Shown here: piece by piece, positions 1 through 64,000 of the stretch
Numbering within the stretch: the first letter of the stretch is position 1
Layout: every line of letters begins with the position of its first letter
Assembly: GCF_902832845.1 (NCBI RefSeq)
Contig: NZ_CADFDB010000005.1
Location: 124,001 to 188,000 of the forward strand
Direction: 5' to 3'
DNA length: 64,000 nucleotides
Source of the DNA: Burkholderia metallica
GTDB lineage: Bacteria > Pseudomonadota > Gammaproteobacteria > Burkholderiales > Burkholderiaceae
Notes under the pieces: model-generated
What the model saw: only the letters and a program-made list of their open reading frames with translations
What the model was told of the DNA's origin: nothing
The model's database searches: none
Made by a program: the position numbers and the translations under genes

Positions 1-2
1 GT

Positions 3-323
3 TCGCAGCGCTGCCCGATCAAGCCGGGCACGATGGCGGAAGAGATCTATGGCAAGGACGTGAACGAGCGCCATCGCCACCGTTATGAAGTCAATAACCG
101 CTTCGTGCCCCAGCTCGAAGCCGGCGGCCTTATCATCAGCGCCCGTACCCCGAGCGAGGATCTGCCGGAAATGATGGAGCTGCCGCGTTCGATGCACCCG
201 TGGTTCGTCGGCGTCCAGTTCCACCCGGAATTCACGTCCACGCCGCGTGACGGTCATCCCCTCTTCAAGTCGTTCGTCGAAGCAGCGCTGGCCAACAAGC
301 AGGCGCGCGGAGTGCAAGCATGA
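3..323 (+). CDS. pyrG: CTP synthase, C-terminal part (cut by window start)
   Basis: This is the 3' end of CTP synthase, which makes CTP from UTP, ATP and glutamine-derived ammonia in the cytoplasm. Only about 106 residues are present, all from the C-terminal class I glutamine amidotransferase domain; the frame is open from base 3. The HPE motif at about 222-230 supplies the His and Glu of the Cys-His-Glu triad; the nucleophile Cys lies outside the window. The stop overlaps the kdsA start (ATGA at 320-323), so the two genes are probably translationally coupled. The pyrG-kdsA-eno-ftsB order is familiar from beta- and gammaproteobacteria. Confidence 0.95.
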
Positions 324-1174
324 AGCTGTGCGATTTCGAGGTCGGTCTCGACAAGCCTTTCTTCCTGATCGCGGGTACCTGCGTCGTCGAATCGGAGCAG
401 ATGACGATCGACACGGCGGGCCGCCTGAAGGAGATCTGCGCGAAGCTGAACGTTCCGTTCATCTACAAGTCGTCCTACGACAAGGCGAACCGCAGCTCGG
501 GCAAGTCGTTTCGCGGCCTCGGAATGGACGAGGGCCTGCGGATCCTGTCCGAAGTGAAGCGCCAGCTCGGCCTGCCGGTGCTGACCGACGTCCATTCGAT
601 CGACGAGATCGAGCAGGTCGCGTCGGTCGTCGACGTGCTGCAGACGCCGGCGTTCCTGTGCCGCCAGACCGACTTCATCCATGCGTGTGCGCGCTCGGGC
701 AAGCCCGTCAACATCAAGAAGGGCCAGTTCCTCGCGCCGCACGACATGAAGAACGTGATCGACAAGGCGCGCGACGCGGCCCGTGAAGCGGGGCTGTCGG
801 AAGACCGCTTCATGGCGTGCGAGCGCGGCGTCTCGTTCGGCTACAACAATCTCGTGTCGGACATGCGTTCGCTCGCGATCATGCGCGAGACGAACGCGCC
901 GGTCGTGTTCGACGCAACCCACTCGGTGCAGTTGCCGGGCGGGCAGGGCACGAGCTCGGGCGGCCAGCGCGAATTCGTGCCGGTGCTCGCGCGTGCGGCG
1001 GTCGCGACGGGCGTCGCGGGCCTGTTCATGGAAACGCACCCGAATCCGGCCGAAGCGAAGTCGGACGGCCCGAACGCGGTGCCGCTGAACCGGATGGGTG
1101 CGTTGCTGGAGACCCTCGTCACGCTCGACCAGGCGGTGAAGCGCCATCCGTTCCTGGAAAACGATTTCAATTAA
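320..1174 (+). CDS. kdsA: 3-deoxy-D-manno-octulosonate 8-phosphate synthase
   Basis: KdsA condenses phosphoenolpyruvate with arabinose 5-phosphate to give KDO 8-phosphate, the first committed step to the lipopolysaccharide inner-core sugar. The 284-residue length is normal for the family. The substrate-binding stretch [11 protein letters not shown] is at residues 50-60, and the late DATHSVQ and GGQREF motifs are present. Residue 21, in AGTCVVES, is Cys; the metal-independent E. coli enzyme has Asn there, while metal-dependent class II enzymes such as that of Aquifex have Cys. The protein is therefore probably a metal-requiring class II enzyme (inference). The start overlaps the pyrG stop. Confidence 0.97.
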
Positions 1175-1250
1175 AGATCGAATGAACCTTGCGACGGCTT
1201 CGCGCGTCAGTAGCGAAAGCGGTTCGGGCACGCGCGCCGTCGCAGTTTGA

Positions 1251-2564
<1,314 letters not shown>

Positions 2565-2592
2565 CGCGCTAATATCGGGTTCGTCATATCGA

Positions 2593-2626
2593 CGCCGCTC
2601 TGTGCACGTGCGCGGAGCGGCGCTTC
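2593..2626 (+). terminator. Hairpin between eno and ftsB
   Basis: A perfect 8-bp stem (CGCCGCTC at 2593-2600 with GAGCGGCG at 2615-2622) encloses a 14-nt loop and is followed by CTTCTT. The T tract is poor, so this may be an attenuator or RNA-end stabiliser that uncouples the abundant eno message from ftsB rather than a full terminator. Confidence 0.45.
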
Positions 2627-2645
2627 TTATATCTGCGTCTCTTAC

Positions 2646-3071
2646 ATGCGGCTTGTCACTGTCGTCCTGATTGCCTTGCTGGCGCTCATTCAGTACCCCC
2701 TATGGTGGGGACACGGCGGCTGGCTGCGGGTGCATGAATTGCGTCAGCAGTTGGACGACCAGCTCCAGAAGAATGCGGACGAGAAGCTGCGAAACGAGCG
2801 CACGGCGGGCGAGGTGCAGGATCTGCAGAGCGGCACCGCGGCCATCGAGGAGCGCGCGCGCTACGAGATGGGCATGGTGAAGGACGGCGAAGTATTCGTG
2901 CAGTTCGTGTCGCCGAATGCACCGGCCGCGCCGCTGAACAACGTGCCGTCGAATACGTCGACGCGCGGCACCGTGTCTGCGGCGCCGGTGCGTGTCGTAC
3001 CGAATCCGCAATCGATCGCCAAGCCGTCGCGGCATCACGGCGGTGACAAGGGCAAGGCCGCGCATCACTGA
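2646..3071 (+). CDS. ftsB: Cell division protein FtsB
   Basis: FtsB is a small bitopic inner-membrane protein that joins FtsL and FtsQ in the divisome and helps activate septal peptidoglycan synthesis. The first 20 or so residues form one membrane segment ([19 protein letters not shown]). A charged coiled coil follows to about residue 70, then the family motif in which [15 protein letters not shown] is recognisable. At 141 residues it is longer than E. coli FtsB (103): the extra C-terminal part, from about residue 100, is Pro/Ala/Ser-rich, ends basic and His-rich, and is probably disordered. Confidence 0.93.
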
Positions 3072-3093
3072 GCACGGCCGCTCGAATCCATTG

Positions 3094-3122
3094 AAAAAGC
3101 GCGGGAAATGCCGCGCTTTTTT
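3094..3122 (+). terminator. Intrinsic terminator after ftsB
   Basis: AAAAAGCGCGG and CCGCGCTTTTT form a perfect 11-bp inverted repeat around a 7-nt loop, flanked by A and T runs. It ends the kdsA-eno-ftsB unit and can also act on the convergent minus-strand lipoprotein gene. Confidence 0.9.
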
Positions 3123-3160
3123 ATTTCCTGCCGGGAGTCAATCGCCCTGGCGACGCACGC

Positions 3161-3535
3161 TCACCACCACCATCCCGGGTAGCCGTAGCTGATCCCGGTG
3201 CCCCAGCGATTGCCCCATCCGCCGTAATACCCGCCGTAGACGGTCACGGGCGGCGGCGAGTAATAGGCCCACGCGCGTGCCGCGGCCTCGGCGGCCATCG
3301 CGCTGTTCTGCTCGCGCAGCACCTGCTGGTCGATCTCGTCATAGCGCTTGCGTTCGGCGCTCGACAGCGCGGGCGGCTGGCCGCCGGATGCGGCGGGTTC
3401 GGGCAAGCGGCTCAGGATCGTGGAAGTCGGCGGCGGCATCGCGCAGCCGGCCAGCGCGAGCGTGCCGGCGGCGACGCTCGTCAGCACGAGGGTGCGGAAT
3501 GGTCGATGAAACGGTCGTTGAAGCGGACGATTCAT
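3161..3535 (-). CDS. Small lipoprotein with Gly/Tyr/Trp-rich tail, function unknown
   Basis: No function is recognised. The 124-residue product starts with a basic region and a hydrophobic segment ending in the lipobox LALAGC, so it should be lipidated at Cys and anchored in an envelope membrane. A short charged region follows (about residues 55-90, SSAERKRYDEIDQQ). The last 30 residues are rich in Gly, Tyr and Trp and end in three tryptophans. The start at 3535 is chosen over an upstream in-frame ATG at 3553 because AGGAG lies six bases before it. Glycine-zipper or stress-induced surface lipoproteins are possible relatives, but this is a guess. Confidence 0.75.
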   Translation of the reverse strand: MNRPLQRPFHRPFRTLVLTSVAAGTLALAGCAMPPPTSTILSRLPEPAASGGQPPALSSAERKRYDEIDQQVLREQNSAMAAEAAARAWAYYSPPPVTVYGGYYGGWGNRWGTGISYGYPGWWW

Positions 3536-3669
3536 GTGTTTCTCCTGCAGCACGCCGACGCCGGGAAGCGGCTGGCGCCGAAGTGCGGGACTTCGGCGCC
3601 GCAGCGGTGCGTGCGACGCTCATGCGTCATTATGCGCCCGTGCCCGCACGGCGGGCATCGGGCCGCGGC

Positions 3670-4620
3670 TCAGTGACGCTGGTCGGTTGCCGGCGCAATG
3701 CCAGTCTCGACGCCGGGTGCCGCGAACAGTTGCGCGACGTCGACCGGATCGAATTCGTAGCGCTGATTGCAGAACTCGCAATGGATCTCGACGTGGCCGC
3801 GCTCGACGATCACGCTGTCGACTTCCTCGCGGCCGAGCATGCGCAGCATCGCTCCGACCTTCTCGCGCGAGCACGAGCACTGGAAGCGCGTGCCGGCCGG
3901 TTCGAAGTGCTGCACGTTTTCCTGCCAGAAGAGCCGCCGGAACACGACTTCCGGTTCGACCTCGAGCAGTTCCTGCGCGGACAGCGTGCCGCCGAGCGTG
4001 CAGACGCGCTCCCACGTATCGGTATCGGTTTCGGCGTTGCGCGGCACGATGCCGCCGTCGCCCGGCAGCTTCTGCAGCAGCATGCCGACCGCGCGGTCGC
4101 GATTGGCCGCGAGCCACATCCGCGTGTCGAGCTGCTCCGAGTGATGCATGTAGTGCTCGAGCACCTGCGACACGGATTCGAGCGGGCCGTCGACGCCGTT
4201 CAGCGGCACGATGCCCTGGTACGGCTGCTGGCCCGGCAGCTTGTCGGCCGGGTCGAGCGTGATCACGCAACGGCCGTGACCGCTCGCATTGACGAGTGAC
4301 GCGAAACTCGTGTCGTCGCCGATCGTCTGCGCGGCGTCGCCGGCGAACTTCGCGGTGGCCCGCATCGACAGATCCGAACCGCACTGGACGACCAGCATCT
4401 GGACCGGCCCGTCGCCGAAGATCTGCATGATCAGGGTGCCGTTGAATTTCAGGTTCGCGGACAGCAGCGCGCACGCGGCCATCATCTCGCCGAGCACCGT
4501 GCGCACGGGGGCCGGGTAGTCGCGGCGGGAGAGCACCTCCTGCCACGTATTGCGCAGCGAAACGATCTCGCCGCGCACGGGCGCCGCATTGAACATGAAT
4601 TTCTGTAACTGGTCGCTCAC
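3670..4620 (-). CDS. hslO: Redox-regulated chaperone Hsp33
   Basis: Hsp33 is a cytoplasmic holdase activated by oxidative stress: oxidation releases zinc from a four-cysteine centre and unfolds the C-terminal switch domain. Both halves of the centre are present, CSC at about residue 246 and CEFC at about residue 280. The protein is 316 residues with a GTG start at 4620, beginning VSDQLQKF. That start is preceded by AGGAAGAAGA; the longer reading frame upstream overlaps the next gene and has no family similarity. It lies 25 bp after the gamma-carbonic anhydrase gene and is probably cotranscribed with it. Confidence 0.95.
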   Translation of the reverse strand: MSDQLQKFMFNAAPVRGEIVSLRNTWQEVLSRRDYPAPVRTVLGEMMAACALLSANLKFNGTLIMQIFGDGPVQMLVVQCGSDLSMRATAKFAGDAAQTIGDDTSFASLVNASGHGRCVITLDPADKLPGQQPYQGIVPLNGVDGPLESVSQVLEHYMHHSEQLDTRMWLAANRDRAVGMLLQKLPGDGGIVPRNAETDTDTWERVCTLGGTLSAQELLEVEPEVVFRRLFWQENVQHFEPAGTRFQCSCSREKVGAMLRMLGREEVDSVIVERGHVEIHCEFCNQRYEFDPVDVAQLFAAPGVETGIAPATDQRH

Positions 4621-4645
4621 TCTTCTTCCTTGAAATCCGTGCGAA

Positions 4646-5170
4646 TCATCCGATCCGCACGAGTTGCTCCTTGAAATGCGCACGCCGCTCGACGTACGTC
4701 TTCGCGTTCGTGCGCAGTCGCGCAATGTCTTCCGCCGACAGCTCGCGCACGACTTTCGCCGGTGCGCCGAGAATCAGCGAGTTGTCCGGGAACGTCTTGC
4801 CTTCCGTCACGACCGCGCCCGCACCTACCAGACAGTTGCGGCCGATTACCGCACCATTCAAGACCACGGCCTGGATTCCGATCAGCGAACCTTCGCCGAT
4901 CGTGCAGCCGTGCAGCATGGCCTGGTGCCCGATCGTCACGTTTTCGGCAATCGTCAGCGGAAAGCCGGGGTCGGTATGCAGAACCGCGCCTTCCTGGACG
5001 TTGCTGCCCACGCCGACGGTAATCGTCTCGTTGTCGCCGCGAATCGTCGCGCCGAACCACACGCTCGCGTTCTCTTCGAGCACGACCTTGCCGATGATGG
5101 CCGCCGTATCGGCGACGAATACGCTTTCGTGGATCGTCGGGGCCGTATCGCCCAGCTTGTAGATCGTCAC
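4646..5170 (-). CDS. Gamma-class carbonic anhydrase family protein (YrdA-like)
   Basis: This 174-residue protein is a left-handed beta-helix of hexapeptide repeats, typical of gamma carbonic anhydrase-like proteins (YrdA, PaaY, CaiE relatives). Histidines in VLHTD, IGHQ and MLHGC match the three metal ligands of the trimeric enzymes. Carbonic anhydrase activity is plausible, but many family members have no proven activity. The GTG start at 5170 is set by AAGGAGA just upstream; reading on toward 6067 only adds sequence antisense to the next gene. Confidence 0.88.
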   Translation of the reverse strand: MTIYKLGDTAPTIHESVFVADTAAIIGKVVLEENASVWFGATIRGDNETITVGVGSNVQEGAVLHTDPGFPLTIAENVTIGHQAMLHGCTIGEGSLIGIQAVVLNGAVIGRNCLVGAGAVVTEGKTFPDNSLILGAPAKVVRELSAEDIARLRTNAKTYVERRAHFKEQLVRIG

Positions 5171-5326
5171 GGAGTCTCCTTGTCTCTTCGATGAGGGGCG
5201 CCGGTAGAATGACGCGTCCGGTTTGCCCGGCGCATTCGTCTTGCGTATTGCGCCGCGGAACAAACGCCTATTGTAAACCGTCGCGTGCGTGCGCTCCCGC
5301 GATGCGCGCGAAGGGTGTCCCCGTTT

Positions 5327-6184
5327 ATGAGCATGGAGTCTTCTTCTTTCGGCAATGCGCCCGCCTGCGTGCGCCGTGCCGCGCTTGCCGCGCTGCGCGA
5401 CGCCGAACCCGCGGCCAAGGCCGCCCAGGTGCGTTCGCTTTACGACGCGCTGCTGGCCGGGCGGGCGGCGATCGCCCCGTCGCTCGAACTGGGCGAACCG
5501 GCCGATCTGCCCGGGCGCCCGGTGCGTCCGCCGCTCGTCGAGCCGCGCCAGCTCGAGCGGCGCAGCATGCGTTCGCCCGAAGGGCGCGCGGTGCTGCTGC
5601 ACGCGCTCGCCCATATCGAATTCAATGCGATCAACCTCGCGCTCGACGCGGTCTGGCGCTTCGCGGGCCTGCCCGACGCGTTCTACGCCGACTGGCTGAA
5701 GGTCGCGGCCGAGGAGGCGTATCACTTCACGCTGCTGTCCGAGCGCCTGGCGGCCTTCGGGCATGCGTACGGCGATTTTCCCGCGCACAACGGCCTGTGG
5801 GAGATGTGCGAGCGGACAAGGGGCGACGTGCTGGCGCGCATGGCGCTCGTGCCGCGCACGCTCGAGGCCCGCGGGCTCGACGCATCGCCGCCGATTCGCG
5901 CGCGGCTTCTGCAGGCGGGCGACGATGCGTCGGCCGCGATCCTCGACGTGATCCTGCGCGACGAAATCGGCCATGTCGCGATCGGCAACCGCTGGTTCCG
6001 CCATCTGTGCGACGCAGCCGGCCGCGACCCGGTGCCGACCTACCGGCAGCTCGCCGAGCAATACCATGCGCCGCGGCTGCGCGGCCCGTTCAATTTCGAT
6101 GCGCGCCGCGATGCGGGATTCGAGCAGGCCGAACTCGACGAACTGGCCGCGCAGGATGGCGCGGGCGGCAACGCGCCACGCTAG
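5327..6184 (+). CDS. DUF455 ferritin-like protein
   Basis: This is a ferritin-like helical protein of the DUF455 family, 285 residues from the ATG at 5327. An in-frame GTG at 5285 and another ATG at 5333 are alternatives; none has a strong ribosome-binding site. Candidate di-iron ligands come in the expected order: AHIEF, EEAYH and DEIGHV. The family has no firm biochemical function, and a diiron oxidase or hydroxylase role is only inferred. It is transcribed divergently from the carbonic-anhydrase-like gene across about 155 bp. Confidence 0.85.
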   Translation: MSMESSSFGNAPACVRRAALAALRDAEPAAKAAQVRSLYDALLAGRAAIAPSLELGEPADLPGRPVRPPLVEPRQLERRSMRSPEGRAVLLHALAHIEFNAINLALDAVWRFAGLPDAFYADWLKVAAEEAYHFTLLSERLAAFGHAYGDFPAHNGLWEMCERTRGDVLARMALVPRTLEARGLDASPPIRARLLQAGDDASAAILDVILRDEIGHVAIGNRWFRHLCDAAGRDPVPTYRQLAEQYHAPRLRGPFNFDARRDAGFEQAELDELAAQDGAGGNAPR

Positions 6185-6325
6185 CCGGCTCGTGTCGGGC
6201 TGCGTTTCGCCGGTCGCCCGCCGTCGCGTGCACCCGGCCGGCGGCGCTTGCCGATGGCCCGTTGCACGCGGGCGCCGCTAGAGCGGCGCCTCGACTGCCG
6301 GACACCGGAAAGCACACGCCGTCGC

Positions 6326-6331
6326 TATAAT
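6326..6331 (+). promoter_or_regulatory. Probable -10 box of hydrolase gene
   Basis: A consensus TATAAT lies 31 bp upstream of the ATG at 6363 and follows the end of the previous gene by about 140 bp. No clear -35 box is seen at the right distance. Confidence 0.45.
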
Positions 6332-6362
6332 CGAACGACCATTCTTTTTTCTGGCGGTTGCC

Positions 6363-7253
6363 ATGAGTGTCTCGAGTTCTGTTTCCGACTTCGTCACGGT
6401 CCGTGGCGTTCAGCTGCATGTCCGGCGCTGGGGCCGGCCCGACGCGCCGACGCTGTTCATGCTGCACGGCTGGATGGACGTCGCGGCGTCGTTCCAGTTC
6501 GTCGTCGATGCGCTCGCGGGCGACTGGCAGGTGATCGCGCCCGATGCGCGAGGTTTCGGGCTGTCCGACTGGCCGGTCGCGCGGCAGGGCGGCGGCCACT
6601 ACTGGTTCCACGAATACCTGGGCGACCTCGATGCGCTCGTCGACCACTATGCGCCGACCGGCGAAGTCAACCTGGTCGGGCACAGCATGGGCGCGAACGT
6701 CGTGTGCCTGTATGCCGGCGCGCGGCCGGAGCGCGTGCGGCGCGTGGTCGATCTGGAGGGCTTCGGGCTCGCGCCCGCGCGGGCCGAGCAGGCGCCGCGC
6801 CGGCTGCGCGGCTGGCTGGACGAGCTGCGCGAGCCGCCGGCGCTGCGCCCTTACGCGTCCCTCGACGACGTCGCGGCGCGCCTGACCAAGACCAATCCGC
6901 GGCTCGCGCCGCGCCGCGCCGCGTTTCTCGCCGAGCACTGGTCGAAGCGCGGCGACGACGGCCTCTACCATCTGCTGGCCGACCCCGCGCACAAGATGCC
7001 GGGCCCGCTGCTGTACCGGCTCGACGAGGTGATGGCGACCTGGGCGCAGGTGCGCGCGAAGGTGCTGCACGTGGAGGCCGTCAATTCGCCGACGCTGGCG
7101 CACATCGCCGGCGACATCCCGCTTCCCGAATTCAAGGCGCGTTTCAACGCGTTCCCCGACTGGCGCGAGAAGCTCGTCGAGGATGCCGGCCACATGGTGC
7201 ACCACGACCAGCCCGAGCAGATCGCGGCGCTGATCGAGGCGTTCTGCGCGTAA
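6363..7253 (+). CDS. Alpha/beta hydrolase
   Basis: A 296-residue alpha/beta-hydrolase-fold protein. The oxyanion-hole region MLHGWMD, the nucleophile elbow GHSMGAN and the late catalytic His in AGHMVHHDQP are all visible. The lid region (about residues 140-215) is rich in Arg and Ala. The substrate cannot be told from sequence; the family includes esterases, epoxide hydrolases and haloalkane dehalogenases. There is no signal peptide, so it is probably cytoplasmic. Confidence 0.88.
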   Translation: MSVSSSVSDFVTVRGVQLHVRRWGRPDAPTLFMLHGWMDVAASFQFVVDALAGDWQVIAPDARGFGLSDWPVARQGGGHYWFHEYLGDLDALVDHYAPTGEVNLVGHSMGANVVCLYAGARPERVRRVVDLEGFGLAPARAEQAPRRLRGWLDELREPPALRPYASLDDVAARLTKTNPRLAPRRAAFLAEHWSKRGDDGLYHLLADPAHKMPGPLLYRLDEVMATWAQVRAKVLHVEAVNSPTLAHIAGDIPLPEFKARFNAFPDWREKLVEDAGHMVHHDQPEQIAALIEAFCA

Positions 7254-7323
7254 GCGCGGCGGCAGCGGCGGGGCAGGCGGGCGGCGCATTGCCGCGTTGC
7301 AGTAGAATGAAGGCTTACCTGCC

Positions 7324-8163
7324 ATGCCGACAATGAACGCCGATCTCCACTGCCATTCCAATGTTTCCGACGGGTTGCTGTCGCCTGTCGACGTCGCGCG
7401 CCGCGCCCATGCCGGCGGCGTGACCCTGTGGGCGCTGACCGACCACGACGAGATCGGCGGCCAGGCGGCGGCACGCAGCGAGGCGCAGGCACTCGGCATG
7501 CGCTACCTGAGCGGCGTCGAGATTTCGGTCACGTGGGCGTCGCGAACGGTGCACATCGTCGGTCTGAACGTCGACCCGGCCAACCCGGTGCTCGTCGACG
7601 GCCTGCACCGCACGCGCCACGGTCGCGCGGCGCGCGCGGTGGCGATCGGCGAACAGCTCGCGACGCTCGGCATTCCCGGTGCGTACGACGGCGCGTTGAA
7701 ATACGTGTCGAATCCCGACCTGATCTCCCGCACGCATTTCGCCCGCTTTCTCGTCGAGAACGGCCACGCCGAATCGACCTCCGACGTGTTCGATCGCCTG
7801 CTCGGCGATGGCAAGCCGGGCTTCGTCCCGCATCGCTGGGCGTCGCTGTCCGATGCCGTCGCATGGATCCGGGCGGCCGGCGGCGAAGCCGTGGTCGCGC
7901 ATCCGGGCCGTTATCGCTATACGCCCGTCGAATTCGACGCGTTCTTCGCCGAGTTCATCGATCTGGGCGGCCGCGCGATCGAGGTCGTTACGGGCAGCCA
8001 TACGCCCGACCAGTACCGCGAATACGCGGACGTCGCACGCCGCTTCGGCTTCGAAGCGTCGCGCGGCTCGGATTTCCATGCGCCGGGCGAGGGCCGTGTC
8101 GATCTCGGCAGCCTGCCGCCGTTGCCGCCCGACCTGACACCGGTCTGGGAGCGCTGGCTCTGA
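7324..8163 (+). CDS. rnm: PHP-domain 3',5'-nucleotide phosphatase / RNase AM
   Basis: A 279-residue PHP-domain protein of the YciV/TrpH type. Characterised relatives hydrolyse 3',5'-nucleoside bisphosphates and trim RNA 5' ends (RNase AM). Metal-binding motifs are clear: DLHCHSNVSDG near residue 5, TDHDE near 39, and a late GSDFHAPG. The next gene is a YciO/Sua5-type gene, repeating the trpH-yciO pairing known from enterobacteria. The gene symbol is by similarity only. Confidence 0.85.
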   Translation: MPTMNADLHCHSNVSDGLLSPVDVARRAHAGGVTLWALTDHDEIGGQAAARSEAQALGMRYLSGVEISVTWASRTVHIVGLNVDPANPVLVDGLHRTRHGRAARAVAIGEQLATLGIPGAYDGALKYVSNPDLISRTHFARFLVENGHAESTSDVFDRLLGDGKPGFVPHRWASLSDAVAWIRAAGGEAVVAHPGRYRYTPVEFDAFFAEFIDLGGRAIEVVTGSHTPDQYREYADVARRFGFEASRGSDFHAPGEGRVDLGSLPPLPPDLTPVWERWL

Positions 8164-8242
8164 CGCCGGGCGGCGGCCGGCCGCCTGCTGCCCGCGTTGC
8201 CGCCGGCACGCGCATCCGACTTTTCCCCCTTTACGTACCCCC

Positions 8243-8875
8243 ATGTCCCAGTTCTTCAGGATTCATCCGGATAATCCGCAGCCGCGCCTGATCAAGCAGG
8301 CCGTGGAGATCGTCAGCAAGGGCGGCGTGATCGCGATGCCGACCGATTCGAGCTATGCGCTCGCGTGCCATCTCGACGACAAGGATGCGGTCGAGCGCGT
8401 GCGCCGGATCCGCGGCCTCGACGAGAAGCAGCACCTGTCGCTGCTCGTGCGCGACCTGTCGGAACTCGCCAACTTCGCGATGGTCGACAACCGCCAGTAC
8501 CGGCAGATCAAGTCGGTGACGCCCGGCCCGTACGTCTTCATCCTGCAGGCGACGAAGGAAGTGCCGCGCCGGCTGTCGCACCCGTCGCGCAAGACGATCG
8601 GGTTGCGCGTGCCCGATCACGCGATCACGCTCGCGTTGCTCGAATCGCTCGGCCAGCCGCTGCTCGGCACGACGCTGATCCTGCCGCCGGACGACGAGCC
8701 GCTCAACGACCCCGAGGACATCCGCGCGCGGCTCGAGAAGCAGGTCGACCTCGTGATCGACGGCGGCGCGTGCCCGCGCGAGCCGTCGACGGTGATCGAC
8801 CTGACCGGCGACGCGCCCGAACTCGTGCGCGCGGGGCGCGGTGCGCTCGAACCGTTCGGACTCTCGGCGGCGTAA
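8243..8875 (+). CDS. Sua5/YciO/YrdC family protein
   Basis: A 210-residue protein of the L-threonylcarbamoyladenylate synthase superfamily. Sua5/TsaC members make the precursor of the t6A tRNA modification from threonine, bicarbonate and ATP. The length and the neighbouring PHP phosphatase fit the YciO subgroup, whose role is less certain than that of TsaC. Motifs typical of the fold are present (GGVIAMPTDSSYALAC near the N-terminus and KTIGLRVPDH in the middle). Confidence 0.85.
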   Translation: MSQFFRIHPDNPQPRLIKQAVEIVSKGGVIAMPTDSSYALACHLDDKDAVERVRRIRGLDEKQHLSLLVRDLSELANFAMVDNRQYRQIKSVTPGPYVFILQATKEVPRRLSHPSRKTIGLRVPDHAITLALLESLGQPLLGTTLILPPDDEPLNDPEDIRARLEKQVDLVIDGGACPREPSTVIDLTGDAPELVRAGRGALEPFGLSAA

Positions 8876-8923
8876 GCGCGCCGTTCCATTTTTGCGCGAG
8901 TGCGCTTGTTACAATAACGCGAT

Positions 8924-9586
8924 ATGGATGCTTCCCTGATACAGACCATCGCCGTCTACGCGCTGCCCGTGATCTTCGCGATCACGCTGCACGAGGCCGC
9001 CCACGGCTACGCCGCCCGCCTGCTCGGCGACAACACCGCCTACATGATGGGCCGCGTGTCGTTCAACCCGATGCGCCACATCGATCCGCTCGGCACGATC
9101 GCGATCCCGCTCGCGATGTATTTCCTGACGGGCGGCGCATTCCTGTTCGGCTATGCGAAGCCGGTGCCGGTGTCGTTCGGCAATCTGCGCGATCCGCGCT
9201 GGGGCAGCCTGTGGGTATCGCTCGCGGGCCCGGCCTGCAACTTCGTGCAGGCGCTGATCTGGGGTGTGCTGACGCTGGTGCTGCCCGCGGTCGGCGTCGA
9301 CGAGCCGTTCTTCACGCGGATGGCGTTTGCCGGCGTCAGCGCGAACCTCGTGCTCGGCGTACTGAACCTGTTTCCGCTGCCGCCGCTCGACGGCGGCCGC
9401 ATCCTGGCGGCGCTGCTGCCGACGAAGCAATCGATCGCGCTGTCGCGCATCGAGCCGTACGGTTTCATCATCGTCCTCGTGCTGGTCGCGACGGGCGTGC
9501 TGACGAACTTCTGGCTGCGCCCGCTCGTCAATGTCGGCTACGCCGTCCTGAGCGCCATCCTGTCCCCATTCGCCTCGCTTCTCTAA
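8924..9586 (+). CDS. Site-2 protease family membrane metallopeptidase (M50)
   Basis: A 220-residue polytopic protein with an HExxH zinc motif (HEAAH) in the first membrane region and the third-ligand motif LPPLDGGR near residue 150, as in the short M50/rhomboid-size site-2 proteases. Five or so hydrophobic segments are visible. The family cuts within or near membranes, but the substrate is unknown. The gene sits eight bases upstream of trpS and is likely in the same operon. Confidence 0.9.
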   Translation: MDASLIQTIAVYALPVIFAITLHEAAHGYAARLLGDNTAYMMGRVSFNPMRHIDPLGTIAIPLAMYFLTGGAFLFGYAKPVPVSFGNLRDPRWGSLWVSLAGPACNFVQALIWGVLTLVLPAVGVDEPFFTRMAFAGVSANLVLGVLNLFPLPPLDGGRILAALLPTKQSIALSRIEPYGFIIVLVLVATGVLTNFWLRPLVNVGYAVLSAILSPFASLL

Positions 9587-9594
9587 CGACAATC

Positions 9595-10797
9595 ATGTTC
9601 CCTGAACGTATTTTCTCCGGCATGCGACCCACCGGGTCGCTGCACCTCGGCCACTACCACGGCGTGCTGAAAAACTGGGTGAAGCTGCAGTCCGAGTACC
9701 CGTGCTTCTTCTGCGTCGTCGACTGGCATGCGCTGACGACGCACTACGAGACGCCCGAGGTGATCGAGAAGAACGTGTGGGACGTGCTGATCGACTGGCT
9801 CGCATCCGGCATCGATCCGGCGCAGGCCACGCTGTTCATCCAGAGCAAGGTGCCCGAGCACGCCGAGCTCGCGCTGCTGCTCGGCATGAGCACGCCGCTC
9901 GGCTGGCTCGAACGCGTGCCGACCTACAAGGAGCAGATGGAGAAGCTGAAGGACAAGGATCTGTCGACCTACGGCTTCCTCGGCTACCCGGTGCTGATGG
10001 CCGCCGACATCCTGCTGTATCGCGGCTCTCTCGTGCCGGTCGGTGAAGACCAGGTGCCGCACGTCGAGATGACGCGTGAAATCGCGCGCCGCTTCAACTA
10101 CCTGTACGGCCGCGAGCCGGGCTTCGAGGAGAAGGCGCTCGACGCCGCGAAGAAGCTCGGCGGCAAGCGCGCGAAGCTCTATCACGAGCTGCGCAACGCG
10201 TATCAGCAGGAGGGCGACGACGAGGCGCTCGAACAGGCGCGCGCGATGCTGCAGGAATCGCAGAGCCTGTCGATGAGCGACCGCGAGCGCCTGTTCGGCT
10301 ATCTCGAAGGCGCGCGCAAGATCATCCTGGTCGAGCCGCAGGCGCTGCTGACCGAAGCATCGCGGATGCCGGGCCTCGACGGGCAGAAGATGTCCAAGTC
10401 GTACGGCAACACGATCGGCCTGCGCGAAGACGCAGAGACGATCACGAAGAAGGTCCGCACGATGCCGACCGATCCGGCGCGCGTGCGCCGCACCGATCCG
10501 GGCGACCCCGACAAGTGCCCGGTGTGGCAGCTTCACCAGGTCTATACGGACGAAGCGACGCACGACTGGGTGCAGAAGGGCTGCCGCTCGGCGGGCATCG
10601 GCTGCCTCGACTGCAAGCAGCCGGTCGTCGAAGGCATCCTGCGCGAACAGCAGCCGATGCTCGAGCGCGCGCAGAAGTACATGGACGATCCGTCGCTGCT
10701 GCGCGCGATCGTCGCGGACGGCTGCGACAAGGCGCGTAAGTACGCGACCGAAACGATGCGCGACGTGCGCGACGCGATGGGCCTGTCGTACAACTGA
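9595..10797 (+). CDS. trpS: Tryptophanyl-tRNA synthetase with Fe-S-type Cys motif
   Basis: A class Ic aminoacyl-tRNA synthetase that charges tRNA-Trp. The HIGH-type motif is HLGH near residue 19-22, and KMSKS is at 265-269. At 400 residues it is longer than the 334-residue E. coli enzyme. The extra middle and C-terminal sequence includes four cysteines at 308, 330, 337 and 340, a CX21CX6CX2C pattern very like the CX22CX6CX2C [4Fe-4S] site of Thermotoga maritima TrpRS. The start is the ATG at 9595, eight bases after the M50 gene; the same frame is open far upstream but only in antifamily sequence. Confidence 0.96.
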   Translation: MFPERIFSGMRPTGSLHLGHYHGVLKNWVKLQSEYPCFFCVVDWHALTTHYETPEVIEKNVWDVLIDWLASGIDPAQATLFIQSKVPEHAELALLLGMSTPLGWLERVPTYKEQMEKLKDKDLSTYGFLGYPVLMAADILLYRGSLVPVGEDQVPHVEMTREIARRFNYLYGREPGFEEKALDAAKKLGGKRAKLYHELRNAYQQEGDDEALEQARAMLQESQSLSMSDRERLFGYLEGARKIILVEPQALLTEASRMPGLDGQKMSKSYGNTIGLREDAETITKKVRTMPTDPARVRRTDPGDPDKCPVWQLHQVYTDEATHDWVQKGCRSAGIGCLDCKQPVVEGILREQQPMLERAQKYMDDPSLLRAIVADGCDKARKYATETMRDVRDAMGLSYN

Positions 10798-10805
10798 GCG
10801 ACCGC

Positions 10806-11408
10806 ATGCGCGCATCCGTCATTGCCGCCGCGGGCGGCCACGTCGCCCAGGCCGAGCCGTCCCGCTGGGTCGCGCAATGGTCGCGGCTCGTGCCGGCCGG
10901 CGGCGCGGTGCTGGACGTCGCCGCGGGCGGCGGTCGCCATGCGCGCTGGTTTGCGTCGCACGGGCATCCGGTCGTCGCGCTCGACCGCGATCCGGCCGCG
11001 CTGGCCGCATTGCGCGCGATCGCCGGTGTCGACGCGCGCGACGCCGATCTCGAAGGCGCCCCGTGGCCGTTGCCGGTCGGCGAGCGGTTTTCGGCGGTGA
11101 TCGTCACGCATTACCTGCATCGCCCGCTCTGGCCCCATCTGCTCGATGCGGTGGCGCCGGGTGGCGTGCTCATCTACGAAACTTTCGCGCAAGGAAACGA
11201 AACGGTCGGGAAACCGTCCAACCCCGCGTTCCTGCTCGCCCCGGGCGAGCTGCTGGACGCCGTGCACGGCCGCCTGCGGGTGGTCGCCTACGAAGACGGG
11301 TTCGTCGCCGCGCCGCGCGAGGCGTTCGTCCAGCGTCTCTGCGCGGTGCGCGAGGGCGCGACCCCGAAGGCGGGGGCGGGAATTCCACGTTACGAACTGC
11401 CCGGCTAA
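10806..11408 (+). CDS. Class I SAM-dependent methyltransferase
   Basis: A 200-residue Rossmann-fold methyltransferase with motif I VLDVAAGGGRHA at about residues 37-48 and the acidic ribose-binding residue in VALDRD. It is short, with no extra domain, and resembles the TehB/UbiE-like group of unassigned methyltransferases. The substrate is unknown. It begins eight bases after trpS and is probably cotranscribed. Confidence 0.85.
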   Translation: MRASVIAAAGGHVAQAEPSRWVAQWSRLVPAGGAVLDVAAGGGRHARWFASHGHPVVALDRDPAALAALRAIAGVDARDADLEGAPWPLPVGERFSAVIVTHYLHRPLWPHLLDAVAPGGVLIYETFAQGNETVGKPSNPAFLLAPGELLDAVHGRLRVVAYEDGFVAAPREAFVQRLCAVREGATPKAGAGIPRYELPG

Positions 11409-11419
11409 TCCGCTACAAT
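11390..11419 (+). promoter_or_regulatory. Candidate promoter of dapA-bamC-MBL operon
   Basis: TTACGA (11390-11395) and TACAAT (11414-11419) are separated by 18 bp and lie about 40 bp upstream of dapA. The -10 is good and the -35 only moderate. It overlaps the end of the methyltransferase gene. Confidence 0.4.
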
Positions 11420-11456
11420 CTCAACGTTTACCGGTACACAATCTCAATCGCGTTTC

Positions 11457-12362
<906 letters not shown>

Positions 12363-12473
12363 TGCCGAGGCGGCCGCGTCCTGCGGCCGCCGGCTCGAAC
12401 CCTGATCAACCCGCACCGGCCGGCTCCGTCCGGCGCCGCTCCTGACGAGCGTTCTAGCAAGACGAAGGATTTC

Positions 12474-13619
12474 ATGAAACGTTTCGCCATTTCCTCTCGC
12501 GCCATCCAGATGTCGGTGGTGGCGCTGGCGCTGGGCGCGCTCGCCGGCTGCGATACGCTGAACGACTACCTGGCCCCTGACCGGGTCAACTACAAGAACA
12601 CCGGCTCGGCGCCGCCGCTCGCGGTGCCGAGCGACCTGAAGCCCGTGCCGACGACGCAGCAGTTCGTCGCGCCGCCGAGCAACGCCGGGCTCGGCACGCT
12701 GCCGCCGCGGGTCACGACGCAGGCCGGCAACGCGACCGACGGCATCCCGAGCGCGCAGGATCCGCTCGGCATGCACATCGAGCGCGACGGCGACCGCCGC
12801 TGGCTCGTCGTCGACGGCCGGACGCCCGAGCAGCTGTGGCCGATCCTGAAGGAGTTCTGGCAGGAGAACGGCTTCTCGCTGAAGACCGATGCGCCGTCGA
12901 CGGGCATCATGGCGACCGACTGGGCCGAAAACCGCGCGAACATTCCGGACGACTGGTTCCGCCGCACGATCGGCAAGGTCATCGATTTCGCGTACTCGTC
13001 GGGCACGCGCGACCGCTTCCGTACGCTCGTGAACCGCACGTCGGACGGCAACACCGACATCTCGATCACGCACAGCGCGATGGAGGAAATGATGGTCGGC
13101 CCGCAGGGCGGCACGTCGTCGCGCTGGGAAGAGCGTCCGCGCAATCCGGTGCTCGAAGCCGTGTTCCTGTCGAAGCTGATGCAGAAGTTCGGCCTGACCG
13201 ACGCGCAGGCGAAGCAGCTGCTGACCGATGCGCGTCCCGCGACGGCGCCGGCGCAGGTCAGCGACACGAGCAGCGGCGGGGCGACGCTCCAGCTGGCCGA
13301 GTCGTTCGACCGCGCATGGCTGCGCGTGGGCCTCGCGCTCGACCGCACCAACTTCACGGTCGACAATCGCGACCGCGAGAAGGGCATGTACACCGTGCGC
13401 TATGCGAACACGATGGAAGAGCTCAAGCGTGACGGCCTGTTCGGCAAGCTGTTCTACGGCGGCCCGTCGGCTGCGAAGCCGGGCAAGGAATTCCTGGTCA
13501 ACGTGCGCGCGCAGGGCAACGGCGGCACGCAGGTCGCGGTGGTCGGCGCGAACGGCCAGGTCGACAACTCGTCGGACGCGCAGCGCATCATTTCGCTGCT
13601 CCACGCGCAACTGAACTGA
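12474..13619 (+). CDS. bamC: Outer membrane assembly lipoprotein BamC
   Basis: BamC is a lipoprotein of the BAM complex, which inserts beta-barrel proteins into the outer membrane. The signal peptide ends in a lipobox (LGALAGC, Cys about residue 24). An unstructured Pro-rich stretch follows, then two NlpB-type domains with the segment DGRTPEQLWPILKEFW at about residues 113-128. The 381-residue length is slightly above E. coli BamC (344). It lies 111 bp after dapA. Confidence 0.92.
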   Translation: MKRFAISSRAIQMSVVALALGALAGCDTLNDYLAPDRVNYKNTGSAPPLAVPSDLKPVPTTQQFVAPPSNAGLGTLPPRVTTQAGNATDGIPSAQDPLGMHIERDGDRRWLVVDGRTPEQLWPILKEFWQENGFSLKTDAPSTGIMATDWAENRANIPDDWFRRTIGKVIDFAYSSGTRDRFRTLVNRTSDGNTDISITHSAMEEMMVGPQGGTSSRWEERPRNPVLEAVFLSKLMQKFGLTDAQAKQLLTDARPATAPAQVSDTSSGGATLQLAESFDRAWLRVGLALDRTNFTVDNRDREKGMYTVRYANTMEELKRDGLFGKLFYGGPSAAKPGKEFLVNVRAQGNGGTQVAVVGANGQVDNSSDAQRIISLLHAQLN

Positions 13620-13623
13620 GCGC

Positions 13624-14400
13624 GTGCGATACGCCAGCCTCGGAAGCGGCAGCGAAGGCAACGCGCTGGTCGTCGAGGCCTCGAGCGGCACGACGACCAC
13701 CCGCGTGCTGCTCGACTGCGGCTTTTCCGCCAAGGAGGTCGAGCGCCGGCTCGGCCGACTGAATCTCTGCATCGGCGATCTCGATGCGATCCTCGTCACT
13801 CACGAACACAGCGACCACGTCGGCAGTGCGCTGACGCTCGCCCGCCGCGCGTCGCTGCCGCTCTACATGAGCTGGGGTACCGCGCGCGCGGTCGGCGCGG
13901 ACGAGGCCGACGTCGATCTCCACGTGCTGTGGGGCGACGAGACGGTCGCGATACGCGATCTGGCCGTCATGCCCTATACGGTGCCGCACGATGCGCGCGA
14001 ACCGCTTCAGTTCGTCTTTATGGACGGCGCCAGCCGGCTCGGCGTGCTGACGGACGTCGGAATGGCCACGCCGCACATCACGGCCGTCCTGAGCGGCTGT
14101 GACGCGCTGGTGCTCGAATCCAACCACGATACCGCGATGCTGGCCGGGAGCCGCTATCCGCAGTCGCTGAAGGCGCGCATCGGCGGCAACCACGGCCACC
14201 TGAGCAACGACGCGGCGGCGGACATCCTCGCGTCGCTCGAACGCAGCCGGCTCCGGCACCTCGTCGCCGCGCACCTGAGCCAGCAGAACAACCTGCCGGA
14301 ACTGGTCCGCCAGGCGCTTGGCGGCGTGCTGGGGACGAACGGGGAGGACGTGATCGTCGCCACGCAGGACGCGGGCTTCGACTGGCTGGCGCTCGGATGA
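13624..14400 (+). CDS. MBL-fold metallo-hydrolase (YycJ/WalJ-like)
   Basis: A 258-residue metallo-beta-lactamase-fold protein with the HxHxDH motif (HEHSDH at about residues 60-65), SNHD in the second half and AHLSQQNN near the end. This pattern fits the YycJ/WalJ-like group of predicted phosphodiesterases/nucleases. Translation starts at a GTG four bases after the bamC stop, so it is probably coupled to bamC. No substrate can be assigned. Confidence 0.87.
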   Translation: MRYASLGSGSEGNALVVEASSGTTTTRVLLDCGFSAKEVERRLGRLNLCIGDLDAILVTHEHSDHVGSALTLARRASLPLYMSWGTARAVGADEADVDLHVLWGDETVAIRDLAVMPYTVPHDAREPLQFVFMDGASRLGVLTDVGMATPHITAVLSGCDALVLESNHDTAMLAGSRYPQSLKARIGGNHGHLSNDAAADILASLERSRLRHLVAAHLSQQNNLPELVRQALGGVLGTNGEDVIVATQDAGFDWLALG

Positions 14401-14466
14401 GCGGGGCCGGGCCGCGGCGGCGGCCCCGTGTGCCTGCCGGGTGGCGGGCGCGGAAGCGACAGGCGT

Positions 14467-14498
14467 AAAAAAACCGGCCCTCGGGCCGGTTTTTTTTC
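14467..14498. terminator. Bidirectional intrinsic terminator
   Basis: An A run, ACCGGCCC, a short loop, GGGCCGGT and a T run form a near-perfect hairpin between the converging MBL hydrolase and small lipoprotein genes. It can terminate transcription from both sides. Confidence 0.92.
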
Positions 14499-14513
14499 AG
14501 CTGACGCTGAGGC

Positions 14514-14777
14514 TTACTGGCTTGCGCCCGAAGCCGGAGCAGCCGTCGCTGCCGAAGCAGCCGACGCCACTGCAGCAGCAGCGTCGCTCGCAGCAGCCGT
14601 TGCCGACGAAGCAGCAGCCGAAGCGTCGCTCGCAGCACCAGCAACTGCCGAAGCAGCCGACGAAGCAGCAGCAGCCGCGTCGCTTGCAGCCGACGAAGCA
14701 GCTTGATCAGCGCTCTTGTTGCAAGCAGCCAGTGCAACAGCAGCCAACAGGGAAGCTACGAGGAGGGATTTCTTCAT
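14514..14777 (-). CDS. Small Ala/Ser-rich lipoprotein
   Basis: An 87-residue product with a signal peptide ending in the lipobox VALAAC, followed by KSADQ and then almost only Ala, Ser, Asp and Val arranged as irregular SSAASDAAAA-like units. Such short repetitive, helix-prone lipoproteins resemble in style the small murein-lipoprotein or entericidin-like proteins, but no function is assigned. ATG 14777 is preferred over GTG 14783 because AAGGA lies seven bases before it. A long (about 130-nt) leader from the candidate promoter at 14910 is predicted. Confidence 0.75.
   Translation of the reverse strand: MKKSLLVASLLAAVALAACNKSADQAASSAASDAAAAASSAASAVAGAASDASAAASSATAAASDAAAAVASAASAATAAPASGASQ
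14525..14705. repeat. Imperfect tandem repeats inside Ala-rich lipoprotein gene
   Basis: The coding region is built from diverged copies of a GCAGCAGCC-GAAGCGTCGCTCGCAGC-type unit, at the DNA level multiples of three. The repeats keep the reading frame, so copy number could vary without frameshift. Confidence 0.55.
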
Positions 14778-14909
14778 GATCACGTCCTTTTATGGTTAAA
14801 GGTAAGCAACAGCGCGAAACAATACCGGTAATGTGCTCCAACACCGACCTGGGCCGCTGGTGGAGATGCACTTCTTAGAGCGTGAATCTTCCCTACGGCT
14901 TGGGCGGAA

Positions 14910-14938
14910 ATTATATGCACTTTCCTATCGACCGTCGA
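14910..14938 (-). promoter_or_regulatory. Candidate promoter of small lipoprotein
   Basis: On the minus strand, TCGACG (14933-14938) and a perfect TATAAT (14910-14915) are separated by 17 bp. The -35 is weak. The start site would be about 125 bp upstream of the lipoprotein ATG. Confidence 0.45.
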
Positions 14939-15009
14939 CAAATGCGGGGTCAATACGTTGTCTTTCCCATACAGAATTTGATCCGTACGGGCATACGGGG
15001 CGACTCACA

Positions 15010-16230
15010 CTAATTCCGGTTTCCGACCCGTATCCAGCCCGCACAATACCACTCGTGCAACAAGGCTGTCATCGAGGGAACCCGGGATAGTGTTACAAAC
15101 CGTTTCGCCTCCATCTGGCGTTGATTGGCCAGTTCGGGCAGCCATTCGCCGGCCTGCTCGAGCGGTCCTTCTTCGCCATTAATGAAGTACGATCGCGCGT
15201 TATACATCAATGCGGCCCTTCTGTCGAGACACACGCCACGGCGCGACGCTTGCGTGACGAACGCGGCCTCGGACAGCGGGCGCGCCGGCGGGTCGAAAAC
15301 GACGTTCGACTTCGGCTCGCTCAGGTAGCAGCCGAGGAACTCGGTGACCTCCCGCTTGCGCCAGCGGATCGCGTCGACGATCTCGGCAACGCGCTCGACC
15401 ATCGCCGGAGGCAGTTGCGCGGGGGTATCGACGGCCGGCTGCTTCGGGTCGCGGTAGAGGTCGTCGCCGCCCCCGTCGCGCAGGCCGCCGCGCTCCGCGA
15501 GATAGTACAGGAACTGGGCGCCCAGCTCGCCGGCGGACGGGGCCCGGAAGCCGATCGAGCAGGTCATGCATTCGCCTTCGGCAACGCCGTCGTGCGCAAT
15601 GTGCGGCGGCAGGTACAGCATGTCGCCGGGCTCCAGCACCCATTCTTCGCTCGGCTCGAAGTGCTCGAGGATCTTCAGCGGCACGTCCGGCTGAAGCGAC
15701 AGATCCTTCTGCGCACCGATGCGCCAGCGGCGCCGGCCTTCGACCTGCAGCAGGAATACGTCATACGAATCGAAATGCGGGCCGACGCCGCCGCCGTCCG
15801 TCGCATACGAGATCATCAGGTCGTCCAGGCGCGCATCCGGGATGAAGCGGAAGCGGTCGAGCAGCGCGCGCGCCGCGTCGACGTGCAGGTCGAGGCCCTG
15901 CACGAGCAGGGTCCAGGACTTGCGCGTGACGGCCGGCAGCGAGCCGGGTTCGAACGGGCCGTGGGCCAGTTGCCACTTGTTACGAAAATGGGTGATGAGT
16001 CGCGATTCGGCGTCATAGTCCGCCGCGAGCTCGAACAGTGCGTCGCGCGAGACCGGCGACGCGATGCCGGGAATGGCCTGGCGGATCAGCAACGGCTTCT
16101 TCTGCCAGTAGCCGCGCATGAATTGCGCCGGTGTAAGACCGCCGAGCAGCGGTGTGGGAAGATCGGAAGGCGGCGCGCCGAGCGGGGCGGCAGCGACGTC
16201 CCGCGGTTCGGCTTGAGACCGGTTGCGCAT
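15010..16230 (-). CDS. Cupin/JmjC ribosomal oxygenase (RoxA/YcfD-like)
   Basis: A 406-residue 2-oxoglutarate/Fe(II) oxygenase of the family that hydroxylates an arginine of ribosomal protein L16 in E. coli (YcfD/RoxA). The first part of the iron site is HFD in GPHFDSYDVFLLQ (about residues 148-160), the second His is in LPPHIAHDG, and a winged-helix C-terminal region follows. The GLTPAQFMRGYWQKKPLLIR opening is typical. The ATG at 16230 is chosen; an upstream start at 16275 would overlap the divergent slyD start. No good ribosome-binding site precedes either. Confidence 0.9.
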   Translation of the reverse strand: MRNRSQAEPRDVAAAPLGAPPSDLPTPLLGGLTPAQFMRGYWQKKPLLIRQAIPGIASPVSRDALFELAADYDAESRLITHFRNKWQLAHGPFEPGSLPAVTRKSWTLLVQGLDLHVDAARALLDRFRFIPDARLDDLMISYATDGGGVGPHFDSYDVFLLQVEGRRRWRIGAQKDLSLQPDVPLKILEHFEPSEEWVLEPGDMLYLPPHIAHDGVAEGECMTCSIGFRAPSAGELGAQFLYYLAERGGLRDGGGDDLYRDPKQPAVDTPAQLPPAMVERVAEIVDAIRWRKREVTEFLGCYLSEPKSNVVFDPPARPLSEAAFVTQASRRGVCLDRRAALMYNARSYFINGEEGPLEQAGEWLPELANQRQMEAKRFVTLSRVPSMTALLHEWYCAGWIRVGNRN

Positions 16231-16232
16231 CG

Positions 16233-16238
16233 TATAAT
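16233..16238 (+). promoter_or_regulatory. -10 box of slyD-like gene
   Basis: A perfect TATAAT lies 25 bp before the slyD ATG, giving a leader of only about 18 nt. No consensus -35 stands at 16-18 bp spacing. The element sits within the 32 bp separating the two divergent start codons. Confidence 0.55.
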
Positions 16239-16262
16239 GAGATTTGTATTTGGGAGAATTGG

Positions 16263-16811
16263 ATGAAAATCGCAAAAAACACCGTCGTGTCCGTCACTTA
16301 CAAGCTGTCGGATGCACAGGGCAACCTGATCGAGGAAAGCGACGAGCCGATGGTCTATCTGCACGGCGGCTATGATGGCACGTTCCCCAAGATCGAGGAA
16401 CAGCTCGACGGCCATGAGCCGGGCTACGAGGCGCAGGTCCAGCTCGAGCCGCAGGACGCGTTCGGCGACTACGACCCCGAACTCGTGAAGATCGAGCCGC
16501 GCGATCGTTTTCCCGAGCCGCTCGAAGTGGGCATGCAGTTCGAAGGCACGCCGGAAGACGGCGACGAGGAAGTCGACTCGCTGATCTACACGGTCACCGA
16601 CGTCGCGGAAGACAAGGTCGTGCTCGACGGCAACCACCCGCTGGCAGGCATGGCGCTGCGTTTCGCGCTCACCGTGAAGGACGTTCGCGAAGCGACCGAA
16701 GACGAAATCGAGCATGAGCACGCGCATGGCGCGGAAGGGCTCGAAATCGTCGACGAAGACGAGGACGAGGACGAAAACGGCGACGCGCCGTCACGGCGCA
16801 CCCTGCACTGA
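16263..16811 (+). CDS. slyD: FKBP-type peptidyl-prolyl isomerase, SlyD-like
   Basis: A 182-residue SlyD-type peptidyl-prolyl cis-trans isomerase and chaperone, with the FKBP domain split by an insert-in-flap (IF) domain in the middle. SlyD also binds nickel through a His-rich tail in enterobacteria. Here the tail instead has EHEHAHG and a run of Asp/Glu residues, so metal binding would be weaker or different. The start at 16263 follows GGGAGA. The 3' end overlaps the convergent metallophosphatase gene by 21 bp. Confidence 0.9.
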   Translation: MKIAKNTVVSVTYKLSDAQGNLIEESDEPMVYLHGGYDGTFPKIEEQLDGHEPGYEAQVQLEPQDAFGDYDPELVKIEPRDRFPEPLEVGMQFEGTPEDGDEEVDSLIYTVTDVAEDKVVLDGNHPLAGMALRFALTVKDVREATEDEIEHEHAHGAEGLEIVDEDEDEDENGDAPSRRTLH

Positions 16812-18071
16812 GCTCGCAGGCAGGCCGGGTGTCGGCCCCGACGCAGGGGCCGGCGCAGGCCATGACGCGCCGCCTGGGGCGGCGCCGTCGCCCTGCAATG
16901 GCGGCGCGACCGACGACGAGTCGGGCAGCGCCGGCAACGCGGGGATTTCCGGCATCTGCGGCAGCGGCACGTCGTCGCGCGGCACGAGCGGCAGTGCGGG
17001 CGGCACGGGCAGATTCTTCGGTACGTCCTGCAGGCTCACGTTGAAGATCGTCTGCCGTGCCGGCGACACACTCACCTTGACCCACTGATTCGTCGGATGG
17101 CGCGGTCCGATCGCGACGCGCGTCACGTTACCGACCAGTTCACCGTCGTCTGTCCGCAGCGGGCGGTCGATCAGAAAACCGCTCGCCAGCGGTTCGCCGC
17201 TCGCGTGCATCACCAGGATCGGGCCGCGGAACGTCGCCGCCGCCTTCACCAGCGTTCGTTTCAACTCACGAAAGCCGTCGCGCACGCGCGGCCGGTTGAA
17301 ACGCAGCCATGCGAAGCGCTCCGCGCGCTCATAGCGTTCGAACTGCGGATCGCCTTCGAACACCACCACCATCGCGCGTGCGTCGCGCCGCTTCGCATAT
17401 TCGGCCGCATGGTCGATCCAGAAGCCGTTCGCGATGATGCGGTCCTCGAATTCGCCGTTGCGGCCGCCGGCCGTCAGGTAATGGTTGTTCGGCGCGGGCG
17501 CGTTGAGCGCGACGAAGACGATGTCGTCGCGCATCCAGCGGGCGTTTTCCCGATATGGCCGAAAGCGTGCGACTTCGCTTTCCCGCGTGATCTGCAGTGC
17601 GCCGGGCGAGGGCGATGCCGCATCGGCGAGCAGCGTCTGCCGCAGGAAGTCGAGCCGCTCGACCGGATCGTAGCCGCCGCCCGCCGCGGTGTTGCACGTG
17701 ACCCAGTCGTCGTGACCGGGAACGAATACGAGCGGGACGCGAGTCGCATCCAGGATCGCGCCGCGCTGCGAATACAGCGCATCGCGGCAGGCTTCCTTCG
17801 ACCCCTTCAGGTCGCCCGCATAGACGACGAACGCGAGGTTGCGCTCGCGCGCGATCGCGTCGAGCAGCCGCTGCGCGGCCGGTTCGTCGCCAGGGGCGTT
17901 GATCACACCCGACACGACCGCGAACGAGTAGGGCGCGCTGTTGCGCTTCGGCGGCGCGGCCACCGCGGCGGCTTGCGCGAACGCAAGCACGGCCGCGACG
18001 AGCGCGGCCGCGGTACGCACCGGCAGGCCGCGCGGGATGCGCAGGATGCGCTTACGCGTGCCCGTCGGCAT
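16791..18071 (-). CDS. Secreted metallophosphoesterase-like protein
   Basis: A 426-residue protein with a basic N-terminus and hydrophobic signal segment ([20 protein letters not shown]), probably exported. The middle holds calcineurin-like phosphoesterase features: YAGDLKGS near residue 80 and VPGHDDW near 118, followed by an Asn-bearing segment. The C-terminal third is Pro-rich and probably disordered. The substrate is unknown. The start lies inside the end of mutS (20-bp overlap), so it is probably translated from the mutS transcript. Confidence 0.78.
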
Positions 18072-20709
18072 CGTGCGACCGGACCAGCGTGCGCAACTCG
18101 TACAGCAGGTCGAGTGCCTCGCGCGGCTTGAGATCGTCGGGATCGATGTCGCGCAGTTTTTCGAGCGCCGGATGCGGTGTGTCGGGCAGCGCCGGCGCGT
18201 GCGCGCATTCGAGATCGTCGGCGGTGACCGGCGGCGCGCTGAACAGGTCGAGTTGCGGCGTGTGCTGCGACGCCGACTGCTGTTCGAGATACGCGAGGTG
18301 CTTGCGCGCGGCGCGGATCACCGGTGCCGGGACGCCCGCGAGTTGCGCGACCTGCAGCCCGTAGCTCTGGTTGGCCGGACCTTCGTTGACCGCATGCAGG
18401 AACACGATGCCGTGGCCGTGCTCGACGGCCGACAGGTGGACGTTGGCCGCCTGCGGGAATTCGGCCGGCAGTTGCGTCAGCTCGAAGTAGTGCGTCGCGA
18501 ACAGCGTGTAGCACGCGTTGTGCGCCAGCAGGTGGCGCGCGATGGCCCACGCGAGCGCGAGGCCGTCGAACGTCGACGTGCCGCGGCCGATCTCGTCCAT
18601 CAGCACGAGGCTTTGCGGCGTCGCGTCGTTGAGGATCGCCGCGGCTTCGGTCATCTCGACCATGAACGTCGAGCGGCCGCCCGCGAGATCGTCCGCCGCG
18701 CCGATGCGCGTGAAGATCCGGTCGATCGGGCCGAAGCACGCCGACTTCGCCGGCACGTAGCTGCCCACGTACGCCATCAGCGCGATCAGCGCGGTCTGCC
18801 GCATGAACGTCGACTTGCCGCCCATGTTCGGGCCGGTGATCAGCAGCAGCTTGCGCTCGGGGCCGAAGCGGCAGTCGTTCGCGATGAACTGTTCGACCTG
18901 CGCTTCGACGACGGGGTGGCGGCCCTGTTCGATTTCGATTCCGATCTCGTCGGTGAAGGTCGGCGCGACCCAGTCGAGCGCGCGGGCGCGTTCGGCGAAG
19001 GCGGCGAGCAGATCGAGTTCGGCGAGCGCCGAGGCGACGCGCTGGCACTCGGGGATGAACGGCAGTAACGCCTGCAGCACCGCGTCGTACAGCGCGCGCT
19101 CGCGTGCCAGCGCGCGTTCCTGCGCGGACAGCGCCTTGTCCTCGAAGGTCTTCAGTTCGGGCGTGATGTAGCGCTCGGCGTTCTTCAGTGTCTGGCGCCG
19201 GCGGTAATCGTCGGGCACCTTGTCGGTCTGGCCGCGTGTGACCTCGATGTAGAAGCCGTGCACCTTGTTGTATTCGACGCGCAGGTTCGCGATGCCGGTG
19301 CGCGCGCGCTCGCGCGCTTCGAGATCGATCAGGAACTGTCCGCAGTTCTCCGAGATGTCGCGCAGCTCGTCGAGCTCGGCATCGTAGCCGCGTGCGATCA
19401 CGCCGCCGTCGCGCACCATCGCGGCCGGTTCGGGCGCAATCGCGCTGGTGAGCAGGTCGAGGCATTCGGCGGGCGGCGCGAGTGCCGCGTCGACGCGGGC
19501 GAGCGCGTCCGCGTTCGCGACGATCGCGCTGATGCGCTCGCGCAGCGCCGGCAGCGCGGCGAACGTGTCGCGCAGGCTCGACAGGTCGCGCGGGCGTGCG
19601 GACAGCAGCGCGAGACGCCCGGTGATCCGTTCGACGTCGGCGATCTGGCGCAGCGCGCTGCGCAGCGCATCGAGGCTGGCGTTGCCCGGTGCGTCGAGCA
19701 GCGCGCCGATCGCCTGCTGACGCGACTGTGCGGCCACCGACGCGCGCGGCGGATGATGCAGCCAGTGACGCAGCAGCCGGCTGCCCATCGTCGTGCAGCA
19801 GGTGTCGAGCAGCGAATACAGGGTCGGCGATTCGGTGCCGCGCAACGTTTCCGTCAGTTCGAGATTGCGGCGCGTGGCCGGATCGAGCCCGATGTACTCG
19901 GTTTCGTTCTCGACCTTCAGGCTGCGCACGTGCCGCAGTTGCTGGCCCTGCGTGGCGGCTGCGTAGAGCAGCAGCGCGCCGGCCGCGCCGCACGCGCTCG
20001 TCAGCGAATGCGCGCCGAAGCCGTCGAGGCCCGCGACGTCGAGCTGGTCGCACAGGCGCTGCGTGCCCGATGCAATGTCGAAGTGCCATGCCGGGACGCG
20101 CTTGCTTGCGCCCGCGCCGGCGGGCACGGTATCGGTTGCGCCGTCCGGTGTCAGGATTTCGGCCGGCCGGATGCGCTCGAGCGCGGCAGGGAGTTGCTCG
20201 GGGGCGATTTCGGCGAGGCGTAGCGCGCCGCTCGCAAGGTTCAGCCATGCCAGGCCGACGTTTACCGCGACGCCGCGCTTGTTGTGGCCCGTGCACATCG
20301 CGAGCAGGTAGACGTCGTTCTTGTCGGACAGCAGCGCTGCATCGGTCAGCGTGCCGGGCGTGACGACGCGCACGACCTTGCGCTCGACGGGGCCCTTCGA
20401 CGTGGCCGGATCGCCGATCTGCTCGCAGATCGCGACCGATTCGCCCATCTTCACGAGTTTGGCGAGATATTGCTCGACCGCGTGGTGCGGCACGCCGGCC
20501 ATCTTGATCGGCGTGCCGGCGGAGGCGCCGCGTTGGGTGAGGGTGAGGTCGAGCAGGCGTGCGGCCTTCTCCGCATCTTCGAAGAACAGCTCGTAGAAGT
20601 CGCCCATCCGGTAGAAGACGAGTGTGTCGGGATGGTCGGCCTTGATGCGCAGGTACTGCTGCATCATGGGCGTGTGGCCGGCGAAGGCTTCGGGCGACAG
20701 CGTGGTCAT
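18052..20709 (-). CDS. mutS: DNA mismatch repair protein MutS
   Basis: MutS recognises mispaired bases and small loops and recruits MutL. The N-terminal mismatch-reading motif GDFYEL (Phe-x-Glu wedge) is at about residues 32-37. The ATPase domain has Walker [10 protein letters not shown] near residue 626 and Walker [12 protein letters not shown] near 702. The C-terminal helix-turn-helix dimerisation region is complete. 885 residues compares with 853 in E. coli. There is no sign of disruption, so no mutator phenotype is expected. Confidence 0.98.
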
Positions 20710-20982
20710 AAGTCAGGCGTGAGTTTATTGCTTGGGTTGCCCGAGTTTACCAGCGGCGTCATGTGCGGGCGCGAAGTTCGCCGTTTGGCCAGGTGCGGGC
20801 GCCGGGAATCGGCGGCGCTCAGGGGCCCATCCCGGCTCGTGGGTCAGGCGGGCCGGGTGCAACCGGAAATGGAGTGCCAACCCCGACACGCGGGTTGTGG
20901 TCGGCAATTTGGATCGTGACGGTACGGATTCGTTGATCGAATGTCGGACGTTCAGTCCATTTGCCCGATCGGAGGTCGTGAC

Positions 20983-21248
20983 GTGAATGAATCGATCTGC
21001 CGCCTGATTTTGGGCTGGGCCTGCATCGCAGGCGGCATCACGATGTCCGCAGTCATCGCATTTCGTCCCGAACGGCTATTGACCTTCTATTGCAGGTCAA
21101 GGGCCTGGCGATGGTATTTCAGGTTTATTTTCAACGTGTCGGCAGAGGACATCGGGTCCGCCAGAATGGTTCGACTATTCAGACTCCAGGGGGCGTGGGG
21201 CTGGCGTTCTTTTGTATCCCGATTGTTTTCTTCCTGTTCCATGTGTAG
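20983..21248 (+). pseudogene. Small two-TM membrane protein, probable one-base frameshift
   Basis: A GTG start at 20983 has an excellent ribosome-binding site (GGAGG at 20971-20975, seven bases away). The frame encodes a membrane segment (LILGWACIAGG, ITMSAVIAF), a basic loop and the stretch ARMVRLFRLQG. At a run of five G (21189-21193) the sensible protein switches frame: the other frame continues GVGLAFFCIPIVFFLF and stops at 21246-21248, forming a second membrane segment. With six Gs the two parts would join into one protein of about 88 residues. As given, frame 1 instead runs to 21339 with no sensible C-terminus. A sequencing error in the G run, a real mutation or phase variation are all possible. 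No function is recognised. Confidence 0.6.
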
Positions 21249-21421
21249 AACGGTGCCGCCTCCCGCTCTGGGCAACCGTTCAAATCGTCATACGGTAGTG
21301 CGTATCCGACGGCGAAACCATGCGCGGTTATCGATGTAATCGGCCTTCGACCGCCGGTATTCGCATGATATTGTGAGGACCCGCAGAAGAATCCGCTGTT
21401 CATTCCGGTATGAGGGGCGAC

Positions 21422-22579
21422 ATGCGTCTATCCGATTTCATTGTTCGGAACATGGAACCGATCCTGGTGCAGTGGGAAGCGTTTGCCGCCACGCTGCTGC
21501 CGGCCGCGAGGACCATGGACTCGCACGGGCTGCGCGACCACGCGCGTCAGATCCTGGAGGCCGTGGCCAAAGACATCGGTACCCCGCAAACCAGGGAGGA
21601 GCAGCGCGAAAAATCGCTGGGACGCGCTCCCGAACCGTTGGATGCCAAGGAAACGGCCGCGCAGACACATGCCGTCCTGCGCGCCCGGCGAGGCTTCAAC
21701 ATCAACCAGCTGGCGGCCGAGTATCGGGCGCTGCGTGCCAGTGTGCTGCGCTTGTGGATCGACGCGTGCCAGCCGAGCGCACCTGATCTGGACGACATGA
21801 TTCGCTTCAACGAGGCGATCGATCAGACGCTCGCCGAATCGGTTGCCTTTTTTACCGAGCAGGTCGAGCAGGCCCGCAACCTGTTGCTCGGCATGCTGGG
21901 CCACGACATGCGCACGCCGCTGCAGACCATTCAGATGACCGCGTCCTATCTTGCGGCGCTCAATGCGGGCGAGGCAATCTCGGAGGCCGCCGCCCGGTTG
22001 ATCAGAAGCGGTGGCCGCATGCAAAGTCTTCTCGACGATCTCTGCGACTTCAATCGAACCCAGCTCGGGCTAGGGATCAACGTCGTCCCTCGCAATACGG
22101 ATCTCGCGCATGTCCTCGCCAATGTGATCGACGAAGTGCAGGCAGCCCATCCGAATCGCAAGATCGACATCGACGTGAGCGGCGATCTGCAGGGTGAATG
22201 GGATGATCAGCGGCTGCAGCAACTCCTGAGCAATCTGGTGAGCAACGCCGTCACGTATGGGGCGCCCGATGCGCCCGTCCGGGTGATGGCGACGTCGGAC
22301 GACACCGAGGTGCGGATCGAGGTGGGGAATAGCGGGCCCGCCATCGATCGTCTCACGCTCAACCGCATCTTCGATCCGCTTCAGCGTGGCGCCGGCCAAT
22401 CCGAAAGAACCGACAACAAAGCCGGATTGGGGCTCGGCTTGTACATCGCCAGCGAGATTGCCAAGGCACATCGCGGTCGTATTGACGCGCGGTCAGATCA
22501 GACGGAAACGGTATTCGCGGTGCGCCTGCCGAGAGGCGTGCGAAATGAGCTTCCCGGAACCCGAGTCGAGCCGCAGTAA
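21422..22579 (+). CDS. Orphan sensor histidine kinase with RsbRD-like N-terminus
   Basis: A 385-residue cytoplasmic-looking histidine kinase with no clear membrane segment. Residues about 1-145 resemble the RsbRD_N helical domain found in stress-signalling proteins. The H-box is LGHDMRTPL (about residues 160-168), the N-box LSNLVSNAVTYG and the G-box GLGLGLYIA, so catalysis looks intact. No response regulator lies beside it, so its partner is unknown. ATG 21422 is preferred over 21410 because GAGGGG sits at a suitable distance before it. Confidence 0.88.
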   Translation: MRLSDFIVRNMEPILVQWEAFAATLLPAARTMDSHGLRDHARQILEAVAKDIGTPQTREEQREKSLGRAPEPLDAKETAAQTHAVLRARRGFNINQLAAEYRALRASVLRLWIDACQPSAPDLDDMIRFNEAIDQTLAESVAFFTEQVEQARNLLLGMLGHDMRTPLQTIQMTASYLAALNAGEAISEAAARLIRSGGRMQSLLDDLCDFNRTQLGLGINVVPRNTDLAHVLANVIDEVQAAHPNRKIDIDVSGDLQGEWDDQRLQQLLSNLVSNAVTYGAPDAPVRVMATSDDTEVRIEVGNSGPAIDRLTLNRIFDPLQRGAGQSERTDNKAGLGLGLYIASEIAKAHRGRIDARSDQTETVFAVRLPRGVRNELPGTRVEPQ

Positions 22580-22817
22580 CGCAGCGTGGCCTTCCCGCTC
22601 ACGCCTTGTCAGAGTCGGCGCAGGGACGATTGCATCGTTGGCGTGACGGTTGCAGGTGCTGCCGTGGGTCGGGTGCGCGTGTGACCGGGAAACGTTGCTT
22701 TGGCTGCCCAGGTTTGCCGGCAGCCTCGCGCACCCGTTCGACCTCGCTTGCCGACGGACAGGCGGGAATCGACATCGCTCGGCACGCGGACCTGCGCGCA
22801 CCGAGCGGCGTGGTACA

Positions 22818-24440
22818 TCAGTCCGCGTGCGCCGATATCATGTCGAGCGCCACCGCCTGCGCGACTTCGATCCCGTCGATGGCTGCCGAGTAGATGCCGC
22901 CCGCATATCCGGCGCCTTCACCCGCCGGATACAGGCCGTCGACGTTCACGCTCTGGTAGTCGTCCTTGCGTCGAATCCGGATCGGCGACGACGTGCGCGT
23001 CTCGACACCGGTGAGCACTGCATCGTGCATCGCGAAGCCGGCGATCTTCTTGTCGATCTCGGGCAGCGCTTCGCGGATCGCCTCGATCACGTAGTCGGGC
23101 AGCGCGGTGCTGAGGTCGGTCGGGTTCACGCCCGGCTTGTACGACGGCTCCACCGAGCCCAGCGAAGTCGACGGCCGGCCTGCGATGAAATCGCCGACCA
23201 GCTGGCCCGGCGCGCGATAATCGCCGCCGCCGAGTTCGAACGCACGCTCTTCCCATTTGCGCTGGAACGCGATGCCGGCCAGCGGGCCGCCAGGGTAGTC
23301 GTCCGGCGTGATGCCGACGACGATGCCCGCATTCGCATTGCGCTCGGCCCGCGAATACTGGCTCATGCCGTTGGTGACCACGCGGCCCGGCTCGGAGGTG
23401 GCCGCGACCACCGTGCCGCCCGGGCACATGCAGAAGCTGTAGACGGCCCGGCCATTGCTGCAGTGGTGGACCACCTTGTAGTCGGCCGCGCCGAGCTGCT
23501 TGTGGCCCGCGAACTTGCCGAAGCGGCTGCGATCGATCAGCCCCTGCGGATGCTCGATGCGAAAGCCCAGCGAGAACGGCTTGGCTTCGATATAGACGCC
23601 GCGATCGTTCAGCATCTGGAAGGTGTCGCGCGCGCTGTGGCCCACGGCCAGCACCACGTGGTCGCACGGCAGCGTTTCGCCGTTCGACAGCTTGAGCGCG
23701 CGCACCTTGCCCTGATCGATCTCGATGTCGTCGACCCGCGTTTCGAAACGCACTTCGCCGCCCAGTTCGTGGATCGACGCACGCATCTTTTCCACCATGC
23801 TGACGAGGCGGAACGTGCCGATGTGCGGCCGGCTCAGGTACAGGATGTCTTCCGGCGCGCCGGCCTTGACGAATTCGTCCAGCACCTTGCGGCCGTAGTG
23901 ATGGGGATCCTTGATCTGGCTGTACAGCTTGCCGTCGGAAAACGTCCCGGCTCCGCCTTCGCCGAACTGCACGTTGGACTCGGGGTTGAGCACGCTCTTG
24001 CGCCACAGGCCGAAGGTGTCCTTGGTGCGCTCGCGCACGGCCTTGCCGCGTTCGAGGATGATGGGGCGGAAACCCATCTGCGCGAGGATCAGCCCCGCGA
24101 ACAGGCCGCACGGCCCCATGCCGATCACGACCGGGCGCTGGAAATTGCCGTGCTCGGGCGCCTTCGTGACGAAGTGGTACGCCATGTCGGGCGTCACGCC
24201 GCAATGGGGCTTGCCGGCGAGGCGCTTGATCGCGGCCGCTTCGTCGGCGACTTCGACATCGACGATGTACGTGAGCTTGATGTCGGCGCGCTTGCGCGCA
24301 TCGTGCGCACGGCGGAACACGGTGTAACGGAGGAGCCCGTCCTCGGCCACGCCAAGCTCCGCGAGACGCGCGCGAACGGCGGCCTCGAGCGCGCTTTCGG
24401 GGTGATCGAGGGGGAGTTTGATTTCGCTTAGCCGTAACAT
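22818..24440 (-). CDS. FAD-dependent oxidoreductase (COG2509-like)
   Basis: A 540-residue flavoprotein related to predicted FAD-dependent dehydrogenases (COG2509). An N-terminal domain of about 90 residues precedes the dinucleotide-binding motif VIGMGPCGLFAG (a GxGxxG variant) at about residue 100. The second motif LAVGHSARD and the GEGAGYAGG FAD-binding C-terminal motif are also present. Its substrate is unknown. The start at ATG 24440 (MLRLSEIKL) begins the family homology; the frame upstream is open but unrelated. Confidence 0.85.
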   Translation of the reverse strand: MLRLSEIKLPLDHPESALEAAVRARLAELGVAEDGLLRYTVFRRAHDARKRADIKLTYIVDVEVADEAAAIKRLAGKPHCGVTPDMAYHFVTKAPEHGNFQRPVVIGMGPCGLFAGLILAQMGFRPIILERGKAVRERTKDTFGLWRKSVLNPESNVQFGEGGAGTFSDGKLYSQIKDPHHYGRKVLDEFVKAGAPEDILYLSRPHIGTFRLVSMVEKMRASIHELGGEVRFETRVDDIEIDQGKVRALKLSNGETLPCDHVVLAVGHSARDTFQMLNDRGVYIEAKPFSLGFRIEHPQGLIDRSRFGKFAGHKQLGAADYKVVHHCSNGRAVYSFCMCPGGTVVAATSEPGRVVTNGMSQYSRAERNANAGIVVGITPDDYPGGPLAGIAFQRKWEERAFELGGGDYRAPGQLVGDFIAGRPSTSLGSVEPSYKPGVNPTDLSTALPDYVIEAIREALPEIDKKIAGFAMHDAVLTGVETRTSSPIRIRRKDDYQSVNVDGLYPAGEGAGYAGGIYSAAIDGIEVAQAVALDMISAHAD

Positions 24441-24667
24441 GGGGACTCGGATGCGATTGCCACGGCGTCGTGGCGGTGTTGATACGGGCTGGGGCCGGCA
24501 GGCCGGCGGTATGGTCCGCCGTGCACGCATGCCGGACGCAAGCCCTTCATGGTCGCTGCGGGAGCGGCGGCGCAGGCGGCAGTCCGTCGGCCGGCCGCCA
24601 CCCCGCGAGCCACTCGGGCAACTTCAGGATAGGCGTACGCGGCGACCGTCGTGCGGGAAGATTGTCC

Positions 24668-24688
24668 GCCTCCCGGCAACCGGGAGGC
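24668..24688. repeat. Perfect 9-bp inverted repeat
   Basis: GCCTCCCGG and CCGGGAGGC flank a 3-nt loop, giving a very stable hairpin on either strand. It has no T tract and lies between suhB and the FAD gene. Confidence 0.5.
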
Positions 24689-24730
24689 GAACGGCGCGCC
24701 GTCATGACGATGCCCGCGGGCGATGCATGC

Positions 24731-24755
24731 GAAAGCCGCGCCGGGCGGGCGCGGC
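24731..24755 (-). terminator. Terminator-like hairpin after suhB
   Basis: On the minus strand GCCGCGCC-CGCCC-GGCGCGGC (24735-24755) is followed by TTTC. It is a perfect 8-bp GC stem just past the suhB stop, though the T tract is short. Confidence 0.55.
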
Positions 24756-24761
24756 CGGGGC

Positions 24762-25565
24762 TTACTCCGCCGCCGGATGCACGCGCGTGTAACCCTTCAG
24801 GATCGGGATCATCTGCGCGTAGATCTTCGGGTTCGCGGCGACGATTTCATGGCGATGCAGGAAATCGGCGTCGCCCGTGTAGTTGCCGACGAGGCCGCCG
24901 GCCTCGGTGATCAGCAGGCTGCCCGCTGCCATGTCCCACACGTTGATGCCTTGCTCGAAGAACGCGTCGAGGCGGCCGGCCGCGACGTTCGCGAGATCGA
25001 GTGCGGCCGCGCCCGGGCGGCGCAGGCCCGTGCAGGCCTGCGTCATTTCGGTGAAGAGGCGCGCGTAGGCGTCGAGGCCGTCCTTTTCGCGGAACGGGAA
25101 GCCCGTGCCGACCAGCGCGTCCGACAGGCGGTCGCGGCGGCCGACGCGGATGCGGCGGTCGTTCAGGTACGCGCCGCGGCCGCGGGTGGCCGTGAACAGG
25201 TCGTTCTTGTTCGGATCGTAGACGACGGCCTGCGTGACGACGCCCTTGTGCTCGAGCGCGATCGATACGCAGTAGTACGGGAAGCCGTGGATGAAGTTGG
25301 TCGTGCCGTCGAGCGGATCGATGATCCACTTGAATTCGGATTCGTTTTCCGATTCGCCCGATTCTTCCGCGAGGATCGCGTGGTCGGGGTACGCAGTCTT
25401 CAGCGTCTCGATGATCGCGTCTTCGGCGGCCTTGTCCACTTCGGTGACGAAGTCGTTTTGCTGCTTCTTGCGAATCTCGATCAGGTCGAGATCGAGGGAC
25501 GCACGATTGATGATCTGTCCGGCGCGGCGCGCAGCCTTGACAGCGATGTTGAGCATGGGATGCAT
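24762..25565 (-). CDS. suhB: Inositol-1-monophosphatase family protein SuhB
   Basis: A 267-residue inositol monophosphatase family protein. The [17 protein letters not shown] and WDMAAG motifs, which bind the two catalytic metals, are intact. SuhB dephosphorylates inositol phosphates in vitro and in enterobacteria also acts in rRNA antitermination. The start at 25565 (MHPMLNIAV) is the normal family N-terminus; MLNIAV at 25556 is an alternative. It is divergent from trmJ across about 280 bp. Confidence 0.93.
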
Positions 25566-25846
25566 GAGCCTGGATCCTGTAGCCGGCGGCACGGGCCGCC
25601 ACGAAGTGGAACGACCGCCCGGCACGGCGCAAAACGTGGCAGGCGAGGTGAGACGCGAATTGACAAAGAACGGGGTACGACCCGCGCCGCACGTTATGCG
25701 ACGCGTAAAGGCATGATTTTACCCGATTTTTGGCGGTTTCAGGTGACCGGAATACGGGGAAACCCCCACTATCCATCTGGACGAGTGGGTTTGCCGCGGC
25801 GATGGCGATACCATACGGCCATTCTGACGAACCGAGTCGTATCGTA

Positions 25847-26671
25847 GTGGAAACCCCGCAGAACACCGCCGCGCCGGCCAAGCCGGGCGCGGCCTCGTCC
25901 CTGCCGCCGTCCGGCGGCTTCACGTCCACCCGTTTCGTGCTCGTCGAGCCGAGCCATCCCGGCAATGTCGGGGCGGCCGCCCGCGCGCTGAAGACGATGG
26001 GCTTTTCGCGTCTCGTGCTGGTCGCGCCGCGCGTGCCGCACGTGCAGAGCGACCCCGAGGCGATCGCGATGGCCAGCGGCGCGGACGACGTCCTCGCGTC
26101 CGCGCACGTCGTGCCGACGCTGGGCGAAGCGCTGTCCGGCGTTCACTGGTCGATTGCGCTGACCGCGCGCACGCGCGAATACGGGCCGCCGCGCCTCGCG
26201 CCGCGTGCCGCGGCCGCGCAGGCGTGCGCCCAGGTCGGCACGGGCGACATCGCGCTCGTGTTCGGCAACGAGCGCACGGGCCTCGCGAACGAGCACGTCG
26301 AGCAGTGCAGCGCGCTCGCGCACATTCCCGCGAACCCGGCCTACAGTTCGTTGAATCTCGCACAGGCCGTGCAGGTGCTCGCGTACGAGTTGCGTGTCGC
26401 GTTTCTCGATCAGGCGAGCGCGCCGTCGGCGCAACCGTCGGCCGAAACCGGCACGCTTGCGCAGAGCGACGAGATCGAGCGGATGTACGCGCACCTCGAG
26501 AACGCGCTGGTCGCGCTCGATTTCCTCGATCCGCGCAACCCGAAGAAGCTGATGCCGCGGCTGCGACGCCTGTTCGCGCGCACGGGCCTCGAGCGCGAAG
26601 AGGTCAACATCCTGCGCGGTGTCGCGAAGCACATCCTGTTGAAATCGGGCAAGCCGGGCGGCGACGCGTAA
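25847..26671 (+). CDS. trmJ: tRNA (cytidine/uridine-2'-O-)-methyltransferase TrmJ
   Basis: A SpoU-fold methyltransferase that modifies position 32 in the anticodon loop. The SAM-binding knot motifs are present: VEPSHPGNVGAAARALKTMG near the start, FGNERTGLAN near residue 145 and YSSLNLAQAVQ near 167. The product is 274 residues from GTG 25847. The start is uncertain: an in-frame ATG at 25802 is also possible, and neither has a clear ribosome-binding site. An extra region of about 25 Ala/Pro-rich residues precedes the domain. Confidence 0.88.
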   Translation: METPQNTAAPAKPGAASSLPPSGGFTSTRFVLVEPSHPGNVGAAARALKTMGFSRLVLVAPRVPHVQSDPEAIAMASGADDVLASAHVVPTLGEALSGVHWSIALTARTREYGPPRLAPRAAAAQACAQVGTGDIALVFGNERTGLANEHVEQCSALAHIPANPAYSSLNLAQAVQVLAYELRVAFLDQASAPSAQPSAETGTLAQSDEIERMYAHLENALVALDFLDPRNPKKLMPRLRRLFARTGLEREEVNILRGVAKHILLKSGKPGGDA

Positions 26672-26983
26672 GCCTGGTCGTCAGTCGGCGGCGCGGGTCG
26701 CGGGTTTCCCGGCGCACGGGAAATCTTCCCGTCGAACAGATGTGCCGCCGGGGCCGCCGAAAGCGCCGGGGCAGATCGCTCCCCGGTCGACCCTCCCGCG
26801 AACAAACCCGACGGCAGCAGGCGTTCCGCCTGAATACCCCCGTCGTCGGCGGGGTGAACGCGCGGGCTCGTGCGGCCGTGTGCGACTCGCCCTACAATCG
26901 CCAAACCTCATAAGTAAATGACCCGGCGCGATAAGGGTCGGCCATGGCCGGCGACGCGCGCGGGCTTTTTCCCGGACCACATC
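26672..26983. other. 312-bp intergenic region upstream of cysE
   Basis: No gene is supported. A TACAAT at 26893-26898 is a candidate -10 for cysE, without a convincing -35. Short GC-rich dyads are present but no T tract ends trmJ. Confidence 0.4.
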
Positions 26984-27757
26984 ATGTTCACGAGACTGCG
27001 CGAAGACGTCGCAACGATTCGCGAGCGGGATCCCGCCGCTCGCAGTGCGTGGGAAGTGCTGACCTGTTATCCGGGGCTGCATGCGCTCGTGCTGCACCGT
27101 TTCGCGCACGCATGCTGGCGCGCGAAGCGCTACTGGCTCGCGCGTTTCGCGTCGCAGGCCGGCCGTTTCCTGACGGGGATCGAGATCCACCCCGGCGCGA
27201 CGATCGGCCGGCGCGTGTTCATCGATCACGGGATGGGCGTCGTGATCGGCGAGACGGCGATCATCGGCGACGACTGCACGATCTATCAGGGCGTGACGCT
27301 GGGCGGCACGTCGCTCACGCGCGGCGCCAAGCGCCATCCGACACTCGAGGCCGGCGTGATCGTCGGGGCGGGCGCGAAGGTGCTCGGCGGCTTCACGGTC
27401 GGCGCGGGGGCGAAGATTGGTTCGAACGCGGTCGTCGTGAAGCCGGTGCCGGCAGGCGGCACGGCGGTCGGCAATCCGGCGCGCATCGTGATGCCGGCGC
27501 AGCCGAAGCCGCAGCCCGAACGCGCGGCGTTCTGCGCATACGGGATCACGCCGAATGCCGATGATCCGATGTCGCTCGCGATTCACGGGCTGATCGATCA
27601 CGCGGCGAAGGAAAGCCGTCGCGTCGACGAGATCGTCGCGGCGCTCGAACGGCTCGGCACGCATCTGGAAACACTGCAGGGCGCCGACGCGGCGCGCCTC
27701 GATCTGCGTCGCCTGTCGGCCGTGCTGGAAGGTAGGTCGGTCGAACGTCAGACCTGA
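26984..27757 (+). CDS. cysE: Serine O-acetyltransferase
   Basis: CysE acetylates L-serine to O-acetylserine, the carbon skeleton for cysteine. The 257-residue protein has the short helical N-terminal domain and the left-handed beta-helix ([27 protein letters not shown]) with its acetyl-CoA-binding repeats and the catalytic His in IDHG. It is shorter at the N-terminus than E. coli CysE (273). The start MFTRLREDV at 26984 opens the family homology; GTG/ATG codons further up give only unrelated sequence. Confidence 0.93.
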
Positions 27758-27770
27758 TTCAATGAACGTT

Positions 27771-27802
27771 CGCGGCTGCCGGTCGGTGCGGCGGCAGCCG
27801 CG
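27771..27802. terminator. Perfect hairpin between converging cysE and lpxH
   Basis: CGCGGCTGCCG (27771-27781) and CGGCAGCCGCG (27792-27802) form an 11-bp stem around a 10-nt loop. There is no T tract on either side. The position between two converging gene ends suggests a bidirectional transcription or RNA-end barrier. Confidence 0.5.
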
Positions 27803-27805
27803 ACG

Positions 27806-28606
27806 TCAGTCGAGCGGCATCGCGTGGATGCCTTCCGCGTCGACGCGCAGGTACCCGCCGCGCGGCTTGCCGTGGTCGAGATCCCAGTCGGGCAACACCC
27901 AGCGGATACCACCGGGTTCCATGTGCCGGGCAGGGCGGTGCGTGTGGCCGTGAATGATCACGCTCGCGCGGCTTTTCCGGAACAGCGCGGCCACGCCTTC
28001 GCGCGTGACATCGTAGATGGCCGACGCCGGGCGCATCCGGCCCGCTTCGCTGTTCGAGCGCATGCGCTGCGCGAGCCCGCGGCGCCAGCGGAGCGGCCAT
28101 GCGAGAAACAGCCATTGCATGGCGCGGTTGCGTGCGAAGCGGCGGAACAGCTGATAGCCGCGGTCAGCCGTGCATTGCGCGTCGCCGTGCGCGAGCACGA
28201 TGCGCTGGCCGAACGCCGTGATCAGCGAAGGGTCGGGCAGCAGCATCGCACCGGCTGCCTTCATGAAGCGCCGGCCGAGCAGGAAATCGCGGTTGCCGTG
28301 CATCACGTAGAGCGCAATGCCGCGCTCCGAAAACGTATGCATCAGCGCGGCCATGCGTGCCGCGAACGGATCGTCGTCGAGGATGTCGTCGCCGATCCAG
28401 TATTCGAACAGGTCGCCGAGGATGAACACCGAGTCGGCGCTGTCGGCGGTGTATTTCACGAAATGCTCGAACGCGGCGACCGTCTTCGGAATCGCTTCGC
28501 TCAGGTGCAGATCGGAGAGAAACAGGAACGGGCGTGCGGCTTGCGCGTATTCGCGCTCGCCCGGCACGCCCGCGGAGACGCTTCGCGGCGGACTTTCCTG
28601 CAACAT
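27806..28606 (-). CDS. lpxH: UDP-2,3-diacylglucosamine diphosphatase
   Basis: LpxH cleaves UDP-2,3-diacylglucosamine to lipid X and UMP in lipid A synthesis at the inner membrane. The calcineurin-like motifs are complete: SDLHLSE at about residue 31, GDLFEYWIGDD, GNRDFLLG, LAHGDA and HGHTHRPA. 266 residues is slightly longer than E. coli LpxH (240), the extra residues being at the N-terminus. It lies 23 bp after ppiB and is probably cotranscribed with it. Confidence 0.94.
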   Translation of the reverse strand: MLQESPPRSVSAGVPGEREYAQAARPFLFLSDLHLSEAIPKTVAAFEHFVKYTADSADSVFILGDLFEYWIGDDILDDDPFAARMAALMHTFSERGIALYVMHGNRDFLLGRRFMKAAGAMLLPDPSLITAFGQRIVLAHGDAQCTADRGYQLFRRFARNRAMQWLFLAWPLRWRRGLAQRMRSNSEAGRMRPASAIYDVTREGVAALFRKSRASVIIHGHTHRPARHMEPGGIRWVLPDWDLDHGKPRGGYLRVDAEGIHAMPLD

Positions 28607-28629
28607 CGAAGTGCCTCCGTAACCGTGCG

Positions 28630-29121
28630 TCAGACCACGACGGCCTTTTCGATCACGACGTCGTCGGTCGGTACGTCCTGATGGAAACCGGCGTTGCCCG
28701 TCTTGACGCCCTTGATCTTGTCGACCACGTCCTGGCCTTCGACGACCTTGCCGAACACGGCGTAGCCCCAGCCTTGCGGCGTCGGCGACGAGTGGTTCAG
28801 GAAGTCGTTGTCGTTCACGTTGATGAAGAACTGGGCGGTCGCCGAGTGCGGATCGTTCGTGCGCGCCATCGCGACCGTGTAGTTGTCGTTCTTCAGACCG
28901 TTGTTCGCCTCGTTGTCGATCGGCGCGTCGGTCGGCTTCTGCTTCAGGCCCGGCTCGAAGCCGCCGCCCTGGATCATGAAACCGTTGATCACGCGATGGA
29001 ATACGGTGCCGTCGTAGTGGCCCTTCTTCACGTAGTTCAGGAAGTTCTCGACCGTCTTCGGTGCCTTCTCGGCGTCGAGCTCGAGCTTGATCACGCCGTG
29101 GTTCGTATGCAGTTCAACCAT
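28630..29121 (-). CDS. ppiB: Cytoplasmic peptidyl-prolyl isomerase B (cyclophilin)
   Basis: A 163-residue cyclophilin without signal peptide. The catalytic Arg in [14 protein letters not shown] and the FFIN stretch are present. It accelerates proline isomerisation during folding. Closely related to the exported cyclophilin immediately upstream, from which it probably arose by duplication. Confidence 0.95.
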
Positions 29122-29209
29122 GATGAATTCCTTCGATGAGGCGGTTTAAATGGCACGCGGCCGGTCGTGCGACGCGGCCGCGTGAGGTGCCGGACGGGCC
29201 GGCAGGTGC

Positions 29210-29791
29210 TTACTTCGAGACGATGCTGGCCGATTCGATCACGATCGGTTGTGCGGGCACGTCCTGCATCGGGCCGCGCGAGGTCGTCGCGACGCCTTCG
29301 ATCTTCTTCACGACGTCGAGACCCGACACGACCTTGCCGAACACCGCATAGCCGTTGCCGTCCGGGTTCGGGTAGTCGAGGCCGCCGTTGTCGACCGTGT
29401 TGATGAAGAATTGCGCGGTGGCCGAGTTCGGATCGCTCGTGCGCGCCATCGCGATCGTGCCCGTCAGGTTCTTCAGACCATTGCGGCTTTCCAGCGGGAT
29501 CGGCGCGCGGGTCGGCTTCTCCTCGAAGTTGGTCTTGTAGCCGCCGCCCTGGATCATGAAGCCCTTGATCACGCGATGGAAGATCGTGCCGTTGTACTGG
29601 CCGGCCTTCACGTAATCGAGGAAGTTGGCGACGGATTTCGGCGCCTTCTCCGGATAGAGCTCGACGCGGATGTCGCCCTGCGAGGTCTTCAGCTGCACGA
29701 CGGGGTGCGCGGTAGCCGATTGCGCGAACGCAGGTGCGGTCGCGGTCGCGAGAAGGGCGGCGCCGCCAAGCGCCAGCAACAGACGTTTCAT
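29210..29791 (-). CDS. ppiA: Periplasmic peptidyl-prolyl isomerase A (cyclophilin)
   Basis: A 193-residue cyclophilin with a cleavable signal peptide (MKRLLLALGGAALLATATAPAFA). The active-site motif [14 protein letters not shown] is intact, as in the neighbour. The signal peptide makes this the periplasmic enzyme of the pair. The TPR gene, ppiA, ppiB and lpxH run in one direction with short gaps and are probably an operon. Confidence 0.95.
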   Translation of the reverse strand: MKRLLLALGGAALLATATAPAFAQSATAHPVVQLKTSQGDIRVELYPEKAPKSVANFLDYVKAGQYNGTIFHRVIKGFMIQGGGYKTNFEEKPTRAPIPLESRNGLKNLTGTIAMARTSDPNSATAQFFINTVDNGGLDYPNPDGNGYAVFGKVVSGLDVVKKIEGVATTSRGPMQDVPAQPIVIESASIVSK

Positions 29792-29830
29792 TGCGATCCT
29801 CAGGTTGGGAGGGAGGGAAGGCCGCGCCGC

Positions 29831-30553
29831 TTATTGCGACGGCGCGACGTACGGCGCCGCCAGTGCGCCCGACGGACCGTTGAACTGGAACGTCGGCGAC
29901 ATCGGCAGCGTGGTGGTGCTCACGTTCGCGGCGGCGCGGTCGGTGTAGTCGCGCGTGGCCGGGGTGGTCGCGCGGGCGTTCGGCGCGGCCTTCGGCGGCG
30001 ACACGATCTTCTGGAGATCGGCGAGGCGCTGCGCGGTCGCGCCGCTCGTGCGGCCGAGCGATTGCGCACGCTTGTACGACTCGGCCGCGAGGCGCAGGTA
30101 AAGATCGCCGAGGTTCTCGTACGCGAGCGAGTAGCTCGGGTTCGATTGCGTCGCCGTGACGAGCGCGGTGCGCGCTTCGTCGTAGCGGCCGTGCTTCGCG
30201 TAGAGCGCCGCAAGGTTGTTGTACGGCTCGGGCAGTTCGGGGTACGCCTGCGTGATCGCGACGAACTGCTGGATCGCGTCGTCGTCGCGGTTCAGGCGGG
30301 CCAGCACGGTACCGCGCTTGAATTGCGCCTGAAGGTCGTGCGGGTTCGACGCGATGCGCGCGTCGAGCTGCGCGAGCGCCTGCTTCCACTGCTTGCCGGC
30401 GATCGACGCGTCGATTTCGGGGGTGCCGTCGGCGGTGGCCGGGGCCTTCTGCGCATGCGCCGCGGGAGCCGCGAAAAGCGTCAGCGCGACGCCCATGACG
30501 GTGGTCGCAACGAGGGTCGCAGCGCTGCGCGCGCGGCCGCGATGAGGTTTCAT
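29831..30553 (-). CDS. Exported tetratricopeptide-repeat protein
   Basis: A 240-residue protein with a signal peptide (AATLVATTVMGVALTLFAAPAAHA) and about three to four TPR units between residues 50 and 160 (for example QFKRGTVLARLNRDDDAI and PEPYNNLAALYAKHGRYDEA). TPRs make protein-binding scaffolds; this one should act in the periplasm or at the outer membrane. The tail is low complexity. The start at ATG 30553 lacks a strong ribosome-binding site. No specific function is assigned. Confidence 0.82.
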   Translation of the reverse strand: MKPHRGRARSAATLVATTVMGVALTLFAAPAAHAQKAPATADGTPEIDASIAGKQWKQALAQLDARIASNPHDLQAQFKRGTVLARLNRDDDAIQQFVAITQAYPELPEPYNNLAALYAKHGRYDEARTALVTATQSNPSYSLAYENLGDLYLRLAAESYKRAQSLGRTSGATAQRLADLQKIVSPPKAAPNARATTPATRDYTDRAAANVSTTTLPMSPTFQFNGPSGALAAPYVAPSQ

Positions 30554-30787
30554 AGGCGTAAATCGGAATGTTATACTCCGACCCATTCTAACAAAACGTC
30601 TGCGCGTTCCGGCGAGCGGCGGACAGTCTTTCTTTGCCTCTCGTGGCCGTCACCGCTGTGCTTGCAGCCTGACCGCCCCATGTGATATCGAGGACGCTCG
30701 GCCTGGGGCCGCAGCAGATGGTCCGTCCGTTTCGCATGCTGGGCGAGCTTCGCCAGGGCGGTTTCCTTCGGCTCACGGTTCATCTCT

Positions 30788-32185
30788 ATGGAATCACTGC
30801 GCATCTACAACACGCTCGCGCGTGACAAGCAAGTCTTCGTGCCGCGCCATCCCGGCGAAGTGCGGATGTACGTATGCGGCATCACCGTATACGACTATTG
30901 TCACGTGGGCCACGCGCGCATGCTGGTCGTGTTCGACCTCGTCCAGCGCTGGTTGCGTGCGATCGGCTATCGAGTCACGTATGTGCGCAACATCACCGAC
31001 ATCGACGACAAGATCATCCGCCGCGCGGTCGAGAACGGCGAGACGATCAAGTCGCTGACCGACCGGTTCATCGGCGCGATGCACGACGACGAAAGCGCGC
31101 TCGGCATCCAGCGGCCCGACATCGAGCCGCGCGCGACCGAGTTCATTCCGCAGATGCTCGGCATGATCGAGACGCTCGAGACGAACGGCTACGCGTACCA
31201 GGCGACCGACGGCGACGTCAATTACTCGGTGCGCAAGTTCGCGAACTACGGGAAGCTGTCGGGCAAGTCGCTCGACGATCTGCGCGCGGGCGAACGCGTC
31301 GCCGCGAACGACGCGAAGGAAGATCCGCTCGACTTCGTGCTGTGGAAGCGCGCGAAGCCGGAAGATCCGGAAGGCACGTCGTGGGCGTCGAAGTACGGGA
31401 TGGGGCGCCCGGGCTGGCACATCGAGTGCTCGGCGATGGGCTGCACGCTGCTCGGCGAGCATTTCGACATTCATGGCGGCGGGCAGGATCTGCAATTCCC
31501 GCACCACGAGAACGAGATCGCGCAGAGCGAGGGCGCGACCGGCCAGACGTTCGTCAATTACTGGATGCACAACGGCTTCGTGCAGGTCGACAACGAGAAG
31601 ATGTCGAAATCGCTCGGCAACTTCTTCACGATCCGCGAAGTGCTCGAACGGTACGACGCCGAGGTCATGCGCTTCTTCATCGTGCGCACGCATTACCGTT
31701 CGCCGCTCAATTACAGCGACGTGCATCTCGACGATGCGCGCGCATCGCTCACGCGCCTCTATACCGCGCTGAAGGATGTCGAGACCGACACGCTCGCGCT
31801 CGACTGGAACGAGCCGCATGCGCAGCGTTTCGCGGCCGCGATGAACGACGACTTCAACACGCCGGTGGCGGTGGCGACGCTGTTCGAGCTGGCGGGCGAG
31901 GTGAATCGCACGCGCGACGCGTCGCTCGCGCGGCAACTGAAACAGCTGGCGGGCCTGCTCGGCCTGCTGGGCCGCGAACCGCGCGCGTTTCTGCAGCAGG
32001 CGTCCGGCGCCGCGCAGGCGGGCGGGCTCGCCGCCGACGAGATCGAAGCGAAGATCGCCGCGCGTGTCGCGGCGAAGCAAGCGAAGGACTATGCCGAAGC
32101 GGACCGGATCCGGGCGGAACTGCTCGAGACCGGTATCGCACTTGAAGACAAACCGGGCGGATCGACCGAATGGCGTCGCGTATGA
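30788..32185 (+). CDS. cysS: Cysteinyl-tRNA synthetase
   Basis: CysS charges tRNA-Cys. The HIGH-type motif is HVGH in [11 protein letters not shown] near residue 40 and KMSKS reads KMSKSLGN near residue 270. Zinc-binding Cys and His residues of the family (for example in YVCGITVY and GWHIECSAM) are visible. 465 residues is the normal length. It is divergent from the TPR gene across about 234 bp. Confidence 0.97.
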
Positions 32186-32228
32186 GCGCGGTGCGTTCCA
32201 CTGACCGATCCGTCAGGTAGGAGGCAAG

Positions 32229-33056
32229 ATGGCAACGGCCAGAAAAGCGCCGGTCAGGCGCGCGACCCCTGTCGCCGCGCGTCCGGCAGCCAAGCGCGTG
32301 CCGGCGGCGAAGCCGGACGCGACGCGCGCCGTGCCGAACGGCGCGCTCAACGGTCACGCGCAGCCGGCGGCCGCGCAGCCGGCCGCCGATGCGGCCCGCA
32401 AGGCCCGTGCGTCCGAAGCGGACGGCGAGGAGGTCGTCGTGCGTCCTGCATACTGGGACAAGGCATGCGCCGACCTCGTCAAGCGCGACCGGATTCTGAA
32501 GAAACTGATTCCGAAGTTCGGTCCCGCGCATCTCGTGAAGCGCGGCGACCCGTTCGTCACGCTCGCGCGCTCGGTGGTCGGCCAGCAGATTTCGGTGCCG
32601 TCCGCGCAGTCGCTGTGGGCGCGCATCGGAGATGCCTGCCCGAAACTCGCGCCGCAGCCGGTGATCCGGCTCGGCGCGGACAAGCTGATCGCGTGCGGGC
32701 TGTCGAAGCGCAAGACGGAATACATCCTCGATCTCGCGCAGCATTTCGTGTCGGGCGCGCTGCACGTCGACAAATGGACGTCGATGGACGACGAGGACGT
32801 GATCGCGGAGCTCACGCAGATCCGCGGCATCAGCCGCTGGACGGCCGAGATGTTCCTGATCTTCAATCTGTCGCGGCCGGACGTCCTGCCGCTCGACGAT
32901 CCGGGCCTGATCCGTGCGATCAGCGTCAATTATTTCAGCGGGGAACCCGTCACGCGCAGCGAGGCGCGGGAAGTCGCGGCCAACTGGGAGCCGTGGCGCA
33001 CCGTCGCGACCTGGTACATGTGGCGCAGCCTCGATGCGCCCGACGCCGACGCCTGA
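32229..33056 (+). CDS. DNA-3-methyladenine glycosylase II-like (AlkA family)
   Basis: A 275-residue HhH-GPD base-excision repair glycosylase. The helix-hairpin-helix is at LTQIRGISRWTAEM and the catalytic Asp follows in VLPLDDPG. The first 75 or so residues are a disordered Ala/Pro/Lys-rich extension not needed for the family fold. Substrates are likely alkylated purines. It begins 43 bp after cysS. Confidence 0.88.
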   Translation: MATARKAPVRRATPVAARPAAKRVPAAKPDATRAVPNGALNGHAQPAAAQPAADAARKARASEADGEEVVVRPAYWDKACADLVKRDRILKKLIPKFGPAHLVKRGDPFVTLARSVVGQQISVPSAQSLWARIGDACPKLAPQPVIRLGADKLIACGLSKRKTEYILDLAQHFVSGALHVDKWTSMDDEDVIAELTQIRGISRWTAEMFLIFNLSRPDVLPLDDPGLIRAISVNYFSGEPVTRSEAREVAANWEPWRTVATWYMWRSLDAPDADA

Positions 33057-33159
33057 GCAGCGGCTATCGGGTTTTAAACATCAATAGTTGAGAGCCGGTT
33101 TTGCGCATCGCCCGCGCGGGTAGAATACGCGCTGCCGCAAGACCCAAGGATTCGAACAC

Positions 33160-34131
33160 ATGAAGACCACGTTTCTGGATTTCGAACAGCCGATCGCCGA
33201 ACTCGAGGCCAAGATCGAAGAACTGCGATTCGTGCAGGACGACTCGGCTGTCGACATTTCGGAAGAAATCGAGCGGCTGTCGAAGAAAAGCCAGCAACTG
33301 ACGAAAGATCTCTACGCGAACCTGTCGCCGTGGCAGGTGTCGCAGATCGCCCGGCATCCGCAGCGTCCGTACACGCTCGATTATGTTGCGGAACTGTTTA
33401 CCGATTTTCACGAGCTGCACGGCGACCGTGCGTTCGCGGACGATCTGTCGATCGTCGGCGGCCTCGCGCGCTTCGGCGGTCATCCGTGCATGGTGATCGG
33501 GCACCAGAAGGGCCGCGACACCAAGGAACGCGCCGCGCGCAACTTCGGGATGCCGCGTCCGGAAGGCTATCGCAAGGCCGAGCGCCTGATGCGTCTTGCC
33601 GAGAAGTTCGGGCTGCCGATCTTCACGTTCGTCGACACGCCGGGCGCGTACCCGGGCATCGGCGCGGAAGAGCGCGGCCAGTCGGAGGCGATCGGCCGGA
33701 ACCTGTACGTGATGGCCGAGCTGAAGACGCCGATCATCACGACGGTGATCGGCGAGGGCGGTTCGGGCGGTGCGCTCGCGATCGCGGTGGCCGACACCGT
33801 GATGATGCTGCAGTTCTCGACCTACTCGGTGATCTCGCCGGAAGGCTGTGCGTCGATCCTGTGGAAGAGCGCCGCGAAGGCGCCGGAAGCCGCGGAAGCG
33901 CTCGGCCTGACCGCGCACCGCCTGAAGGCGCTCGGCCTGATCGACAAGATCATCAACGAGCCGCTCGGCGGCGCGCATCGCGATCCGAAGGGCATGGCGG
34001 CGCTGCTGCGCCGCGCGCTCGCCGATTCGCTGCGCCAGTTCCAGGGGATGAACATCGATGCGCTGCGCGAGCGCCGCTTCGAACGCCTGATGGCCTACGG
34101 CAAGTTCAAGGAAACCACGCCGGGCGCATGA
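33160..34131 (+). CDS. accA: Acetyl-CoA carboxylase carboxyltransferase subunit alpha
   Basis: AccA is the alpha subunit of the carboxyltransferase that makes malonyl-CoA for fatty-acid synthesis, working with AccD, AccB and AccC encoded elsewhere. The family N-terminus ([18 protein letters not shown]) and the crotonase-like domain with [10 protein letters not shown] are present. 323 residues matches E. coli (319). A -10-like TAGAAT lies about 40 bp upstream. Its stop overlaps the tilS start. Confidence 0.97.
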
Positions 34132-35600
34132 CCGGCTGCGTCTTCCCTACGCGCGCCGCAGCGCGCGTGTCCCCGATCGTGATCCCACCGACCGAATTCT
34201 CCGCCGACCGCGTCGTTCTCGACGCGGTCGGCGTTGCGCTTTCCGGCATGCCGTCCGATGCGCGCATCGCGATCGCCTACAGCGGCGGCCTCGACTCGAC
34301 GGTGCTGCTCGACGCCGCCGTGCGCGTCGCGGGCGCGTCGCGCTGCGTCGCGCTGCACGTCCATCACGGGCTGAGCGCGAATGCCGACGCGTGGGTCGAG
34401 CATGCGCAGGCGAGCGCGGCCGCGCTCGGTGTCGCATTCGAATCGATGCGCGTCGACGTGCCGCGCGACAGCGGCCTCGGCGTCGAGGCGACGGCGCGCG
34501 AGCGGCGCTATGCGGCGCTCGACGAGATGTGCGAGCGCCACGGCGCCGCCGCGCTGTGGCTCGCCCAGCATGCGGACGACCAGGCCGAGACCGTGTTGCT
34601 GCAGTTGTTGCGCGGCGCGGGGATTGCCGGGCTTGCCGCGATGGCGCCGCATTACCGCCCTGACGGCGTGCGCGTCGAGCGCGTGCGTCCGCTGCTGCGA
34701 TTGTTGCGTGCGCAACTGGAGCGCTATGCGGCACAGCACGATCTGCAATGGATCGACGACGAATCGAACAACGACACACGCTATGCGCGCAATGCGCTGC
34801 GTATCGACGTGCTGCCCGCGCTGGCCGTGCATTTCCCGGGTTTTCGCGATGCGCTCGGCCGGGCGGCCCAGCATGCGGCGGCCGCGCAGCGGCTGCTTGA
34901 CGACCTGGCCGAACTGGATTTCGCCGTCGCCGCGCGCGATGACGGCCGTGCGCTGTCGCGCGACGCGCTGGTCGGATTCGACGATACGCGCGGTGCGAAC
35001 CTGCTGCGCTTCTGGATGCGCCGGCTCGGTTTGCCGGGCGCGTCGGCCGCCCGGCTCGCCAACATGATGCGACAACTGCGTGCCACGAACGTCGCGCATG
35101 CGCTGCGCGTCGATCACGCGGGGCAATGCCTGCGCCTTTATCGCGACGTCGTCTACTGGGAAGCGGGCGACAGCAGCGACCCGGCCGACGACGGCACGGG
35201 GACGCCGCATCCGGAAGCGGTGCTCGCATGGAACGGGCAGGAAGTCTGGCACCTGCCGGGATGGCGCGGCACGTTCGTGTTCGCGCCGGCCGAAGCGGGA
35301 AGCGCGGACGCGGTGCCGGAGGCGCTGCTGCGCGGCGCGCGGCTGGCAGCACGCGTCCGTGCGGGCGGCGAGCGGATGCGCACGACGCCGGGCGGCCCCG
35401 GCCGTACGCTGAAGAACCTGTTCCAGGAGCGCGGCGTGCCCGCATGGCAGCGCGACGTGCCGCTGCTGTTCGCCGGCGACCGGCTGATCTTCGTGCCGCG
35501 CGTCGGCGTGAATCGCGATGACGGCGTGCCCGGCGGCGGGGCAGCCGGTGACGGCGCATGGCGCCGGATCGAGTGGCGTCCGGACATGCTGATCGCCTGA
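34128..35600 (+). CDS. tilS: tRNA(Ile)-lysidine synthase
   Basis: TilS converts the wobble cytidine of tRNA-Ile(CAU) to lysidine, so that it reads AUA. The PP-loop motif SGGLDST is at about residues 49-55. The N-terminal ATPase domain is followed by the C-terminal domains, ending with the [19 protein letters not shown] motif. 490 residues. The start ATG 34128 overlaps the accA stop by four bases, making translational coupling likely. Confidence 0.93.
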
Positions 35601-35942
35601 TCTCGGCAGGCTGCCGGCGGCGCGATGGCGCGCGCATTTTCACCATTTGGTAAACAGCGCCGGAACGGCTTCGGACGCGGCGAGCGGCTTGTCAAGCGGG
35701 CCTCTATCGGGTACGCTCGGACGTTTGCTCGGCTCGATTTTTGAGCGATTTGTGCAGGTTTTCCGCGTGACGTACCCGGTTTGCGCGGCCTGATCGGCCT
35801 TCCGGGCAAATTCCGTCACGCTTGCGTGTTGCGTCCCAGCCGTCCCTCTCGTCGTCCGTCCACAGCCACAAGCCGCGTGACCGAACGGCTACGCGGCCTG
35901 CCCAGCGCGCCCGTGCGGTTTCTCCTCCAGTTCAGAACGACA
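35601..35942. other. 342-bp intergenic region upstream of lysC
   Basis: No gene is supported. A candidate promoter at 35689-35717 would give a leader of roughly 220 nt to lysC. The frame upstream of lysC is open but has no family similarity. No recognisable lysine riboswitch was seen. Confidence 0.5.
35689..35717 (+). promoter_or_regulatory. Candidate lysC promoter
   Basis: TTGTCA (35689-35694) and TACGCT (35712-35717) are separated by 17 bp. The -35 matches consensus at 5 of 6 positions, the -10 at 3 of 6. Confidence 0.35.
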
Positions 35943-37196
35943 ATGGCACTCATCGTACACAAATACGGCGGCACTTCGATGGGCTCGGTCGAGCGCATCA
36001 AGAACGTCGCGAAACGCGTCGCAAAATGGCATCAGGCCGGGCACCAGATGGTGGTGGTGCCTTCGGCGATGTCCGGCGAAACCAACCGTCTGCTCGGTCT
36101 CGCGAAAGAGATTTCGAGCCAGCCGAGCCCGCGCGAGCTCGACATGATCGCGTCGACCGGCGAGCAGGTCAGCGTCGGCCTGCTGTCGATCGCGCTGCAG
36201 GAAATCGGCGTCGAGGCCGTGAGCTACGCGGGCTGGCAAGTGCCGATCAAGACCGACAGCGCGTTCACGAAGGCGCGCATTCACTCGATCGACGACGAGC
36301 GCGTGAAGGCCGATCTGAATGCGGGCAAGGTCGTGATCATCACGGGCTTCCAGGGCGTCGATCCGGACGGCCACATCACGACGCTGGGCCGCGGCGGCTC
36401 GGATACGTCGGCGGTGGCGGTCGCGGCGGCGCTGGGTGCCGAAGAGTGCCTGATTTATACGGACGTCGACGGCGTCTACACGACCGATCCGCGCGTGGTC
36501 GAAGAGGCGCGACGCCTCGATCGCGTGACGTTCGAGGAAATGCTGGAAATGGCGAGCCTCGGCTCGAAGGTCCTGCAGATCCGCTCGGTCGAATTCGCCG
36601 GCAAATACCAGGTGAAGACGCGTGTGCTGTCGAGCCTGACCGATCCGCTGATTGCGCTCGACGAAGAAATGCGCTCGGGCACCCTGATTACTTTTGAAGA
36701 AGACGAGACCATGGAAAAGGCAGTCATTTCCGGCATCGCGTTCCAGCGCGACGAAGCACGCATTGCTGTGATGGGCGTGCCCGACAAGCCGGGCATCGCA
36801 TATCAGATCCTCGGCCCGGTCGCGGATGCGAACGTCGACGTCGACATGATCATCCAGAACCAGAGCGTCCAGGGCAAAACCGACTTCACGTTCACGGTCG
36901 GCCGCGGCGACTACCAGAAGGCGATGGACATCCTCACCAACCAGGTGAAGGGCCACGTGAACGCCGAGCACGTGCAGGGCGACCCGAAGGTGTCGAAGGT
37001 GTCGGTTGTCGGCGTCGGCATGCGTTCGCACGTGGGCGTCGCGAGCAAGATGTTCCGCACGCTGTCGGAAGAGGGCATCAACATCCAGATGATCTCGACG
37101 TCCGAAATCAAGATTTCGGTGCTGATCGACGAGAAATACATGGAGCTGGCCGTCCGCGCGCTGCACAAGGCATTCGAACTCGACCAGGCATCGTGA
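35943..37196 (+). CDS. lysC: Aspartate kinase
   Basis: Aspartate kinase phosphorylates aspartate, the first step to lysine, methionine, threonine and diaminopimelate. The kinase motif KYGGTSMGS is at residues 6-14, and the substrate region [22 protein letters not shown] near 135-155. Two ACT domains after about residue 270 make it a likely feedback-regulated enzyme (lysine and/or threonine). 417 residues is the class found in Pseudomonas and Corynebacterium; no homoserine dehydrogenase domain follows. A second in-frame start for a separate beta subunit is possible but not proven. Confidence 0.96.
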
Positions 37197-37198
37197 AT

Positions 37199-37234
37199 TT
37201 TCCGTGATGCATTGAAGAAAATGCATCACGGAAA
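37199..37234. repeat. Perfect 15-bp inverted repeat after lysC
   Basis: TTTCCGTGATGCATT (37199-37213) and AATGCATCACGGAAA (37220-37234) flank a 6-nt loop. The hairpin begins three bases after the lysC stop codon. It has no T tract, and its right arm ends where the tRNA-Ser -35 box begins. Confidence 0.75.
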
Positions 37235-37263
37235 TTGACGGGCGGTTCGAAACCCTATATTAT
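37235..37263 (+). promoter_or_regulatory. Promoter of tRNA-Ser
   Basis: TTGACG (37235-37240) and TATTAT (37258-37263) are 17 bp apart. The -10 ends 43 bp before the mature tRNA start, so the primary transcript has a short leader. Confidence 0.65.
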
Positions 37264-37306
37264 TTCGTTCTCGTCGCACTGCCTCCCTGGTGCGAGCGAA
37301 AGTTTG

Positions 37307-37400
37307 GGAGACGTGGCCGAGAGGTCGAAGGCACTCCCCTGCTAAGGGAGCATCTGGGCCAAAACCTGGATCGAGGGTTCGAATCCCTCCGTCTCCGCCA
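37307..37400 (+). tRNA. tRNA-Ser (anticodon GCT)
   Basis: A 94-nt class II tRNA with the long variable arm typical of serine tRNAs and an encoded CCA end. The acceptor stem pairs GGAGACG with CGTCTCC. The anticodon loop CTGCTAA holds GCT, reading AGC and AGU codons. The T-loop GGTTCGAATC is standard. Confidence 0.95.
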
Positions 37401-37411
37401 AAAGCGGTGAC

Positions 37412-37447
37412 AAAGCCCCGCAAGTTCTCGGACTTGCGGGGCTTTTT
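37412..37447 (+). terminator. Intrinsic terminator of tRNA-Ser
   Basis: AAAGCCCCGCAAG and CTTGCGGGGCTTT form a perfect 13-bp stem around an 8-nt loop, followed by a T-rich tract. Confidence 0.92.
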
Positions 37448-37449
37448 CT

Positions 37450-38165
37450 TTTTCCGGCCCGGCGCTGTCGCGCGCTCGACACGCAATGCGGCCGGATCTC
37501 TCGTCCGTTGCGAAGTCGGCAGCTGCCTGCTGCAAACGACATGATCGATGCGCGCCATCCCCGTCGATGCGACGACGCTCGCTACGTCGCCGCTCCACGT
37601 CATGCGTACGCACCGCTTCATCGATTTCCCATTGCGACCCGATCATCACCGCGCGATGACGACGCGCACATGGGGTTCCCCGCGTCATCGTCGAATGCGA
37701 TGGGAAGCGTGAAGCGAGCGGGTGGGGCGACCCCGGCCGGCCGCGCACAACGCGAAATGAAATAAAAATGAAAGTATTGTTGTAAGGAATTCGAGCCGCG
37801 CGCCGACCATTCCCTCGGGCATCGATAAGCTCGCTCCGACCCTCGGAAATGCGTGGCTCGCGTCAAAAATGCGGCACTGCGTCGATTTCCGCGCTCGACC
37901 TCATCCGCCAATACAAAAAATTACTCATAAAAATCAGAAGCATAGATTGGAGTGGAAAATCGATGTTCTGCTGCGCTGCAGAAAATAATCAATCGCCTTA
38001 TGCTGGTTAACCCGATCGCATTTGAGCAGCGTCAAGTTATCCGCTGACGCCGCTTTACATTTTGCCAACACTGGCGATTCACGAAATCTATCTGTCGATT
38101 CGATTTCGTTCCTTTCGTCTCGCCTGTCACCGATGCAGTGCGCGACTTCATCAAGGCCTGTTGAC
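37450..38165. other. 716-bp gene-free, partly AT-rich region upstream of nuoM-cyo
   Basis: Apart from a few short open frames with no ribosome-binding site or family similarity, I see no gene. The second half is markedly more AT-rich than its surroundings (for example around 37755-37775 and 37905-37945), as expected of an upstream control region for the nuoM-cyo cluster. A dyad lies at 37966-37983. Confidence 0.5.
37966..37983. promoter_or_regulatory. Dyad TTCTGC-N6-GCAGAA
   Basis: Two 6-bp inverted half sites separated by 6 bp lie about 185 bp upstream of the NuoM-like gene. A related 11-bp palindrome occurs before cyoA. Operator function is only a suggestion. Confidence 0.3.
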
Positions 38166-39695
38166 ATGCATGATTTCCCCTTCCTGAGCCTGGCCATCTG
38201 GGCTCCGATCCTGTTCGGCGCCGGTCTGCTGCGCGCCGGTTCCGACCGTCATCCCCGTCGAACGCGGCTGATCGCGCTCGCCGGTGCGCTGGTGGGGCTT
38301 GCCGCCGTCGTTCCGCTCGTCGCCGGTTTCGACGCGCATTCGGCCGCGATGCAGTTCGTCGAAAGCCGCAACTGGCTGGCGGCCTTCAATTCCGGATGGC
38401 GGGTCGGCATCGACGGCGCGTCGCTGTGGCTCGTCGTGCTGACCGCATTCACGACCGTCGTGGTCGTGGTGGCGTCATGGGAATCGGTCACGGTGCGCGT
38501 CGCGCAGTACTACGCGTCGTTCCTGATCCTGTCGGGGCTGATGGTCGGCGTGTTCGTCGCACAGGACGGACTGCTGTTCTTCATCTTCTTCGAGGCGACG
38601 CTGATACCGCTTTATCTGCTGATCGGCACGTGGGGGCGCGAGCGTCGCGTGTACGCTGCCGTGAAGTTCTTCTTCATCTCGTTCGCCGGGTCGCTGCTGC
38701 TGCTGATGGCGATGCTCTACCTGTACGCGCAGTCGCATACGTTCGACATGGCCGTGTGGCGCACGCTGCAGCTCGGCTTCGCGCCGCAGTTGCTGGTGTT
38801 CATCGGGTTCTTCGCCGCATTCGCGGTCAAGGTGCCGATGTGGCCGGTCCACACGTGGCTGAGCGACGTCTACACCGACGGCCCGACCGGCGCCGCGCTG
38901 ATGCTCGCGATGCTCAAGCTCGGCGGCTACGGGTTCCTGCGCTTCGCGCTGCCGGTCACGCCCGATGCGAGCCACTTCTTCGCGCCGGCCGTGATCGCGC
39001 TGTCGCTGTTCGCGATCGTCTATGCGAGCCTGATCGCGCTCGCGCAGACCGATCTCGGCAAGCTGCTCGCGTATTCGACGGTCGCGCACATGGGGATCGT
39101 CACGCTCGGGCTGTTCCTGTTCAACCGGATCGGCGTCGAAGGCGCGATCGTGCAGCTCGTGTCGTACGGCTTCGTCGCGGGCGCGATGCTGTTGTGCGTG
39201 AACGTGCTCGTCGATCGCACGAAGCAGCGCGAGATTGCCGCGTACGGCGGTGTCGCGGGCGTAATGCCGCGTTTCGCGACCTTCACGGTGCTGTTCGCGA
39301 TGGCCAACGTCGGCCTGCCGGGCACGTCGGGCTTCGTCGGCGAGTTCATGGTCATCATGGGCGCGATCCGTTTCAACTTCTGGATCGGCGCCATCGCGGC
39401 GCTCACGTTGATCCTCAGCGCGTCGTACACGCTGTGGATGCTCAAGCGCGTCGTGTTCGGCAAGGTCGCAACGCAGCGGATCGCGAAGCTCGCCGACCTG
39501 AACCGTCGCGAGATCGTGATGTTCGCGTCGCTCGCGCTGATCGTGCTCGCGGTCGGCATCGATCCGAAGCCGTTCACCGACGCTATCGATCCGACCGTCG
39601 GGCGGCTGATCGAAGACGCGAGCCATTCGAAGCTGCCGACCGGGGACGGCCCCGCGCAGCCGCTGCCGTCGTACATGGCGTCGACGCACGGCTGA
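38166..39695 (+). CDS. NuoM-like proton-pumping subunit, outside a nuo operon
   Basis: A 509-residue polytopic protein of the complex I antiporter-like subunit family (NuoM/MrpD/HyfB group), with about 14 membrane segments. The two charged residues central to proton transfer are conserved: Glu143 in FIFFEATLIPL and Lys222 in AVKVPMWPVHTWL, matching Glu144 and Lys234 of E. coli NuoM. No other nuo gene is beside it; cyoA follows 277 bp later. It could be a paralogue working with the main complex I, part of another assembly, or a stand-alone ion transporter. GTG-rich alternatives upstream lack family similarity. Confidence 0.88.
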   Translation: MHDFPFLSLAIWAPILFGAGLLRAGSDRHPRRTRLIALAGALVGLAAVVPLVAGFDAHSAAMQFVESRNWLAAFNSGWRVGIDGASLWLVVLTAFTTVVVVVASWESVTVRVAQYYASFLILSGLMVGVFVAQDGLLFFIFFEATLIPLYLLIGTWGRERRVYAAVKFFFISFAGSLLLLMAMLYLYAQSHTFDMAVWRTLQLGFAPQLLVFIGFFAAFAVKVPMWPVHTWLSDVYTDGPTGAALMLAMLKLGGYGFLRFALPVTPDASHFFAPAVIALSLFAIVYASLIALAQTDLGKLLAYSTVAHMGIVTLGLFLFNRIGVEGAIVQLVSYGFVAGAMLLCVNVLVDRTKQREIAAYGGVAGVMPRFATFTVLFAMANVGLPGTSGFVGEFMVIMGAIRFNFWIGAIAALTLILSASYTLWMLKRVVFGKVATQRIAKLADLNRREIVMFASLALIVLAVGIDPKPFTDAIDPTVGRLIEDASHSKLPTGDGPAQPLPSYMASTHG

Positions 39696-39837
39696 TCGCG
39701 GTACGGCGCGCGAGCAGCGCGCAACGCGCATCGCACGGCGGTGCAGTAGTTGCGTGCGCATCGATCGAGGCCAGGCACGACGCGCGCCGGGCCGGTTTCC
39801 GGCTGCGTGAAATTGCCCCGCGACAATGTGTCTCACG

Positions 39838-39848
39838 GCAGATTCTGC
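39838..39848. promoter_or_regulatory. 11-bp palindrome upstream of cyoA
   Basis: GCAGATTCTGC is a perfect palindrome about its central T, 125 bp before cyoA. It shares half-site sequence with the dyad at 37966. A regulatory role is speculative. Confidence 0.25.
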
Positions 39849-39972
39849 AATGATGATTTGCCGCATTGGCTGGTTTTTCATCGCACTCGCGCGACGTATG
39901 ATTCGGCCACTTTCGTGGATCGAATGCGCATCGGGCATACGCAAACGGATTCAATGACCCTCGGGCTGTGTG

Positions 39973-40860
39973 ATGAAAAGAAAAGCTTCAAAAGGCGGGG
40001 CGGCGCTGATGTCGATCGGCGCGGCTTTGAGCCTGTCAGGCTGTAATTTAGATGTACTAAATCCGAAAGGAAGCGTGGGTGCCGCCGAAAAGGCGCTGAT
40101 CGCGACGTCCACCTGGGCGATGCTGATCGTCGTCGTGCCGGTGATCCTGCTCACGCTGTGGTTCGCATGGCGTTACCGCGCGTCCAACCGCAACGCCACC
40201 TACGCGCCGAACTGGTCGCACTCGACTGCGATCGAGGTCGTGATCTGGACGGTGCCGACACTGATCATCCTGTTCCTCGGCGTGCTCACGTGGAAGACCA
40301 CGCACGAGCTCGATCCGTACAAGCCGCTCGAATCGTCGGTGAAGCCGATCGACGTCGAGGTGGTCGCGCTCGACTGGAAGTGGCTGTTCATCTATCCGGA
40401 GCTGGGCATCGCATCGGTGAACCAGCTCGCGATCCCGGTCGGCACGCCGGTGAACTTCCGCATCACGTCGGATTCGGTGATGAACTCGTTCTTCATCCCG
40501 CAGCTCGGCGGCCAGGTCTATGCGATGGCCGGCATGCAGACGCGCCTGCACCTGATCGCCGACGAGCCCGGCAACTACGCGGGCACGTCCGCCAACTTCA
40601 GCGGCCGCGGCTTCTCCGACATGAAGTTCCGCACGCTCGCCGAGCCGCGTGAGCAGTTCGATGCATGGGTGCAGAAGGTGAAGGCATCGCCGGAGCGGCT
40701 TGACGCGACCGTGTACGGCACCGTCGCGCAGCCGAGCGAGAAGGCGCCGGTGCGCTACTTCTCGTCGGTGGACCCGCGGCTCTTCCACAACATCATCGCG
40801 AAATACAACGATGGCCACGTCCTCGATCTGAAGGACGCCGCCTGCGGCACGAAGGGGTAA
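39973..40860 (+). CDS. cyoA: Cytochrome bo3 ubiquinol oxidase subunit II
   Basis: CyoA is the subunit II of the quinol oxidase. The lipobox LSLSGC gives an N-terminal lipid-modified Cys about residue 22, two membrane segments follow, and then a cupredoxin-like periplasmic domain that has lost the CuA ligands of cytochrome c oxidases, as expected for a quinol oxidase. 295 residues. ATG 39973 and GTG 39970 are adjacent candidate starts. It begins the cyoABCD operon; no cyoE (haem O synthase) follows, so that gene must be elsewhere. Confidence 0.95.
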
Positions 40861-40863
40861 CGC

Positions 40864-42870
40864 ATGTTCGGCAAACTCACACTCTCGGCGATCCCGTTCG
40901 ATCAGCCCATCATCATGGGGGCCGGCGCCTTCATGGGGCTGGTCGTGCTGGGCATCCTCGCCGCGCTGACGATCACCGGCCGGTGGAAATGGCTTTGGAC
41001 GCAATGGCTGACCACGGTCGACCACAAGAAACTCGGCGTGATGTACATCATCGTCGCGCTGATCATGCTGCTGCGCGGCTTCGCCGACGCGATCATGATG
41101 CGCATGCAGCTCGCGCTCGCGTACAACGCGCCCGGCTACCTGCCGCCGCACCACTATGACCAGATCTTCACCGCGCACGGCGTGATCATGATCTTCTTCA
41201 TGGCGATGGTGTTCATGGTCGGCCTGATGAACCTGGTCGTGCCTCTGCAGATCGGCGCGCGCGACGTCGCGTTCCCGTTCATCAACTCGCTGTCGTTCTG
41301 GATGACGGCGGTCAGCGCGATCCTGATCAACGTGTCGCTCGTGATCGGCGAATTCGCGCAGACGGGCTGGCTCGCGTACCCGCCGCTGTCGGAGCTGCAG
41401 TTCAGTCCGGGGGTAGGGGTCGACTACTACCTGTGGGCGCTGCAGATCTCGGGCGTCGGCACGCTGCTGACCGGCGTGAACTTCTTCGTGACGATTATCA
41501 AGATGCGCGCGCCGGGCATGACGCTGATGAAGATGCCGGTGTTCACGTGGACGGCGCTCTGCACGAACGTGCTGATCATGGCATCGTTCCCGATCCTGAC
41601 CGCGACGCTCGCGCTGCTCGGCCTCGACCGCTACCTCGGCATGCACTTCTTCACGAACGAAGCCGGCGGCAACGCGATGCTGTACCTGAACCTGATCTGG
41701 GCGTGGGGCCATCCGGAGGTGTACATCCTGATCCTGCCGGCGTTCGGGATCTTCTCGGAAGTCATCGCGACGTTCGCGAAGAAGCCGCTGTTCGGCTACA
41801 AGACGATGGTGTACGCGACCTGCGCGATCATGGTGCTGTCGTTCCTCGTGTGGCTGCATCACTTCTTCACGATGGGCTCGGGTGCGAACGTGAACGCGTT
41901 CTTCGGGATCATGACGATGATCATCGCGATTCCGACCGGCGTGAAGGTGTTCAACTGGCTGTTCACGATGTATCGCGGCCGGATCGAATTCACGACGCCC
42001 GTGCTGTGGACGATCGGCTTCATGGTCACGTTCACGCTCGGCGGCATGACCGGCGTGATGATGGCGATTCCCGGCGCGGACTTCGTGCTGCACAACAGCC
42101 TGTTCCTGATCGCGCACTTCCACAACGTGATCATCGGCGGCGTGCTGTTCGGTTATCTCGCGGGCTTCAACTACTGGTTCCCGAAGGCATTCGGCTTCAA
42201 GCTGAACGAGAAGCTCGGCAAGGCCGCGTTCTGGTTCTGGCAGGTCGGCTTCTACGTCGCGTTCGTGCCGCTCTACGTGCTCGGCTTCATGGGCATGACG
42301 CGCCGCCTGAACCATTACGACAACCCGGCGTGGCATCCGTGGCTGCTGGTCGCCGCGTTCGGCGCGGTGCTGATCGCGATCGGCATTGCGTGCCAGCTGC
42401 TGCAGCTGGTGGTCAGCATCCGCAACCGCCACCTGCCCGAGTATCGCGACACGACGGGCGATCCGTGGGGCGGCCGCACGCTGGAGTGGGCGACCTCGTC
42501 GCCGCCGGCCGATTACAACTTCGCGGTGATCCCGCAGGTGCGCACGCTCGACGCGTATGCGGACATGAAGGCACGCGGCGAAGGCCGGCCGGACCCGGCG
42601 TCGATCCGCGACATCCACATGCCGTCGAATACCTGCGCGGGCCTCGTGATCGCGGTCTTCAGCCTGGTGCTCGGCTTCGCGCTGGTGTGGCACATCTGGT
42701 GGATGGCGATAGGCGGGCTCGTCGGGATCGTCGCGACGCTCGTGATCTACAGCTCGCGCGACAACGACGGCTATTACATTCCCGCGTCGACGGTGCGGAA
42801 GACCGAAGACAGGCAGCCGACGAAGCGCGTGGCCGCGCGCGTCGACGACGTCGAACTGGAGGCCAACTGA
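40864..42870 (+). CDS. cyoB: Cytochrome bo3 ubiquinol oxidase subunit I
   Basis: CyoB is the catalytic subunit that holds low-spin haem b and the haem o3-CuB centre and reduces oxygen to water while pumping protons. The metal ligands are in place: [25 protein letters not shown] with the cross-linked His-Tyr, LHHFFTMG and [10 protein letters not shown]. 668 residues is close to E. coli CyoB (663). It starts three bases after cyoA and its stop overlaps the cyoC start. Confidence 0.98.
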
Positions 42871-43478
42871 TGTTGCAGAAAACCTTGAGCGCAACCCTGC
42901 TCGAGCACGACGACCATCCGCCGTCGCATTCGGTGTTCGGGTTCTGGCTGTACCTGATGACCGACTGCGTGATCTTCGCGGCGCTGTTCGCGACGTTCGC
43001 GGTGCTCGGCCACCAGTACGCGGGCGGGCAGACCGCGAAGGACCTGTTCGACATTCCGGGCGTCGCGGTGGAAACCGCCGCGCTGCTGCTGTCGAGCATC
43101 ACGTACGGCTTCGCGATGCTCGCCGCATACAAGCAGCGGCGCGGCGCGCTGCTCGCGTGGCTCGCGGTGACGTTCGTGCTCGGCGCGGCGTTTCTCGCGA
43201 TGGAGCTGCGCGAGTTCTCGCACCTGATCGCGGAAGGGGCGGGCCCGCAGCGCAGTGCGTTCCTGTCGGCGTTCTTCACGCTGGTCGGCACGCACGGGCT
43301 GCACGTGACGGCCGGCCTGCTGTGGATGATCGTGCTTGCCGGGCAGATCGTGTTGCGCGGCGGCGACCTGACCGATCGCGACCTGCGACGCCTGACGTGC
43401 CTGAGCCTCTTCTGGCACTTCCTCGACATCGTGTGGATCTGCGTGTTTTCCTTTGTCTATCTCGCGAGCGTGATCTAA
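42870..43478 (+). CDS. cyoC: Cytochrome bo3 ubiquinol oxidase subunit III
   Basis: A 202-residue five-helix subunit III that stabilises the oxidase core. Typical stretches are [19 protein letters not shown] and [17 protein letters not shown] 42870 overlaps the cyoB stop (ATGA). Confidence 0.96.
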
Positions 43479-43811
43479 ATGGCCCATTCGCATTCGTCTC
43501 AACTCGAAGAAGGGCACGGCAGTGTCGGCGGCTACGTCGCCGGCTTCATCCTGTCGGTGCTGCTCACGGCCGCGTCGTTCGGCCTCGTGATGGGCGGCGC
43601 GCTGTCGCCGCACGCGTCGCTGATCGCGCTGGCCGTGCTCGCGTTCGTGCAGATCGTCGTGCATCTCGTGTACTTCCTGCACATGAACGGCTCGTCGGGC
43701 CAGCGCTGGAACGTGATGGCGTTCAGCTACACGGTGCTGACGGCGGCGATCCTGATCGTCGGCACGTTGTGGGTGATGCACAACGTCAGCATGAACATGA
43801 TGTCGCGCTGA
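43479..43811 (+). CDS. cyoD: Cytochrome bo3 ubiquinol oxidase subunit IV
   Basis: A 110-residue three-helix subunit IV (Cyt_bo) with the segment LAFVQIVVHLVYFLHMN. It begins directly at the end of cyoC and ends the operon before a strong terminator. Confidence 0.95.
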   Translation: MAHSHSSQLEEGHGSVGGYVAGFILSVLLTAASFGLVMGGALSPHASLIALAVLAFVQIVVHLVYFLHMNGSSGQRWNVMAFSYTVLTAAILIVGTLWVMHNVSMNMMSR

Positions 43812-43855
43812 GCGGCATCCACGCGCAGCGATCGATATCCATGCGTGTGTTCATG

Positions 43856-43887
43856 AAAAAAGGCGGCACGCGCGTGCCGCCTTTTTT
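43856..43887. terminator. Bidirectional terminator after cyoD
   Basis: AAAAAAGGCGGCACG and CGTGCCGCCTTTTTT form a perfect 15-bp stem around a 2-base centre with A and T runs on both sides. It separates the converging cyoD and DUF4148 genes. Confidence 0.95.
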
Positions 43888-43913
43888 CGTCCGTGTCGCG
43901 CCGCGTAGCGGGA

Positions 43914-44213
43914 TCAGTGTCGAGCGCCCGCGTCGGCGGTCAGCGCATGCGAGCAGTCGGCGCGGTACTCGGCGGCGAGCCGCTGTTTCGCACCGTCGAG
44001 ATCGTCGGGATAGTACGGGCTCGCGTGTGCCGGCTCGTAGCCGACCTGTTCGAGTTCGCTCAGCTCGCGCACGAGGTCCGCACGCGTGACGTCGTGGCCG
44101 GTGTGGACGAACGGATACGCGTTGCATTGCTGCGGGGTCAGGTGAGGTGCCGCGAGTGCGGCGCCGCTCGCGCATGCGAGCAGCATGCAGGCGACGGTAG
44201 TCGACAGTTTCAT
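43914..44213 (-). CDS. Small secreted DUF4148 protein, copy 1
   Basis: A 99-residue exported protein: signal peptide MKLSTTVACMLLACASGAALA, then a short domain with LTPQQC, DLVRELSELEQVGYEPA and YYPDDLDGAKQRL, which fits the DUF4148 family common in Burkholderia. Two Cys residues could pair. Its function is unknown. It is transcribed away from the response regulator gene, with two copies of the TGAA-N6-TTCA element in the shared upstream region. Confidence 0.85.
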   Translation of the reverse strand: MKLSTTVACMLLACASGAALAAPHLTPQQCNAYPFVHTGHDVTRADLVRELSELEQVGYEPAHASPYYPDDLDGAKQRLAAEYRADCSHALTADAGARH

Positions 44214-44294
44214 CCGGTAGCTCCTGGTTTCGCGGCCCGATGCCGCATGACGTCAGCGTAGGCGGTGCGCGCGACGGCGCGGGCGACGCACGGA

Positions 44295-44308
44295 TGAAAC
44301 ATGTTTCA
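44295..44308. promoter_or_regulatory. TGAA-N6-TTCA site 1 (perfect palindrome)
   Basis: TGAAACATGTTTCA is a perfect 14-bp palindrome, extended to GATGAAACATGTTTCA (44293-44308). It lies 81 bp upstream of the first DUF4148 ATG and about 120 bp upstream of the response regulator. Confidence 0.6.
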
Positions 44309-44329
44309 CCCGTACGCGGTGGCGCCTGA

Positions 44330-44343
44330 TGAAGCAATTTTCA
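44330..44343. promoter_or_regulatory. TGAA-N6-TTCA site 2
   Basis: TGAAGCAATTTTCA, flanked as GATGAA...TTCATG, is 35 bp from site 1 and 86 bp upstream of the response regulator ATG. The same GATGAAG/TTCATGAA flanks occur at site 3. Confidence 0.55.
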
Positions 44344-44429
44344 TGAAAGGCAGGACGGCAACCGGCTCGTCTACGATAGTTGCGGGCGCATCGCATGCGC
44401 CCGTCATGACGTTCATTGCGAGGGCAACG

Positions 44430-45104
44430 ATGCGAGTACTCACGGTCGAGGACGATGCGGTGACCGCGAACGAAATCGTCGGCGAACTGGTCGCACGCGG
44501 GTTCGAGGTCGACTGGATCGACAACGGCCGCGAAGGGATGATGCGCGCGATGAGCGCATCGTACGACGCGATCACGCTCGACCGGATGCTACCGGGCGTG
44601 GATGGCCTCGCGATCGTCACCGCGATGCGTACGGTCGGTATCGATACGCCGGTGCTGATGCTGAGCGCACTCGGCGACGTGGATGAGCGTATCCGCGGGC
44701 TGCGCGCGGGCGGTGACGATTACCTGACGAAACCGTTCGATTCGGGCGAACTGAGCGCGCGCATCGAAGTGCTGCTGCGCCGCCGGCAGGCATCGGACGT
44801 GCCCCAGCAGACGCTGTTGAAAGTCGGGGCGCTCGAGCTCGACCTCATTTCGCGCTGCGCGCGGCGCGGAGGCGACGAGATTCAGCTGTTGCCGACCGAG
44901 TTCCGCGTGCTCGAATTCATGATGCGCAACGCGGGGCAGACGATCACGCGCACGATGCTGTTCGAGGCCGTGTGGGGCTATCACTTCGATCCGGGCACCA
45001 ACCTGATCGACGTCCACATGGGCCGGTTGCGCAGGAAGATCGATCCGCCGGGCGCGGACCCGATGATCCAGACGGTGCGCGGCTCGGGCTACATGCTCGC
45101 ATGA
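44430..45104 (+). CDS. OmpR-family response regulator
   Basis: A 224-residue two-component response regulator with a complete receiver: acidic residues E7, D8 and D9, phospho-acceptor D51 in TLDRMLPG, S79 and K101 in LTKPF. A winged-helix OmpR/PhoB DNA-binding domain follows, ending in the RRKID and RGSGYM stretches. GAGGGCAAC precedes ATG 44430. It is coupled to the histidine kinase (ATGA overlap) and probably binds the TGAA-N6-TTCA elements (inference). Confidence 0.94.
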   Translation: MRVLTVEDDAVTANEIVGELVARGFEVDWIDNGREGMMRAMSASYDAITLDRMLPGVDGLAIVTAMRTVGIDTPVLMLSALGDVDERIRGLRAGGDDYLTKPFDSGELSARIEVLLRRRQASDVPQQTLLKVGALELDLISRCARRGGDEIQLLPTEFRVLEFMMRNAGQTITRTMLFEAVWGYHFDPGTNLIDVHMGRLRRKIDPPGADPMIQTVRGSGYMLA

Positions 45105-45115
45105 CGGAGGCCCGG

Positions 45116-46507
45116 ATGGATGCGGCTCGCGCGGCGAACTTCACGCGCCGCTGGCACACGACGACGTTTCGCTGGCTGTGCGCGTATGCGGCGATCTTCT
45201 CGGTGTCGCTGCTGCTGCTCGCGGGCGTGATCAGCGTGGCCGCGACGCACACGATGGCGCGCGATACCGACGAAGTGCTCGCATGGCAACTGATCTATTT
45301 CGATTCGATTCCCGACGCCGAACTGCCGCTCGCGATCCACCGGCGGCTCGAGCACGAGCACATGCATACCAGTTTCTACGGGCTGTTCGATGCGAACGGG
45401 CGCCGTGTGGCCGGGGATATCGCGACACCGCCCGCGCTGCGCGCGGATCGCAACGGACGCACGTTGAACCGCACGCTTGCGCCGCTCGACGGCCAGCCCG
45501 CACCGATCACGCGTGCGATGGCCGTACGCCGCGACAACGGGATGACGCTGGTCGTCGCGCGCGACCTGTCGCATTTCATCCAGATTCGCGACGTCGCGAT
45601 CCGCGGGCTCGTGATCGGCGGCGTGATGATCCTGATCGCGGGCATCGCGGGCGGCAGCATGCTCGGCATGCGGCAGATGCGCCGTGTCGCCGCGATCCGG
45701 CGCGTCACGCGGCAGATCGCGGAAGGCGATCTCGGCAAGCGGCTGCCGGTCGGACGCTACGACGAACTCGATCTGCTCGCGCATCTCGTGAACCACATGC
45801 TCGACGAAGTCGAGCGGCTGATGGGGGAGGTGCGCCATACCTGCGACGGTATCGCGCACGACCTGCGCACGCCGCTCGCACGCGTGCACACGATGCTGGC
45901 CCGGCTCGCGGAGCAGCCGTTTTGCGCGGACGACCCGGCGTCGTCGGCACTGCTCGCGTCGGCGCGCGACGAGACCGACCGGCTGCTCGAACGCTTTCGC
46001 GCGATGCTGCGGATCTCCGAGATCGGCACGCTGAGCCGGCGCGGCGGCTTTGCCGCCGTCGACGTCGCGGCATTGCTGCACGACGTATGCGAGCTGTACG
46101 AACCGCTGGCCGAAGCCGTGGACGTGTCGTTCGAACTCGACGTGGCATCGGTCGAGCGCATTCACGGCGATCGCGCGTTGCTGTTCGAGGCCTTCAGCAA
46201 TCTCGCGGACAACGCAATCAAGTTCACGCCACCGGGCGGCCGCGTGCGCGTTGCGCTCGATGCGGCGCCGGGCGGGCCGCTCGTCCGGTTTGAAGACACA
46301 GGGCCCGGGATCCCGCCCGGCGAACGCGACGCGGTGCTCGAGCGCTTCTATCGAGGCGAGCGCACGCGCCATGTGAGCGGCTCGGGGCTGGGGCTGAGCA
46401 TCGTGTCGGCCGTGATGCGCGTGCACGGCTTCGCGTTGCGGATCGGCGATGCGCCGCTGGCCGGGGCGGCGATCACGGTCGAATGCTGGCCGCGCTCGCT
46501 CGCGTGA
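45116..46507 (+). CDS. Sensor histidine kinase with His-rich periplasmic segment
   Basis: A 463-residue membrane kinase partner of the preceding regulator. Membrane helix 1 is at about residues 20-41. The periplasmic part holds a His cluster at residues 75, 80, 82 and 84 (RRLEHEHMHTS). Helix 2 (GGVMILIAGIAGG) is followed by a HAMP domain, the H-box with His248 in GIAHDLRTPL, the N-box DNAIKF and the G-box GSGLGLSIV. ATG 45116 is chosen because GGAGG lies five bases before it; ATG 45101 overlaps the regulator stop and is the alternative. The His cluster hints at metal sensing, but that is inference. Confidence 0.92.
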   Translation: MDAARAANFTRRWHTTTFRWLCAYAAIFSVSLLLLAGVISVAATHTMARDTDEVLAWQLIYFDSIPDAELPLAIHRRLEHEHMHTSFYGLFDANGRRVAGDIATPPALRADRNGRTLNRTLAPLDGQPAPITRAMAVRRDNGMTLVVARDLSHFIQIRDVAIRGLVIGGVMILIAGIAGGSMLGMRQMRRVAAIRRVTRQIAEGDLGKRLPVGRYDELDLLAHLVNHMLDEVERLMGEVRHTCDGIAHDLRTPLARVHTMLARLAEQPFCADDPASSALLASARDETDRLLERFRAMLRISEIGTLSRRGGFAAVDVAALLHDVCELYEPLAEAVDVSFELDVASVERIHGDRALLFEAFSNLADNAIKFTPPGGRVRVALDAAPGGPLVRFEDTGPGIPPGERDAVLERFYRGERTRHVSGSGLGLSIVSAVMRVHGFALRIGDAPLAGAAITVECWPRSLA

Positions 46508-46526
46508 CGACGTCGGAGACCGGTCG

Positions 46527-47192
46527 ATGCGCATCCTGCTGATTGCGTCGCCGAATCCGGAAGCGGCGCGGCTCGACAAGGCATTTCGCGAGAGCATGCA
46601 TGGTGTCGAGCGTGTCGACGGATGGCGCGACGGCTGCTTCGTGGCGACGCAGGACCGGTTCGACGCGATCGTGATCGTTGCGCCCGACCCGGCTGCGGGC
46701 CCGGCTATCCTCGATGCATTGCCGCGACTTGCCGCATCGGCCGCGGGCGCGACGATCGCCGCGATCGTTGCCGGCACGACGCCCGCGCAGCGCGCACGGA
46801 TGCTGCAGGCCGGTTGCGACGTGTGTCTTGCCCATCCCTGTTCGTTCGTGGAACTGCACGAGCGGTTGCGCGCGCTGTGGCGCCGCTCGGGCGTCATCGC
46901 GATACGCGAGCCGGTCCGGCTCGACGCGGCTACGCGCGCACTCGAAGAGCGTGGCCGGAAGCTGGCGCTCAGCACACGGGAATTCCGGCTCGTCGAATGC
47001 CTGCTGCGCGAAGCGGGGCGACCGGTGGGGCGCGATGCCGTGCTGCGTTATGCGTGGGGCGATGCCGACGTCGAACCCGAGACGGTCAATGCGCTGGTCG
47101 TGCGGCTGCGGCGCAAGCTGGCCGCGCACGCTTTTTCCGCGCGTATCGAAACGGTTGCGCGATTCGGATTCAGGTTCGACGCGGGCGAGTGA
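46527..47192 (+). CDS. Degenerate response regulator lacking phosphorylation site
   Basis: A 221-residue protein with receiver and OmpR-type winged-helix domains. Numbered like its upstream neighbour, the acidic pocket E7-D8-D9 is replaced by Ala-Ser-Pro, the phospho-acceptor position 51 is Val, and the conserved Lys aligns with His103 (AHPCSF). It cannot be phosphorylated in the usual way. The DNA-binding domain keeps the LSTREFRLVECLL and VNALVVRLRRKL patterns. It starts 20 bp after the kinase and is probably in the same operon. A phosphorylation-independent partner or antagonist of the first regulator is likely. Confidence 0.88.
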   Translation: MRILLIASPNPEAARLDKAFRESMHGVERVDGWRDGCFVATQDRFDAIVIVAPDPAAGPAILDALPRLAASAAGATIAAIVAGTTPAQRARMLQAGCDVCLAHPCSFVELHERLRALWRRSGVIAIREPVRLDAATRALEERGRKLALSTREFRLVECLLREAGRPVGRDAVLRYAWGDADVEPETVNALVVRLRRKLAAHAFSARIETVARFGFRFDAGE

Positions 47193-47265
47193 CGACGCGG
47201 TATGGCGCCGTGCTCGCGGATGTCACGCACGCCGCGCGTCGCGCGGCATGCGCGAATGCGTGCGG

Positions 47266-47526
47266 TCAGTGCGAATAGAGTTCGCGGTCGAGCTGCGCGA
47301 GCTGGCCGTCGCGTTCGGCCTCGACGAGTTCGCGATAGACCTGTGCGCGAGTCAGCGGCGTTGCCGCCCGCGCATTCCATGCCGGTTGTGCCGACGACGA
47401 CGGTGCGGCCGCAGCCGCGGCGAGCGTCTGCGTCGCAGTCGCGATGTCGTGCTGCGTGGCGCCGGCCCGGCCGGGCAGCGCGACGCAGAGGGCGCAGAGC
47501 AGGGTAGCGAACATCAGTGTCTTCAT
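47266..47526 (-). CDS. Small secreted DUF4148 protein, copy 2
   Basis: An 86-residue exported protein with signal peptide MKTLMFATLLCALCVALPGRAGA, an Ala-rich linker and the DUF4148-like ending LTRAQVYRELVEAERDGQL. It matches copy 1 in domain plan rather than sequence detail. Convergent with the degenerate regulator; site 3 of the shared element lies about 100 bp upstream. Function unknown. Confidence 0.82.
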   Translation of the reverse strand: MKTLMFATLLCALCVALPGRAGATQHDIATATQTLAAAAAAPSSSAQPAWNARAATPLTRAQVYRELVEAERDGQLAQLDRELYSH

Positions 47527-47624
47527 GGCGTGCTCCTTTCAGGTGACGGTGGCGGGCGCCGCGATGGCGATGCCGGCAGGATCGACGTTATCGGGCGCGC
47601 CGGTTCGGGCGGCCGGCACGCCGA

Positions 47625-47638
47625 TGAAGAATCGTTCA
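47625..47638. promoter_or_regulatory. TGAA-N6-TTCA site 3
   Basis: TGAAGAATCGTTCA, flanked as GATGAA...TTCATGAA, lies 98 bp upstream of the second DUF4148 ATG, overlapping the end of the outer-membrane factor gene. Its flanks match those of site 2. Confidence 0.5.
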
Positions 47639-49051
47639 TGAACCCGCGTCGTGCCAGCCGCCGCCGAGTGCGCGTACGAGCCCGACGGATGCCTGCAGGC
47701 GCCGCGCGTCGACGTCGAGCGACGCGATCCGCGTATCGAGTTCGGTCGTCTGCGCGGTGACCACGTCGAGATAGCTGACCGCGCCGTCGCGATAGCGCGA
47801 CATCGCCAGCGCGAGCGAATGCCGCGCCGCGGCGCGCGCCGCGTCGTCCTGGTCCGATTCGTCGCCGAGGCGGTGCAACTGCGCCAGCTCGTCCTCGACT
47901 TCGCGGAACGCCTGCAGCACCACCGCGCGGTAGCGCGCGCCCTGTTCGTCGAACTGCGCACGCGCGTTGCGTACGCCGGCGGCGCGCCGGCCCCCGTCGA
48001 ACAGCGTCGTCGCGAGACGCGGTCCGAGCGACCAGATCTCGTTTGGCGCGGCGAGCCACGGCGAAAACGTGTCGCTCTGGAATCCGGCGTCGAGGCCGAG
48101 CGACAGGTCGGGAAAGTACGCGGCGCGTGCGACGCCGATCCGCGCGTTCGCGGCCGCGACGCGGCGCTCGGCCGCGGCGACGTCCGGCCGGCGCTCGAGC
48201 AGCGTCGACGCGAGCCCCGTCGGAATCGACGGCACGCCCGGCAGCGCAGCCACGGGCGGCAGCGAGAACGTCGACGCCGATTCGCCCACGAGTGCCGCGA
48301 TCGCGTGCTCGTCGAGCGCGCGACGCGCGGCGATGTCGGACGCGCGTGCCCGGGCGAGCGCGAGCTGTGTTTGCGCACGCGATACGTCGAGCCCCGATGC
48401 GAGACCGCCGCGATGGCGGCTGACGGTGAGTTGCCACGCACGGCGGTACGTGTCGATCGTCTGCGCGAGCGTGTCCGCTTCACGGTCGAGTCCTGCGAGG
48501 TCGAAGTAGGTGCTGGCGACGCCGGCCTGCAGGCTGAGCCGGACCGACGCGAGCGCGTCGTCGGCTGCCTGCGCATCGTCGCGACCCGCCGCGACCGTGT
48601 TGCGGACCTTGCCCCACAGATCGACGTCGTAGCCGAATCCCGCGTCGAGCGTGTTCGATTCGTAGACGTCGGGCTGGCCGCTGCCGCGCAACGGCCGGCG
48701 CGCGGACTGACGGTCGCGGTTCGTTTCGGCACCGATGCCGAGGGTCGGCAACAACGCGGCATGCGCGCCGTCGAACAGCGCGACGGCTTCGTCGTGCCTC
48801 GCGACGGCGGCGGCCAGGTCGGGATTCGCGCGGGCGACGAGCGGTTCGAGCCGATCGAGTGTCGCGTCGCCGTATACGCGCCACCAGCCGTCGCGCGGCA
48901 GGCGATCGGCCGGCGCGGCATCGACCCATGCGCCCGTTTCGCGAAACGCGGCCGGCACGGGAACGGCCGGCGCACGATAGGTCGGCGCCAACGAGCAGCC
49001 GGCGAGCAGCGCTACGCTGCCCAGCCACACGGCAAGCAGTCGGTCAGCCAT
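47636..49051 (-). CDS. RND efflux outer-membrane lipoprotein (NodT family)
   Basis: A 471-residue TolC-like outer-membrane factor of the NodT/OprM family. Lipobox LLAGC with Cys19 after a short signal peptide; two repeats of long helices follow (for example ASDIAARRALDEHAI). It forms the outer-membrane tunnel of the tripartite pump. ATG 49051, with GGAG seven bases before it, is preferred over GTG 49057. The start overlaps the adaptor gene by eight bases. Confidence 0.92.
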   Translation of the reverse strand: MADRLLAVWLGSVALLAGCSLAPTYRAPAVPVPAAFRETGAWVDAAPADRLPRDGWWRVYGDATLDRLEPLVARANPDLAAAVARHDEAVALFDGAHAALLPTLGIGAETNRDRQSARRPLRGSGQPDVYESNTLDAGFGYDVDLWGKVRNTVAAGRDDAQAADDALASVRLSLQAGVASTYFDLAGLDREADTLAQTIDTYRRAWQLTVSRHRGGLASGLDVSRAQTQLALARARASDIAARRALDEHAIAALVGESASTFSLPPVAALPGVPSIPTGLASTLLERRPDVAAAERRVAAANARIGVARAAYFPDLSLGLDAGFQSDTFSPWLAAPNEIWSLGPRLATTLFDGGRRAAGVRNARAQFDEQGARYRAVVLQAFREVEDELAQLHRLGDESDQDDAARAAARHSLALAMSRYRDGAVSYLDVVTAQTTELDTRIASLDVDARRLQASVGLVRALGGGWHDAGS

Positions 49052-50219
49052 GCGCACGCTCCGTCGGCGCGGCGCCGGCGATACGCACGGGGTCGCCGTC
49101 CGCGAGCGAATCGGGCGGATTGTCGATCACGCGGTCGGCCGCCGCGAGCCCCGACGCGAGCACCACGCGCGTGCCGAGATCGGTCGCGATCGCCACGTTG
49201 CGCAGCCGTGCATGCCCGGTTGCGTCGAGCACGGCGACCTGCAACCCGTCGTGACGGAAGATCAGCGTGCTCGCCGGAATCGACAGCGCGTGCGCGGCGC
49301 CCGGCATCGCGATGCGCACCTGCGCGTATTCGCCCGGGAACAGCGTGCCTGCCGGGTTGGCGATCGAGAATTGCGCGAGCAGCGTGCCGGACGCCGGATC
49401 GATCGACTGGGCGGAATCCGCGAGCGTGGCGTCGAACGTGATGCCGGGGCGCTCTGGCACGGTCAGCGCGACATGCATGCCCGCGTGGATCGCGGCCGCG
49501 TCGTCTTGCGGGACGTGCACGTACAGCCGCAGCCGTCGCGCGTCCGACACGGTGAAGAGCTCGGCGCCGTTGCCGCTGCCCGCGTCGATCAGCGCGCCGA
49601 CATCGGTCTTGCGGGCCGTCACGATGCCGTCGAACGGCGCGGTGAGCCGCTTGAACGATTCGAGCGCTTCGAGTCGCCGGACGTTGGCGGTGCTCGCCGC
49701 GACGGCCGCGCGTTTCGCATCGAGGTCGCTGCGTTTCTCGTCGGCTTCCTGCCGCGAGACGGAATCCTGCGCGAGCATCTCGGCCCAGCGGGCAGCGGTG
49801 ACGGCCGCGAGCCGTTCGTTCGCGCTCGCGCTCTGCAGGTCGGCGCGTGCCTGCTGCAACTGCTGGTCGAGATCGGGTGTGTCGATCGACGCGAGCAACT
49901 GGCCGGCCTTCACGTGCGCGCCGATGTCCGCGTACCACGCGTGCAGGTAGCCCGGCACGCGCGCGTAGATCGGCGCGTCGACGTACGCGTCGAGCCGGCC
50001 GGGCAGCACCAGCGCGTCGGCCGCGGCCGGCTGCGGCGCCACCGTCGCGACGGTCGGGATCGCCTGTTGCGCGGTCCACGCGGCGACCGCGTGCGCATCG
50101 TGCAGGCGTGCGACGAGGCCGGCCGCCGCGACCGCAAGCGCGGCGACGGCGCCCGCGATCGCGAGCGGTTTCAGATAGCGCGGCGTGCCGGGGGGGCGGA
50201 CTTCGAATTCAGTGGACAT
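49044..50219 (-). CDS. RND efflux periplasmic adaptor subunit
   Basis: A 391-residue HlyD/AcrA-type membrane-fusion protein. A single N-terminal membrane helix (AIAGAVAALAVAAAGLVA) anchors it; the lipoyl, hairpin and beta-barrel domains follow (PIYARVPGYLHAWYADIG, APFDGIVTARKTDVGALI). It links permease and outer-membrane factor. Its start overlaps the permease stop by 11 bp. Confidence 0.92.
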   Translation of the reverse strand: MSTEFEVRPPGTPRYLKPLAIAGAVAALAVAAAGLVARLHDAHAVAAWTAQQAIPTVATVAPQPAAADALVLPGRLDAYVDAPIYARVPGYLHAWYADIGAHVKAGQLLASIDTPDLDQQLQQARADLQSASANERLAAVTAARWAEMLAQDSVSRQEADEKRSDLDAKRAAVAASTANVRRLEALESFKRLTAPFDGIVTARKTDVGALIDAGSGNGAELFTVSDARRLRLYVHVPQDDAAAIHAGMHVALTVPERPGITFDATLADSAQSIDPASGTLLAQFSIANPAGTLFPGEYAQVRIAMPGAAHALSIPASTLIFRHDGLQVAVLDATGHARLRNVAIATDLGTRVVLASGLAAADRVIDNPPDSLADGDPVRIAGAAPTERAHG

Positions 50220-53200
50220 GCTGTTCTCCCGGGGTGAGGGACAGGGATTCGGAACGGGGCGCGCGATCGCGCCGGTGGACGAGGCTGAACACGACGGGCA
50301 CGAACACCAGTGTCGCGACGGTGGCGCACAGCAGGCCGCCGATGACCGCGCGGCCGAGCGGCGCGTTCTGCTCTCCGCCGTCGCCGAGGCCGAGCGCCAT
50401 CGGCGCCATGCCGATGATCATCGCGAGCGCGGTCATCATCACGGGCCGAAACCGCGTGAAGCCGGCCTCGAGCGCGGCGACGGCCGCGTCGGCGGTATGC
50501 GCGAGCCGTTCGCGCGCGAAGGTCACGACGAGGATGCTGTTCGCGGTTGCGACGCCCATGCACAGGATCGCGCCCGTCAAGGCGGGCACCGACAGCGGCG
50601 TGCGCGTGACGAACAGCATCCAGACGATGCCGGCGAGCGCCGCGGGCAGGCCGCTCACGATCACGAATGCGTCGCGCCACGAATGGAAGTTGACGACGAT
50701 CAGCAGGTAGATCAGCAGGACCGCGCCGGCGAGGCCCGCGAGCAGGCCGCCGAACGCGCTGTTCATCGTCTGCACCTGACCGCGCAGGGTCACGCGCGAT
50801 CCCTTGGGCAAGCCGGCCGCGTTCGCGCGCAGCACGCGTTCGATGTCGGCGCTGACCGCCCCGAGATCGCGATCCTGCGTCGTCGCGAAGATGTCGTACA
50901 GCGGGGCGATGTCGTAGTGCGACACGACCGCGTCGGTCTGGCCGCGCACGATTGTCGCGAGCCCGCCGAGCAGTTGCGGCGTGCCCGAGCGGCCCGTGAC
51001 GGGCAACGCGCGCAGGTCCGACAGCGACGTCATCCGGTACTGGGGCGTCTGCGCGACGATCGGATACGACACGCCGTTGTGCGGATCGAGCCAGTAGGTC
51101 GGCGACACCTGGCTCGTGCCGGACAGGCTGGCGACCACGGCATTCGTGACGTCCTGCTCGGTGATGCCGAGTTGCGCGGCGCGCGTGCGGTCGACCGACA
51201 CCGTGAACTGCGGATAGGTCGACGCCTGCTGCACGCGCGCGTCCGCGACGCCCGGCACGCTGCGGATGCGCCGCAGCAGGGCGGCGGCATACGCGCGGTT
51301 GGCGGCACGGTCGGGGCCCGTCACCTGCACGTCGATCGGCGCGGGCGCGCCGAAGTTGAGGATCTGGCTCACGATGTCGGCGGGCAGGAACGAGAACGTC
51401 ACGCCGGGAAACGCGCGCGGCAGTTGCGTACGCAACTGCCTGACATAGTCGGCCGTGGGCGCGTGATCGCCCGTGAGCGACACGAGGATGTCGCCGTCCT
51501 GCGGGCCGATCGTGCCGCTGTTGCTGTACGTCAGGTTGATCCCGCTGTTCGGCAGGCCCATGTTGTCGACGATGCTCGCGACTGCGCGCGGCGGCACGAC
51601 GTCGCGCACCGTCTGCTCGACGTGGTCGAACAGCGCGGCCGTTTCCTCGATGCGCGTGCCGATCGGTGCGCGCACGTGGATCGCGATTTCGCCCGCGTCG
51701 ACCGACGGGAAGAAATTGCGGCCGAGCCATGGCACCAGCGCGAACGACACCGCGACCGCGGCAACGAACAGCGTGACGAAGCGCGCGCGATGCACGAGCG
51801 CGAGGCCGAGCACGGCGCGGTAGCCGGCGCGCAGTGCCGCGAAGCGGCGCTCGAACCCGTGCTGGAACGCGACGAGCGGATGGCGCGCGCGCGGCGGCGG
51901 GAACGGCGCACCGTGCGGCGCGAGCGCGGCCGCCGGATGCGCGGCATGCGGCTTCAACAGGTAGCGGGCCATCGTCGGCACGAACGTGCGCGACAGCACG
52001 AACGACGCGATCATCGCGAAGATCACGGCTTCGGCCATCGGGACGAACAGGAAGCGGGCCACGCCGTCGAGCAGCAGCATCGGCACGAACACGATGCAGA
52101 TGCACAGCAGCGACACGAACGCCGGCGCGACGATCTGCGACGCGCCGTCGAGGATCGCATCGCGCACGTTCTTGCCCTGTTCGAGATGCCAGTTCACGTT
52201 CTCGATCGTGACGGTGGCATCGTCGACGAGAATGCCGACCGCGAGCGCGAGGCCGCCGAGCGTCATCACGTTGAGCGTCTCGCCCACGGCCGCGAGCGCC
52301 GCGATCGCGGCCAGCACGGCGAGCGGAATGGACGCGGCGATGATCAGCGTCGAGCGCCAGCTGCCGAGGAACAGCAGGATCATCGCCGACGTGAGTGCGG
52401 CGGCGATCAGGCCTTCGCGCGCCACGCCGCTCACGGCGCCCTTGACGAACACCGACTGGTCGCCCATCACGACGAGCCTGAGCGACGGCGGCAGCGTCGC
52501 CTCGATGCGCGGCAACTGCGCCTTGACGCCTGCGATGATGTCGAGCGTCGATGCCGAGCCGCTTTTCAGCACGCTCATCAGCACCGCGCGACGGCTGTCG
52601 ACGCGCACGATGTTGCCCTGAGGAGGAAAGCCGTCGCGGACGTGCGCGACGTCGCGCATGAAGATCACCGCGCCGTTCACGGTCCGGATCGGCAGCGCAT
52701 TGATCTGGTCGATGGTCAGCGGGCTGTCGTTGAGCCGGATGTTGTATTCGTAGCCGCCGATCTTCTGCGTGCCGGCCGGAATGATCTGGTTCTGCTGCGC
52801 GAGCGCGGTGGCGACGTCCTGTGCGGACAGCCCCTTGGCCTGCAGCGCCTGCGGATCGAGGTCGATCTGCACCTGGCGCACCTTGCCGCCGTACGGCGAC
52901 GGAATCGCGACCCCCGCGACGGACAGCAACTGCGGCCGGATCACGTTGGTGGCGTAGTCGCCGAGCTGCTGCTCGTCGAGCGTGTCGCTCGTCAGCGCCA
53001 GTTGCAGCACGGGCACGGTCGACGCGTTGTAGTTGAGGATCTGCGGCGGCGTGGTGCCCGGCGGCATCTGCTTGAGCACGGTCTGCGAGATCGACGTGAC
53101 TTGCGCGGTCGCGGTGCGGATGTCGACGCTCGGCTGGAAGAAGATCTTGACGATCCCGAAGCTGCGAAACGACTGCGACTCGATGTGCGCGACGTCGTTG

Positions 53201-53427
53201 ACCGTCGTGCCGAGCGTGCGTTCGTAGTAGGTGACGATGCGCCCGGCCATGTCGGCCGGTTGCAGGCCCGCGTAATTCCACACGACGCTGATGACCGGAA
53301 TCCGGATGTCGGGGAAGATGTCGGTCGGCGTGCGCAGCGCCGCGAGCGGCCCCGCGATCAGGATCAGCAGCGCGAGGACGATGAAGGTGTAGGGGCGCGC
53401 GAGCGCGAGTCGGACGAGTTTCAGCAT
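50209..53427 (-). CDS. RND efflux permease (HAE1-like)
   Basis: A 1072-residue proton-driven RND pump of the AcrB/MexB superfamily. The proton-relay pair Asp-Asp is in GILVDDATVTIEN in TM4. The large periplasmic loops and 12 membrane segments are complete. DD rather than the single-Asp pattern of many metal pumps suggests a drug or organic-compound exporter, but the exact substrate cannot be told. The permease is encoded first in the operon (permease, adaptor, outer-membrane factor), not the usual adaptor-first order. Site 4 lies 121 bp upstream. Confidence 0.93.
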   Translation of the reverse strand: MLKLVRLALARPYTFIVLALLILIAGPLAALRTPTDIFPDIRIPVISVVWNYAGLQPADMAGRIVTYYERTLGTTVNDVAHIESQSFRSFGIVKIFFQPSVDIRTATAQVTSISQTVLKQMPPGTTPPQILNYNASTVPVLQLALTSDTLDEQQLGDYATNVIRPQLLSVAGVAIPSPYGGKVRQVQIDLDPQALQAKGLSAQDVATALAQQNQIIPAGTQKIGGYEYNIRLNDSPLTIDQINALPIRTVNGAVIFMRDVAHVRDGFPPQGNIVRVDSRRAVLMSVLKSGSASTLDIIAGVKAQLPRIEATLPPSLRLVVMGDQSVFVKGAVSGVAREGLIAAALTSAMILLFLGSWRSTLIIAASIPLAVLAAIAALAAVGETLNVMTLGGLALAVGILVDDATVTIENVNWHLEQGKNVRDAILDGASQIVAPAFVSLLCICIVFVPMLLLDGVARFLFVPMAEAVIFAMIASFVLSRTFVPTMARYLLKPHAAHPAAALAPHGAPFPPPRARHPLVAFQHGFERRFAALRAGYRAVLGLALVHRARFVTLFVAAVAVSFALVPWLGRNFFPSVDAGEIAIHVRAPIGTRIEETAALFDHVEQTVRDVVPPRAVASIVDNMGLPNSGINLTYSNSGTIGPQDGDILVSLTGDHAPTADYVRQLRTQLPRAFPGVTFSFLPADIVSQILNFGAPAPIDVQVTGPDRAANRAYAAALLRRIRSVPGVADARVQQASTYPQFTVSVDRTRAAQLGITEQDVTNAVVASLSGTSQVSPTYWLDPHNGVSYPIVAQTPQYRMTSLSDLRALPVTGRSGTPQLLGGLATIVRGQTDAVVSHYDIAPLYDIFATTQDRDLGAVSADIERVLRANAAGLPKGSRVTLRGQVQTMNSAFGGLLAGLAGAVLLIYLLIVVNFHSWRDAFVIVSGLPAALAGIVWMLFVTRTPLSVPALTGAILCMGVATANSILVVTFARERLAHTADAAVAALEAGFTRFRPVMMTALAMIIGMAPMALGLGDGGEQNAPLGRAVIGGLLCATVATLVFVPVVFSLVHRRDRAPRSESLSLTPGEQHVH

Positions 53428-53547
53428 CGGCGAGGTCTCCGCCGGCGCGGGGCGCCGGCCTGTCAGCGAGTTGCCGACGCGCGGCGGGTGCCCGGTTCGG
53501 CTCGCGCAGTGTGCGTGGCGGCGCTTAACGCGGGGCGCGGGCCAGGA

Positions 53548-53561
53548 TGAAAGATGTTTTA
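53548..53561. promoter_or_regulatory. TGAA-N6-TTCA-like site 4 (one mismatch)
   Basis: TGAAAGATGTTTTA, 121 bp upstream of the RND permease ATG. The 16-bp version GATGAAAGATGTTTTA matches site 1 at 14 of 16 positions. Confidence 0.5.
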
Positions 53562-53723
53562 GGAACCGGTGGCGAGGGGCAGGGCGGACGCCGATTGTTA
53601 CAAGACGTTAGCGCGGGCTCATCGTTGCGATGAGACGCATCAGTTCTTACAAACTTGAAATATGCGGACGCGGTGCTTGCCGTTATAGTCGAATCACACA
53701 TGACACAACCAGAAGAGGAATTC

Positions 53724-54083
53724 ATGAAGACTTTGCGTGTTGCCTCGCTCTTGACCGGTATGACGGCCTTGCTCGTGTCGGGCGCAGCAATGGCGGGAGT
53801 CAATGTCGGGATCAATCTCGGCGTTCCGGCACCGGTCTACGTCGCGCCTGCGCCCGTGTATGCGCCGCCGCCCCCGCCGCCGGTCGTCTATCAGCCTGCG
53901 CCGGTCTACGCGCCGGCCCCTGTCTACGCACCGGCGCCGGCCATCGTGATCGGCTGGCACGGCGACCGCTACTGGGACGGCCGTCGCTACTGGGGCCGCG
54001 ACGAGTGGTACCGCCATCACGGCCGCGGCTGGGGCGGCGATCGCGGCCACTGGGATCACGGCCGCCACAACGGCTGGCGCTGA
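53724..54083 (+). CDS. Small secreted Pro/Tyr- and Gly/His-rich protein
   Basis: A 119-residue exported protein: signal peptide to about residue 27, then a stretch of repeated VYAPAP-like units (about residues 35-80), then a Trp/Arg/His/Gly-rich end with YWDGRRYWGRDEW and GRGWGGDRGHW. Such proteins are often cell-surface or envelope-stress proteins, but no function is assigned. ATG 53724 follows AGAGGAA; an earlier frame start at 53655 lacks a site. Confidence 0.78.
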   Translation: MKTLRVASLLTGMTALLVSGAAMAGVNVGINLGVPAPVYVAPAPVYAPPPPPPVVYQPAPVYAPAPVYAPAPAIVIGWHGDRYWDGRRYWGRDEWYRHHGRGWGGDRGHWDHGRHNGWR

Positions 54084-54127
54084 TCGCCGGTGCGCGCGCC
54101 TCGTGCGCGCGCCCGCGATCCGCTCGT

Positions 54128-54158
54128 GAAGAAACCGCCCGTGTGGCGGTTTTCTTTT
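54128..54158 (+). terminator. Intrinsic terminator
   Basis: GAAACCGCC and GGCGGTTTTC pair around a short loop, followed by TTTT. It separates the small secreted gene from the yej operon. Confidence 0.85.
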
Positions 54159-54224
54159 GGCTCGCACGCTCGAATGGGTAGAATCGTTCCTCGTTACTAC
54201 CCTTATTCGATCGACAGGGCTTCT

Positions 54225-56117
54225 ATGACGAAGGGTTCGCCCCGGGCCGCCGCCGCGCGAGCCCGCTTCGGCGCGCTGCGTGCGGTACGGGCGGTGCAGG
54301 CCGCCGGCCGCGCGGCCGCGACGATTGCGCTGTACGCGGTGCTGGCGGCGCCGGCCGCGCACGCGGCCTACGCCATCGCCCAGTACGGCGAGCCGAAATA
54401 TCCGCCGGGCTTCAAACATTTCGACTACGTCAATCCCGACGCGCCGAAGGGCGGCACGCTCGTGCTCGCGAACCCGAACCGGCTGACGTCGTTCGACAAG
54501 TTCAATCCGTTCACGATGCGCGGCAACCCGGCGCCGGGCATCGACATGCTGTTCGAGAGCCTCGCGACCGGCAGCTCGGACGAGCCGTCGTCCGCGTACG
54601 GGCTGCTCGCCGACGACATCGACATCGCGCCGGATCGGCGCTCGGTCACGTTCCATCTGAATCCGCGCGCGCGCTTCTCGAACGGCGATCGCGTCACCGC
54701 CGACGACGTCAAGTTCTCGTTCGACACGCTGAAGAGCAAGCAGGCCGCGCCGCAATTCGGCGCGTATTTCGCGGAGATCGCGAAGGCGGTGGTCGTCGAT
54801 CCGGGCACCGTGCGCTTCGAGTTCCGCAGCGCGAACCGCGAATTGCCGCTGATCGCAGGCGGCGTGCCGGTGTTTTCGCGCAAGTGGGGGGTGCGCGCGG
54901 ACGGTTCGCGCATCCCGTTCGACCAGCTCGCGTTCGAGCAGCCGATCGGCAGCGGCCCTTACCTGATCGAGCGCTACGACAACGGCCGCAACATCACGTA
55001 CCGGCGCAACCCCGCATACTGGGGCGTCGACCTGCCGGTGCGGGTCGGCACGAACAACTTCGAGCGGATCGTCTACAAGCTGTACGGCGACGGCGTCGCG
55101 CGGCTCGAGGCGTTCAAGGCCGGCGATTACGACGTGCTCGTCGAGTACATCGCGCGCAACTGGACGCGCCGCGACGTCGGCAAGCGCTTCGACAGCGGCG
55201 AGCTCGTCAAGCGCGAATTCCGCCAGCACAACGGCGCGGGCATGCAGGGCTTCTTCATGAACCTGCGCCGCCCGCTGTTTCGCGACGTGCGCGTGCGGCA
55301 GGCGCTCGACCTCGCGTTCGACTTCGAATGGCTGAACCGCCAGCTGTTCTACGGCGCCTACACGCGTCTGGACAGCTATTTCGCCGACACCGACCTGCAG
55401 GCGACCGGCACGCCCGGCCCCGGCGAGCTGAAGCTGCTGGAGCCGCTGCGCGCGCAGCTCGACCCGGCCGTGTTCGGCCCAATGGTCACGCAGCCGGACA
55501 CGAACCCGCCGGGCTCGCTGCGCGCGAATCTGCTGAAGGCGCGCGCGCTGCTCGCGCAAGCCGGCTGGACCTATCGCGACGGCGCGCTGCGCAACGCGAA
55601 GGGCGAGCCGTTCACGTTCGAGATCCTCGACGATTCGGGCGCGGCGATGGAAGGGATCGTCGCGGCCTACCAGCGCAACCTCGCGAAGCTCGGCATCGTC
55701 GCGCGCTTTCGCACGGCCGATTTCGCGCTGCTGCAGAAGCGTCTCGACGCGTTCGACTACGACATGACGACGATCCGCTTGCCGGGTGTGCAGGTGCCCG
55801 GGGCCGAGCAATACTCGCGGTACGCCAGCAAGTTCGCCGACGAGCCGGGCTCCGACAACCTCATCGGGTTGAAGTCGCCGGCCGTCGACGCGTTGCTGCA
55901 CGCGCTGGGTACCGCGCAGACGCGCGAAGACCTGCTCGACGCGACCCATGCGCTCGACCGCGTGCTGATGCACGGCTACTACGCGGTTCCGCAGTGGTAC
56001 AGCACGACGCACCGGATCGCGTACAAGCGCACGCTCGCCTATCCGCAGACGCTGCCGCTGTACTATTCGGCCGAGGGCTGGGTGGTGTCGACCTGGTGGG
56101 CGAAGCCCGATCACTGA
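54225..56117 (+). CDS. yejA: Peptide ABC transporter substrate-binding protein YejA
   Basis: A 630-residue periplasmic solute-binding protein of the SBP_bac_5 family, like E. coli YejA, which delivers peptides such as microcin C to the YejBEF importer. A signal peptide ends near residue 46 (VLAAPAAHA). The N-terminal motif HFDYVNPDAPKGG is typical of YejA. ATG 54225; a TAGAAT lies about 45 bp upstream. It heads the yejABEF operon. Confidence 0.93.
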   Translation: MTKGSPRAAAARARFGALRAVRAVQAAGRAAATIALYAVLAAPAAHAAYAIAQYGEPKYPPGFKHFDYVNPDAPKGGTLVLANPNRLTSFDKFNPFTMRGNPAPGIDMLFESLATGSSDEPSSAYGLLADDIDIAPDRRSVTFHLNPRARFSNGDRVTADDVKFSFDTLKSKQAAPQFGAYFAEIAKAVVVDPGTVRFEFRSANRELPLIAGGVPVFSRKWGVRADGSRIPFDQLAFEQPIGSGPYLIERYDNGRNITYRRNPAYWGVDLPVRVGTNNFERIVYKLYGDGVARLEAFKAGDYDVLVEYIARNWTRRDVGKRFDSGELVKREFRQHNGAGMQGFFMNLRRPLFRDVRVRQALDLAFDFEWLNRQLFYGAYTRLDSYFADTDLQATGTPGPGELKLLEPLRAQLDPAVFGPMVTQPDTNPPGSLRANLLKARALLAQAGWTYRDGALRNAKGEPFTFEILDDSGAAMEGIVAAYQRNLAKLGIVARFRTADFALLQKRLDAFDYDMTTIRLPGVQVPGAEQYSRYASKFADEPGSDNLIGLKSPAVDALLHALGTAQTREDLLDATHALDRVLMHGYYAVPQWYSTTHRIAYKRTLAYPQTLPLYYSAEGWVVSTWWAKPDH

Positions 56118-56168
56118 CCCTGCCGCCCGTACGTCCAACCCCGCCTACCGATCGCGAGTCGACGCCCT

Positions 56169-57212
56169 ATGTGGAGCTACATCCTCAAACGCCTGCTGCT
56201 GATGATCCCGACGCTCGTCGGCGTGCTGACCCTCACGTTCGCGGTGATCCAGTTCGTGCCGGGCGGCCCCGTCGAACAGGCCGTGCAGGAGTTGCGCAAG
56301 GGCGCGACGGAGCAGGGCGCGGTGCCGTTCGGGATGCGCGCGCATACCGGCGTCGACGCGCAGCAGCTCGCGCAGCTCAAGGCGCTGTATGGTTTCGACA
56401 AACCGCCGCTCGAACGCTACTGGCTGATGCTCAAGCGTTTCGCGCGCTTCGATCTCGGCGACAGCTACTTCCGTCACCAGAGCGTGTGGTCGCTGGTCGT
56501 GCAGAAGCTGCCCGTGTCGATCAGCATCGGGCTGTGGACGTTCTTCCTCACCTATCTGATATCGGTGCCGCTCGGCATCGCGAAGGCCGTACGCAACGGG
56601 TCGCCGTTCGACGTCGCGACGAGCCTCGTCGTGCTAGTCGGCTATGCGATTCCGGGCTTCGTGCTCGGCGTGCTGCTGCTCGTGCTGTTCGGCGGCGGCT
56701 CGTTCTGGCAGATTTTCCCGCTGCGCGGGCTCACGTCGGACAACTTCGCGCAGCTGTCGCTTGTCGGCAAGGTGCTCGACTATCTGTGGCATATCGCGTT
56801 GCCGATCACCGCGTCGGTCGTCGGCAGCTTCGCGGTCGTCACGATGCTCACGAAGAACGCGTTCCTCGACGAAATCCGCAAGCAATACGTGCTGACCGCG
56901 CGCGCGAAAGGGCTCGCCGAGCGCACGGTGCTGTGGAAGCACGTGTTCCGCAATGCGATGCTGCCGCTGATCGTCGGCTTCCCGGCCGCGTTCATCGGCG
57001 CGTTCTTCACCGGCAGCCTGCTGATCGAGACGCTGTTCTCGCTCGACGGCCTCGGGCTGCTGTCGTACGAATCGGTCGTGCGGCGCGACTACCCGGTCGT
57101 GCTCGGCACGTTGTACCTGTTCACGCTGATCGGACTGGCGACCAAGCTGATCTCGGATCTCTGCTACGTGTGGGTCGACCCGCGCATTCAATTCGACAAC
57201 CTGGAGCGCTGA
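56169..57212 (+). CDS. yejB: Peptide ABC transporter permease YejB
   Basis: A 347-residue permease with the DppB/OppB-type transmembrane domain and the EAA-type loop near RKQYVLTARAKGLAERTV. 51 bp after yejA. Confidence 0.95.
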   Translation: MWSYILKRLLLMIPTLVGVLTLTFAVIQFVPGGPVEQAVQELRKGATEQGAVPFGMRAHTGVDAQQLAQLKALYGFDKPPLERYWLMLKRFARFDLGDSYFRHQSVWSLVVQKLPVSISIGLWTFFLTYLISVPLGIAKAVRNGSPFDVATSLVVLVGYAIPGFVLGVLLLVLFGGGSFWQIFPLRGLTSDNFAQLSLVGKVLDYLWHIALPITASVVGSFAVVTMLTKNAFLDEIRKQYVLTARAKGLAERTVLWKHVFRNAMLPLIVGFPAAFIGAFFTGSLLIETLFSLDGLGLLSYESVVRRDYPVVLGTLYLFTLIGLATKLISDLCYVWVDPRIQFDNLER

Positions 57213-57260
57213 CATGAAACCATCCGTCCGCATGCCCGGCGTCACCGGGCGAGGTGCGCG

Positions 57261-58358
57261 ATGAGCGGTGCCATCGACACGTCCCGCCTGGACGCGGCGC
57301 GCGCGCGAGTGTCCCCGTCGCCCGCGCGCCGCGTGTGGCAGCGCTTCCGGCAGCAGCGGCTCGGCTACTGGAGCTTCGTGATCTTCTTCGCCGCGTTCGC
57401 CGCGAGCCTCGCGGCGCCGCTATGGTCGAACGACAAGCCGCTCGTCGTCCGCTACGACGGCCAGACCTATTTCCCGCTGTTCCATGCGTATCCGGAAACG
57501 ACCTTCGGCGGCGACTTCCCGACCCCGGCCGATTATCTCGATCCGTATGTGCGTAAGCGGCTCGAGGCGCCCGGCAATTTCGTCGTCTATCCGCCGAACC
57601 GTTACTACTACGACACGCTGAACTACTTCTCGAACGTGCCGAATCCCGCACCGCCGTCGCGCGAGAACCTGCTCGGCACCGACGCGCAGGGGCGCGACCT
57701 GCTCGCGCGGCTCGTGTACGGGTTCCGCGTGTCGGTCGAGTTCGGGCTGATCCTCACCGTGATCGGCACGCTGATCGGCATTGCCGCGGGCGCCGTGCAG
57801 GGCTTTTTCGGCGGCCGCATCGACATCGTCGGGCAGCGGCTGATCGAAATCTGGAGTTCGCTGCCCGAGCTGTACCTGCTGATCATCTTCGCGTCGATCT
57901 TCGAGCCGAGCTTCCTGCTGCTGATCGTGCTGCTGTCGCTGTTCGGCTGGATCGGGCTTGCCGATTACGTGCGCGCGGAATTCCTGCGCAACCGCACGCA
58001 GGACTACGTGCGCGCGGCGCGTGCGATGGGGCTTACGAACTGGCAGATCATCTGGCGCCATGTGCTGCCGAACAGTCTCACGCCGGTGATCACGTTCCTG
58101 CCGTTCCGGATGAGCGGTGCGATCCTCGCGCTCACGAGTCTCGATTTCCTCGGGCTCGGCGTGCCGCCGCCGACGCCGAGCCTTGGCGAGCTGCTTGCGC
58201 AGGGCAAGGGCAATCTCGACGCGTGGTGGATCTCGCTGTCGACGTTCGGCGTGCTGGTCGCGACGCTGCTGCTGCTGACGTTCATGGGCGACGCACTGCG
58301 CAACGCGCTCGACACGCGGATCGCCGATTCGGTGCGGGCCGCGGGAGGCCAGCGATGA
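57261..58358 (+). CDS. yejE: Peptide ABC transporter permease YejE
   Basis: A 365-residue DppC/OppC-type permease with an N-terminal membrane segment, a long periplasmic region and the EAA loop in DYVRAARAMGLTNWQI. ATG 57261. It ends four bases into yejF (overlap). Confidence 0.95.
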   Translation: MSGAIDTSRLDAARARVSPSPARRVWQRFRQQRLGYWSFVIFFAAFAASLAAPLWSNDKPLVVRYDGQTYFPLFHAYPETTFGGDFPTPADYLDPYVRKRLEAPGNFVVYPPNRYYYDTLNYFSNVPNPAPPSRENLLGTDAQGRDLLARLVYGFRVSVEFGLILTVIGTLIGIAAGAVQGFFGGRIDIVGQRLIEIWSSLPELYLLIIFASIFEPSFLLLIVLLSLFGWIGLADYVRAEFLRNRTQDYVRAARAMGLTNWQIIWRHVLPNSLTPVITFLPFRMSGAILALTSLDFLGLGVPPPTPSLGELLAQGKGNLDAWWISLSTFGVLVATLLLLTFMGDALRNALDTRIADSVRAAGGQR

Positions 58359-59980
58359 GCACGATTTCCGCATCGCCTTCGCCGGGCGAACCGCTGCTGT
58401 CGCTGGAGGGCCTGCACGTGCGCTTCGGCGACACGGTCGTGGTGGACGACGTGACGCTCGCGATCGGGCGCGGCGAGCGCGTCGCGCTGGTCGGCGAGTC
58501 GGGGTCGGGCAAGAGCGTCACGGCGCTGTCGATCCTGCGGCTGCTGCGCGACGCCGACGTGAGCGGCGCGATCCGCTTCGCGGGGCAGGACCTTTCGGCC
58601 AAGAGCGAGCGCGAGATGCGCGGGCTGCGCGGCTCGGACATCGCGATGATCTTCCAGGAGCCGATGACGGCGCTCAATCCGCTCTATACGATCGGCGCGC
58701 AGATCGGCGAGACGATCGTGCTGCACGACGGCGTGTCGGCGGTCGAGGCGCGCAAGCGCGCGATCGCGTTGCTCGCGCGCACGGGCATCGCGGAGCCGGA
58801 GAGGCGTGTCGACAGCTATCCGCACCAGTTGTCGGGCGGCCAGCGCCAGCGCGCGATGATCGCGATGGCGCTCGCGTGCCGGCCGCGCCTGCTGCTGGCC
58901 GACGAGCCGACCACCGCGCTCGACGTGACGATCCGCGCGCAGATCGTCGACCTGCTGCTGGAGCTGCAGCGCGAGGAAGCGGAAAAGCGCGGGATGGCGA
59001 TCCTGCTCATCACGCACGACCTGAATCTCGTGCGGCACTTCGCGGATCGCGTTGCGGTGATGGAGCGCGGCCGGCTCGTCGAGAGCGGGCCGGTCGAGCG
59101 GATCTTCGCGGCGCCCGAGCATCCGTATACGCAGCGGCTGCTGAACAGCCGGCCGCAGCGCGCGGTCGCGCCGGTGATCCCGATCGCGCCCGTCGTGCTC
59201 GACGCGCACCACGTGAGTGTGCAGTTCGCGCGCCGGCGGCCGGGTATCGCCGGCTGGTTCGGCACGGTGCCGGTGACGGCCGTCGCGGACGTGTCGGTCT
59301 CGGTGCGGCAGGGCGAGACGCTCGGCATCGTCGGCGAATCGGGGTCGGGCAAGTCGACGCTCGCGATGGCGCTGCTCGGCCTGCAGAAGACGGCCGGCGG
59401 CACGATCGAATTCCAGGGGCGCGCGCTGTCGACCTATCGCGGCCGCGAGCAGACCGCGCTGCGCTCGAACATGCAGGTCGTCTTTCAGGACCCGTTCAGT
59501 TCGCTTTCGCCGCGTCACACGATCGAGCGGATCGTCGGCGAGGGGCTCGAGCTGCATCGGCCGGACATGACGCCCGATGCGCGCCGCGCGAAGTCGCTTG
59601 CGGTGCTGCGCGAAGTCGGCCTCGACCGGACGGTGCTGCATCGTTATCCGCACGAATTCTCGGGCGGCCAGCGCCAGCGGATCGCGATCGCGCGGGCGCT
59701 GGTGCTGGAGCCGCGCATCCTGATCCTCGACGAGCCGACCTCCGCGCTCGACGTGTCGATCCAGCAGCAGGTGCTGAAACTGCTCGCGAATTTGCAACAG
59801 AAATACAACCTCGGCTACGTGTTCATCAGCCACGACCTGGAGGTGATCGGGGCGATGGCGCACCGCGTCGCGGTGATGCAGGACGGGGCGGTGGTCGAGT
59901 CGGGGGAGGTGGCCGACATCTTCGGCAGACCGTCACATCCTTACACACAAAAGCTGTTGAAAGCGGTCTGGAAAGCGTGA
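58355..59980 (+). CDS. yejF: Peptide ABC transporter ATPase YejF (two NBDs)
   Basis: A 541-residue protein with two fused ATP-binding domains, as in E. coli YejF. Each half has a Walker A (GESGSGKS), the [16 protein letters not shown] signature and a Walker B. ATG 58355 overlaps the yejE stop. Confidence 0.95.
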
Positions 59981-60027
59981 TAGGCCGCCAATGGTCTGAC
60001 CATCTCGATTGTATTTATTAATTTGTT

Positions 60028-60056
60028 TTGACAAACGATTACGCGCTGGCTAGTAT
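60028..60056 (+). promoter_or_regulatory. Consensus sigma-70 promoter of NlpC/P60 gene
   Basis: A perfect TTGACA (60028-60033) and TAGTAT (60051-60056) are 17 bp apart, about 50 bp before the ATG. Confidence 0.75.
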
Positions 60057-60108
60057 CGACCGAAATTTTCCGCCAATCAGCTGATTTTTAAGCAAATTCC
60101 ATCGACCA

Positions 60109-60783
60109 ATGCAGCATCGATCCCTGACCCAGGCATGCGCGCGCACCGTCGCCGGGCTGTTCATCGGCGCCCTGTTCGCAGCAGCTCCCGGCGCTTTCGC
60201 CGACGAAGTCAGCAGTTTTAACCAGAATGTCACCAATTCGACTCAGATCGGGTCGGGTTCCTCCCTCCAGCAGACCAGCGCGCAGCCGTCGAGCGGCGGC
60301 GCGAAGTCGTTCCTCGCGGGCATGGCCGGCAAGGCGGGCGACGTGGTCGTCGGCGCGCTGAACATGATCGGCGTGCGCTATCGCTGGGGCGGCAACTCGC
60401 CGGATTCGGGCCTCGACTGCAGCGGCTTCGTGCGCTACGTGTTCCAGGACACCCTCGGGATGTCGCTGCCGCGCCGTGCGGAAGAGATGAGCCGCGTCGG
60501 CGAGAAGGTGAGCATGAGCAACCTGAAGCCGGGCGACCTCGTGTTCTTCAACACGATGCGCCGCACGTTCTCGCACGTCGGCATCTACATCGGCGACAAC
60601 AAGTTCGTGCACTCGCCGTCGACGGGCAGCACCATCCGTGTCGACGATCTCGATAGCGGCTACTGGGAAAAGCGCTTCACCGGCGCGCGCCGGCTCGAAT
60701 CGGAGTTCCCGATGAAGCCGGAAGGCCTGCGTCAGCGCGTGCGCGCGACGATCGGCGACGATTCGGCGAACGGCAACAACTGA
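60109..60783 (+). CDS. C40 family (NlpC/P60) peptidase
   Basis: A 224-residue exported cysteine peptidase, probably a cell-wall endopeptidase that cuts between D-Glu and DAP. Signal peptide to about residue 28. The catalytic Cys is in DCSGFVRYVF, the His in FSHVGIYIGDN and a third polar residue follows. The Gly/Ser/Gln-rich linker (residues 30-75) separates them. No typical ribosome-binding site precedes ATG 60109. Confidence 0.9.
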   Translation: MQHRSLTQACARTVAGLFIGALFAAAPGAFADEVSSFNQNVTNSTQIGSGSSLQQTSAQPSSGGAKSFLAGMAGKAGDVVVGALNMIGVRYRWGGNSPDSGLDCSGFVRYVFQDTLGMSLPRRAEEMSRVGEKVSMSNLKPGDLVFFNTMRRTFSHVGIYIGDNKFVHSPSTGSTIRVDDLDSGYWEKRFTGARRLESEFPMKPEGLRQRVRATIGDDSANGNN

Positions 60784-60810
60784 CGTTCGACGGCCGTCCC
60801 GGCCGGATCG

Positions 60811-60847
60811 AAAAAACCCTGTCACCGAAAGGCGGCAGGGTTTTTTG
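60811..60847 (+). terminator. Intrinsic terminator
   Basis: AAAAAACCCTG and CAGGGTTTTTT pair around an inner GC-rich loop that could pair further. T run downstream. It ends the NlpC/P60 gene. Confidence 0.9.
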
Positions 60848-60932
60848 TTTTGGGGCGGCGCAAGCGGCGTTCGCCGTGTGCATGCCGGCGGCGCGCGCCG
60901 GCATGCGTGGCGGTTACGTGCCTGTTGCGCGC

Positions 60933-61859
60933 TTACGCGGCAGCCGTGCCGCGCGCTGCCGCGAGCTTGCGCTGCAGTTCCGGCATGATGCGCGCGACGG
61001 CTTCCTCGCCCGCGAGGATGGCCGCGTTGCGCTGGTTGAAGTCGCTGCCGCCCATGGCCGCGAGGTTCGGGCGGATCACGACGTCCGCATACTTGTCGAG
61101 CTCGTAGGTCTTGATCGTCTGGCCCATGATCGTGAAGGTCTGCAGCAGCATCTCGATCGGGTTGTTGGTCGCCGCGCCGTCGGGACGGGCCGAGATGTCG
61201 ACCGCGATCACGAAGCTCGCGCCCATCTTGCGCGCAAACGACGCGGGCACGGGGCTCACGAGGCCGCCGTCGACATATTCGCGGCTGCCGATCTTCACCG
61301 GTTCGAACACCGACGGCACGCTGCACGACGCGCGTACCGCGAGCCCCGCATTGCCCTGCTGGAACAGGATCGGCTGACCGCTCTGCAGATCGGTCGCGAC
61401 GATGCCGAGCGGCTTCGCCATCTTTTCGATCGGCCGGTTGTTGAGCGTCTTGTTCAGGAAGTTCTGCAGCGCCACGCCTTGCAGCAGCCCGCGCGAGCGG
61501 AACGGCAGCGCCCAGTCGCTGATTGCCGCCTGGTCCATGTCGAGCGCGATCTTGTTGATCTGCAGCGCGCTCATGCCCGATGCATAGAGTGCGCCGACCA
61601 CCGAGCCCGCGCTTGTGCCCGCGACGATTTCAATCGGGATGCCGCGTGCCTCGAGCGCCTTCAGCACGCCGATGTGCGAGAAGCCGCGCGCGGCGCCGCC
61701 GCCGAGCGCGATGCCGATCTTCACGGGCTTCTCGTGCGACTGCGTGGCGCCGGATGCGGTATCCGGACGGGATTTGTCGCCGAACGACGTGCAGGCGGCG
61801 AGGCTGGCGGACGCGGCGGCGATCGTGAAGTGGCGGCGCGACAGGCGAGGGGACGACAT
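60933..61859 (-). CDS. Patatin-like phospholipase, exported lipoprotein
   Basis: A 308-residue patatin-fold serine lipase/esterase like E. coli RssA. The oxyanion loop GGGAARGFSH, the nucleophile motif GTSAG with the catalytic Ser and the DGG with the catalytic Asp are all present. The N-terminus reads SRRHFTIAAASASLAAC: a twin-arginine-like motif followed by a lipobox, so it may be exported folded by Tat and then lipidated (inference). Substrate unknown. Confidence 0.88.
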   Translation of the reverse strand: MSSPRLSRRHFTIAAASASLAACTSFGDKSRPDTASGATQSHEKPVKIGIALGGGAARGFSHIGVLKALEARGIPIEIVAGTSAGSVVGALYASGMSALQINKIALDMDQAAISDWALPFRSRGLLQGVALQNFLNKTLNNRPIEKMAKPLGIVATDLQSGQPILFQQGNAGLAVRASCSVPSVFEPVKIGSREYVDGGLVSPVPASFARKMGASFVIAVDISARPDGAATNNPIEMLLQTFTIMGQTIKTYELDKYADVVIRPNLAAMGGSDFNQRNAAILAGEEAVARIMPELQRKLAAARGTAAA

Positions 61860-62002
61860 CGAATGATTCTCCGGCGGCTTGGCGGCGGGTTACACGGCCC
61901 GCGGCGGCGATAGGTTCCGAGCGGCCGCGCGGCAGGTTCCGGGCGGCCGGCGCCGCGCCGGCTGGCGGCCGCGGCGCGCACATCATAAAGCAAGCGGTGC
62001 GC

Positions 62003-62030
62003 TTGGCGCGATGTCCGGCGCGAGTATAAT
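62003..62030 (+). promoter_or_regulatory. Promoter of gltX
   Basis: TTGGCG (62003-62008) and a perfect TATAAT (62025-62030) are 16 bp apart, about 110 bp upstream of gltX. Confidence 0.6.
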
Positions 62031-62139
62031 TCCGGCTTCTTTCCCGTTCCGGGCGTCGCCGGCCCCGCTGCTGTCCGGGTTGCCGCCGTCGATCCCGCGT
62101 CGAATCATTCATGCGCCCCAGGCGTTCGAGTTACCGTTT

Positions 62140-63549
62140 ATGACCCGTCCTGTCCGTACCCGCTTCGCGCCGAGTCCCACCGGCTTCATCCACCTCGGCA
62201 ACATCCGCTCCGCACTCTATCCGTGGGCGTTCGCCCGCAAGATGAAGGGCACGTTCGTGCTGCGCATCGAGGATACCGACGTCGAGCGCTCGTCGCAGGA
62301 AGCGGTCGATGCGATCCTCGAGGGGATGCAGTGGCTCGGCCTGGATTTCGACGAAGGCCCGATCTACCAGATGCAGCGGATGGACCGCTATCGCGAGGTG
62401 CTCGCGCAGATGCTCGAGAAGGGTCTCGCGTACCCGTGCTACATGTCGGCCGAGGAACTCGACGCGCTGCGCGAACGCCAGCGCGAGGCCGGCCTGAAGC
62501 CGCGCTACGACGGCACGTGGCGTCCGGAGCCCGGCAAGGTGCTGCCGGAGCCGCCGGCCGGCGTGAAGCCGGTGCTGCGCTTCCGTAATCCGCTGACGGG
62601 CACGGTCGTGTGGGACGACGCCGTGAAGGGGCGCGTCGAGATCTCGAACGAAGAACTCGATGACCTCGTGATCGCGCGCCCGGACGGCACGCCGATCTAC
62701 AACTTCTGCGTGGTGGTGGACGACATGGACATGGGCATCACGCACGTGATCCGTGGCGACGACCACGTGAACAACACGCCGCGCCAGATCAACATCCTGA
62801 ACGCACTCGGCGGCGAGCCGCCGGTCTACGCGCACCTGCCGACCGTGCTGAACGAGCAGGGCGAGAAGATGAGCAAGCGGCATGGCGCGATGAGCGTGAT
62901 GGCGTACCGCGACGCGGGCTTCCTGCCGGAGGCCGTCGTCAACTATCTCGCGCGCCTCGGCTGGTCGCACGGCGACGCGGAGATCTTCTCGCGCGAGCAG
63001 TTCGTCGAATGGTTCGATCTCGAGCATCTCGGCAAGTCGCCTGCGCAGTACGACCACAGCAAGCTGAGCTGGCTGAACGCGCATTACATCAAGGAAGCGG
63101 ACAACGCGCGCCTCGCCGAGCTGGCCAAGCCGTTCCTCGACGCACTCGGCATCGAGGACGCGGCGATCGCGACGGGCCCGGCGCTCGATGCCGTGGTCGG
63201 ACTGATGAAGGATCGCGCGACGACGGTCAAGGAGATCGCGGAAGGCGCTGCGATGTTCTACCGGGTGCCGGCGCCGGAAGCCGATGCGCTGGCGCAGCAC
63301 GTGACCGATGCGGTGCGTCCGGCGCTGGCCGATCTCGTCACCGCGCTGAAGGCGGCCGACTGGACGAAGGAGGCCGTGTCCGCGGCGCTGAAGGCGACGC
63401 TCGGCGCGCACAAGCTGAAGATGCCGCAACTGGCGATGCCGGTGCGGCTGCTGGTGGCGGGTACGACGCACACGCCGTCGATCGATGCGGTGCTGGTGCT
63501 GTTCGGTCGTGACGTCGTGGTGTCGCGCATCGAGGCCGCGCTGGCCTGA
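62140..63549 (+). CDS. gltX: Glutamyl-tRNA synthetase
   Basis: GltX charges tRNA-Glu. The HIGH motif is HLGN in [11 protein letters not shown] near residue 14 and KMSKR reads KMSKRHG near 245. 469 residues is the normal length. The start MTRPVRTRF at 62140 opens the family homology; the frame upstream is unrelated. A tRNA-Ala and tRNA-Glu follow downstream, the latter being its own substrate. Confidence 0.97.
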
Positions 63550-63562
63550 GGTTCGGGTGCGA

Positions 63563-63599
63563 GCGAAGCTGCCCGTGCACGACATCGCGGCAGCTTCGC
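63563..63599. repeat. Perfect 11-bp inverted repeat after gltX
   Basis: GCGAAGCTGCC (63563-63573) and GGCAGCTTCGC (63589-63599) flank a 15-nt loop, followed by an A run, not a T run. It is another GC-stem without a U tract after a gene and before a tRNA promoter. Confidence 0.6.
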
Positions 63600-63630
63600 A
63601 AAAAAATTCGCGCGAATCGCAAAAAGGGTA

Positions 63631-63659
63631 TTTACAAGTTCAAAGTAGGTCCATATAAT
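63631..63659 (+). promoter_or_regulatory. Promoter of tRNA-Ala/tRNA-Glu
   Basis: TTTACA (63631-63636) and a perfect TATAAT (63654-63659) with 17-bp spacing, 18 bp before the tRNA-Ala gene. Confidence 0.8.
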
Positions 63660-63677
63660 CTCACTTCTGTTCTGCAA

Positions 63678-63753
<76 letters not shown>

Positions 63754-63891
63754 TCAGAACAAGCTGGGTTGATTTGCGAAGCAGCGGTGGTAATAAATGC
63801 TTCACAAAATGATTCAAAGCAGTTAGAATTTCGGCCTTCGCTGTTGATTGAAAAATGAATAGCGAAAGTCAGACAAATCTGAAAAGATTTT

Positions 63892-63967
63892 GTCCCCTTC
63901 GTCTAGAGGCCTAGGACATCACCCTTTCACGGTGAGTACAGGGGTTCGAATCCCCTAGGGGACGCCA
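63892..63967 (+). tRNA. tRNA-Glu (anticodon TTC)
   Basis: A 76-nt tRNA with encoded CCA. GTCCCCT pairs with AGGGGAC. The anticodon loop CTTTCAC holds TTC, reading GAA and GAG. About 140 bp after tRNA-Ala, likely cotranscribed. Confidence 0.95.
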
Positions 63968-64000
63968 GATTCAGCGGCGTTTCGTAGAAATGTCGCAACG

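Follow-up and report, generated by a model that had tools for sequence, protein, structure and literature searches.

The box of CusR in Escherichia coli is an inverted repeat, with a half-site sequence other than the one presented here. Inverted repeats are also described for CopR of Pseudomonas syringae and for PcoR (PMC7380067). In the AgrR/AgrS system of Cupriavidus metallidurans, AgrR is an OmpR-family response regulator with a 16-bp imperfect inverted repeat of 6-4-6 arrangement, positive autoregulation and a type II activator position at most promoters, and its targets include prsQ2 and the metal-resistance genes cop and czc (PMC7380067). DUF4148 genes are neighbours of the IrlRS and IrlR2S2 two-component genes of Burkholderia pseudomallei, located downstream of them, a closeness of irlRS-type genes and DUF4148 for which the source gives no known interaction and which "may be coincidental" (PMC7549894). 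Among the efflux pumps of B. cenocepacia, RND-16 (BCAL2134-BCAL2136) appears in a 2021 review table with "uncertain function" and with its regulator as "N.A." (PMC8300704), and cyoD of this species is BCAL2141 (PMC5749847).

Here we describe four similar sites in a 64-kb window (the whole stretch of DNA analyzed) that are, with high likelihood, operators for a response regulator, the product of the gene at 44430-45104. They very probably place an efflux pump and two small exported proteins, along with the regulator itself, under the control of this single two-component regulator. The first-pass annotation had already proposed the sites as operators of the local OmpR-type regulator, a proposal now strongly supported by footprinting, paralogous systems and co-occurrence, all of them comparisons between sequences.

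The two-component system and its neighbors

The proposed box-binding protein (RR; 44430..45104, + strand) is an OmpR/PhoB-type response regulator with both the Response_reg (PF00072, 78.6 bits, cut-off 30.2) and Trans_reg_C (PF00486, 91.7 bits, cut-off 26.2) domains over their cut-offs. The receiver motifs VEDD, ITLD, and LTKPF, comprising the phospho-acceptor Asp, acidic pocket and switch Lys, are present in 22/22 orthologues, and all of these, together with five RRs from Pseudomonas, have an identical recognition-helix stretch, TNLIDVH[MI]GRLR. The best NCBIfam model was cztR_silR_copR (TIGR01387), with 203.7 bits under a cut-off of 279.2, a score that does not place RR within the CopR/CusR/CzcR subfamily. 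Among solved structures the best match was PrrA (1ys6), which added nothing to the question. The cognate sensor histidine kinase (45101..46507, +; HAMP, HisKA, and HATPase_c) overlaps the regulator gene by ATGA. Next comes RR2 (46527..47192, +), an OmpR-type DNA-binding protein with a degenerate receiver, for which only Trans_reg_C was matched in Pfam. RR2 was found in every one of the aligned loci, 22 orthologous and 11 paralogous, with its winged-helix domain retained, and V, A, L, or T occupies the position of the phospho-acceptor Asp in 33/33 aligned copies, that of the window included.

Two small proteins, DUF4148-1 (43914..44213, -; 99 aa) and DUF4148-2 (47266..47526, -; 86 aa), match PF13663 with 48.7 and 35.6 bits (cut-off 27), out of 30 matches to this family in the genome, and their N termini read as signal-peptide-like. 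The pump comprises a NodT-type outer-membrane channel (47636..49057, -; TIGR01845, 377.9 bits, cut-off 210), a periplasmic adaptor (49044..50219, -; TIGR01730, 206.8 bits, cut-off 94.9) and an RND permease (50209..53427, -; PF00873, 678.8 bits, cut-off 28). The permease scored under the cut-offs of the NCBIfam RND subfamily models, and with the heavy-metal (HME) model TIGR00914 (CusA/CzcA) it reached 417.2 bits, under the cut-off of 701.45. Judged by synteny, this pump probably corresponds to B. cenocepacia RND-16, the permease being a candidate orthologue.

Four boxes in the window

Box 1 (TGAAACATGTTTCA; 44295..44308, -) lies in the DUF4148-1 promoter and box 2 (TGAAGCAATTTTCA; 44330..44343, +) in that of RR, for which autoregulation is proposed, while box 3 (TGAACGATTCTTCA in the DUF4148-2 direction; 47625..47638, -) and box 4 (TAAAACATCTTTCA in the permease direction; 53548..53561, -) lie in the DUF4148-2 and RND permease promoters. 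Within the window, boxes 1-3 are exact copies of TGAA-N6-TTCA and box 4 has one mismatch. The four 14-mers of the first-pass annotation were all recovered at their coordinates, and sites 1 and 4 do have the 14/16 identity it gives; its distance of 80-120 bp to a start codon holds roughly, the measured box starts (95, 100, 112, and 134 bp) covering a slightly wider range.

A scan with patterns, in place of the matrix that had been suggested, found the exact pattern three times in the window, a number reached by none of 100 dinucleotide shuffles (mean 0.32). Allowing one mismatch, 12 sites appear versus 8.1 expected, a number reached by 14 of 100 shuffles; box 4 is thus not significant by count alone and the case for it is its conservation (see below). 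The whole genome contains the exact pattern at 37 places (six for the reversed-pattern control), three of them within 3.34 kb at this locus, with a Poisson P of ~6e-7 that is post hoc because the pattern was picked from these very sites. The longer form GATGAA-N6-TTCA is found at 10 genomic places, three of which are also here.

Conservation of the boxes in relatives

The alignment sample consisted of 22 Burkholderia-like genomes with the regulator, which belong to the same genus and hence are not independent. At sites 1 and 2 the arms are nearly fixed and the spacers drift (15/16 and 3/12 invariant columns, respectively). The arms of box 1 are exact in 19/22 genomes, the remaining three having a TTTTA right arm, and the TGAA and TTCA arms of box 2 are invariant in 22/22, together with a single one of its six spacer columns. 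Box 3 is present in 16/16 genomes where DUF4148-2 was found and is the most conserved of the 113 16-bp windows of that promoter. Box 4 is kept in 15/15 genomes with an intact permease (13 as TAAA, two as TGAA) and reads TCAGACATCTTTCA in L059, where the permease is a remnant. Overall, 30/32 arm columns of the boxes are invariant versus 227/508 in the remaining aligned promoter sequence. The comparison of intergenic regions in related species, advised at the outset, thus came out in favor of the sites.

Some features count against the main reading: the spacers of boxes 3 and 4 are as conserved as their arms, box 4 is an imperfect palindrome, conserved as such, and, ranked by 16-bp identity, boxes 1 and 2 are 24 and 55 of 204 and box 4 is 17 of 188, none of these being top. 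In its favor, six relatives keep boxes 1 and 2 although neither DUF4148-2 nor an intact pump was found at the locus, in one of them (L056) with box 1 in the TTTTA form. The alignments show in each target promoter one ATGAAA-N4-TTTCAT-like inverted repeat under purifying selection.

Promoter geometry and proposed regulation

The same alignments show each box keeping its distance to a conserved gene-proximal hexamer, a putative -10 element. For DUF4148-1, the candidate TACGCT (44255..44260, -), 34 bp past box 1, is the best hexamer in 22/22 genomes, tied with offset 42 in 21 of them. The regulator has TACGAT/GATAGT (44372..44380, +) 28 or 31 bp past box 2, offset 28 being best in 22/22 and tied with 31 in 18. 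For DUF4148-2, GATAAC at offset 32 (best in 16/16 genomes) and the overlapping TAACGT at offset 34 are both in the window (47585..47592, -). CACACT of the RND operon (53508..53513, -), a weak TATAAT match, lies 34 bp past box 4 in 15/15 genomes. These candidates are weak and were scored without a control, and for each promoter the distance from box to hexamer is constant across genomes, that of the regulator promoter differing from the other three.

We propose that the sensor kinase would set the state of a regulator dimer, which would occupy the half-sites in a head-to-head arrangement, with a spacing of one helical turn and with the transcription start about 50 bp downstream. From this position it would activate in class II fashion, acting on its own operon (RR, kinase, and RR2) as well as on the two DUF4148 genes and the RND-MFP-OEP operon. 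The outcome would be an envelope-stress or efflux regulon that is compact and autoregulated. The direction of regulation is not readable from the sequence, and the local regulator might use these operators for repression or in opposite directions, or act unphosphorylated like AgrR, for which both binding and activation are described in that state (PMC7380067). However, the boxes are upstream of the candidate -10 elements, not over them, with a spacing that would place them near -50, like the AgrR footprints at -65 to -35 and -63 to -32 (PMC7380067), which makes these variants fairly unlikely.

We also think it unlikely that the operon encodes a two-protein switch, in which RR and the phosphorylation-blind RR2 would bind the boxes jointly or competitively, with the box-controlled DUF4148 proteins as partners that give feedback to the sensor kinase in the envelope. 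The model for this last idea is CpxP, the feedback partner of CpxA. If such a switch existed, the pump would be one arm of a dedicated Burkholderia envelope-homeostasis circuit and these DUF4148 proteins would be its accessory factors.

Paralogous systems, co-occurrence, and other genera

The genus has a paralogous system, its RR 74-77% identical, that repeats the arrangement of DUF4148, RR, and pump; 11 loci of this system contain 39 exact sites in 200,009 bases, versus 0.98 expected and none for the reversed control. Taking starts extrapolated from tblastn, 38/39 of these sites precede a DUF4148, RR, or RND start by at most 800 bp and none is inside those genes. With a different regulator, the arrangement is also found elsewhere in the genome of the window, where 22/30 DUF4148 loci are without such neighbors. 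The first-pass suggestion of a new arrangement holds only in part: the arrangement occurs more than once, and DUF4148 genes beside irlRS-type systems have already been described (PMC7549894).

Part of this evidence bears on whether RR2 binds the box, alone or as an RR:RR2 heterodimer, with RR acting elsewhere or only jointly. RR2 is kept in every orthologous and paralogous locus aligned (22 and 11), with its winged helix and minus the phospho-acceptor, and the asymmetry of box 4 is reproducible across genomes, both as this explanation would have it. Yet RR2 is only 43-46% identical between the two paralogous systems, versus 74-77% for RR, and the box is common to both. Moreover, in Caballeronia glathei (L105) an exact box lies between DUF4148 and RR and no RR2 was found by tblastn within 16-21 kb, which points to RR, not RR2. 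The same search found no RR2 in the Pseudomonas loci L106-L110, four of which still carry a box upstream of RR; of the five Pseudomonas RRs sharing the recognition-helix stretch, four have a box 80-88 bp ahead of the RR match, with one arm mismatch at most. Binding by RR2 is therefore quite improbable. Against the main reading, Paraburkholderia solitsugae (L104, RR 78%) lacks an exact box, its sites at -266 and -213 each having one mismatch, and no box within one mismatch was found in Pseudomonas L106 (RR 68%) and L111 (RR 59%).

Across genomes the boxes are seen to go along with the regulator and its targets. The double site between DUF4148-1 and RR is found in 22/28 genomes with an RR of at least 74% identity versus 3/33 others, and a permease of at least 78% identity in 26/28 versus 0/33. 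Three genomes (G009, G015, and G024) have the double pattern in a divergent promoter between two exported-protein genes, with further TGAA/TTCA repeats, which was judged unrelated by eye and discarded. The exported-protein genes flanking it are similar among these loci. Outside the genus, the double pattern occurs in 6/135 genomes (2/135 for the reversed control), and these six matches were taken as background, since no RR, DUF4148, or pump homologue was found in the surrounding 1.7-3.1 kb.

Conceivably, the boxes serve another cellular regulator, for instance a further CopR/IrlR-type RR or a palindrome-binding factor of unrelated kind, and the local two-component genes are simply among its targets, given that the genome encodes many relatives of RR (82 loose candidates) and has a related TGAA-N6-GTCA-like box elsewhere. 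We consider this highly improbable, as the double box is in 0/26 genus genomes without an RR match, boxes 1 and 2 stay with RR also in loci where no pump was found, and this one locus accounts for 3/10 of the GATGAA-N6-TTCA places in the genome. Chance, i.e., functionless AT-rich tetrads in intergenic DNA, would fit a one-mismatch count not above the shuffles and a pattern read post hoc, but its probability is practically nil, already contradicted as it is by conservation: in 22 genomes boxes 1 and 2 have nearly invariant arms beside spacers that drift, and the 11 paralogous loci contain 39 boxes.

Other matches in the genome

Among the 37 exact places, gene context outside the locus was viewed for five of the seven other GATGAA-N6-TTCA places (the other two are C14 and C15). 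L001 falls outside the frames found, L003 within a predicted frame, L008 within a frame of 489 aa, and L004 across a start codon. A possible fifth target, GATGAAGGAATGTTCA at G000:C1:850935 (L002), is upstream of an 82-aa exported protein whose gene is in 44/61 genomes, 30 of them with loci aligned, and whose DUF4148 match has only E = 4. The site is exact in 2/30 aligned genomes (its own and G017). Its usual form is near TGAANATCCTGTCAT, in genomes both with and without an RR orthologue, which led to its rejection as an RR target; it may serve a different CopR-type regulator as its box. L002 is the only match outside the locus tested for conservation in relatives, and it was not conserved.

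Implications and comparison with known systems

For a Burkholderia RND pump, the boxes supply a candidate regulator together with an operator sequence that can be tested. If the pump is RND-16, as synteny suggests, this would be a candidate regulator for a pump whose regulator is "N.A." in the 2021 review (PMC8300704). The boxes are also sequence evidence for direct two-component control of two DUF4148 proteins, a link left as possibly coincidental in the previous account (PMC7549894). The conserved, phosphorylation-blind RR2 poses a clear mechanistic question.

As in B. cenocepacia, the pump genes adjoin cyoD (PMC8300704; PMC2891726; PMC5749847), and permease (BCAL2134), adaptor (BCAL2135), and outer membrane protein (BCAL2136) are numbered there in the gene order of the window, although four locus tags run from BCAL2136 to cyoD versus five genes in the window, two of them very small, the candidate orthology being one of synteny only. 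The IrlRS and IrlR2S2 genes likewise adjoin a DUF4148 gene, but there the closeness is described as possibly coincidental, whereas here a common conserved box is evidence for a link (PMC7549894). With CopR and PcoR the locus shares an inverted repeat for an OmpR-type regulator, and cztR_silR_copR is the best NCBIfam model of RR; it differs from the CopR/CusR class in that RR (203.7 bits) stays under the 279.2-bit cut-off and the pump under that of CusA/CzcA.

AgrR, as published, has the consensus ATKACANNNNTGTMAT and is involved in silver resistance, whereas the repeat here is ATGAAA-N4-TTTCAT-like, with a TGAA-type half-site and no ATKACA-type one, and a third gene encodes a pseudo-receiver. 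The AgrR target prsQ2 encodes a small exported protein. The palindromic geometry noticed in the first-pass annotation finds its counterpart in the AgrR box (PMC7380067): both regulators belong to the OmpR family and have a 6-4-6 inverted repeat, a form seen exactly as ATGAAA-CATG-TTTCAT at box 1 of one relative (L039).

Genes of the locus and counts of the box

From left to right the locus comprises cyoD, DUF4148-1 (minus strand, PF13663), the OmpR-type response regulator RR (44430-45104) and its sensor kinase HK (both plus strand, the RR stop overlapping the HK start), RR2, DUF4148-2 (minus strand) and the OEP, MFP and RND permease genes of the pump (minus strand); cyoD was assigned from its position in a cyo-like gene run and its sequence, without a model search. 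RR is a good match to OmpR/PhoB-family models but does not reach the curated CopR/CzcR subfamily cut-off, nor does the permease reach those of the RND subfamily models. RR2 (46527-47192), of which Pfam recognises solely the winged-helix domain, has a degenerate receiver lacking the phospho-acceptor Asp, this position being V in the window and V, A, L or T across the 33 copies aligned. It is present in all 22 orthologous and 11 paralogous loci aligned, and this conserved pseudo-receiver is the part of the locus with the least explanation.

The first-pass annotation had placed four TGAA-N6-TTCA inverted repeats at the promoters of DUF4148-1, RR, DUF4148-2 and the permease (boxes 1 to 4, the last with one mismatch), and all four sequences are indeed at their positions. 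The exact pattern occurs three times in the window against a mean of 0.32 in 100 shuffles, none of which reached three. With one mismatch allowed there are 12 places versus 8.1 expected, so that box 4 is unremarkable by count alone. The whole genome (7.55 Mb) holds 37 exact places, three of them within 3.34 kb. A longer, 18-bp pattern built on boxes 1 and 4 was also searched for, allowing up to three mismatches; it recovered box 1, box 4 (three mismatches) and six other places (each at three mismatches), against one for the reversed control, and did not reach boxes 2 and 3.

Conservation in orthologous loci

RR was matched (E <= 1e-60) in 35 of 61 genus genomes, with about 95% identity or more in 22 including our own (lowest 94.6% by tblastn), a best copy of 74-77% in six further genomes and of 55-56% in seven. 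Box 2 is exact in all 22 orthologue genomes and box 1 in 19, the right arm being TTTTA in L049, L051 and L056, the same change as in box 4. DUF4148-2 was found in 16 of these loci, always with box 3, and an intact permease in 15, always with box 4 (13 TAAAACATCTTTCA, 2 TGAAACATCTTTCA); in L049 the contig stops short of the pump. Neither DUF4148-2 nor an intact pump was found at L039, L040, L052, L055, L056 and L059, which despite this retain boxes 1 and 2 (box 1 of L056 in its TTTTA form). At L059 the permease consists of its first 81 codons and box 4 reads TCAGACATCTTTCA, differing once at the A/G position and once where the other 15 are all alike; such an altered box beside a permease remnant hints at lost selection, and this pump promoter carries other changes too.

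Aligning the promoters of related species, a check proposed with the first-pass annotation, favoured the boxes: of the 32 arm columns 30 never vary, versus 227 of 508 outside the boxes (binomial P ~5e-9, the columns not being independent). This background also counts conserved promoter features of other kinds and, where DUF4148-1 and RR share a promoter region, the adjacent box. Within boxes 1 and 2, 15/16 arm columns and 3/12 spacer columns are invariant. The spacers of boxes 3 and 4 are also conserved (5/6 and 6/6 columns), and hence arms and spacer do not differ there. When 16-bp windows are ranked simply by identity, box 3 comes first of 113, boxes 1 and 2 come 24th and 55th of 204, and box 4 comes 17th of 188; conservation is also seen at start codons and elsewhere in the promoters. 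Two more conserved blocks, TTACAAGACGTTAGC and TTACAAACTTGAAATATG (plus strand), lie at 53590-53680, upstream of a PXPV-like small gene (53727) that diverges from the pump, and are possibly sites of another regulator.

A paralogous system and co-occurrence

In eleven further loci (L060-L070) the set DUF4148, RR, HK, RR2, DUF4148 and OEP-MFP-RND is found again, its RR being 74-77% identical or, in L070, broken. A further RR (~60% identity) stands beside, directly upstream of, the permease gene, making this a paralogous cluster with two regulators of this type. DUF4148-1 was undetected in the stretch of L060, pump and kinase are fragmented in L061, and in L070, where HK was not found and RR is broken by a stop, the exact boxes are still there. 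L070 and the orthologous L059 are loci of one genome, G017. Across the 200,009 bases of these loci the exact box occurs 39 times, where the own-genome rate predicts 0.98 (reversed-pattern control, 0). Of these, 38 lie no more than 800 bp upstream of the start of a DUF4148, RR or RND gene, and none inside those genes; the one at L062:2570 is unassigned. The set, together with three exact boxes, also occurs in Burkholderia cenocepacia CMCC(B)23006 (NZ_CP091013.1).

Two boxes 15-30 bp apart (a double box) were found in 25 of the 61 genomes (reversed control, 0), namely in 19 of 22 with the orthologue, three of six with only the 74-77% copy, three of seven with only the 55-56% copy and none of the 26 without an RR match. 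The double box in the 55-56% genomes was judged an unrelated promoter. L092, L099 and L100 (G024, G015 and G009) show a divergent promoter with many TGAA/TTCA repeats between two exported-protein genes. Of the 28 genomes whose RR reaches 74% identity, 26 also have a permease of 78% or more, versus none of the 33 others (up to 12 candidates scored per genome). Of the two that do not, G031 has an incomplete contig and G014 a fragmented pump. Fisher values for such co-occurrence counts overstate independence, the genomes of one genus being related.

Which protein binds

Outside the genus, Caballeronia glathei (L105) has an RR (72%) and a DUF4148 gene with an exact box between them, and RR2 was undetected in its 20.7 kb. 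In five Pseudomonas loci (L106-L110; RR 67-68%) the stretches searched yielded no DUF4148 and no RR2; four of these loci carry a box 80-88 bp ahead of the RR match, its arms exact or with a single mismatch. No such box was seen at L106, nor near the RR of L104 (78%) or L111 (59%). The orthologues share the stretch TNLIDVH[MI]GRLR with C. glathei and with all five Pseudomonas RRs. Boxes without RR2, together with this shared stretch, point to RR as the probable box-binding protein; the Pseudomonas loci are suggestive only, since one-mismatch matches are not rare in AT-rich intergenic DNA. The proposal that the boxes are operators of the local OmpR-type regulator is strongly supported at the level of sequence.

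Novelty of the arrangement

The arrangement is not general: of 30 DUF4148 matches in our genome, 22 lack any RR, HK or pump homologue closer than about 1.5 kb (tblastn with the window proteins), and eight, counting the window's two, have one. Nor is it unique: a second cluster (G000:C2:396000-415500) combines an RND pump 59% identical and an OmpR-type RR (43%) plus kinase, flanked on both sides by DUF4148 genes, with no exact TGAA-N6-TTCA. Elsewhere, the DNA ahead of the gene for a small exported protein (L002:1160-1520, G000:C1:850935; L184-L213) contains a conserved TGAANATCCTGTCAT-like box in genomes with and without RR, perhaps the operator of another CopR-type regulator. The earlier claim of a new arrangement holds modestly: the box and its conservation are what is new here, while the cluster recurs and the circuit is of the same kind as palindrome-binding CopR/AgrR-like ones.

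Searches of openly licensed PMC papers on DUF4148 and on BCAL2133-2143 brought up no description of this regulon, and none matched DUF4148 together with two-component and efflux. DUF4148 genes were reported to adjoin irlRS and irlR2S2, with no known interaction (PMC7549894), and in a 2026 IrlS2-IrlR2 paper DUF4148 is named solely in the reference list (PMC13037405). The pump is probably the orthologue of RND-16 (BCAL2134-2136, regulator 'N.A.'; PMC8300704; PMC2891726), as these tags lie near cyoD (BCAL2141; PMC5749847), although four tags separate them in B. cenocepacia and five genes in the window.

Promoter anatomy and comparison with AgrR

The hexamer most like TATAAT, read toward the gene at offsets 20-44 after the box, lies at 34 bp for box 1 (best in 22/22, tied with 42 in 21), 28 bp for box 2 (22/22, tied with 31 in 18), 32 bp for box 3 (16/16) and 34 bp for box 4 (15/15), a constancy that partly reflects ungapped conservation. 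Paralogous promoters have similar spacing by eye (e.g., TATGCT 34 bp past the proximal box of DUF4148-2). If these hexamers are -10 elements, the boxes would be centred at about -47 to -53, resembling AgrR footprints (PMC7380067), which makes activation the likelier direction of regulation. AgrR of Cupriavidus recognises a 6-4-6 inverted repeat, ATKACANNNNTGTMAT, is autoregulated and activates prsQ2 and metal-resistance genes (PMC7380067); the circuit proposed here would work like that of AgrR, with a different half-site.
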